From IMG/VR virus record IMGVR_UViG_3300023179_000498, positions 1 to 24,436 of that record: a stretch of DNA of 24,436 nucleotides. One strand, 5' to 3'. The notes under the pieces were generated by a model that worked only from the letters and a program-made list of their open reading frames with translations, was not told the origin of the DNA and did not search any database. Position numbers and translations under genes: made by a program. Position 1 is the stretch's first letter. Each line of letters begins with the position of its first letter. The stretch comes from a virus. Positions 1 through 24,436 of this stretch are shown one piece after another.

Positions 1-1
1 C

Positions 2-58
2 TTGACCCGTGCAGAGATTGAAGCTCAGCTCAAGGACATGGAAGAAGCACCGTTCTAG
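2..58 (+). CDS. C-terminal end of an upstream gene (partial)
   Basis: An open frame entering from the left edge ends at the TAG at 56-58. Its last 18 residues are charged and helix-like, ending EEAPF. Nothing further can be said about its function because only the tail is present. It is read in the same direction as the small early genes that follow. Confidence 0.5.
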   Translation: MTRAEIEAQLKDMEEAPF

Positions 59-152
59 GCTGCTCTGTGAAGGCTCGGGGGACTTATCCGGGACTCCGGA
101 TTTCTTAAACGACAGGTCATGTGCCCCAACTCTGTTTTGGCAAAATCAGTTG

Positions 153-181
153 TTGACAGTGCCGAGGAGACAGCGTAATAT
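153..181 (+). promoter_or_regulatory. sigma70-type early promoter
   Basis: TTGACA at 153-158 is followed after 17 bases by TAATAT at 176-181 (an overlapping TATAAT lies at 179-184 with a 20-base spacer). Predicted start is near 188, giving a leader of about 36 bases to the gene at 224. It matches the promoter series repeated through the first 4 kb. Confidence 0.8.
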
Positions 182-188
182 AATAAGA

Positions 189-202
189 ACTGCCCAGGCA
201 GT
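189..202 (+). promoter_or_regulatory. inverted repeat at the 5' end of the transcript
   Basis: ACTGCC-CA-GGCAGT forms a 6-bp dyad starting at about +1 or +2 of the promoter at 153-181. It could be a stabilising 5' hairpin or an operator for a dimeric repressor. There is no T-run after it, so it is not a good terminator. Confidence 0.45.
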
Positions 203-223
203 CTATTTAGAGGAAAAACAAAA

Positions 224-493
224 ATGACACGTTTTAGCGAAAACACCAAGACCTACAAACTGTTCAAGGCTCTGCACAGCGGCGAAGCCCTAACTCCTGC
301 TGCTGCCCGCAACCGTTTCGGTATCAAGAACATTTCAGCAGAAGTCAGCCGCATTCGCCAAGCAGGCTATGCTGTATATGCCAATAGCCATAAAGCAGGC
401 AACGGCGTTAAGGTAACTGAGTATGCCATGGGCAAGCCCAGCCGCAGGTTGGTTGCCGCAGGTTACCGTGCCATCCAACTAGGACTGGCATAA
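224..493 (+). CDS. small winged-helix/HTH-like DNA-binding protein
   Basis: 89 residues starting at ATG, with an AGAGGAAA-type ribosome site about 8 bases upstream. The first 60 residues look like a compact helix-turn-helix: a helix around 9-18, LTPAAARNRFGI at 23-34 as a two-helix turn, then SAEVSRIRQAGYAVYAN at 38-54 as recognition helix and first wing strand. VKVTEYAMG around 63-71 would complete a beta-wing. Similar short proteins recur in T4-type phages of marine bacteria. The likely role is binding DNA, perhaps regulating early genes, but no target is visible. It stands alone behind its own promoter. The fold is inferred by pattern; the specific function is unknown. Confidence 0.8.
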   Translation: MTRFSENTKTYKLFKALHSGEALTPAAARNRFGIKNISAEVSRIRQAGYAVYANSHKAGNGVKVTEYAMGKPSRRLVAAGYRAIQLGLA

Positions 494-507
494 GGTTGCT
501 CCAAAGT

Positions 508-597
508 CCTTGGGCGGGGTAGTGTCCCCCAAGGCCACAGATCTTGCTCCGGTCTGTGCTGTTAGTGGGTAGGGCATGTCGGGAGACATTGCCCTAC
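508..597 (+). other. three consecutive inverted repeats in a gene-free spacer
   Basis: The 163-base spacer 494-656 holds no gene. It contains three dyads in a row: CCTTGGG...CCCAAGG (508-534, with an inner GGGG/CCCC), CACAGA...TCTGTG (536-559), and GTAGGGC...GCCCTAC (569-597, with inner GTC/GAC). None is followed by a clear T-run; the last is followed by TTCCCCC. They could be weak terminators for the gene ending at 493 or a structured RNA. Confidence 0.5.
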
Positions 598-621
598 TTC
601 CCCCTTGTAAAGACCCTAGAC

Positions 622-650
622 TTGACTGGGTTATCGATATTTGCTATACT
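622..650 (+). promoter_or_regulatory. sigma70-type promoter overlapping a stem-loop
   Basis: TTGACT at 622-627, a 17-base spacer, then TGC-TATACT (-10 at 645-650, extended). ACCC (613-616) can pair with GGGT (628-631), so the -35 box lies in the loop of a small hairpin. The predicted start is at or next to the A of the ATG at 657, so the mRNA would have no leader. Confidence 0.8.
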
Positions 651-656
651 TAGATC

Positions 657-1028
657 ATGAGATACGTTATTGAAACTACCAAATGGGCCACGCCCACGCC
701 CAATCATGTCTATGTCTGCGATGACAGTCTGCAGCACATGATTGCCTATGTGCCAGAAGGTTCGCGCACGGTAAAGAAGTTCTCACGGCCTATTCAGTTC
801 GATCGCAGAGGACGCAGCTTTGAAGACTTACCAGACAGCGAGCCCGTCCAGCCTGATCCTGCTGTGATCACTCGCACCGGAAGCAAGGGCGAAGTCTACT
901 ACATCACTCAGGACCGGAGCCAGGGCTGGCGGGGTTGGTCGTGTACCTGTCCAGGGTTTACCTTCCGTGGCACCTGTAAGCATGTGGCAGAAATACAACA
1001 GGATCTCTACGGACGAGATCCCTATTAA
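657..1028 (+). CDS. SWIM zinc-finger protein
   Basis: 123 residues. The C-terminal part carries C96-T-C98, then eight residues, then C107-K-H109: the CxCx(n)CxH signature of the SWIM zinc finger, a domain that binds DNA or protein partners. The N-terminal 60 residues have a conserved-looking beta-rich block and an RRGR basic patch at 50-53. Proteins of this type occur in many T4-type marine phages without assigned function. The ATG coincides with the predicted transcription start and no ribosome site precedes it, so translation is probably leaderless; no in-frame downstream start looks better. A 9-base gap separates it from the next promoter, whose stem-loop uses its stop codon. Confidence 0.85.
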   Translation: MRYVIETTKWATPTPNHVYVCDDSLQHMIAYVPEGSRTVKKFSRPIQFDRRGRSFEDLPDSEPVQPDPAVITRTGSKGEVYYITQDRSQGWRGWSCTCPGFTFRGTCKHVAEIQQDLYGRDPY

Positions 1029-1036
1029 CCCTTAGG

Positions 1037-1065
1037 TTGACCAGGGTATTGATATTTGCTATACT
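1037..1065 (+). promoter_or_regulatory. sigma70-type promoter overlapping a stem-loop
   Basis: TTGACC at 1037-1042, 17 bases, TGC-TATACT with the -10 at 1060-1065. ACCCT (1028-1032) pairs with AGGGT (1043-1047) around the -35 box, so this is a PeSL-like unit; the stem starts at the last base of the preceding stop codon. The spacer is almost identical to that of the promoter at 622-650. Confidence 0.85.
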
Positions 1066-1094
1066 GTGAACACACTGAAACAAAGGAGCTAAAG

Positions 1095-1337
1095 ATGGGA
1101 ATGTGGACTACACCAAACCAGGACTCACTGAACATTGTACTAAAGAAGTTCAGCGAGGCCGCACACCAAAGATATCATCACAGTCATGCTTATGAGGCTG
1201 GCTACCTACAGAGTGTTCTCATATACTATATGCAGCATCTTCCCGCAAGAAAGCAGAAGCAGTTGATTGCAGACATGGTAGAAGCCACTCGCCGGCAGGA
1301 GCAGGCTCTGATAGATCGAGCGCAGGAAACAGTCTAA
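1095..1337 (+). CDS. small early protein of unknown function
   Basis: 80 residues from the ATG at 1095, chosen because AAAGGAG lies at 1082-1088 at ideal spacing; an upstream in-frame TTG at 1056 falls inside the promoter and is rejected. The protein is mostly alpha-helical by composition: FSEAAHQRYHHSHAYEAGYL (20-39) is His/Tyr-rich, followed by a charged helix to the end. No known motif is recognised. It is monocistronic behind its own promoter, and a weak hairpin follows at 1346-1364. Confidence 0.75.
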   Translation: MGMWTTPNQDSLNIVLKKFSEAAHQRYHHSHAYEAGYLQSVLIYYMQHLPARKQKQLIADMVEATRRQEQALIDRAQETV

Positions 1338-1345
1338 CCAACAGC

Positions 1346-1364
1346 GGGGTATTGGGTGTACCCC
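1346..1364 (+). terminator. weak hairpin after the 80-residue gene
   Basis: GGGGTA (1346-1351) pairs with TACCCC (1359-1364) across a 7-base loop. The following bases are ATCTAATT rather than a T-run, so termination would be weak at best. Confidence 0.35.
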
Positions 1365-1391
1365 ATCTAATTGATTTATAAAGGATATATT

Positions 1392-1910
1392 ATGCCAAAT
1401 TGGTGCTCAAACAATCTTACCCTTCGTCATAAAGATACTGAGAAACTCAACGCGGCCATAGCGGCCTTTGAAGATGGCAGGTTCCTGGAACACTTTGTGC
1501 CCTTGCCCAACGGTGAATGGGACTATGGTTTCTGTGTGAACAATTGGGGAACCAAATGGGACACTGGCGGAGAGAATTGTGTAGTCTCTGCCCTGGACAA
1601 TAACACCTACGGTTTCAACTTTGACACGGCGTGGAGCCCACCCATCGAAGTCTATCGTGAGATGTGTGCTCAGGGCTTTGAACTGGAGGCTACCTACTAC
1701 GAACCCGGTATGTGTTTTGTAGGTCGCGTCACAGGCGATCCTAGCTTTTTTGACGACGACTACACAGAGTATGGGGGCGCCACCGCAGACACCGTGCGCG
1801 ACATCATTGGAGCAGAATTGGACGATGAATGGGGTATCAGCGAACAGATGGCTGAATGGGAAGACGAGAATCTAGATGAAGAAGTAGAACTACCACCCCA
1901 CACAGACTGA
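1392..1910 (+). CDS. Api92-like protein (ferredoxin-fold, DUF1281 type)
   Basis: 172 residues from the ATG at 1392, with AAGGA at 1381-1385. The N-terminus MPNWCSNNLTL, the central NNWGTKWD (about 50-57), FDTAWSPPIEVY (about 77-88) and YYEPGMCFVG (about 103-112) are hallmarks of the Api92-like family, found in many phages and prophages and annotated as having a ferredoxin-like fold. The biochemical role is not established. The last 25 residues are strongly acidic. No separate promoter was found in the 54-base gap upstream, so it may be read through from 1037. Confidence 0.85.
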   Translation: MPNWCSNNLTLRHKDTEKLNAAIAAFEDGRFLEHFVPLPNGEWDYGFCVNNWGTKWDTGGENCVVSALDNNTYGFNFDTAWSPPIEVYREMCAQGFELEATYYEPGMCFVGRVTGDPSFFDDDYTEYGGATADTVRDIIGAELDDEWGISEQMAEWEDENLDEEVELPPHTD

Positions 1911-1920
1911 GGAGATCATT

Positions 1921-2031
1921 ATGAATGTTATTACGTGGATGGTGCTGCAGATTGCTACCAAACAGAAGCCTCATGTTGTGCTGCCCCTGCCCGTCACTAG
2001 GGTCATAATGGGCAAGAAGCAGACTGTATAG
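1921..2031 (+). CDS. 36-residue small protein
   Basis: A short reading frame starts at ATG 1921 directly after the Api92-like gene, with GAGGAGA just upstream at good spacing, and ends at TAG 2029-2031. The product begins MNVITWMVLQIATKQKP, with a short hydrophobic start and a basic tail (KKQTV). It is too short for family recognition. The ribosome site and immediate position support translation; function is unknown. Confidence 0.5.
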   Translation: MNVITWMVLQIATKQKPHVVLPLPVTRVIMGKKQTV

Positions 2032-2040
2032 AAAAAAGCA

Positions 2041-2061
2041 AGCCCTGTCAACCACAGGGCT
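2041..2061 (+). terminator. hairpin, possible bidirectional terminator
   Basis: AGCCCTGT (2041-2048) pairs perfectly with ACAGGGCT (2054-2061). On the plus strand it is followed by ATTTCCC, a weak T-tract. On the minus strand it is followed by TGCTTTTTTC, a stronger one. Its position after the cluster 1095-2031 fits an end of transcription. Between here and the next promoter (2062-2117) there is only AT-rich sequence with no gene. Confidence 0.55.
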
Positions 2062-2117
2062 ATTTCCCTGATGGTCATATAGATAATATAACGATGTCAT
2101 GGCCGTTGTAAAAAAAC

Positions 2118-2163
2118 AACAAATAACATTACACTTGCAATGGCTATTTGTTTTTGCTATAAT
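2118..2163 (+). promoter_or_regulatory. stem-loop/promoter unit (PeSL-like)
   Basis: TTGCAA at 2135-2140, 17 bases, TGC-TATAAT with a perfect -10 at 2158-2163. AACAAATA (2118-2125) pairs with TATTTGTT (2145-2152), with an inner ATT/AAT. The T-run 2151-2155 that would end a terminator lies in the promoter spacer. Predicted start is near 2170. Confidence 0.8.
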
Positions 2164-2193
2164 GCAAGCATAGTAAACAAAACGGAGTAATAA

Positions 2194-2370
2194 ATGGCAA
2201 TTAAATTATTTGTAGCACAAGCCCTGGGGATTGGGGAACGCGAGGATGTTTTTTATAACATTGGCGTTTATCAGTCACGTGCCCTAGCACTCGTTGCGCT
2301 TGAGGAGCTTGCACAGGAACTGGACATGGACATTGAGCGTAATGTAGAGGAGTTTACGCTCAACGCATAA
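2194..2370 (+). CDS. 58-residue early protein of unknown function
   Basis: ATG at 2194 with CGGAG 9 bases upstream and a strong promoter at 2135-2163; stop TAA at 2368-2370. The product has a beta-like start (MAIKLFVAQALG), a central YNIGVYQSRALALVALEELAQEL helix, and an acidic end. The arrangement resembles small phage proteins that present a strand followed by an amphipathic helix. No family is recognised. It is followed by a terminator that doubles as the next promoter. Confidence 0.7.
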   Translation: MAIKLFVAQALGIGEREDVFYNIGVYQSRALALVALEELAQELDMDIERNVEEFTLNA

Positions 2371-2380
2371 ACAACAAATG

Positions 2381-2410
2381 ACCCTGCACTTGACAGGGTC
2401 TTTGTTTTTT
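2381..2410 (+). terminator. intrinsic terminator overlapping the next promoter
   Basis: ACCCTG (2381-2386) pairs with CAGGGT (2394-2399), followed by CTTTGTTTTTT. This is the clearest terminator in the early region. It would end transcription of the gene at 2194 while its right arm and T-run are also the -35 box and spacer of the following promoter. Confidence 0.75.
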
Positions 2411-2418
2411 GCTATTAT
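2390..2418 (+). promoter_or_regulatory. sigma70-type promoter inside a terminator (PeSL-like)
   Basis: TTGACA at 2390-2395, 17 bases, TGC-TATTAT with -10 at 2413-2418. The -35 box is shared with the terminator hairpin 2381-2399. Predicted start is about 2425, where an ATG stands; the leader then reads ACACAGGAGCAC before the real start at 2446. Confidence 0.85.
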
Positions 2419-2445
2419 ACGAGCATGGACACACAGGAGCACAAA

Positions 2446-2646
2446 ATGGCAAGATTGAAAGACGTAATGGTAGATCTACAGAACGAGATATACCGCGCAG
2501 AACTCACACTGGAGCAGATAGCAGTCAAGTACGATGTTCCTATGGACTGGGTGGACACGGCCTTTGCTGAGGTCGTTGAGCAGGAATATGCAGACTATGA
2601 CATGGGTGACGTTTTCCTTAACGAAGGCTACGAAGAGGACGAATAA
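2446..2646 (+). CDS. 66-residue acidic early protein
   Basis: ATG 2446 is chosen because CAGGAG sits at 2434-2439; the in-frame ATG at 2425 lies at the predicted +1 and would add MDTQEHK. Residues 16-40 (AELTLEQIAVKYDVPMDWVDTAF region) resemble a helix-turn-helix, with LTLEQIAVKYDVP as the turn, but the tail is very acidic (ending EGYEEDE), unusual for a DNA binder. It could bind a host protein or mimic DNA charge. Function unknown. The next gene starts one base after its stop. Confidence 0.75.
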   Translation: MARLKDVMVDLQNEIYRAELTLEQIAVKYDVPMDWVDTAFAEVVEQEYADYDMGDVFLNEGYEEDE

Positions 2647-2647
2647 G

Positions 2648-2731
2648 ATGATGACCAGAGCGGAATGGCTTAAATGGATTGAGCAGACTTGGCAGGAGTG
2701 CCAGGAGCGAGCTTGGAAGGAGCAGGTATGA
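2648..2731 (+). CDS. 27-residue Trp-rich small protein
   Basis: ATG-ATG at 2648 follows the previous stop by one base and ends with a TGA at 2729-2731 that overlaps the next ATG as ATGA. The product has four Trp and many charged residues (MMTRAEWLKWIEQTWQECQE), consistent with one amphipathic helix. Ribosome signal GAGGA at 2635-2639. Support comes from the head-to-tail coupling on both sides. Function unknown; it might merely serve coupled translation. Confidence 0.5.
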   Translation: MMTRAEWLKWIEQTWQECQERAWKEQV

Positions 2732-2904
2732 AATCCACGTACAAAGGTGCTGAATACTTTGTGATCAGCACCCTGGGTGACATGATCGAACTGGCACCCA
2801 CAGCACACGGTGCAGGGTCTTTTATTGTTCATAAGGACTTTGTCATTGAGTGGGATCCCACTGACACAACCTACGAGCAAGAAGCAGGTAGCCGCTACAG
2901 ATAA
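2728..2904 (+). CDS. 58-residue early protein of unknown function
   Basis: ATG 2728 overlaps the preceding stop by four bases (ATGA) and has AAGGAG 6 bases upstream. The product alternates short strands (AEYFVISTLGDMIELA, GSFIVHKDFVIEW), like a small beta-barrel, with a charged tail. An upstream GTG-type in-frame start in the previous gene is not needed. Function is not recognised. Its stop lies just inside a repeated promoter cassette. Confidence 0.65.
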   Translation: MKSTYKGAEYFVISTLGDMIELAPTAHGAGSFIVHKDFVIEWDPTDTTYEQEAGSRYR

Positions 2905-2979
2905 AGTGTGGCATGGACACAACAGGTTGACAGCCCCCTGAGTTTTTGCTATTATACGACTATGATGAACACACAGGAG
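2901..2979 (+). repeat. promoter-leader cassette, copy 1 of an imperfect direct repeat
   Basis: From the stop codon of the preceding gene through the ribosome site, this stretch is closely similar to 3204-3284. Shared blocks include GTGGCATGG, ACAACAGGTTGACAGCCCC, TTTTTGCTATTATACGA and CACACAGGAGCA. Confidence 0.75.
2927..2955 (+). promoter_or_regulatory. sigma70-type promoter
   Basis: TTGACA at 2927-2932, 17 bases, TGC-TATTAT at 2950-2955. CAGG (2923-2926) and CCTG (2937-2940) flank the -35 box, and a T-run (2943-2947) fills the spacer, so the stem-loop design is kept in weaker form. Start predicted near 2962, where an ATG-ATG stands. Confidence 0.85.
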
Positions 2980-2985
2980 CACAAG

Positions 2986-3207
2986 ATGAGACAAGGGTTT
3001 TTGATAGCAGAAATCATAGACATCCTAGACCTTCTATCCCCTAGGGATCACGTGTTCGCCGCACAGATGATCAAGTTCTACGACCAGTTCAAGCGGCTCA
3101 GCGCCCGGCAAGAGGCTTGCCTGATTGAGATCCTACTCCGTGCTCCTACTCGGTGGACTGACAACGACGACTGCTACAGACCAGAAGCAGAAAGCCACCA
3201 CAGATAA
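2986..3207 (+). CDS. 73-residue helical early protein
   Basis: ATG 2986 has CAGGAG at 2974-2979. The central segment (AAQMIKFYDQFKRLSARQEACL, about 26-47) recalls a short motif seen in many phage and prophage proteins: a helix, a basic stretch, LS-x-RQ, then another helix. This pattern is often associated with small helical DNA-associated proteins, but no firm family can be named. The C-terminus ends EAESHHR, close to the EAGSRYR end of the preceding gene, because both run into the same repeated cassette. Confidence 0.7.
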   Translation: MRQGFLIAEIIDILDLLSPRDHVFAAQMIKFYDQFKRLSARQEACLIEILLRAPTRWTDNDDCYRPEAESHHR

Positions 3208-3214
3208 ACTGTGG
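3198..3214 (+). other. hairpin spanning a stop codon
   Basis: CCACAG (3198-3203) and CTGTGG (3209-3214) pair across ATAAA, which includes the TAA stop. It precedes promoter copy 2. There is no T-run, so it may serve mRNA 3'-end protection more than termination. Confidence 0.4.
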
Positions 3215-3284
3215 CATGGCTACAACAGGTTGACAGCCCCTAATCTTTTTGCTATTATACGAACATGACACGCACACACAGGAG
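3204..3284 (+). repeat. promoter-leader cassette, copy 2 of an imperfect direct repeat
   Basis: Second copy of the cassette at 2901-2979, differing by scattered substitutions and small indels downstream of the -35 box. Recombination between such copies would delete or insert the gene between them. Confidence 0.75.
3230..3258 (+). promoter_or_regulatory. sigma70-type promoter
   Basis: TTGACA at 3230-3235, 17 bases, TGC-TATTAT at 3253-3258. Predicted start near 3265, again at an ATG, here out of frame with the gene it drives. Confidence 0.85.
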
Positions 3285-3290
3285 CAGCAC

Positions 3291-3503
3291 ATGGGCTACC
3301 GAGTTTTGGGCAAGACCGCAGACCTATTCCAAGGCTTCGAGCAGCGCCGGGGCTTGGAGGGACCTTACATCTACTCAAACGGGCGAGTTCTTTACTACGA
3401 CCCCCGGGCAGGGCAATACTGGGATCCAAAGACAGACTTCTACGTGGCTCACAGCGAAGTCCACGATCTCCAAAACGATTTGATAAAGGCCTTGGCACAA
3501 TAG
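3291..3503 (+). CDS. 70-residue early protein of unknown function
   Basis: ATG 3291 with ACAGGAG at 3278-3284. The middle (YIYSNGRVLYYDPRAGQYWD, about 26-45) is a Tyr-rich beta-hairpin reminiscent of repeat units that bind ligands or sugars, followed by TDFYVAHSEV and a helix. This YYDP-x-AGQYWD pattern recurs in small phage proteins. No function can be assigned. The 64 bases after it carry no gene but contain an AGGAG and the leader of the next gene. Confidence 0.7.
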   Translation: MGYRVLGKTADLFQGFEQRRGLEGPYIYSNGRVLYYDPRAGQYWDPKTDFYVAHSEVHDLQNDLIKALAQ

Positions 3504-3567
3504 CCACAAAGGAGTAGACACTCTGTCAACCTCGTGCACGAACACACTGAAACACAAGGAGAACACA

Positions 3568-3663
3568 ATGTTTGAACCCAATCCCGACAGAATGATCATG
3601 CTGGGGATCATGTCTGCAGCCCTGAGCTTGGCAGCTCTGATCTTGACAGGAGTCATACAGTGA
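3568..3663 (+). CDS. 31-residue single-pass membrane peptide
   Basis: ATG 3568 has AAGGAG at 3557-3562. After a short polar start (MFEPNPDR), residues 9-31 form one hydrophobic stretch rich in Met, Leu, Ala and Ile, consistent with a transmembrane helix. It ends at TGA 3661-3663, overlapping the next start as GTGA. Its leader resembles the promoter cassettes but no -10/-35 pair is present. A membrane role such as a host-envelope modifier is only a guess. Confidence 0.55.
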   Translation: MFEPNPDRMIMLGIMSAALSLAALILTGVIQ

Positions 3664-3872
3664 TCGCTATAGAAGGCCTGAGCAAAAAACAGCAGATCAT
3701 AGCAGACTGTTTCTACTACAGGTGCCACACCCAACGTGATGTGGAAGCCGTACTCCATCACTACGGCAAGGACGCTCGCACAGTCTATGAGCTCTTGACC
3801 GCTGCCGCACTGGACAGCTACATGGAGACAGATTTGGCTCTAGAGCTGATTGACTACATCAAATCTAGATAG
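3660..3872 (+). CDS. 70-residue helical protein, GTG start
   Basis: GTG at 3660 overlaps the previous TGA by four bases and has AGGAG (3648-3652) seven bases upstream, so the start is well supported. The protein is helical (KKQQIIADCFYYRCHTQRDV, about 9-28, then RTVYELLTAAALDSY) and slightly acidic at its end. The AAA+ gene's promoter lies in its last codons. No family is recognised. Confidence 0.7.
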   Translation: MIAIEGLSKKQQIIADCFYYRCHTQRDVEAVLHHYGKDARTVYELLTAAALDSYMETDLALELIDYIKSR

Positions 3873-3878
3873 TATACT
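3850..3878 (+). promoter_or_regulatory. sigma70-type promoter for the AAA+ gene
   Basis: TTGACT at 3850-3855, 17 bases, TATACT at 3873-3878. It lies within the 3' end of the preceding gene and gives a leader of about 25 bases with AAGGAG before the ATG at 3910. Confidence 0.75.
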
Positions 3879-3909
3879 ACAGACTGTAAATAACACTAAG
3901 GAGAACCAA

Positions 3910-4782
3910 ATGGCACGTAAAGCCGCTACCAAAGCAAGCCCATCAACCAACATTCTAGAGTTTGATCAAGAAGCTATCAAGCTCAGAGAGCGTGAGGTAG
4001 CCAAAGAGACTGACGAGCAGATCCTTACCCGCTTGGACGAACGCTTCAAGATCCTTACCGAAATGACCAAGGCCGTCAAGCAGGGACATGTCACTGCCAT
4101 GATCGTATCAGGTCCTCCAGGCGTGGGCAAATCCTACGGCGTTGAGGCTGTGCTACAGAAAGAAGGACTGTTTGACGCCATAGCCGAACGTAAACCCAAG
4201 TATGAAATCATCAAGGGCGCTATGAGTGCGATCGGGCTCTACAGTAAACTGTTTGAATACAGCAACAAGGACAATGTGATTGTGTTTGATGACTGCGACT
4301 CAGTGCTACTCGATGAGATCAGCTTGAACGTGCTCAAAGGTGCTCTGGACTCATCCGAACGCCGTTTCATAAGCTGGAACACAGACAGCCGACTGCTCAG
4401 ATCAGAGGGAGTGCCTAACAGGTTTGAGTTCAAGGGTGCTGCTATCTTTATCACCAACATCAAGTTTGAACACGTTCGTTCAAAGAAACTTAGAGACCAC
4501 CTCAATGCACTAGAATCACGCTGTCACTATATTGACCTGCAGATGGATACTACTCGCGAGAAACTGCTGCGTATCCGTCAGGTTATCAACGAGAACGAGA
4601 TGCTGGCTCGCTATGAGTTTGATTCAGTGGTCAAACAGGAATTGATTGATTTTGTGGATGCCAACCGGGACAGGCTGAGAGAACTGAGCCTGCGCATGGT
4701 GCTCAAGCTGGCAGACCTTAAGCGGAGCTTTCCCCTAACTTGGCAGATGATGGCTCGTACGACCTGTATGAGACGCACATGA
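3910..4782 (+). CDS. AAA+ family ATPase
   Basis: 290 residues from the ATG at 3910, with AAGGAG 7 bases upstream. Walker A is GPPGVGKS at 68-75, Walker B is VIVFDDCD at about 123-130, and an ITN triplet near 180 fits sensor 1. The single AAA+ module follows a charged N-terminal helix of about 50 residues. ATPases of this size occur in many T4-type marine phages near the early region. Their partner and substrate are unknown; remodelling of a protein or nucleic-acid complex is the general family role. The C-terminus ends in an Arg-rich tail and overlaps the next start by four bases. It is too divergent to call gp44 clamp loader. Confidence 0.85.
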   Translation: MARKAATKASPSTNILEFDQEAIKLREREVAKETDEQILTRLDERFKILTEMTKAVKQGHVTAMIVSGPPGVGKSYGVEAVLQKEGLFDAIAERKPKYEIIKGAMSAIGLYSKLFEYSNKDNVIVFDDCDSVLLDEISLNVLKGALDSSERRFISWNTDSRLLRSEGVPNRFEFKGAAIFITNIKFEHVRSKKLRDHLNALESRCHYIDLQMDTTREKLLRIRQVINENEMLARYEFDSVVKQELIDFVDANRDRLRELSLRMVLKLADLKRSFPLTWQMMARTTCMRRT

Positions 4783-5012
4783 TCACTCGTCTAGCACTGT
4801 GGCTGACCATGGGCATCTACTTGGATGCACTTGATCTGGGGTGGTGGTCAGTCACTATGATCATGCTGGTGGCCGTGGCCATAGACTATCTGGCTCGCAT
4901 AGAAGGTCAGCAACAGGGCACCATGCAGGGCATAGCTAACTATATCTCAATGACCGAAAAACAGCAAACTGAAATACGTAAACTGGTGGAAAAATGGCAA
5001 AAACTGAATTGA
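4779..5012 (+). CDS. 77-residue membrane-associated protein
   Basis: ATG 4779 overlaps the AAA+ stop as ATGA. Residues 3-40 contain two hydrophobic stretches (RLALWLTMGIYLDAL and SVTMIMLVAVAIDYLA), enough for two transmembrane segments or one hairpin. The C-terminal half is a charged helix (MTEKQQTEIRKLVEKWQKL) likely to lie in the cytoplasm. Coupled translation suggests it works with, or is at least co-made with, the AAA+ ATPase. Function unknown. Confidence 0.65.
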   Translation: MITRLALWLTMGIYLDALDLGWWSVTMIMLVAVAIDYLARIEGQQQGTMQGIANYISMTEKQQTEIRKLVEKWQKLN

Positions 5013-5221
5013 CCTGTGAGTGGATAGGAGAGGGTGAACTCTGCACAGAACCTGTGGTCTTGGGCAGATCCTACTGCGAGTGCCACCTATGGCGTGTGTA
5101 CCAAAAGGGCACACAACTGGGTCGGCGACGGAAAGACCAGCGCACAGCCAACGATGTGTTCATGTGGCAGAGTCTTATGGATGAGGCTCTACAGGAACTG
5201 GAACTGGAGGGAGAGCTATGA
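4994..5221 (+). CDS. 75-residue putative zinc-binding protein
   Basis: ATG 4994 overlaps the previous gene by 19 bases and has GGTGGA upstream. Cys8, Cys17, Cys28, Cys30 and His31 (TCEWIGEG, LCTEP, YCECH) form a probable small zinc site of C-x8-C-x10-C-x-C-H spacing. A basic block GRRRKDQR at about 43-50 follows, then an acidic helix. Such small Cys/His phage proteins may bind nucleic acid or a host protein; no specific family is claimed. Confidence 0.65.
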   Translation: MAKTELTCEWIGEGELCTEPVVLGRSYCECHLWRVYQKGTQLGRRRKDQRTANDVFMWQSLMDEALQELELEGEL

Positions 5222-5424
5222 AACAGGTAGGTATGCTCTTGCTGGCCCTAGTGATCACGGCCGTGGTCTTGCTGGCGCCTTTGGCTCTGCTGTGGGCAGT
5301 CAAACAGTGGCAGTTGATACTGGACGATCAACTGGACATACTGAGCTGGGAAGGTTACTTGACCGGCTTGGTCACGCTGTGTATCATATACGGCATGAGG
5401 CGCATCCCAATACCTGGTCAGTGA
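5218..5424 (+). CDS. 68-residue membrane protein
   Basis: ATG 5218 overlaps the previous stop as ATGA, with GGAGG ribosome signal upstream. Residues 5-27 are a strong hydrophobic helix (MLLLALVITAVVLLAPLALL), and a second weaker one covers about 47-60 (LTGLVTLCIIYG), ending in RRIPIPGQ. It is the last gene of the early cluster. A holin-like or superinfection-exclusion role is possible but unproven. Confidence 0.65.
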   Translation: MKQVGMLLLALVITAVVLLAPLALLWAVKQWQLILDDQLDILSWEGYLTGLVTLCIIYGMRRIPIPGQ

Positions 5425-5438
5425 GGCTCCAGGGGCAT

Positions 5439-5465
5439 AAGCTATAGCGTTACACAAGCTATAGC
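5439..5465 (+). repeat. paired palindromes AAGCTATAGC
   Basis: AAGCTATAGC occurs at 5439-5448 and 5456-5465. Since GCTATAGC is itself a palindrome, the two copies can form an 8-bp stem across GTTACACAA or bind a symmetric protein. There is no T-run after it. Confidence 0.5.
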
Positions 5466-5546
5466 AATATGCATGCCAAATCTTCTCTCAAACCTCAAAA
5501 CTCACCCTAAAAAACCCCAACTTAGACTAGATCACCAGGCCCCGAG

Positions 5547-5568
5547 ATCTCAAGACCTTTGAGATTTT
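5547..5568 (+). terminator. intrinsic terminator of the early cluster
   Basis: ATCTCAA (5547-5553) pairs with TTGAGAT (5559-5565), followed by TTTT. It lies 120 bases after the last early gene and before the late gene at 5811. Confidence 0.6.
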
Positions 5569-5797
5569 GCGCGGCCAATTTTTACCACTATATAGACCGG
5601 TCCAAAAACTTCTGACCCCTCACTAGACCAGTTTTAAAATTTTTTTTTGCTAGAAAATTTTGCCCTCTGCATAGACCTCACTGTGCAGCACAGCATGATT
5701 AAACTGTGGTATTCAGAGTTGAAATAGAATTCTAAGAGTTAAAGTCATTCAAAAAAGTGCTACCGATTTTCTGCGCTCCGCGCCGGGTTGGGCCGCT

Positions 5798-5805
5798 GCT
5801 AAATA
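5798..5805 (+). promoter_or_regulatory. T4-type late promoter
   Basis: GCTAAATA matches the T4 late octamer TATAAATA in its last six bases. With T4 spacing, +1 falls on the A of the ATG at 5811. No -35 box or ribosome site is seen. Confidence 0.6.
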
Positions 5806-5810
5806 TCTTC

Positions 5811-7352
5811 ATGCCCACAATAGTTTTAACACAAGGTTCAAATACAACTGCTACCACATTTCTATCCGGAGCTCAGGCTGTTCATTATGATGCTAAATTC
5901 AATTATCTACGTTTCGGTTTAATTAACAACATAACCTATCTCAGCAATCCCAGTTATGAAATTGCACATCGTATCAACTACACTCCCAGAGTAAAGGACT
6001 CAGCCGGACAAAACTATGCAGATCGTAGGGCCTTAATCAGTCTAACCACACAGACCTATGCGACCAGTGCCTATATTGACAGTATATTTTCAAGTCAGGG
6101 AGTCACAGCATTTAGCGCATTTTCAGGCGGTTTTACCACGGCCACCAATGGCACAGCAGTGACCAGTGCATTCGGTGTAGGCTCAGTGGTTGCAGCCCTT
6201 ATTAAGACACGCAACATCATAGTACTAGGGCAGATCAGTGCCATACGCTATGTTAACAAAAACAGTGCTGGAGTACCCAGTGCAGGAACCTTTCGTTACT
6301 ACATTAAGAGTTGGACCAAGGGTCCGGTCAGTGACCTGACCAGAACCTACACCACTGATGAAGACTGTGTGTTCATACCCCATACCATAGCATCCACTCT
6401 AATAGCCAAGGGAGCCTTGCCCATTAGGCCTAACCTCGTTATGACCATTACACCTCAGCTGTTGCCCAATGCCTACACCAATACACAGTATGTGAGCACA
6501 CTCACAGTAAAAGGAGGTATAGGAAACTATTCTTGGAGTATTGAGGGGGATGGTCAATTGCCCAGCTCATTTATCACTACAACGAATGGCATCAATAACA
6601 GCAAATACACAATTTCTGGCACTACTCGTTCTACCACGGGCACCTTTGCCTTTACACTGTTGGTCACAGACAGCGACAGTCAAGGCCCGAATACCAAGAG
6701 TCAGGATTTTTTACTCACTCTTGAGGAAGAAAATCAAAACCCTGCCTACCTGGATCCCTATTTAGGTGGTTGGAGTTATGATCCGGCTGGGGGTGGTGGT
6801 GGTGAATGTTTCCCTGCAGGATCTATGGTCAGCTTGGCCAACGGTCTAGATAAACTCATAGAACAGGTACTAATAGGAGACCGTGTTCTGTCAGGCCTGG
6901 GCAGTATTGGTACAGTAAGTGCTCTGCGTAGAGTACGACTAGGCTCAAGAAAGGCCTATAGAATCAACAATAGGTTAGTTACCACAGGTGATCATCTGTT
7001 TAGAACACAGCAGGGATGGGCAGCGGTTCTGCCCAGTCTATACCATGATCTACGTTTTAACGTGCCCATGCAGGTCATGGGTCCGGATGGTTCAGTTACC
7101 TTATTGAGTAGTGCCATTGACCCCTGTCAAGTACACAAACTGGAAATTGGCACCCTAGTGCAGACCAAACATGGCTTAGAAGAGATACAATCAATTGAAG
7201 AACTAGACCTCGCTGCAGATCTTGAACTGTATTCGCTGGTTGTTCTTGATAGTCAAACCTTTGTGTGTGAAGGTTTTGTAGTGGATGGTGCACCTCAGAT
7301 TCAACAGCAAGATCATGCGAGCACTATGGGATTACCCGCCCTTGCCCTATAA
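5811..7352 (+). CDS. virion-type protein with Ig-like region and C-terminal Hint domain
   Basis: 513 residues from the ATG at 5811; an upstream in-frame GTG at 5757 is rejected because the late promoter lies between. Residues 1-200 are Thr/Ser/Asn-rich, as in tail or baseplate proteins. Residues 210-305 resemble a bacterial Ig-like (He_PIG) domain: PxxxPNAYTNTQY, GGIGNYSWSI, LPSSF, ISGTTRSTTGTFAF and VTDSDS. A glycine linker (327-331) leads to Cys333 of CFPAGSMV, the start of a Hint (Hedgehog/intein) domain with the block B motif T392-G-D-H395 and a final beta pair YSLVVLDSQTFVCEGFVVDG. The usual terminal His-Asn is missing (VVDGAP), so full splicing is unlikely; N-terminal cleavage or transfer at Cys333 is possible. 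It is probably a late structural protein. Confidence 0.8.
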   Translation: MPTIVLTQGSNTTATTFLSGAQAVHYDAKFNYLRFGLINNITYLSNPSYEIAHRINYTPRVKDSAGQNYADRRALISLTTQTYATSAYIDSIFSSQGVTAFSAFSGGFTTATNGTAVTSAFGVGSVVAALIKTRNIIVLGQISAIRYVNKNSAGVPSAGTFRYYIKSWTKGPVSDLTRTYTTDEDCVFIPHTIASTLIAKGALPIRPNLVMTITPQLLPNAYTNTQYVSTLTVKGGIGNYSWSIEGDGQLPSSFITTTNGINNSKYTISGTTRSTTGTFAFTLLVTDSDSQGPNTKSQDFLLTLEEENQNPAYLDPYLGGWSYDPAGGGGGECFPAGSMVSLANGLDKLIEQVLIGDRVLSGLGSIGTVSALRRVRLGSRKAYRINNRLVTTGDHLFRTQQGWAAVLPSLYHDLRFNVPMQVMGPDGSVTLLSSAIDPCQVHKLEIGTLVQTKHGLEEIQSIEELDLAADLELYSLVVLDSQTFVCEGFVVDGAPQIQQQDHASTMGLPALAL

Positions 7353-7569
7353 GGCCGTGGTTCCCTGGCCCTGTATTCAAACTCGGGGCAGTATAGACTG
7401 GCTTCAAAGTGTGGATCTAGTAGAATCCTGGCTAGAACACCATGTGGGTCCGCATTGGTCAGAGTGGACATGGAGCATGTGGAGTCTGCACAATCACTAT
7501 CTCTGTGCGGTGAGTTTTAGGCGCGAATCTAACTGTAGTCTATTTTTACTGCGTTTCAGTCAAGGCTAA
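7315..7569 (+). CDS. 84-residue Trp-rich protein overlapping the Hint gene
   Basis: The frame opens at ATG 7315 (MRALWDYPPLPYKAVVPWP) and overlaps the last 38 bases of the Hint protein gene; an in-frame ATG at 7285 is an alternative. It contains eight Trp, including a WSEWTWSMW cluster at about 46-54, and no recognisable domain. No good ribosome site is visible, so translation would rely on coupling to the upstream gene. It converges with, and overlaps by 14 bases, the minus-strand nucleotidyltransferase gene. It could be a partner of the Hint protein, but function is unknown. Confidence 0.5.
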   Translation: MRALWDYPPLPYKAVVPWPCIQTRGSIDWLQSVDLVESWLEHHVGPHWSEWTWSMWSLHNHYLCAVSFRRESNCSLFLLRFSQG

Positions 7570-8242
7570 GACTCTGAGTAATCAAGTGTTCTACCTGATC
7601 CTGTAGTAGTTCTGTGAGTTTGTGATTGCGTAGATGTTTGTAGACTATGTTGGCTGTGGAGTACTCTCCTTGAGTTGAGGCCAAGCCCAGTTTACGATAG
7701 GATCGCAGCAGTTTCAATGTAGATTGGCTAAGATCCAGCTGTCTGCGTTCCAGCACAGCACTGAGTATGATTTCCCAGGCTGCGATTTCTGTTCTTACTG
7801 CCTCGGTGTCTATACGGGGGTTAACACGCTGCGGTCGATTGATCCAGCGATCCTGTTTGACACTGTAGAGTCCTTGACTTACACCTGGATGACCTTGATC
7901 TTCTACGTATAAGGTCACAGGTATACCATAGATAGTAACGGGTCGCTGCTGTTCATAGCGTAGACGTTTTACGTCAAACAGTTCTTCCAATTCTCTATCA
8001 CAGTCTGTGTCTGCATAGTCTGTTATAATGTGCAGGTCCATATCACTGTGTGGACCATAGTTATAGTTCACCATAGAGCCTGTGATCACTATGTCTATGA
8101 TGGGGAATTCAACTTCAGTGTATTTGACAAAGTCACGGGCTATACGCAGCAGCGCTCCTCGCACACTGTTTTTGAGTTTGCCCCTGGCTTCCCACAGTTT
8201 GGGGTTCAGTGTGGCCTGTGGTTCAAAGTCATAAGCTTGCAT
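7556..8242 (-). CDS. nucleotidyltransferase (DNA polymerase beta superfamily type)
   Basis: 228 residues. Residues 48-72 read PIIDIVITGSMVNYNYGPHSDMDL: G55-S56 and then D67-x-D69 are the GS...DxD signature of the pol-beta-type nucleotidyltransferase fold. A later strand VTLYVED (109-115) could supply the third carboxylate. The C-terminal 100 residues are helical, as in proteins that adenylylate or uridylylate RNA or protein partners. Genes of this type are common in T4-type marine phages, substrate unknown. A perfect T4 late promoter octamer lies 8 bases before the ATG, so expression is probably late. Divergent from the gene at 8272. Confidence 0.8.
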   Translation of the reverse strand: MQAYDFEPQATLNPKLWEARGKLKNSVRGALLRIARDFVKYTEVEFPIIDIVITGSMVNYNYGPHSDMDLHIITDYADTDCDRELEELFDVKRLRYEQQRPVTIYGIPVTLYVEDQGHPGVSQGLYSVKQDRWINRPQRVNPRIDTEAVRTEIAAWEIILSAVLERRQLDLSQSTLKLLRSYRKLGLASTQGEYSTANIVYKHLRNHKLTELLQDQVEHLITQSLSLD

Positions 8243-8249
8243 AGATAGA

Positions 8250-8257
8250 TATTTATA
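8250..8257 (-). promoter_or_regulatory. T4-type late promoter (exact octamer)
   Basis: Read on the minus strand this is TATAAATA, the exact T4 late promoter consensus. With T4 spacing, +1 is at 8244, two bases before the ATG at 8242. Confidence 0.8.
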
Positions 8258-8258
8258 G

Positions 8259-8266
8259 TGTAAATA
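8259..8266 (+). promoter_or_regulatory. T4-type late promoter
   Basis: TGTAAATA, seven of eight matches to the late octamer, directly back-to-back with the minus-strand late promoter. Predicted +1 is 8272, the A of the ATG itself. Confidence 0.65.
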
Positions 8267-8271
8267 TCAAT

Positions 8272-8838
8272 ATGGAAAACAGTTATCTAGGCAAACTCAT
8301 AGTGGCCAATCCCAGGAACCCCAAGGACAACCTTGAAAAAAGCGTCTTGATCGTGGTCACACACACAGCTAGAACCAGCATAGCACTACAGATAAACATG
8401 CCCCATGATAGCCTTACTCTAAGCAAGATCAGTGAAAACATAGGCATAGATCATGACGGAGATCAGCCCATATATTATGGCGGTACCGTAAATTCTCACA
8501 AGATTCACATCATACACAGTCTAGACTGGGCAGGTGTGAGCACGGTCAAACTCACAGATCAAATAGGCATAACCAATGATGTCAGTGTGCTCATGGCCAT
8601 AAGCAGTGGTGAAGGCCCCCAACACTTTAAGGCCTGTAGTGGTTACTATCTCTGGGACAATGGCATGTTGGATCTGCAGATCGATCCTACAAGTGTAATC
8701 CCTGGTGGTGCTGCTGGCAATCACAGGTGGGGCACCCTAGATGCCACCATAGGAAATACATTTTTAACTGAACCACATCAGATGTGGCCCCTGTGTCTAG
8801 ATCGGTTTCTAGCAGATCGTATCAGCGTGTATATGTGA
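8272..8838 (+). CDS. YqgE/AlgH-family protein
   Basis: 188 residues. The start YLGKLIVANPRNPKDNLEKSVLIVVTHTARTSIALQINMP matches the family opening (a loading of LIA-P, then SV-h-h-v-H, then G-h-h-hN-P). PIYYGGTVNSHKIHIIHS (about 65-82) matches the P-h-Y-GG-V motif, and KACSGYYLWDNGMLDLQI (about 122-139) matches the G...W..GQL-E segment. Bacterial members (YqgE, AlgH) are small single-domain proteins with no clear enzymatic role. A phage copy with a late promoter is unusual; its role is unknown. The plus-strand stop directly abuts the stop of the minus-strand helicase. Confidence 0.8.
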   Translation: MENSYLGKLIVANPRNPKDNLEKSVLIVVTHTARTSIALQINMPHDSLTLSKISENIGIDHDGDQPIYYGGTVNSHKIHIIHSLDWAGVSTVKLTDQIGITNDVSVLMAISSGEGPQHFKACSGYYLWDNGMLDLQIDPTSVIPGGAAGNHRWGTLDATIGNTFLTEPHQMWPLCLDRFLADRISVYM

Positions 8839-8846
8839 CTAGTCAC
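8835..8846. repeat. 12-bp perfect palindrome at converging stop codons
   Basis: GTGACTAGTCAC contains TGA (8836-8838), the stop of the plus gene, and CTA (8839-8841), the TAG stop of the minus gene. The two genes meet with no base between them. Confidence 0.6.
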
Positions 8847-10290
8847 GTTCCGGATTTAGATGTGACAACATATTTCTAATAGCTGGTGCTGTCTTTTGCG
8901 GAAGTTTGAGTTTGGTCGCACTTGATCCTTCTTTGGGATTGGCCACTCTCAGCATTTCTCCAGAATCAGGATCCGCTGTGCTCGCTGTGGATACCACACT
9001 GGTCCGTCGCAACATATTTGTCGTACTGCCGCGTTGCTGGGCCAAACTGTCTTGATCTTCTTCATTTAGATCTGTGATACGCAGAGTTTCCACATTGAAT
9101 TCTAGGTCTACCTTTTGCCCCACGCCCGAACTTGAGCGTGTCTTCATAAACTGTATTTGATAGCGTCCCCGTTCTTTCATGGCTCTTGAGGTAAAGATAC
9201 CTATCACATTGTCCGCAGTTTGAATCTTGCTCAGCCCTCCAGAAATATGACTGTGATCAAATTCAATTTCTTCTACGGCCGCACGATTAAGCTGGCTGGC
9301 TGTCACTGTGAGGCACTGTGTTTCCATGGCTAGGTTACGAATCTCTTCACTGACATATTTGTCTTTGACAAACAGATCGGAGGGCGATACCTTCACTGAC
9401 AAAGGCATCATTAAATCGAGGTAATCTATTAACAAAACGTCTGGTTTTCGGCCTTTTTTGACCTGATATTCTTTCAAATATGACCTTAAATCGTTGCAAT
9501 TTTTACCTGACGGCATATACTTGATCTGTATGCTTCCCGAACGTTTTTCCAGCATTTTTACCTTAAGTTCTACGTCATCTAGACTGCGAAAAATCTCTCT
9601 GGTTGATATGCCTGTGGTCATAGAATCCAGTCGCATGGCCACTAGATTTTCACTGAGTTCAAAAGTTAGATAGACCACATTAAGACCCATCATGGCCCAG
9701 TTTACGCCTAGATTGGCCAGGAATAGACTTTTACCTCCCCCCGATGCTGCGGCAAAGATATTGAGTTCTCCGCGATTAAATCCGCCATATAGTTTCTTGT
9801 CCACTGACGGCCAGCCTGTGCTGACCTGTCCGTTTGAGTTTTTAAGCAGTTCCAGTCTAGCTCTAGGATCTTGAAAATAGTCTGTGCCCATGTCTCTGTT
9901 CAAGCTGATCTGTATAGCGTCCTTGATCAGTTTTTCCACAGGATTGTATTCTCCAGTTTGCAGCAGTTCTGCGCTCTTAAGAATTGCCTGTTCCAAAGCC
10001 TTGTGTCTAGCAAAGCGTTCAAAGGTATCTATGAGCCAGTCATACATTTCACTGGGATATGTTTTAGTCTCAAGACATAGACCTGTGCTAGATTCTATAA
10101 TCTTCACATCCGGCATGATCTTGTACTGATCCACAAAATTATCTATAAACTCTGCTGCGGATCGCAGACGTTGATCAAAATTGCTAGGATTAAAAATGTT
10201 CTGACAGCGAGCAAATGAATCTGCATCACTGAGAAACATTTCTAAGAACTGTAGCTGTTGTTCATAGCTGTAGTTAGTTTGAGGTTTCAT
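8839..10290 (-). CDS. 41: replicative DNA helicase, gp41/DnaB type
   Basis: 483 residues. The RecA-like motor has Walker A AASGGGKS at 181-188, a catalytic Glu in LTFELSEN (Glu211) and Walker B DVLLIDYLD from 284. TASQLNR around 338-345 is the DnaB-family motif H3 region, and a late QFMKTRSSSGVG block holds the arginine finger. The N-terminal 130 residues are helical, as in DnaB and T4 gp41. It would unwind DNA at the fork, loaded with the primase encoded just upstream (17-base overlap with it). The 60-residue C-terminal tail is Thr/Ser-rich and unusually long. It is transcribed toward, and ends exactly at, the YqgE-like gene. Confidence 0.92.
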   Translation of the reverse strand: MKPQTNYSYEQQLQFLEMFLSDADSFARCQNIFNPSNFDQRLRSAAEFIDNFVDQYKIMPDVKIIESSTGLCLETKTYPSEMYDWLIDTFERFARHKALEQAILKSAELLQTGEYNPVEKLIKDAIQISLNRDMGTDYFQDPRARLELLKNSNGQVSTGWPSVDKKLYGGFNRGELNIFAAASGGGKSLFLANLGVNWAMMGLNVVYLTFELSENLVAMRLDSMTTGISTREIFRSLDDVELKVKMLEKRSGSIQIKYMPSGKNCNDLRSYLKEYQVKKGRKPDVLLIDYLDLMMPLSVKVSPSDLFVKDKYVSEEIRNLAMETQCLTVTASQLNRAAVEEIEFDHSHISGGLSKIQTADNVIGIFTSRAMKERGRYQIQFMKTRSSSGVGQKVDLEFNVETLRITDLNEEDQDSLAQQRGSTTNMLRRTSVVSTASTADPDSGEMLRVANPKEGSSATKLKLPQKTAPAIRNMLSHLNPERD

Positions 10291-11281
10291 ATTCTATTTT
10301 TTTCTTAAGTAGTTGCTGTTTAATTGGATTAGTTTCTTTATAGTGCAGTATTGTTGCCAAGGTATAGAGTCTACCATATTGAGTGACCGCATCTGCTGTG
10401 TCCTTGATCTGTTCTGTCCATGGAGGCACACTCACTGACCAACCGTATTCTAGAGCATTGTCTATTAATTTAGCCCCTGCACGATCTCTATCAGGTACAA
10501 CTATGACTTCACGATTCAAGCTCTGTATTCTTGAGGCCTGGGCAGAATTGCATTCATTGTTCAATATGGCCACACCGTCTATGGCTATGGCATCAAATGG
10601 GCCTTCTACCACTATCACATATTTTCTTCTGGCTGTCTGTGCATCAAGATTGAAAACATAGGATGGTTGACTATCTGAAATATATTTGGGCTTGCCTGCT
10701 GTGATTTTTCTTGCGGTATAACCTACTATTTTATCTTGATAGTAAAAAGGGATTACCACTCTATCTCTATAACCCGGTGCATCGCTTGCGTGCCAAGCAT
10801 ACCAATCTAGTTCAAAGCGTCTTGTTGCCAGATAAGCCACAATGTTGAACAATCTTTGTTCTTGTTCCGGATCATGTTTAATACTCAGCAGTTCTTTAAG
10901 ATTTTGGCTATTTAAGGGCAATTGTTTTTGAATAAGATCAAAACTAAATTCACGTTTTGCACTGGGTTGATTATCTTTGACTTTGAGAGTATATAGGTTA
11001 AGTCTGCCTATATCATCTTGATTCATACCTAGATATTTGAATAAATCTTTGGTATTCTTACTGAGTAATTTACCCTGACTCCAACCTGCTTTGAAACCAC
11101 AATTAAAGCAGTGATATTGAAATCCGTCATTGGCATTGAGCAATATACCACCGCGTTTTTTAGTATCTCTGCTTTCTCCTCTGTTTGAGCAGCAGGGAGC
11201 GTTGAAGCTGGTCCATCCACTGGGTGTAGATTTACGTTTAGTGGGTAAGACTGCTAGCAGTGCTGACTGAATTTCGTTCAC
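10274..11281 (-). CDS. 61: DNA primase, gp61 type
   Basis: 335 residues with a GTG start at 11281. An N-terminal zinc-binding module uses Cys30/Cys31 and His57, Cys58, Cys61 (FQYHCFNCGFKAGW). The TOPRIM catalytic core has VVEGPFDAI (Glu226) and VVPDRDRAG (Asp264, Asp266), the acidic triad of T4 gp61 and DnaG. It makes RNA primers for lagging-strand synthesis together with the gp41 helicase encoded next. Ribosome signal before the GTG is weak, so coupling to the preceding virion-type gene is possible. A GTG start is uncertain, but no better ATG lies nearby. Confidence 0.9.
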   Translation of the reverse strand: MNEIQSALLAVLPTKRKSTPSGWTSFNAPCCSNRGESRDTKKRGGILLNANDGFQYHCFNCGFKAGWSQGKLLSKNTKDLFKYLGMNQDDIGRLNLYTLKVKDNQPSAKREFSFDLIQKQLPLNSQNLKELLSIKHDPEQEQRLFNIVAYLATRRFELDWYAWHASDAPGYRDRVVIPFYYQDKIVGYTARKITAGKPKYISDSQPSYVFNLDAQTARRKYVIVVEGPFDAIAIDGVAILNNECNSAQASRIQSLNREVIVVPDRDRAGAKLIDNALEYGWSVSVPPWTEQIKDTADAVTQYGRLYTLATILHYKETNPIKQQLLKKKIEYETSN

Positions 11282-11290
11282 ACTGAAAGT

Positions 11291-12121
11291 TTAACTTCTG
11301 TATAAGATTTTGTCAAATGATCCGTAGTAGGCAGAATTGTCATTATCTGATTCTGCAGGTGCCGTGGCCGGCACAAACATAAACCTTGTGTAGGTAAATA
11401 CACCATTCCAATTCACATAATCAATGCCTGTGTATTGGTCATATGTTCTAGTAGATATGGTTGTATATTTGCCAAAGCCTGCAGGTGTGTTAGAAAGTGT
11501 GCCCTGTATGTAGAGTGTTCCCCTATAGCCTGTGAGATAAACTGCGGCAGTGTGTAGCGCAGTGTTGCCGTTGTATTCCGGATAGGCATAGACGTTTCCA
11601 CTCTTGTGTTCATAGAGATTGGTGTCGGGATTCATGCTTTTAGGAAAAGCTGTAATCGTTTGACTTGGTTGAAGAACAGGTTGAACATCATTGAGAACCT
11701 GTGCAGTGCCTGCCACACCATAGTAGGTATTGGCATAGGTGGGAGAATAGGTACCGTCTTGATTTTGAACCTTAATATTAAACCTATAGTTAGATTTGTC
11801 AAGGTCCAAGGTATCGTTCTCAGTCAAGGTCAATAGTGCCAGACCTCGTGTAGCAGTATTTGTTTCCAATATTTCTAAGGGTTTTTCAACAACCAGTTTG
11901 TTGGACATAGCATCTATTAGACTAAACACAAATGTATGAGTGCTTATAGCAATTCTTTTTTGATCACTATTTTTGAACTGGAACCTAATATCATTCCTAA
12001 TACCTTTTTGAATGTGAAGTTCTCGTTGATACATAGACCTATAAGCTCCTATCACCATGGTGTCCAAATCTAGTGTAACATCCAGAATATTGGGATATAA
12101 ATAGATTGGTATATTTTGCAT
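11291..12121 (-). CDS. probable virion/baseplate protein
   Basis: 276 residues, Thr/Asn/Tyr-rich. Residues 30-130 have the layout of BppU-type baseplate N-terminal domains: a charged segment with IRFQFKN, a strand FVFSLIDAMSNKLV, then LTLTENDTLDLDKSNYRFNIKVQNQDG. The C-terminal half repeats short aromatic strands (GYRGTLYIQGTL, YTTISTRTYDQYTG) like receptor-binding or fibre proteins. A late-type promoter lies directly upstream. Its position in front of primase and helicase is unusual, and late transcripts could extend into them. The structural assignment is inferred from composition and promoter, not a firm family match. Confidence 0.65.
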   Translation of the reverse strand: MQNIPIYLYPNILDVTLDLDTMVIGAYRSMYQRELHIQKGIRNDIRFQFKNSDQKRIAISTHTFVFSLIDAMSNKLVVEKPLEILETNTATRGLALLTLTENDTLDLDKSNYRFNIKVQNQDGTYSPTYANTYYGVAGTAQVLNDVQPVLQPSQTITAFPKSMNPDTNLYEHKSGNVYAYPEYNGNTALHTAAVYLTGYRGTLYIQGTLSNTPAGFGKYTTISTRTYDQYTGIDYVNWNGVFTYTRFMFVPATAPAESDNDNSAYYGSFDKILYRS

Positions 12122-12127
12122 AACAAA

Positions 12128-12135
12128 TATTTATT
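12128..12135 (-). promoter_or_regulatory. T4-type late promoter
   Basis: On the minus strand AATAAATA, seven of eight matches to TATAAATA, within a TAAATAAATA run. Predicted +1 is 12122, one base before the ATG at 12121. Confidence 0.65.
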
Positions 12136-12138
12136 TAG

Positions 12139-12522
12139 ATGTCAGTTCATAGTTCTTTCCAAGAAAATTATCCTTTTATATCCTGTATCAGATCTAATGA
12201 TGTAGAATATGTTGGAATTATCATTAATTTTGATAATTCAGTTGCCAGCATCTACGATATTGGAGGCCTACGCAATGATGAAGAAAGAACTAAATTTCTA
12301 GAACTTGGAGAGGTTTGGTGGTGGGAAAGTAATCGTAAAATACCTATTAACATTTTTCTCAAAAAAGAAATGCATATTTTTCGTACATTAATTAAAACAT
12401 TTAACAGCAAAGATATTGAAGTTATTTTTGGTCCTATCACTAACCTAGGCGATATTGCCGAAAAACGCATAAAACGCAAATCAATACAGTTAGTTAGAAT
12501 TCCTAAGAATATTCATGGCTGA
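12139..12522 (+). CDS. 127-residue protein of unknown function
   Basis: ATG 12139 is divergent from the virion-type gene, separated by 17 AT-rich bases. The product begins with a beta-rich segment (FISCIRSNDVEYVGIIINFDNSVASIYDI, about 13-41), then EVWWWESN at 58-65, then a long basic helix-rich part ending KRIKRKSIQLVRIPKN. It has a high Ile/Lys/Asn content in line with the AT-rich right half. No ribosome site or late octamer in its own orientation is seen. It converges with the DnaE-like gene and overlaps it by 20 bases. No function is recognised; intact length and codon pattern support a real gene. Confidence 0.65.
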   Translation: MSVHSSFQENYPFISCIRSNDVEYVGIIINFDNSVASIYDIGGLRNDEERTKFLELGEVWWWESNRKIPINIFLKKEMHIFRTLIKTFNSKDIEVIFGPITNLGDIAEKRIKRKSIQLVRIPKNIHG

Positions 12523-13081
12523 TGCTGTCGCAGATCAAATTCATCTGAACTACAATAAGACTGGCATAGGCTATAGCATGTGATTTTTTAAAATAGAATT
12601 CATTGTTATCTGGTTTCTTCCATATTTCGTTCATCACTGTAGTCCAATCTTTCCCAATCAGATAACGTTTCGCGGGGCGTATCATGGCCAAAACTGCCGC
12701 TAGTTGGGCTACAGTCTTTGGCATCATTTCTCTTAAGATCGAACCATGTCCGTTGACGTGAAATAGCAAATTGACGAAATCGTCCTGTTCCAGTAGTTCC
12801 CATAGCGGCTCCTTGTTCATTAAATCAACAAGATGTTCTTCACTAAGAATGTGTTTATACACACTGACATTTAGTAAATCTATCTTAAAATAACCACGAT
12901 GCTCTGCCTGTTTATAGTCTATATTGGCAGTCATAGTTATCGGGTTATAGGGTATTTGTTGGCAATATACGCCTGTATTATGACGTTTTAATTGTGTGTT
13001 ATCGTCTATGGCAGCAGGGATATACTGTATCACCTTCAGTATATGTGATCTATCTGCAAAGTCGATATCGATATCAGGCAT
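12503..13081 (-). CDS. miniature DnaE-like (C-family DNA polymerase alpha) protein
   Basis: 192 residues, against about 1,160 for E. coli DnaE. It opens PDIDIDF (2-8), equivalent to the palm motif PDFDVDF that supplies two catalytic Asp (Asp5, Asp7 here). RHNTGVYCQQIPYNP (33-47) parallels the KHAGGVVIAP segment; GYFKIDLLNV (63-72) parallels LVKFDFLGL, whose Asp (Asp68 here) is the third catalytic residue. LLFHVNGHGSILREMMPKTVAQLAAVLAMIRPAKRYL (105-141) parallels FQLESRGM...ALFRPGPL. YFKKSHAIAYASL (163-175) parallels FNKSHSAAYAL. All motifs are collinear, with the intervening parts shortened and PHP and C-terminal domains missing. It overlaps the cupin gene by 8 bases and is the last gene of the operon. 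Function unknown: polymerase remnant, minimal enzyme or replisome decoy. Confidence 0.75.
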   Translation of the reverse strand: MPDIDIDFADRSHILKVIQYIPAAIDDNTQLKRHNTGVYCQQIPYNPITMTANIDYKQAEHRGYFKIDLLNVSVYKHILSEEHLVDLMNKEPLWELLEQDDFVNLLFHVNGHGSILREMMPKTVAQLAAVLAMIRPAKRYLIGKDWTTVMNEIWKKPDNNEFYFKKSHAIAYASLIVVQMNLICDSISHEYS

Positions 13082-13460
13082 GATCTGTTAGTTGACTGTC
13101 ACCAGGCAAAATTCTATAATTATCTTCTTCGCTATCCGGTGTTGATACTTCAATAATTGTACCTTCTTCTAGACAGATAACCTGATGTGGAAATAATGGA
13201 GGATTATGCCAAGTGTCACCAACTGATAAGATTTTTTCGTGCAGCACAGCAGTAACAGTATCTATGTATTTTAAAATAAATTTTCCTTCTAACACATACC
13301 ATGTTTCATCTTTTTGGGCATGGAAATGCATACTGAATTTTGCGTCTTTGTTGAACTTTAGGAATTTACCACAGTATTTGTCGTTGGTGCACCAAATTAG
13401 CTCATGTCCCCATTTTTTTGGTCTCATACCTTGGTATCGCGTTAACTTAGTGTTTTGCAT
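13074..13460 (-). CDS. cupin-domain protein
   Basis: 128 residues forming one cupin barrel: FSMHFHAQKDETWYVLEG (43-59) is motif 1 with His45, His47 and Glu52, and NPPLFPHQV (86-94) gives the second-motif His92, the usual four metal ligands. The opening RPKKWGHELIW resembles mannose-6-phosphate-isomerase-type and sugar-pathway cupins. Its place inside the heptose operon, between the HldE kinase and the DnaE-like gene, suggests it modifies or binds a sugar phosphate or nucleotide sugar. It overlaps the kinase gene by 14 bases. Exact reaction unknown. Confidence 0.8.
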   Translation of the reverse strand: MQNTKLTRYQGMRPKKWGHELIWCTNDKYCGKFLKFNKDAKFSMHFHAQKDETWYVLEGKFILKYIDTVTAVLHEKILSVGDTWHNPPLFPHQVICLEEGTIIEVSTPDSEEDNYRILPGDSQLTDHA

Positions 13461-14205
13461 TCTGTATCTCTTCTAAAGTTGGAGCGTAGTTACCTCTACG
13501 CTGTGCTGTTATTCCTGCAGCCTGGTTAGCAAATACTATACTTTCTTCTAATTTTCCTGTCAATAGAAAACTATATGTTAAGGCTGATAAGAAGGTATCT
13601 CCGCAGCCACAAACATCTGTTACTGCTACTGGTTTGGTCGGTATTACCCTTTCTTGATCTAATTTCTTTAACATGGCTCCTTCACTGCCTTTGGTTACTA
13701 TTAGGTAATCGGGAATAGATGAACATTGATTGTATTCGTGTTCGTTAATTTTTATCATTACATGGTCCGCATTAAATCTCCTAAGGTCCGTTTTTTTTGT
13801 ATCAATAAAAATTGGACATTTAAATTTTAAAATACAATGTTCAATATGTTCATAGGATAAGAATCCTTTGTTATAATCTGAAATTACTAGAGCATCATAA
13901 TTTGTAGAATAATAGGTTTGATGCCACGGCACTGTTACAGGTTCGTTGTCTACTCTCAATAACTGTTGTCCAGATTTTTTGTCTATGTATCTGGTTTTAG
14001 TAATTAATGATGTGTTGGTTATAAAATCTACAAATAGCCCAAATCTTTCTAAATTTAATTTTACATTTGCAGCCATACCTGGTAGACGTGTTTCGTCGAT
14101 ATTTTTTAACACAGGTACAGGAGCTTCTGGACTGAGTCTGTCAACAGATCCAGTCATATACACATCTATACAACTATCCCCTATCAATAATACGTTGAAT
14201 AACAT
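13447..14205 (-). CDS. HldE/RfaE kinase domain (heptose-7-phosphate kinase type, PfkB family)
   Basis: 252 residues. LIGDSCIDVYMTGSVDRLSPEAPVPVL (7-33) is the diagnostic RfaE/HldE domain I opening, GMAANVKLNLERFG (43-56) is the PfkB nucleoside/sugar-binding motif, and DVCGCGDTF (197-205) holds the anion hole and catalytic Asp203. The family phosphorylates D-glycero-beta-D-manno-heptose 7-phosphate at C1. It is shorter than the usual HldE kinase domain (about 310-330), the loss lying in the middle lid region. In bacteria it is usually fused to the nucleotidyltransferase; here the two are separate, overlapping genes. Confidence 0.85.
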   Translation of the reverse strand: MLFNVLLIGDSCIDVYMTGSVDRLSPEAPVPVLKNIDETRLPGMAANVKLNLERFGLFVDFITNTSLITKTRYIDKKSGQQLLRVDNEPVTVPWHQTYYSTNYDALVISDYNKGFLSYEHIEHCILKFKCPIFIDTKKTDLRRFNADHVMIKINEHEYNQCSSIPDYLIVTKGSEGAMLKKLDQERVIPTKPVAVTDVCGCGDTFLSALTYSFLLTGKLEESIVFANQAAGITAQRRGNYAPTLEEIQNAKH

Positions 14206-14575
14206 TTGTGGTTGAGTATTTTTCTAGTCTATCAAAGAATTCAATTTTTTTACAGAATTCTCTACCTATTATTGGTTTATCTTTATAATCTGATCCTTTG
14301 ATCATTAGATCTGGTTGGATATTTTTTAACAGATCACGAAGCTCCTCATCGGTATCAAATATATCTACTCTATCTATGCTTTTTAATTCAAACAGTAAAG
14401 TTGAACGTTCATATTCCGTATGTATTGGTCTTTGGTATCCTTTAAGTTCTCTTATGCGCCTATCACTGTCAATCAATACATGAACATAAGAATTTACAAA
14501 TGATCTAGCATGTCTAAATAATCTAATATGACCAAGATGTAATATGTCAAATGTTCCATTAATGGCTATTTTCAT
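14174..14575 (-). CDS. HldE-type heptose-1-phosphate nucleotidyltransferase
   Basis: 133 residues. NGTFDILHLGHIRLF (6-20) is the cytidylyltransferase signature GxFDxxHxGH, KGYQRPI (46-52) and IKGSDYKDKPIIG (93-105) match domain II of HldE, and the end KYSTTNVIQRI parallels the ISSTxII-x-RI nucleotide-binding motif. It would join heptose 1-phosphate to ATP, giving ADP-heptose. It overlaps HldD upstream as ATGA and the kinase gene downstream by 32 bases. Confidence 0.88.
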   Translation of the reverse strand: MKIAINGTFDILHLGHIRLFRHARSFVNSYVHVLIDSDRRIRELKGYQRPIHTEYERSTLLFELKSIDRVDIFDTDEELRDLLKNIQPDLMIKGSDYKDKPIIGREFCKKIEFFDRLEKYSTTNVIQRIIDRG

Positions 14576-15345
14576 AACTGGTAATGTAGGCTTAATCGTG
14601 TTGTATCTGCACAGGTGTATCTTTGATACTGTTTTTTTACATTCTCTGGCATTGGTATGTATTCGATGACTGCTTCATACTTATCGGCAATTTCTCTAGC
14701 AACCTGTTCAAATGATTGTGTCTTTCCAGTGCCTACATTCCATATACCCGATTCTTTTACTGTAAAGAATTTTTTATGTATATCAATTAGCTTATCAACG
14801 TGAATAAAGTCTCTATGAAAGTTTTCAGATCCTTCAAATAATCGAATTACACCTGTTTCTTTGGCCTGCTTTTCAAATTTGTAAAATGGGCTGGCCTGCG
14901 AACCTTTATGATCTTCACCCGGACCGTAGACATTAAAATATCTAAAACCTTGAACTACAATATCTCTATACTGTTGACCAGCTGAAACTCTATCGAAAAG
15001 ATACTTGCTCCAAGCATAGGGACTTTGGGGACTAATTGGACCATCCTCTCTAAATTCTTCTAGCTGGCCATACACACTGGCTGAACTGGCATACTGTAGA
15101 TTAACCTTGGCCATTTGACAGGCTACCAACAGCATACAGGTAAAGTCATAATTTTGTTTAAGTATTTTTTCTACATCTGTCTCTGTAGTCGATGAAATGG
15201 CTCCTAGATGTATACACCAATCTAATCCTTCAAAGTCCGGTAAAGGTTGACCCCAATTATAAAGAACTAGGTCATGTTCGTGCTTCAGAGCATTCAGCAT
15301 ATTTTGCCCAATGAAACCTTTATAACCTGTAAGCAATATTTTCAT
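14572..15345 (-). CDS. hldD: ADP-heptose epimerase (HldD/RfaD type)
   Basis: 257 residues. GYKGFIGQN (7-15) is the dinucleotide-binding glycine motif; HLGAISSTTETD (46-57), YASSASVYG (85-93) and GFRYFNVYGPGEDHKGSQASPFYKF (about 132-156) are characteristic of HldD, with Tyr110 and Lys114 (YAWSK) as the extended-SDR catalytic pair. HldD converts ADP-D-glycero-D-manno-heptose to the L-glycero form used in LPS inner core. It is about 50 residues shorter than the usual 310. It overlaps both neighbours as ATGA. Confidence 0.88.
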   Translation of the reverse strand: MKILLTGYKGFIGQNMLNALKHEHDLVLYNWGQPLPDFEGLDWCIHLGAISSTTETDVEKILKQNYDFTCMLLVACQMAKVNLQYASSASVYGQLEEFREDGPISPQSPYAWSKYLFDRVSAGQQYRDIVVQGFRYFNVYGPGEDHKGSQASPFYKFEKQAKETGVIRLFEGSENFHRDFIHVDKLIDIHKKFFTVKESGIWNVGTGKTQSFEQVAREIADKYEAVIEYIPMPENVKKQYQRYTCADTTRLSLHYQL

Positions 15346-15725
15346 AGTTCACCGGATCCTGCTAACTTTAAAATTAAACTATATTGTTCAAATACTTTTT
15401 GAACTGCTGGATATTTTCTTGCTAAAAATTTTTCACGTTCTTTTTGTTCCATCATCGTTTCAAACATTCCATAGTGTCCATGTGATTTCATATGATTGAA
15501 TACCTGCTCTTCAAAATCTGCAATACGGTTCAATTCACTTTCTGAGATTTCCAAGGTATACAACGTTTCTGTGTCATGAAAGATTTCTTGGTTAACTCTG
15601 TTATAATTTGTCGAATCTTGGAAATAGTTATTCACATTAATTTTGGTTACCCGTGAAGCACGTTTGTTGGTATCTAATAGTTTTATCTGATGTCTATTAC
15701 AAAAAGTTTTGATGTTATTATTCAA
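15342..15725 (-). CDS. conserved T4-type phage hypothetical protein
   Basis: 127 residues with a TTG start at 15725, chosen because AAGGAAG lies about 6 bases upstream. The middle (FHDTETLYTLEISESELNRIADFE) pairs a strand with a helix, and the C-terminal 55 residues (MMEQKEREKFLARKYPAVQKVFEQYSLILKLAGSGEL) form a charged helical region. Proteins with the same ending are familiar from T4-type cyanophages, without function. It overlaps the preceding gene by 8 bases and hldD by 4, so it belongs to the same transcript. Confidence 0.7.
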   Translation of the reverse strand: MNNNIKTFCNRHQIKLLDTNKRASRVTKINVNNYFQDSTNYNRVNQEIFHDTETLYTLEISESELNRIADFEEQVFNHMKSHGHYGMFETMMEQKEREKFLARKYPAVQKVFEQYSLILKLAGSGEL

Positions 15726-16419
15726 TTCCTACTTCCTTACATATTTCTTTTACCAGAGCAACATCTGCCGGAGATTTTTTAAATGTATTTTTCCAATATG
15801 CTAGATCAAATGCAGGAGATATAATTTCTAATTGTTCGTCGCTCATGTTACTTACCATACCATATCCCGACTTGGTATTCAGTATGACCCAGGGACTTAT
15901 TTTACCATTTCTGATATCTTGTGTAGCTCGATTTAAGCTAACATAGAGAAAATAATGTGCGAACTGTGCTGACTTTTCTTCTGCCCATTCCATCATGGTT
16001 TGCAGTGTTCTTTGCACAGCAGATTCTACTGGCTCGGTTTTTATTGTTTCATAGAGATAGGTTTCATACAGTTTATCTCTGCACCAGTCATCTAATTTAA
16101 CGCCACTTTTTATTACCCAATCTACGAATTTTTCTGGATATAACGGATTTACATTATTAAGAAAACTACCAAATTTAACAAATGCGTTATAGTATGAACT
16201 GTCTGCAAATTCATCATAGGTCTTTGGTTTTTTGGCACGTTGAGTGATTTGCCAAAAACGATTAAAGGCCATAAAACCGGCCTGAACACGTTTTTCAGTT
16301 TCCTGTAAGGCTCGGCGTTTGCGTTCGCACATATGGGAAAATAAAGTTCGAGAGAGGGAGAATTTTTTAGAACAAAATTGACAAATATGCGGTTGTTCTA
16401 ATAATTCAATTTTAGCCAT
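15718..16419 (-). CDS. zinc-finger protein of unknown function
   Basis: 233 residues. The N-terminus has C13-x2-C16 and H29-x-C31 (CQFCSKKFSLSRTLFSHMC), a single C2HC-type zinc finger followed by a basic stretch ERKRRALQE. The remaining 190 residues are helical and aromatic-rich with no known domain. The finger plus basic helix suggests nucleic-acid binding, perhaps in late transcription or DNA processing, but this is inference. A 49-base gap, the longest inside this operon, precedes it, so a promoter is possible, though none is clear. Start at ATG 16419 has no strong ribosome site. Confidence 0.7.
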   Translation of the reverse strand: MAKIELLEQPHICQFCSKKFSLSRTLFSHMCERKRRALQETEKRVQAGFMAFNRFWQITQRAKKPKTYDEFADSSYYNAFVKFGSFLNNVNPLYPEKFVDWVIKSGVKLDDWCRDKLYETYLYETIKTEPVESAVQRTLQTMMEWAEEKSAQFAHYFLYVSLNRATQDIRNGKISPWVILNTKSGYGMVSNMSDEQLEIISPAFDLAYWKNTFKKSPADVALVKEICKEVGIE

Positions 16420-16468
16420 ACTATACCATGTTAATAGAAAACAAATATACCACTTATTTTAATAACAT

Positions 16469-16936
16469 TTATTCATATTCTTTACGTTGTTTTCTGTCAA
16501 ATCCCATTTTATCAAAAAGTTCTTCACAATCTTGTTTGGTCATCATACTGGCCTGAAGTTTTATTTCACTCATTTTACGAGCAGGATAGATTTCTGCAAG
16601 AAGTTTTTCAATTTTGTTGGCTTTAGATTTTTTTCCTGAAGCCAGATACGGATGATAACAATTAATACCAACTCCTGTAGCGGCAAATAATTTCCACAAT
16701 AATTCTTTATGGCATTTGCTCAAATCCCAATGATGTTTATTTACATGTTCATTTGTAGTTTCAATAAACCACTCTTCAATATCTCGATCTTGGGTGGTTA
16801 CATTTGAGCTATATCTCATAAGAATAAAAGGACTAAATGATTTTTTTTCTTCGTCTGTGAGAGTAGAATAAAAATTGTAATTTTTTGTATCTACAGCTTT
16901 TAGAGTACTTTTTATATCTAAAAATTTTGAAGACAT
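16469..16936 (-). CDS. possible clamp-loader small subunit (gp62-like)
   Basis: 155 residues from the ATG at 16936, which overlaps the previous stop as TAATG; an in-frame upstream ATG at 16969 is less likely. The pattern, an N-terminal AVDTKNYNFYSTL, then FSPFILMRYSS, VNKHHWDLSKCHKELLWKLF, a Lys-rich segment, and MTKQDCEELFDKMGFD, resembles the gp62 clamp-loader subunit of marine T4-type phages (xPFxxxR, then N-K-W/H helix). gp62 would join gp44 to load the sliding clamp. This is a remote resemblance, and no gp44 is in the window; it could be an unrelated conserved protein. Confidence 0.5.
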   Translation of the reverse strand: MSSKFLDIKSTLKAVDTKNYNFYSTLTDEEKKSFSPFILMRYSSNVTTQDRDIEEWFIETTNEHVNKHHWDLSKCHKELLWKLFAATGVGINCYHPYLASGKKSKANKIEKLLAEIYPARKMSEIKLQASMMTKQDCEELFDKMGFDRKQRKEYE

Positions 16937-17184
16937 TATTTTTTGCCCAATTGATATAGTATTATACACTGTTCTAATGCACGTTTCAAGGTTTCATTGG
17001 TCTCTGCGGCCAAACGTATTTCATGCCATAGTTTGGTATCCTTTAATTCTTTTTCCATAGACAATTTTCGAAGACTCTTTCCAACTAGAAATCTTTCCTT
17101 TGATCCAGGATATCTTCCATAGACAGTTTCTCCTCCATCTGGGGATTCATATATGATTGATTGATTTGTTTCAAGTATTTCCAT
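16936..17184 (-). CDS. 82-residue conserved phage hypothetical
   Basis: The product opens MEILETNQSIIYESPDGGETVYGR, a beta-hairpin with a PDGG turn, followed by a basic middle and an amphipathic helix ending ALEQCIILYQLGKK. A protein with this opening is widely conserved in T4-type phages of marine bacteria without known role. Stop TAA overlaps the next ATG as TAATG, and the start lies one base after the preceding stop. Confidence 0.7.
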   Translation of the reverse strand: MEILETNQSIIYESPDGGETVYGRYPGSKERFLVGKSLRKLSMEKELKDTKLWHEIRLAAETNETLKRALEQCIILYQLGKK

Positions 17185-17185
17185 A

Positions 17186-17689
17186 TTACCAACATCTAGT
17201 ATAATCTACAATTTCACTTTGCCTAGTAACTTCCTTAACAAAGTAAGCACACAAGGGTTTTGGGCCTTGCTGTAAAGGTGTGCATAATAACTGACCTGTT
17301 CTCATTTTAGGAAAGTACCATTTGACGTCGTGGTAAACATCAATAATATCAATGTCGTGAAACTCTGGTCTAAAACTACTCAAAGGGTTAAAGCAAAAAG
17401 TTTTAAACCCTCTGTCGTTCAAGCTGGTTAATGGTAGCACTTCCATTTCAGGGCCTTCTGGATCGCCTACAATAGTACACCAATCTAAAGGCATGGTAAC
17501 TTCGTGCGTGCCTATTTTCAATACCACAGCAGGTCCTGTAAAGCTTTCTAAAAATATCAACGGAACAAAAAAATAGTCCGGGTTAGAATTATCACTATTG
17601 TCTAGTACTGCAAATCTAAGATCTTCGTCTATCTCTTCAGGAAGATCATTTAGTGAAAACATTTGATCATTTAAAGTTAAAATTTGCAT
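17186..17689 (-). CDS. 167-residue conserved phage hypothetical next to uvsW
   Basis: Start overlaps the uvsW stop as TAATG. Notable blocks are WCTIVGDPEGPEMEVLPLTSLNDRGFKTFCFNPL (about 70-103), VYHDVKWYFPKMRTGQLLCTPL and AYFVKEVTRQSEIVDYTRCW at the end. The same blocks are recalled from T4-type cyanophage proteins encoded near uvsW, suggesting a replication or recombination link, but no domain is recognised. Predominantly beta by pattern. Confidence 0.7.
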   Translation of the reverse strand: MQILTLNDQMFSLNDLPEEIDEDLRFAVLDNSDNSNPDYFFVPLIFLESFTGPAVVLKIGTHEVTMPLDWCTIVGDPEGPEMEVLPLTSLNDRGFKTFCFNPLSSFRPEFHDIDIIDVYHDVKWYFPKMRTGQLLCTPLQQGPKPLCAYFVKEVTRQSEIVDYTRCW

Positions 17690-19152
17690 TATTGATATTT
17701 TACCTTTTGTAATTCAAAGGGATATAAGGCTTCTTTATAAAATTTCTTTCGTTCTGTGAGGTGTCTCTTTGCATATTTTGTGGAAGCTGTAAGATCCCAA
17801 ATTTGTACGAAGTCTTTATCTTGAGCTCGTCTAATACCTCTGCCAATTGATTGTATAACCCTAATAAAGCTTTTTCCGGGCTCCAAAAGAACCAAATTAA
17901 AAATACGAGGGATATTAATACCCACAGCGGCCACACCATAAGTCGCCACAATAATCTTGTTATCAGCAATCTGAATTTCATCATATTCTTCTTTACGATC
18001 TTTGCTTTTTACTCTCCCGGATATAAACACTGCATCTGTAAGATTTTTCGTTAGAAATTCTCCGCTTTCTATTCTATCAACCAATACAAGCGTGTTACCG
18101 GATTTAGATATACTCTGTACTGTATTAGCAATATATGCCATTCTATCCGAATCGGTTACAAGAAATTTAAGTTCTTCGGCATAGCTGCCAAATTCTTTCC
18201 ACTCTGCTGTTTGAACAATATTTACATGACATTGTGCTAGAACACCTTTTTCTTGCAACTCGTGTGCCGCTACTCTATGAACAACTTCTCCTAGACTGGC
18301 ACGCAGACTTTGGAACTCAAAATCCTCTTTGGGCACAGTTCCTGTTAGTCCCCAACGTATAGGGGCATGATTAAAATTATGTGTCAATAGTTTTTTAAGA
18401 ACTTCGGCCTTGGCCATATGAACCTCATCTACCATGACACATCTTACACCTTCAAGTAATTCTGCCAACGTAGTGATTTCGTCATTTTCTTGGCGGTTTT
18501 TTGATTTTTTGTCTAAAATATTCAAACTTTGCCAAGTGCATATAGTGTGTGTTTTTCCTAATTCTTTTCGATCACCATAGTAAACACCCACATCTAATTC
18601 TACATTAATAAAGTCTTCTTCCGTTTGTTCTACTAAACTTTTGTTAGGTACAATAATCACAGTTTTTCCGTATTTTTCACAGATTTTTGCCAAAGTTGCA
18701 GTGGTTATGGTTTTTCCAAAACCAGTGGCAATTTCCTGTATACACTGTGGATTTGACAAAAACTTATTGATTACTTCGACTTGATCGTCACGTAGTCTAA
18801 TAGGATTACCTTCAAACCTGTGTCCTTTAGGCCATGATTTTCCATCCCAAAAATCACCGGAAATCTCATCAAATTTTAGGTCAAATGCAGACCTATGATC
18901 TTCTAGTTCAATGTAGTAATTTTTACTTTCTAAAAATTCTAGAACCTGAGGCAACATACTAAGATATGTAGTTCCACCAAGGCCAAAAAAACTCACAGAC
19001 CCATCCCATCTACCCAGTTTATATGATGGTCTATACCTAGCAGTAGGGTCTTCGTACTTGAATTTTTTGACCAGAGACTTTCTTGTGTCAAGATCTAGAT
19101 TTTCTATCTTGACATTGACTTCGTCTTTGATTACAATTTTACAGGATGCCAA
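17689..19152 (-). CDS. uvsW: UvsW-type DNA/RNA helicase
   Basis: 487 residues with a TTG start at 19152, supported by AGGAA about 10 bases upstream and by an N-terminus matching the small UvsW domain (RYRPSYKLGRWDGSVSFF, 40-57). Walker A ATGFGKT is at 142-148, the DEVH box at 242-245, the SF2 motif III TGTVPKE near 280, and motif VI QSIGRGIRR near 445. UvsW unwinds branched DNA and R-loops and drives the switch to recombination-dependent replication. Overlaps the HARP-like gene by 14 bases. TTG rather than ATG start suggests coupling or reduced expression. Confidence 0.92.
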   Translation of the reverse strand: MASCKIVIKDEVNVKIENLDLDTRKSLVKKFKYEDPTARYRPSYKLGRWDGSVSFFGLGGTTYLSMLPQVLEFLESKNYYIELEDHRSAFDLKFDEISGDFWDGKSWPKGHRFEGNPIRLRDDQVEVINKFLSNPQCIQEIATGFGKTITTATLAKICEKYGKTVIIVPNKSLVEQTEEDFINVELDVGVYYGDRKELGKTHTICTWQSLNILDKKSKNRQENDEITTLAELLEGVRCVMVDEVHMAKAEVLKKLLTHNFNHAPIRWGLTGTVPKEDFEFQSLRASLGEVVHRVAAHELQEKGVLAQCHVNIVQTAEWKEFGSYAEELKFLVTDSDRMAYIANTVQSISKSGNTLVLVDRIESGEFLTKNLTDAVFISGRVKSKDRKEEYDEIQIADNKIIVATYGVAAVGINIPRIFNLVLLEPGKSFIRVIQSIGRGIRRAQDKDFVQIWDLTASTKYAKRHLTERKKFYKEALYPFELQKVKYQ

Positions 19153-20326
19153 GTTCTAAATTTCCTTGATTAGATTTTTCTAGAAAAAATATCACATTTT
19201 CATGTTTTGTCACAAAATTTTTCATATTGTAATGAACATTACCTTGACCTAAATTTATTATACATTGAAAATGTATATTCTGTTTCAATATAGGTTTAGG
19301 AACCTTAGTGCTTATTATAACAACCTTTGTCTGGTCAGTCAATGGATTGTTTAGATTATTGTTTTTAATAAAATCATTGAAATTTTTGTCAGTTTCATTG
19401 GGTAGCCTAAACATTACACTAATTTGTTCATTTGCTACAGCTATGCTTTTACAAAACTCGTGAGTCTCGACTAATTTTTTCATTTCACTTCCGCCAGGAA
19501 TGATAAACAGGGTAGGTTGCATGTTTAAAACTATGTCCCTAAGTTCAGACATTTGGTGATTTTGAGAATCAACCTCTATTGGCAGCGATGGATCTTGTCT
19601 TAAAAAGGCCTTTACTGGGTCTGGGATACTATGACTGTGGAATAATTTTTCAAAATTTTCATGCCATACATTAATACCCATTTTTCTAGCTTCAAACATC
19701 GCCGTAAGATCATTGTCTGCTTTAATTTTAGGCAAATTTTTTGGAGAATTTTTTACAAAATACTCGTTGTTATGATTTTTACACAAAATTGGTATATATG
19801 ATGCGAAATTTTCCTGAATTGTTAGGAGTTGTTTTATTAAATCATCTAATTCTTCCGACTTTTCTATTTTTCCCTCGACAAATGTTTCTGAAACAAACTG
19901 TAAATAGTGTTCGTTTAATGGTAGGAACCAGCATTTTTCCTCTGCATCCCATAAAGGAACCATTTCTTGGGTTTTTCTTTCTCTAATTTTTCTAATTATG
20001 GTTTCATTGTAGGGAAAAAAACATTTTATTGTAATTCCGTAGCGCGAATGTTTAGTAATTGACAGTCTTGTTACATTTTCTATCACTCGTAAAGGCTTGC
20101 TAAAGGTGGGATTAGTTAAAAAAGACTCAATTTCCGTTTGACAAATGCTTTTTAAACCTAATTTGTATTTTTTCAAAATTTTAACTGCAAGATTAGCCTG
20201 TTTTTCTGTGAAAGCTAAATTTTTGTTAATCTGTTCTGAAAAACTATGTAGAACAGCAGCATCATAGATGTTCAGTAATGAATAACCTTTATAGATTAGC
20301 ATTAGAATAAGTTTTTCTATGGTCAT
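19139..20326 (-). CDS. HARP-like domain protein, partner of uvsW
   Basis: 395 residues. Residues 87-150 read ITKHSRYGITIKCFFPYNETIIRK...WDAEEKCWFLPLNEHYLQFV, the pattern of the HARP domain of SMARCAL1-type annealing helicases: a strand, FPYN, an Arg-rich helix, WD-x-E-x-K-x-W, then LPL. Residues 35-58 (LAFTEKQANLAVKILKKY) resemble the helix often found ahead of it. The C-terminal part has no Walker A and may be a degenerate helicase lobe (TKVVIISTKVPKPIL, then IINLG). It overlaps uvsY by four bases (ATGA) and uvsW by 14. A role in fork remodelling or in helping UvsW is inferred from the domain and context. Confidence 0.65.
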   Translation of the reverse strand: MTIEKLILMLIYKGYSLLNIYDAAVLHSFSEQINKNLAFTEKQANLAVKILKKYKLGLKSICQTEIESFLTNPTFSKPLRVIENVTRLSITKHSRYGITIKCFFPYNETIIRKIRERKTQEMVPLWDAEEKCWFLPLNEHYLQFVSETFVEGKIEKSEELDDLIKQLLTIQENFASYIPILCKNHNNEYFVKNSPKNLPKIKADNDLTAMFEARKMGINVWHENFEKLFHSHSIPDPVKAFLRQDPSLPIEVDSQNHQMSELRDIVLNMQPTLFIIPGGSEMKKLVETHEFCKSIAVANEQISVMFRLPNETDKNFNDFIKNNNLNNPLTDQTKVVIISTKVPKPILKQNIHFQCIINLGQGNVHYNMKNFVTKHENVIFFLEKSNQGNLELGIL

Positions 20327-20778
20327 AGAGTAATATCTTCCAGGCCAGCAGCTCGTAATTTTATAATATTACTGAGTTGCCACTGTTTTATGTCCAAGGC
20401 CTTGATAATTCCTAGCCATTGATTACGTAACATGGCAAATTCGTTTATAATGATCTCCATGTCCACTACATCTTGTTCACCATCCACATATTTTTCCACA
20501 TCTCTGGAGCTTAGAGCACGTTGATAGTTCTCTAAATACTTTCGAAATGTTTTTGACCTAGTCTTTCTTAATTCTATATTAAGATATTCAAGAATAGCTT
20601 CTATTTCTTGAAGTTGATTAAATCTATGCTCTACTATACCAGGTAAAGAAGCAGAAGATTTCTCCACGTTACCGCGAATTTTAACTTCTGCTTTGGCTGA
20701 ATCGAGTTCTGTGTAGTAGTGATTAATACAATTAGGAAGATGAGCTAGGTCTTTACTGACTCTTAAATACCAAGTCAT
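20323..20778 (-). CDS. uvsY: UvsY recombination mediator
   Basis: 151 residues, mostly helical. The block LPGIVEHRFNQLQEIEAILEYLNIELRKTRSKTFRKYLENY (about 45-85), YQRALSSRDVEKYVDGEQDVVDMEIIINEF (about 85-114) and the end NIIKLRAAGLEDITL match the UvsY form of T4-type cyanophages. UvsY loads UvsX onto gp32-covered single-stranded DNA. Its position in the order uvsX, small acidic gene, uvsY, uvsW is what the family predicts. The ATG overlaps the previous stop as TAATG. Confidence 0.85.
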   Translation of the reverse strand: MTWYLRVSKDLAHLPNCINHYYTELDSAKAEVKIRGNVEKSSASLPGIVEHRFNQLQEIEAILEYLNIELRKTRSKTFRKYLENYQRALSSRDVEKYVDGEQDVVDMEIIINEFAMLRNQWLGIIKALDIKQWQLSNIIKLRAAGLEDITL

Positions 20779-21035
20779 TAATAGTCCTCGTCATCTCCTT
20801 CGTGCCAATCCTCATAGTTTTCATCATCTTCTTCAGACTCATCATCGCTGTCTAATACAAGGTCAATTGCTTCGTCGAGGTGTGGATCATAGCCCTTTAG
20901 ACTTTCTAATACGCTGTCATCTACATCATGTCCTTGAAGAAATTCAACAAATTGACTGGCTGCTGTCTGTCTAGTTTTCTCCGGAATATAATCTCTAAAA
21001 GTTTCCCATACTTCTATAATAAGTTCTTCGTTCAT
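20778..21035 (-). CDS. 85-residue acidic protein between uvsX and uvsY
   Basis: Helical for the first 60 residues (RDYIPEKTRQTAASQFVEFL), then almost entirely Asp/Glu from about 61 to the end (DSDDESEEDDENYEDWHEGDDEDY). Short acidic proteins occupy this slot in related phages. A DNA-mimic or gp32/UvsX-binding role is possible because the tail resembles acidic single-strand binding protein tails; this is inference. Joined to both neighbours by TAATG overlaps. Confidence 0.7.
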   Translation of the reverse strand: MNEELIIEVWETFRDYIPEKTRQTAASQFVEFLQGHDVDDSVLESLKGYDPHLDEAIDLVLDSDDESEEDDENYEDWHEGDDEDY

Positions 21036-22087
21036 TATTCTTCCTCTGATTGTTCAGGTTCAATAGCCGCAACAGGTAATTGAGTATTATCCCATTCTGC
21101 CATAATTAACATCAGTTTATCTTCTGTCCAGTTTTTACGAAATTCTGCTGCAATCTCACCTGTCTTCTTACTTATATATTGTAGCTTATTTCCGCTTTTT
21201 GTCAATATCCCCATCTTTTCAAACATATCTACAAGACCAGAAGTTGGACTCATACCAGTTGAATAGGGAATTTTAACCTGTACAGTTTCAAAAGGTTTTG
21301 CATAACGAGTTTTCATAATCTTGCAGGCAGAACGAATCCCTAAAACATCAGTCACCTTGTTGCCATCTTGATCCTCTTTTAGTTTGAGTTTCTTCATAGC
21401 AACCACAATCGATGACGCATAAATGAAGCCTTGCCCCCCACTTATTTTGTCATCTGGATCAAACATGTCTTGACTGGCATAGGTATGATTTGTACAGACT
21501 AGGCCAACATTATAGGTACCAAACATGTTAACACAGTTACGGACCAATGCTGTAAGTGCCTTGGGTTTACGTCCCATGTCACCTTTTAAATCACCTGCTT
21601 CAAATTGGTTAATATCTGTAGGTGTCATTAGCATGCCTAGACTATCAATAACGAAAAGAACCTTAGGCCTCTCTTCCATGGCTTTGTATTCTTTCATAAA
21701 CTCATTAATAGTTTTGGCCACATCATCAATCATGGCCACGCTAAGTTTAAGCAGTTTTGTTTCGTCCGTGTCTACGCCCAATGCCTTAAGCCAGTCTTCG
21801 TCTAGAGCATTTTCTGTGTCTATAAGAATACAATAAATTCCCTGTGATTGAGCGTGTCTAATTATGTTACCCGAACAAATATAACTTTTACCTGCACCAC
21901 TTTCACCTGCAAACACAGTTACCTTACCGAGAGGAACCCCCTTAAAGAAGTCCCCTGAAATAAGATAGTTTAAGGCGTAATTGCCTGTAGAGATCCAATC
22001 AGTAGGATCATTAAAGCCAATACCTAAACCATCAATGGATTTAGTGATTGACTTTCTAAATTTAGAAATGTCAAACGCCTTACCCAT
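21035..22087 (-). CDS. uvsX: UvsX, RecA-like recombinase
   Basis: 350 residues. Walker A GESGAGKS is at 61-68, LIDTENALDEDWL (88-100) supplies the catalytic Glu, Walker B VLFVIDSLGML is near 143-153, and a loop-2-like segment SGGQGFIYASSIVVAMKK follows at about 215-232. UvsX catalyses homologous strand exchange and starts recombination-dependent replication with UvsY and gp32. The C-terminus ends in an acidic tail (AIEPEQSEEE), typical of the family. A one-base gap separates it from the small gene upstream. Confidence 0.95.
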   Translation of the reverse strand: MGKAFDISKFRKSITKSIDGLGIGFNDPTDWISTGNYALNYLISGDFFKGVPLGKVTVFAGESGAGKSYICSGNIIRHAQSQGIYCILIDTENALDEDWLKALGVDTDETKLLKLSVAMIDDVAKTINEFMKEYKAMEERPKVLFVIDSLGMLMTPTDINQFEAGDLKGDMGRKPKALTALVRNCVNMFGTYNVGLVCTNHTYASQDMFDPDDKISGGQGFIYASSIVVAMKKLKLKEDQDGNKVTDVLGIRSACKIMKTRYAKPFETVQVKIPYSTGMSPTSGLVDMFEKMGILTKSGNKLQYISKKTGEIAAEFRKNWTEDKLMLIMAEWDNTQLPVAAIEPEQSEEE

Positions 22088-22088
22088 A

Positions 22089-22298
22089 TTAGTTGTCCTT
22101 TTCTAATTCTGTAGCTTCTTTTACCAATGCCGATAATTGATCGAGTTCGTATACCATAAGTCTAACAGTTTTGTAATCGCCGGCACTGTCTAGTCCACTT
22201 ATTTCAAACATATATCCATTATCATACATGTTTACAGTGAATGAATCATTTACTTTGGCAAGTTTATCGCCAATCTTAGAGATTGTTTTTTTACCCAT
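22089..22298 (-). CDS. 69-residue small protein between gp32 and uvsX
   Basis: ATG 22298 has TAGGAG about 8 bases upstream. Residues 20-50 (FTVNMYDNGYMFEISGL, then YKTVRLMVYEL) are beta strands, followed by a short helix rich in Leu and Glu. A protein of this type lies at the same place in related phages. Function unknown; its position suggests a single-strand binding or recombination accessory role. Confidence 0.7.
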   Translation of the reverse strand: MGKKTISKIGDKLAKVNDSFTVNMYDNGYMFEISGLDSAGDYKTVRLMVYELDQLSALVKEATELEKDN

Positions 22299-22310
22299 AG
22301 CAATCTCCTA

Positions 22311-23273
22311 TTAAGACTGTTGACGCTTGCGAATCATTGCAATAATGTCTGCCGCACGTTGGCTAACATCACCGCCTGCTGATTCAGCTTTATCTGACTT
22401 ACTGTCTGGTTCAAATGGAGGATCTACTTCCGTATCATCCTCTACCTGTTTAGCCATAATTTTGGGACTAGCTAATTTGGCAGTTGATTCACTACCCCCC
22501 ATACCTACTGGTTTATAGTATTGACTCCAACGTTCCATGTCAAATGCTTCACCATCTACTGATGCTTCAAACATTTCTTTTATAACCTTAAGTTCAACTT
22601 CCCCCGGTTTTCTAGGCAGAAAATCTTTTAGATTGAACAGTCCGTATTGTTCAATTGCTGCTTTTTCTTCTGCACTTAGGGCACGTTCTCTACGGGCCCA
22701 GTTACTGGTAGAATAATCTGCATAACCACCCTTGCTGGTTTTGGCAATTTTAAAATCAAGACCACGAACAAAATCAGTGGGCAGCTCCTCAATTTCTGAA
22801 TCCATTAGAGCATTCTTAACAATGTTAAAAATTTGGCTACCGATGATGAACCTTCGGATAGGATTTTCTGGAGTCTTATCTTCTGACAATTTGCTGTCAA
22901 CTACAAAGCCTTGGAACAGATAAGATTTTTTCTTCCAATACTTACGACCCATTTCTTCTAGTGACTTATCCTTAAACCAAGGACGAACTTCTGTAAGTAC
23001 TGGACAGGTCTCCCCCCACATCTCCATGCAAGGAACTTGAACTTGAGTTGGTTTTGAATTAGTTTCACCTTTTACACCAGCAAAAGGCAATTTAATCATT
23101 GCTCTTTCAAGCCAGAAAAAAGTATTTGATGTATCGCCGTCTGGAAGGAATCTAACGGTTGCTGTAGTGCCTTCTGCGATATTCCAATGTGGATAAATTT
23201 GGTTATCGCCGGAACTGATTTGGGTTTGTGCGCTTGCTTGAAGCTTTGCTCGAATTTCTGCTAAAGTTGCCAT
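22311..23273 (-). CDS. 32: gp32-type single-stranded DNA-binding protein
   Basis: 320 residues with AAGGAG before the ATG. The N-terminus (IRAKLQASAQTQIS) is the self-association region; residues 28-75 (YPHWNIAEGTTATVRFLPDGD, then FFWLERAMIKLPFAGV) open the OB fold with the RFLPDG signature of gp32. VPCMEMWGETCPVLTEVRPWFKD (80-102) provides two of the zinc ligands (Cys82, Cys90); the full four-ligand set is not obvious. An acidic stretch lies at about 275-300. It coats single-stranded DNA and organises replication and recombination. Served by tandem early and late promoters and a hairpin in the leader. Confidence 0.92.
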   Translation of the reverse strand: MATLAEIRAKLQASAQTQISSGDNQIYPHWNIAEGTTATVRFLPDGDTSNTFFWLERAMIKLPFAGVKGETNSKPTQVQVPCMEMWGETCPVLTEVRPWFKDKSLEEMGRKYWKKKSYLFQGFVVDSKLSEDKTPENPIRRFIIGSQIFNIVKNALMDSEIEELPTDFVRGLDFKIAKTSKGGYADYSTSNWARRERALSAEEKAAIEQYGLFNLKDFLPRKPGEVELKVIKEMFEASVDGEAFDMERWSQYYKPVGMGGSESTAKLASPKIMAKQVEDDTEVDPPFEPDSKSDKAESAGGDVSQRAADIIAMIRKRQQS

Positions 23274-23343
23274 AATGTATTCTCCTTAATAATGTGCCTT
23301 TAGTTTGTGCCACTTCTCGTTAGCCAACTGACTAGAAAGAAAG

Positions 23344-23369
23344 AGTGCGTATATATTAATATACGCACT
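23344..23369 (-). terminator. 11-bp perfect hairpin between the radical SAM gene and gp32
   Basis: AGTGCGTATAT (23344-23354) pairs with ATATACGCACT (23359-23369) across ATTA. On the minus strand it follows the radical SAM gene and is followed by CTTTCTTTCT, not a pure T-run. It overlaps the -10 of the gp32 promoter, so it may act as terminator, promoter stem-loop or mRNA leader structure. Confidence 0.6.
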
Positions 23370-23386
23370 TTTATTTAGTATGTCAA
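23358..23386 (-). promoter_or_regulatory. sigma70-type promoter for gp32
   Basis: On the minus strand TTGACA (23386-23381), 17 bases, TATATT (23363-23358). Predicted +1 is near 23351, inside the left arm of the hairpin, so this transcript carries only part of it. Confidence 0.75.
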
Positions 23387-23389
23387 CTC

Positions 23390-23397
23390 TATTTATA
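23390..23397 (-). promoter_or_regulatory. T4-type late promoter for gp32 (exact octamer)
   Basis: Minus-strand TATAAATA, exact. Predicted +1 at 23384 gives a leader of about 110 bases containing the whole hairpin 23344-23369, unlike the early promoter. Confidence 0.75.
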
Positions 23398-23429
23398 GGT
23401 TAAAATACGGTTATTTTGCCAGTTTTATT

Positions 23430-24353
23430 TCAATAGAAACTATTAATTCTACCTGGACAATTTTTATTACAGAAAGATTTCTCATCTGGGCTTTTGATCT
23501 CTTGATAAAAATATTTTTTAAAGAGATCATGTTCTATAATTTCATCTATATAAAAATCATTTAATGATAGTAGAGGTAGATCTTTAATTCTGTCTATTCT
23601 ATTAAATGGATCTATAGCTGTCCAGCAACAAGGCCAAACTGTGCCATCTGCCATTATTTGGAGTTGTTTGTATCTTGTCCAAAAGCAATCTTTATCTGTA
23701 TTTAGATCGTTTATAAAAGGAAAATTACTTTCATCAAAGTCCATTCTCTTATAGATTAAAAAATCTTTTTTATTAAGTTTAGATAAAGATTCAAAATCGC
23801 CATATGAATTAATTATGTTAAATGTTTGAAAGCCATATTGTTTAGCGAGATGTCTTGCTTTTATGATATCATTTTTATTTTCTTCAAATGAAATGATTTG
23901 CCATCCTGCTATCCCTCCTGAATTTATAAAAGTTGATGCATTTTCCAAAACATTTTCAAACTTTGTATTAATTCTATGTTTAGAGTGGGATGCGTTTGTT
24001 GCACCATCTAAAGCAAACATGACTCTATGATTTTTAAATTCTTGTAAAATTTTTGATAATTGAATCCAATAATCCTTAGATCTAATACTACCATTCGTAC
24101 ATATCTGTATGTTAAGTGATCTTGGTAAAATATCGATAAATTCTATTGAATTTGGATGGCATATAAAATCACCATAATTACCATTGAATCTAATAATTTC
24201 TAATTTTTCCAGATTTCTGGGTCTTAAAATTTTTAACCAAAGACCCATATCCATATGGAAATAGTTATCTATTAGTTTTCTTGCACACCCCGGACATTTG
24301 GCATTACATACTGAAGTTATCTCTATTCGCCATTGTTTTATATCTTGCCAAAT
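23430..24353 (-). CDS. radical SAM protein, probable ATT start
   Basis: 307 residues if begun at ATT 24353. The iron-sulphur motif CNAKCPGC (Cys16, Cys20, Cys23) lies upstream of the first ATG (24254), so an ATG start would delete it. ATT at 24353-24351 shares one base with the preceding TAA (TAATT, same geometry as the TAATG junctions elsewhere), with GGAG just upstream. The core shows GNYGDF, QICTNGSIR and FALDGATNASHSKHRINTKFENVL, as in radical SAM barrels. The C-terminus carries VWPCCW and FCNKNCPGR, a SPASM-like cluster site. Substrate unknown. It may begin instead after a sequencing error. Confidence 0.75.
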   Translation of the reverse strand: MWQDIKQWRIEITSVCNAKCPGCARKLIDNYFHMDMGLWLKILRPRNLEKLEIIRFNGNYGDFICHPNSIEFIDILPRSLNIQICTNGSIRSKDYWIQLSKILQEFKNHRVMFALDGATNASHSKHRINTKFENVLENASTFINSGGIAGWQIISFEENKNDIIKARHLAKQYGFQTFNIINSYGDFESLSKLNKKDFLIYKRMDFDESNFPFINDLNTDKDCFWTRYKQLQIMADGTVWPCCWTAIDPFNRIDRIKDLPLLSLNDFYIDEIIEHDLFKKYFYQEIKSPDEKSFCNKNCPGRINSFY

Positions 24354-24436
24354 TATTTTTTAACTCCACACAGTTCAAGAATTCTATCCATTTCTTCTTT
24401 AACGGGATTCATCTTTTCAGTTTCTCTACGTGCCTT
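24353..24436 (-). CDS. C-terminal end of an upstream gene (partial)
   Basis: The frame runs in from the right edge and ends at TAA 24355-24353. The 27 visible residues are charged and helical (ending ILELCGVKK). Its stop overlaps the presumed ATT start of the radical SAM gene. Too short to identify. Confidence 0.6.
   Translation of the reverse strand, partial: KARRETEKMNPVKEEMDRILELCGVKK

Follow-up and report, generated by a model that had tools for sequence, protein, structure and literature searches.

The window, a 24 kb fragment of viral DNA (the whole stretch of 24,436 nucleotides analysed here), carries four boxes with a TAAATA core directly in front of start codons and a fifth box at a larger distance from its gene. 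The boxes, the genes that follow the first four of them and a module formed by two of the boxes are:

5798–5805, plus strand: late-type box GCTAAATA recognised from the sequence, 5 nt upstream of the ATG at 5811
5811–7352, plus strand: open reading frame for a 513-aa protein, predicted leaderless late gene
7556–8242, minus strand: 228-aa protein, phrog_36119 (function unknown), predicted leaderless late gene
8257–8250, minus strand: late box TATAAATA, 7 nt upstream of the ATG at 8242; orthologues at spacing 5–7
8240–8274, both strands: bidirectional module CAT-N7-TATTTA-N5-TAAATA-N5-ATG, predicted leaderless onto both ATGs
8259–8266, plus strand: late box TGTAAATA, 5 nt upstream of the ATG at 8272; orthologues at spacing 4–5
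8272–8838, plus strand: 188-aa protein, function unknown, predicted leaderless late gene
11291–12121, minus strand: virion structural protein, phrog_14467 (PHROG E = 8e-9), predicted leaderless late gene
12135–12128, minus strand: late box AATAAATA, 6 nt upstream of the ATG at 12121; box and a spacing of 4–6 nt kept in the homologues L005–L018 of the clade
12096–12103, plus strand: leadered late box TATAAATA, 35 nt upstream of the ATG at 12139, without Shine–Dalgarno (SD) sequence; the G002 and G003 orthologues have it at 37 and 41 nt, respectively

The window has no nucleotide match among isolated phages and no Rfam match, and the 513-aa protein has no PHROG match. Orthologues of the 228-aa and the 188-aa protein are encoded in G001–G004 (37–39% and 28–39% identity, respectively); a direct IMG/VR scan gave no relatives of the latter gene, which were reached by way of these four genomes. 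In the homologues of the virion structural protein M1 and the N-terminus are conserved.

The first-pass annotation had listed four TAAATA boxes 5–7 nt from start codons, and all of them are present, with spacings of 5, 7, 5 and 6 nt. The T4 late box occupies positions −13 to −6 relative to the transcription start (PMC2988020), and with this spacing the predicted +1 lies 0, 2, 0 and 1 nt from the ATG, just as had been stated. It had also been noted correctly that the four genes have no ribosome site: their best anti-SD duplexes amount to −2.1, 0, 0 and 0 kcal/mol, those of seven other genes of the window to −4.6 to −7.9 kcal/mol. The sites at 8250 and 8259, listed as separate, form a single divergent module with the two octamers one base apart. 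Neither TAAATA (20 found vs. 26.6 expected) nor the T4 octamer TATAAATA is overrepresented in the window; open reading frames with TAAATA at spacing 5–7 number four, with about 0.3 expected (P = 3e-4). In the window it is the position of TAAATA alone that is unusual, its count being ordinary. Compared with the T4 octamer the TAAATA core is enriched and conserved, while the two preceding bases are off-consensus; they vary between the window boxes (GC, TA, TG, AA), and the −12 position is purine-rich in the late boxes of the clade.

Since no orthologue of the 5798 site was detected, this box may owe its placement to chance and is the least certain of the four; the spacing-5 class to which it belongs ranks first among all hexamers in the clade. 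The overlapping octamer TCTAAATA at 12132–12139 was rejected as a functional box, as it is missing in L005 (82% identical), which retains AATAAATA.

As the window is only a 24 kb fragment, relatives were examined too: G001 (355 kb), G002 (194 kb), G003, G004, the isolate HTVC008M and the giant genomes G009–G011, which had been selected by the module. A sharp TAAATA-N5-ATG peak is found in all of them; with about one such gene expected, there are 21 in G001, 15 in G002, 6 in G003, 39 in G010 and 43 in G011. Examples of spacing-5 genes in HTVC008M are those at 6280, 7562, 11972 and 18943 and the divergent one at 18916. Exactly 5 nt before the ATG, TAAATA is the most enriched hexamer in the window clade (46 vs. 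3.4 expected) and also the top hexamer in HTVC008M, G009, G010 and G011, whereas in T4 it ranks 463rd. T4, KVP40, the two cyanophages Syn9 and S-PM2, RaK2, PA5oct and Atu_ph07 have no spacing-5 peak, and most phages without this peak show instead a leadered hump at about 19–38 nt. None of the called T4 genes has a box 4–7 nt before the ATG, and in KVP40 TAAATA does not occur at spacing 5 upstream of any open reading frame of 60 codons.

The late boxes of the relatives fall into two arrangements. In the first the box lies 4–7 nt before the ATG and the mRNA would be leaderless; in the second it lies typically 16–45 nt before the start, and the mRNA would have a leader with a strong SD. An SD precedes 7%, 4% and 0% of the leaderless-class genes in G001, G002 and G003, and 70%, 76% and 62% of the leadered box genes. 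The leaderless class starts with ATG in 65 of 67 genes (window and G001–G004) and has the features of leaderless genes, namely the lack of an SD and a −10-type box some 12 bp upstream of the initiation codon. Class membership is kept between G002 and G001 orthologues (15/19 and 15/16), with M1 aligned to M1 in 13 of 15 orthologue pairs. The contrast with T4 drawn in the first-pass annotation holds, and the comparative evidence speaks strongly for late mRNA with no leader or almost none; as a general rule in the phage, however, this fails, for other late genes do have ordinary leaders. Of the late-box genes in the SD-using G001, G002 and G003, about half, including those for tail sheath and tail tube, are leadered with a strong SD; leaderless late genes predominate in just two genomes, G010 and G011, where SD is hardly used. 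Judged from the sequences, two conserved modes of late expression coexist gene by gene in the SD-using relatives.

The base preceding the ATG is a pyrimidine in all 42 spacing-5 genes of the window clade and in all 11 spacing-7 genes, compared to 244 of 507 other genes (48%; Fisher P = 4e-11 for the whole leaderless class); among the spacing-4 genes this applies to 3 of 9 only. Leadered late promoters of T4, KVP40 and Syn9 have a purine 6 nt after the box (21/27, 27/34 and 21/21), and at spacing 5 the A of the ATG fills this purine position, always after a pyrimidine. Bacterial transcription usually starts at a purine (+1) that follows a pyrimidine (−1), and the −1 pyrimidine at spacing 5 is a predicted initiator signature at the A of the ATG. 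Real leaders of 1–3 nt, instead of strictly leaderless messages, come into consideration because the spacing-4 genes are without the −1 pyrimidine. In 9 of the 11 spacing-7 genes, moreover, an alternative purine is available 3 nt upstream, at the position 5 nt past the box, which in leadered clade promoters is rich in A. Yet spacing 5, the largest class, never has a purine at −1, and we regard such short leaders as improbable.

In its strict form the bidirectional module was found in 64 IMG/VR contigs, where the module class is enriched, and 59 of these 64 modules open two divergent open reading frames, compared to none of 17 controls. In G001, G002 and G003 the orthologous divergent pair has kept its two late boxes, and the divergent ATGs of the module are about 28 bp apart. 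A single module of about 33 bp, with two boxes placed back to back and facing outward, can apparently serve both genes of a divergent pair. All of the four largest new contigs, for whose detection nothing but the DNA module was used, encode gp55.

A divergent upstream neighbour is found for 86 of 258 leaderless-class genes vs. 143 of 1457 others (P = 4e-20), and same-strand gaps below 5 nt for 13 of 172 vs. 646 of 1314 (P = 4e-29); from this placement the leaderless-class genes are predicted to begin transcription units. The terminase gene and a tail-tube paralogue follow directly behind an intrinsic terminator, with about 20 nt remaining to the ATG. A role of TAAATA as an AT-rich translation signal close to the start codon, with transcription beginning elsewhere, would make sense in G010 and G011, in which SD sites play little part and another start signal would be of use. 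But we consider this very improbable: the leaderless-class genes are seldom found inside operons and more often than others lie next to a divergent gene, some of them have terminators directly upstream, divergent pairs have their boxes back to back, in other genes of these phages the same box lies further upstream together with an SD, and contigs recovered by the DNA module alone carry gp55. Slightly less probable still is that transcripts start upstream and become leaderless by cutting near UAAAUA. Such cuts may account for some of the 5′ ends mapped for T4 late transcripts, since primer extension cannot distinguish them from starts (PMC2988020), but the intrinsic terminators directly upstream, the short distance between the divergent ATGs and the −1 pyrimidine, which points to initiation, argue against processing. 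That an AT-rich hexamer came to lie near start codons by chance, for which its ordinary count in the window could speak, is refuted for the clade by the spacing-5 peaks of seven genomes besides the window (P between 1e-8 and 1e-48), by the first rank of TAAATA and by its conservation orthologue by orthologue.

A gp55 homologue is encoded in G001 (E = 7e-27), and the gp55-type sigma (phrog_234) is present in G001, HTVC008M, G008, G009, G010 and G011; gp55 is absent from the window, itself a fragment, and the G002 record yielded none either. HTVC008M also has the gp33 co-activator and the gp45 clamp, neither of which was detected in G001 by iterated profile search. From the box, its spacing, the missing SD, the −1 pyrimidine, the conservation, the position in transcription units and gp55 in the relatives we infer, with a probability of roughly 0.83, that the boxes are T4-type late promoters giving leaderless or near-leaderless late mRNA on the ATG. 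Host RNA polymerase with the phage gp55-type sigma would read the boxes and start transcription on the first base of the start codon or at most some 3 nt away, and the late mRNAs would be translated from the 5′-terminal AUG without SD pairing; in the module the back-to-back boxes would fire outward onto the two ATGs. It is also likely, if less so, that this is a widespread second T4-type late mode in aquatic and jumbo phages, in which gp55 promoters start on the start codon, 33-bp bidirectional modules launch two leaderless mRNAs and, in SD-using phages, the division of genes between leaderless and SD-led is conserved.

With the T4 late promoters, served by gp55, gp33, gp45 and host RNA polymerase, the present boxes share the TAAATA core, the position relative to +1, the gp55 homologue in relatives and the late structural genes. 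T4 late genes, however, have a leader and SD, and in the present phages the −13 and −12 bases are relaxed. In leaderless genes of Actinobacteria and Deinococcus-Thermus a TANNNT box precedes the start by about 12 bp (PMC3160421), the same geometry of a −10 element just before the start codon and no SD; these genes use the host sigma70, whereas here a phage late sigma is the probable reader and most of the phages use SD for other genes. The jumbo phage CBB resembles our phages in its late motif ATAAATA before structural genes and its gp55-like sigma and, like G001, shows no recognisable gp33 or gp45; leaderless placement is not among the features given in the part of its description considered here (PMC5259590). 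The CBB-related RaK2, examined here, has leadered late boxes. The lambda cI message is likewise translated from a 5′-terminal AUG (discussed in PMC9031893), but this is a single repressor gene and no late structural class. In phiKZ late promoters the TATG overlaps the transcription start (PMC7598289), but a different, phage-encoded RNA polymerase is used and transcription begins at the G of TATG instead of at the A of a start codon.

In the limited open-access literature we found no published description of a leaderless T4-type late class. The textbook view of T4-type late genes is that they are SD-led; if the leaderless class is true, many T4-type viruses translate key virion genes from a bare 5′ AUG, and initiation at these genes is independent of the SD signal used by the early genes of the same phages. 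It becomes a testable question why a phage splits its late proteins between two initiation routes. The module would be a compact natural divergent promoter, and TAAATA-N5-ATG with a −1 pyrimidine offers a precise motif by which late promoters can be located, and start codons corrected, in uncultured phages.

The late structural and other genes behind the boxes include those for terminase, head–tail adaptor, portal, tape measure, tail proteins, virion proteins, DNA end protector and head closure. Terminase and adaptor as opposed to sheath and tube in G002 suggested a rule that low-copy proteins are leaderless and abundant ones leadered; we rejected it, as the portal gene of HTVC008M, a low-copy protein, is leadered. 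Published searches for late promoters in pelagimyophages were unsuccessful (PMC7029224); in the isolate HTVC008M the leaderless pattern is clear.

The window, which makes up a full IMG/VR record (24,436 bases), belongs by its gene content to a T4-related phage, with gp41-type helicase, primase, UvsW-type helicase, UvsX and gp32-type proteins all encoded on the minus strand. No close DNA match to it was found among isolated phages, and in a comparison of the helicase the nearest isolates were PA5oct and Atu_ph07 (~52% identity). Re-reading of the sequence returned the four T4-like late boxes and their spacings exactly as the first-pass annotation had given them:

5798 (+), TAAATA box before the ATG at 5811
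8250 (-), TAAATA box before the ATG at 8242
8259 (+), TAAATA box before the ATG at 8272
12128 (-), TAAATA box before the ATG at 12121

The accompanying statement that these genes have no ribosome site was likewise borne out, as all four lack a Shine–Dalgarno (SD) sequence, unlike other genes sampled from the window. TAAATA as such is not in excess over chance in the window; ORFs with the hexamer at spacing 5–7 number 4 vs ~0.3 expected (P = 3e-4). Of these sites, 5798 is held with least confidence because the base before the box is atypical and no orthologue was detected. Between the early plus-strand genes and this first late box lie ~350 gene-free bases with long T runs (5450–5797).

A scan with the structural gene 11291–12121 found 19 loci, among them the contigs G001 (354,680 bp) and G002 (193,746 bp). 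Gene starts were taken from a simple caller, which mis-started this window gene; for that reason the gene was assessed from the sequence itself and from its homologues. All clade homologues (L005–L018) keep (A)TAAATA 4–6 nt before the ATG with varying spacer sequence. In four distant homologues (L020–L023) an AAAGAAA stretch accompanies the box, which lies ~18 nt upstream; in homologue L019 the box is back at spacing 5. In counts of TAAATA-N(k)-ATG by k, a sharp peak at k = 5 appeared in the relatives G001 (21), G002 (15) and G003 (6), with ~1 or fewer expected, and a peak at k = 5 also in the Pelagibacter phage isolate HTVC008M (12 genes), whose deposited annotation matches the caller starts in the seven inspected genes with the box 4–7 nt before the start (leaderless class). 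The spectra of T4, KVP40, Syn9, S-PM2, RaK2 and PA5oct have no k = 5 peak; the maximum is at k = 28 in T4, near 30 in KVP40, near 20–28 in Syn9 and S-PM2 and near 29–38 in RaK2, and the PA5oct spectrum is broad. Since Atu_ph07 and PA5oct lack the leaderless class, it does not simply track helicase relatedness. Atu_ph07, a related jumbo phage, encodes translation initiation factor IF3 (locus L059, 244–747), which at high levels inhibits translation of leaderless mRNA (PMC9031893).

Two classes of late gene can be told apart by SD use. Among called genes of the leaderless class an SD is found in 7% (G001, n = 30), 4% (G002, n = 23) and 0% (G003, n = 7), against 70, 76 and 62% where the box lies 8–45 nt upstream (leadered class) and 47, 52 and 38% in the remaining genes. 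The start codon is ATG in 65 of 67 leaderless-class genes of the window and G001–G004. Between G002 and G001, reciprocal best matches keep their class in 15/19 leaderless and 15/16 leadered cases, and 13 of 15 leaderless pairs align from M1 to M1. Products of the leaderless class include the terminase large subunit, head–tail adaptor, a second tail-tube protein, tail-spike-like and virion proteins. Among the leadered products are tail sheath and tail tube. An AAGGAG site is present at the major capsid gene, which lacks an adjacent box. Gene 12139(+) (region 12096–12139) is a leadered late gene that has no SD; its box lies 35 nt upstream and is similarly placed in its orthologues (37 nt in G002, 41 nt in G003).

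The TAAATA box before leaderless-class genes is, as judged from sequence, probably the promoter of these genes. A divergent upstream neighbour is present for 86/258 of them vs 143/1457 others, and only 13/172 start within 5 nt of a same-strand upstream gene vs 646/1314 others. Intrinsic terminators directly before the terminase gene and a tail-tube paralogue leave ~20 nt for box and spacer. Genes for gp55, the late sigma of T4, are present in relatives; by analogy with T4 (PMC2988020), gp55 would read the box.

In leadered late promoters the base 6 nt after the box, the T4 start position, is a purine in T4 (21/27), KVP40 (27/34) and Syn9 (21/21). At spacing-5 genes this base is the A of the ATG, where transcription should start. 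The base at -1 is a pyrimidine in 42/42 spacing-5 and 11/11 spacing-7 genes of the clade vs 48% of other genes (leaderless class as a whole, P = 4e-11). Because the spacing-4 group does not show this rule and spacing-7 genes offer an alternative purine 3 nt upstream, leaders of 0–3 nt are predicted.

Sites 8250(-) and 8259(+) form one unit, CAT-N7-TATTTA-N5-TAAATA-N5-ATG. The two-sided layout recurs in G001–G004 and in HTVC008M, where the genes concerned are annotated as DNA end protector and head closure; it was not found in T4, KVP40, cyanophages, RaK2, PA5oct or PAU. The strict form CAT-N5-TATTTA-N5-TAAATA-N5-ATG has 64 matches in IMG/VR. Both ATGs open ORFs (≥50 aa, or extending past the end of the contig) in 59 of these, 54 with pyrimidines at both -1 bases, vs 0/17 matches with scrambled boxes. 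Genes at the module loci include head–tail adaptor, virion structural, baseplate tail tube cap and 2OG-oxygenase genes.

gp55 is encoded by each of the four largest newly found contigs, for which the DNA module was the sole selection criterion; three of them were read. TAAATA is the top hexamer at spacing 5 in all three (rank 463 in T4), with k = 5 counts of 39 in G010, 43 in G011 and 19 in the first 400 kb of G009 (59% GC). G009 uses SD sequences and has both classes. SD use is low throughout G010 and G011 (5–11%; L243–L262, ~200 kb each), where the leaderless-class genes number 75 and 76, respectively, with TAAATA 4–8 nt before the start. At the level of sequence, these contigs are an independent replication of the leaderless pattern.

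The box geometry equals that of the TA-like signal used to predict bacterial leaderless genes (PMC3160421), and leaderless translation, with 70S ribosomes initiating at a 5′-terminal AUG, is established (PMC9031893). T4-type late promoters are classical (PMC2988020); for phage CBB a TAAATA-type late motif is reported, apparently without remark on spacing (PMC5259590), and published late-promoter searches in pelagimyophages failed (PMC7029224). In an open-access library, which includes only a minority of subscription papers, no account of leaderless late transcription of the gp55 type was found, so that priority is not proven.

In the region 23347–23397 (-), two late-type boxes lie ~100–116 nt before the gp32-type SSB gene (TATAAATA at 23397–23390 and TAAATA at 23377–23372, minus strand). 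They are followed in the predicted leader by an 11-bp perfect hairpin (fold z = -3.8), which recalls the structured leader of T4 gene 32. Within the replication module, 13447–15345 (-) holds kinase, cytidylyltransferase-like and epimerase-like genes, named by eye from their translations, which resemble ADP-heptose-type sugar synthesis (HldE/HldD-like). A near-identical block of sigma70-like early promoter and leader, TTGACAG...TTTTTGCTATTATACGA...ACACACAGGAGCA, is repeated at 2389–2451, 2928–2990 and 3228–3293 (+); in contrast to the late genes, it supplies SD leaders to the successive small early genes that it precedes.

Follow-up and report, generated by a model that had tools for sequence, protein, structure and literature searches.

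A protein of 192 residues encoded in the window, as we call the whole stretch of 24,436 nucleotides analysed here, appears to be one part of a split, minimal polymerase of the bacterial type. Specifically, sequence profiles and a predicted structure point to the metal- and template-binding half (hereafter the C-half) of a C-family nucleotidyltransferase whose two halves would dock and extend DNA 3' ends, a reading to which we assign a probability of roughly 0.7. Such split polymerases were previously recognised from sequence comparison, and the window provides a further member of their family. Iyer et al. 2021 (PMC7824862) reported that group 2.2 jumbo phages carry a phage-specific minimal Pol III alpha beside a B-family polymerase. 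This enzyme consists of two proteins whose genes lie far apart, an N-terminal one that binds NTP and a C-terminal one that binds Mg and the DNA template, and the same authors suggested that it might aid the B-family enzyme in the synthesis of one strand or in repair (PMC7824862). We here identify these two proteins with the families PHROG 11778 (the C-half) and PHROG 11127 (the N-half). The original prediction, which was made from the DNA letters, had called such a gene unexpected in a T4-type phage and proposed to look for it in others; it is found, and had already been described, in T4-related jumbo phages (PMC7824862).

The available portions of two earlier genome papers also note a Pol III alpha-like protein (PMC5259590, PMC6102473), in phage CBB as a truncated Pol III alpha of 172 residues (PMC5259590). 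By sequence comparison this CBB protein is most likely the N-half: the N-half of RaK2 is 172 residues long, the CBB match covers 172 of 172 and the place is annotated as DNA polymerase III alpha. The place of the C-half in CBB is entered in GenBank as 'putative membrane protein' and 'hypothetical protein'.

Homology of the C-half to bacterial DnaE

The ORF call on the window puts the gene at 13081..12503 on the minus strand, so that the coordinates first given for it hold and the strand is corrected; in the frame translated, the plus strand of the same coordinates contains many stops. The protein begins MPDIDIDF and continues, in order, with KRHNTGVY, FKIDLL, LLFHVNGHG...MIRPAK and FKKSHAIAYA, and the five DnaE-like segments quoted in the original prediction are thereby all present in the order quoted. 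The main features are collected in Table 1.

Table 1 Features of the C-half gene and its surroundings in the window
Feature	Position	Strand	Basis or remark
C-half of split minimal Pol III alpha (putative), 192 aa: PDxDxDF strand, KHxxG, KxD, fingers, KxH helix	12503..13081	-	PHROG 11778, profile vs DnaE, model and PDB comparison
PDIDIDF, residues 2-8	13058..13078	-	aligned with DnaE MPDIDIDF and Taq 461 onwards
Lys66-Ile67-Asp68 (DnaE VKFDFLG), third catalytic Asp	12878..12886	-	K66 and D68 identical in 106/106
Lys165-Lys166-Ser167-His168 (DnaE NKSH), fingers helix	12578..12589	-	His168 in 104/104 uncut ORFs
Convergent 127-aa gene, PHROG 11637	12139..12522	+	20-base overlap with 3' end of the C-half gene
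PHROG 11058 protein, N-terminus Cys/His finger-like (by eye)	15718..16419	-	usual upstream neighbour
Heptose-like cassette: cupin, PfkB kinase, cytidylyltransferase, epimerase	13074..15345	-	Pfam/PHROG families
gp61-like primase	10274..11281	-	place matches annotated RaK2 gp61
gp41-like helicase	8839..10290	-	place matches annotated RaK2 gp41

The proposed DnaE-like, C-family identity is backed in agreement by PHROG assignment, family profile and structural comparison. In the PHROGs search the C-half matches PHROG 11778, 'DNA polymerase', at E=2.1e-64, and PHROG 405, the family of full-length phage DnaE, at E=6.5e-8. A phmmer search of the PDB with the single C-half sequence returned chance rows only and nothing relevant, and the homology to solved DnaE chains thus requires a profile or a structure. 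Likewise, Pfam yields only sub-threshold fingers matches, for the C-half itself (E=0.11) and at E<=1 in 41 of 49 family members, the best at E=0.0017, so that Pfam alone would miss the family. A profile built from the alignment of these 49 relatives (A2; alignment A1 covers 34 loci) matches the solved DnaE chains 5lew and 7pu7 at E=1.6e-4 and 5e-4. This match consists of four stretches in rising order, including PDIDIDF and KSHAAGY, of which each is weak individually and the second and third overlap in the query; the same profile matches E. coli and Taq DnaE more weakly, at E 0.5-1. The structure listing names M. tuberculosis DnaE1 for 7pu7, and we take 5lew to be the same protein. Aligned by hhalign with three phage DnaEs, the C-half scores E=1.9e-4 with a probability of 47%, KHxxG, KxD, RP and KSH being aligned, a weak result that follows from a DnaE alignment of three rows only (the scan for relatives of full-length phage DnaE yielded one locus). 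Apart from PHROG 11778, no individual sequence score for this homology is large.

The AlphaFold model of the C-half has a mean pLDDT of 91.6 and a pTM of 0.81. Foldseek places bacterial replicases at ranks 1-14 (best E=7.5e-4, one row at E<=0.001), and VIA-align superposes 188 of the 192 residues on residues 461-841 of Taq DnaE (3e0d) with Z 9.8 and rmsd 3.8. Fourteen solved polymerase entries lead the VIA-align list at Z 6.3-9.8, followed by the first unrelated row at Z 3.1; middling Z values may come from common arrangements, and the weight of the comparison lies on this gap and on the coverage. That other folds do not appear in these lists is no evidence against them. Three entries titled 'DNA polymerase' only (9qpc, 9qrn and 9qrl) are presumed by us, also from their residue ranges, to be C-family (PolC). 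Taken together, the sequence profiles and the predicted structure make a secure case that the C-half is homologous to the palm and fingers of bacterial Pol III alpha (DnaE). Both a profile search and a structure prediction had been proposed as checks, and both return the C family, the former through PHROG 405 and the chains 5lew and 7pu7, the latter through the alignment with the DnaE palm and fingers.

As judged from profile alignment and model, the C-half corresponds to the DnaE palm and fingers, beginning with the PDxDxDF strand and reaching the KSH helix, and has lost two large segments in between. The three catalytic Asp are retained, as predicted, but two of them had been misnumbered: Asp68 stands, and the first two are Asp3 and Asp5 in place of Asp5 and Asp7. 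The alignment puts MPDIDIDF of the C-half on MPDIDIDF of M. tuberculosis DnaE1 and its residue 1 on Taq 461, and Asp3 and Asp5 therefore fall on Taq 463 and 465, presumably the catalytic pair and equivalent to 401 and 403 of E. coli DnaE; the VIA-align rows for E. coli start at 400, one residue off this register. Asp7 is the third Asp of the PDIDIDF motif. After collapsing duplicates among 126 C-half ORFs to 106, D3, D5, D7, H34, G37, K66 and D68 are identical in all 106, so that the proposed check for Asp conservation in homologues revealed no loss. K138 and H168 are identical in all 104 ORFs uncut by contig ends, the other two (L192 and L193) being cut before the last motifs.

The regions between these motifs had been described as shortened throughout. 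Two large gaps are indeed found in the profile alignment with 5lew, in which approximately 101 residues are missing from the interval that separates the first Asp motif from KxD and approximately 87 from the one that separates RPxx from KSH. The FQL...RPG stretch is not shortened (query 89-137 versus E. coli 592-641). A stretch of about 144 residues in DnaE, which carries the thumb, is reduced to about 43 in the C-half, and the regions lost are largely the thumb and the outer fingers. The PHP and C-terminal domains are absent, as predicted, all aligned parts of the 192 residues lying within Taq 461-841.

The N-half partner and its pairing across phages

Triphosphate binding in the DnaE catalytic palm depends on a GRGS-type loop. 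The C-half chain, which starts at MPDIDIDF, contains no GRGS motif; the GRGS-bearing part, named the NTP-binding subdomain (PMC7824862), is found in related phages as a separate protein of roughly 160-180 residues. The Pfam family DNA_pol3_alpha (PF07733) matches a separate ORF above cut-off in 5 of 10 records searched, namely Atu_ph07, RaK2, Phosso and two large IMG/VR contigs; two further contigs give sub-threshold matches and three records, including the window, give none. These five ORFs encode 161-177 residues and belong to PHROG 11127, 'DNA polymerase'. Within the 24,436 bases of the window, neither the PF07733 search nor an N-half profile finds the N-half.

The N-half profile matches 92 short ORFs, and every one of them stops 29-31 residues past GRGS, the point at which DnaE has a short loop leading to PDxDxDF. 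They reduce to 59 distinct sequences, leaving out three ORFs of more than 400 residues that are full-length DnaE (L200-L202), and G134, G136, R137, G138 and S139 of GxGRGS are constant in 59 of 59. The model of one N-half ORF (pLDDT 88.7) aligns over residues 61-168 with DnaE/PolC up to E. coli 393, adjacent to the start of the C-half alignment at about E. coli 400. All 16 rows of this structural comparison are bacterial replicases, with Z up to 10.7, and the first ~60 residues of the model lie outside every row; the best Foldseek row has E=0.028, and PDB profile matches have E=0.055 or worse. No ORF among 223 sequences is matched by both profiles as a fusion of the two halves would be, with the proviso that a diverged fusion could escape, since the C-half profile missed three full-length phage DnaEs at E<=1e-5. 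A GroES-like co-chaperonin ORF lies near the N-half gene in all five loci read by eye (L084-L088).

The halves occur together. The sample comprised 28 records, each picked because it contains one half or both, and 21 of them carry the pair. Among the first 22 records, 15 carry both halves, four the C-half only and three the N-half only, the seven single-half records all being virus contigs of 107-213 kb, and both halves are present in all 14 records of at least 250 kb. The other six are divergent phages, each with one of each half at E<=0.001: Alishewanella phage Slicko01, Stenotrophomonas phage RAS14, Pseudomonas phage 30-3, Salicola phage SCTP-2, Vibrio phage 2.275.O and Xanthomonas phage XacN1. 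Two additional N-half matches of SCTP-2 at E<=10, both weak (E 0.009 and 0.022), fall in long frames, and we take them as chance. All 20 large (at least 250 kb) or complete records hold one copy of each half. In GenBank phages there are 63 matches per half, and 58 of the 60 accessions listed are common to both, counts that include phages entered under two accessions. Of the unshared accessions, Slicko01 and RAS14 proved to carry both halves, and the other two are PP728206 (a 109-kb record) and OP883945. A second N-half query, taken from an IMG/VR relative, matched 157 records, including full-length DnaE of other phages.

The two genes are separated by as little as ~11 kb (Slicko01) and as much as ~224 kb (Phosso); in one further record (G020) they lie 324 kb apart in record coordinates, and its ends may adjoin. 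Slicko01 is by its record a complete circular genome of 141 kb, which means that the pair is not confined to phages larger than 200 kb. The best 80 IMG/VR relatives are 63-74% identical. The coexistence with a B-family polymerase anticipated in the original prediction is seen in every one of the 20 large or complete relatives described above (one extra record repeats RaK2), and no match to such a polymerase lies within the 24-kb window itself. A DnaQ-type exonuclease domain (PF00929) is found in only 9 of 15 genomes and is therefore not shown to be a fixed partner.

Genomic neighbourhood

The surroundings of the gene were compared across 125 C-half loci, some of which are truncated at contig ends or represent a place already counted, so that they are not independent genomes. 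The usual neighbours are PHROG 11058, PHROG 11637 and the gp61/gp41 block. Specifically, PHROG 11637 is present in 115 of the 125 loci, every time on the opposite strand and downstream of the C-half. PHROG 11058 is present in 111, and in loci that lack the heptose genes it mostly lies near the C-half; 93 loci have the gp61-like primase and 80 the gp41-like helicase, a shortfall that comes partly from the contig-cut loci. The PHROG 11058 copy in the window has no Pfam match at 0.01, and its RaK2 orthologue has a weak C2H2 match (E=0.008). Further T4-like genes in the window encode a UvsW-like helicase and RecA/UvsX-like, gp32-like and UvsY-like proteins.

The original prediction had assigned the gene to a heptose operon, which does not hold across relatives. 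Homologues of the cassette occur in only 5 (epimerase), 10 (cupin), 12 (kinase) and 12 (cytidylyltransferase) of the 125 loci, which places the C-half outside a heptose operon; the cassette is a variable insertion between two conserved genes, separate from the polymerase. A role of the C-half in the heptose pathway was rejected on the same counts.

Several other genes in the window were also noted. The 531-residue protein at 5757-7352 (+) has a Hint-type (intein/hedgehog) domain from near residue 350, with PF05203 at E=2.4e-4 and PF01079 at E=0.0013, both under the Pfam cut-off, and no PHROG match at 0.01. At 7556-8242 (-) lies a Pol beta superfamily nucleotidyltransferase (PF01909 E=2.5e-4; PHROG 36119) of a family distinct from the C-half, and at 8272-8838 (+) an AlgH/DUF179-like protein (E=2.4e-17) with no PHROG match at 0.01. 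An AAA ATPase of PHROG 1250 with weak similarity to clamp loaders is encoded at 3850-4782 (+), and a SPASM/radical SAM-type protein (PF13186 E=1.5e-5; PHROG 21308) at 23430-24254 (-).

Proposed mechanism and alternative readings

The available data are best explained by a model in which the N-half and the C-half dock and thereby rebuild a single palm. In this assembly the N-half would grip the triphosphate of the dNTP, Asp3, Asp5 and Asp68 of the C-half would hold two metals, and the docked pair would add nucleotides at a DNA 3' end. Synthesis would be distributive, given the missing beta-binding domain and the ~43 residues in place of ~144; as the thumb is mostly lost and the fingers partly so, processive synthesis may be impossible. 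The lack of a beta-binding part and the little thumb that is left make short, distributive synthesis more plausible than bulk replication, and the pair would most likely work beside the T4-like B-family replicase on short synthesis, for instance in recombination-primed synthesis, in repair or in the filling of gaps. No biochemical study of split Pol III alpha activity was found among the literature matches listed, and the available portions of PMC12926913, PMC8504454, PMC6892783 and PMC11242549 contain no activity test.

A more far-reaching version, in which the two halves form an obligate heterodimeric C-family polymerase and PHROG 11058 and PHROG 11637 act as DNA-holding subunits that replace the thumb and clamp-binding parts, is tentative, and we regard it as rather unlikely. 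If it were true, a single phage replisome would combine an archaeo-eukaryotic-type B polymerase with a second engine of bacterial type, a very small C-family polymerase.

The two halves could also form an enzyme of the Pol beta fold that transfers nucleotides without copying a template, for instance in tailing, in end modification or on small molecules. The DnaE regions that grip duplex DNA are largely deleted, and nucleotide-sugar genes adjoin the C-half in some phages, both of which would fit such an activity, as would the Pol beta-type catalytic fold of the C family (PMC7824862). However, none of the 104 uncut ORFs deviates in the fingers residues RPxK and His168, and replication genes are the usual neighbours whereas sugar genes vary; we accordingly judge a non-templated enzyme improbable.

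The remaining readings are far less probable. The C-half mimics part of DnaE and might on that ground bind the host replisome as an inhibitor or as a decoy, the latter a possibility raised in the original prediction. Yet the catalytic residues are identical in all ORFs of both halves even though C-half relatives diverge down to 39% identity with the window protein, and the alignment stops at Taq 841 of ~1,220, so that the later clamp- and tau-binding regions are not kept, which makes a decoy very improbable. That the C-half by itself is a complete, self-sufficient minimal polymerase, a further suggestion of the original prediction, draws on its three retained catalytic Asp, but the chain contributes the metal/template half only: it lacks GRGS and the first palm helices, and all 20 large or complete relatives encode the NTP-binding half in a gene of its own, leaving this reading a still slimmer chance. 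A functionless, decaying remnant of an acquired host dnaE could account for the large deletions relative to DnaE and is the least credible of all, as the motifs are constant in 106 distinct ORFs, the gene place is constant and the halves are present as a pair.

Significance and comparison with known systems

If the two halves of the preferred, split polymerase do rebuild an active site, these phages would possess a miniature replicase core of bacterial type beside their T4-type replicase. An active pair would offer a tractable model for the minimal needs of a polymerising C-family fold and would furthermore allow a test of the idea, put forward in the available portion of PMC7824862, that minimal forms model ancestral replicases. 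The present analysis adds one more member to the family, and its pairing counts, split point, residue correction and 141-kb occurrence sharpen a testable prediction.

Like bacterial DnaE (Taq 3e0d/2hpi, E. coli 2hnh), the C-half carries PDxDxDF, KHxxG, KxD, RP and KSH in the same order and shares the predicted fold over nearly its whole length. Unlike the C-half, bacterial DnaE is one chain, of 910-1,220 residues in the solved structures, that includes the GRGS part. Bacterial DnaE has further domains in the form of PHP, a full thumb, a beta-binding domain and an OB domain, and the C-half chain differs from canonical DnaE and PolC in being without GRGS, PHP, beta-binding or OB domains. With the full-length phage DnaE of PHROG 405 the C-half shares a homologous catalytic core; in contrast to the C-half, the DnaE of Bacillus phage 019DV002 and Enterococcus phage 9183 is uninterrupted, with 1,031 and 1,284 residues that carry GRGS and PDIDxD in one chain.

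The closest counterpart is the split Pol III alpha of Iyer et al., with which the window shares the C-half family and the T4-like genes, and its relatives share the B-family polymerase and the separate N-half. Unlike most loci of this kind, the window, a 24-kb virus record in which the partner N-half gene is not found, has the heptose insertion that is seen in few relatives.
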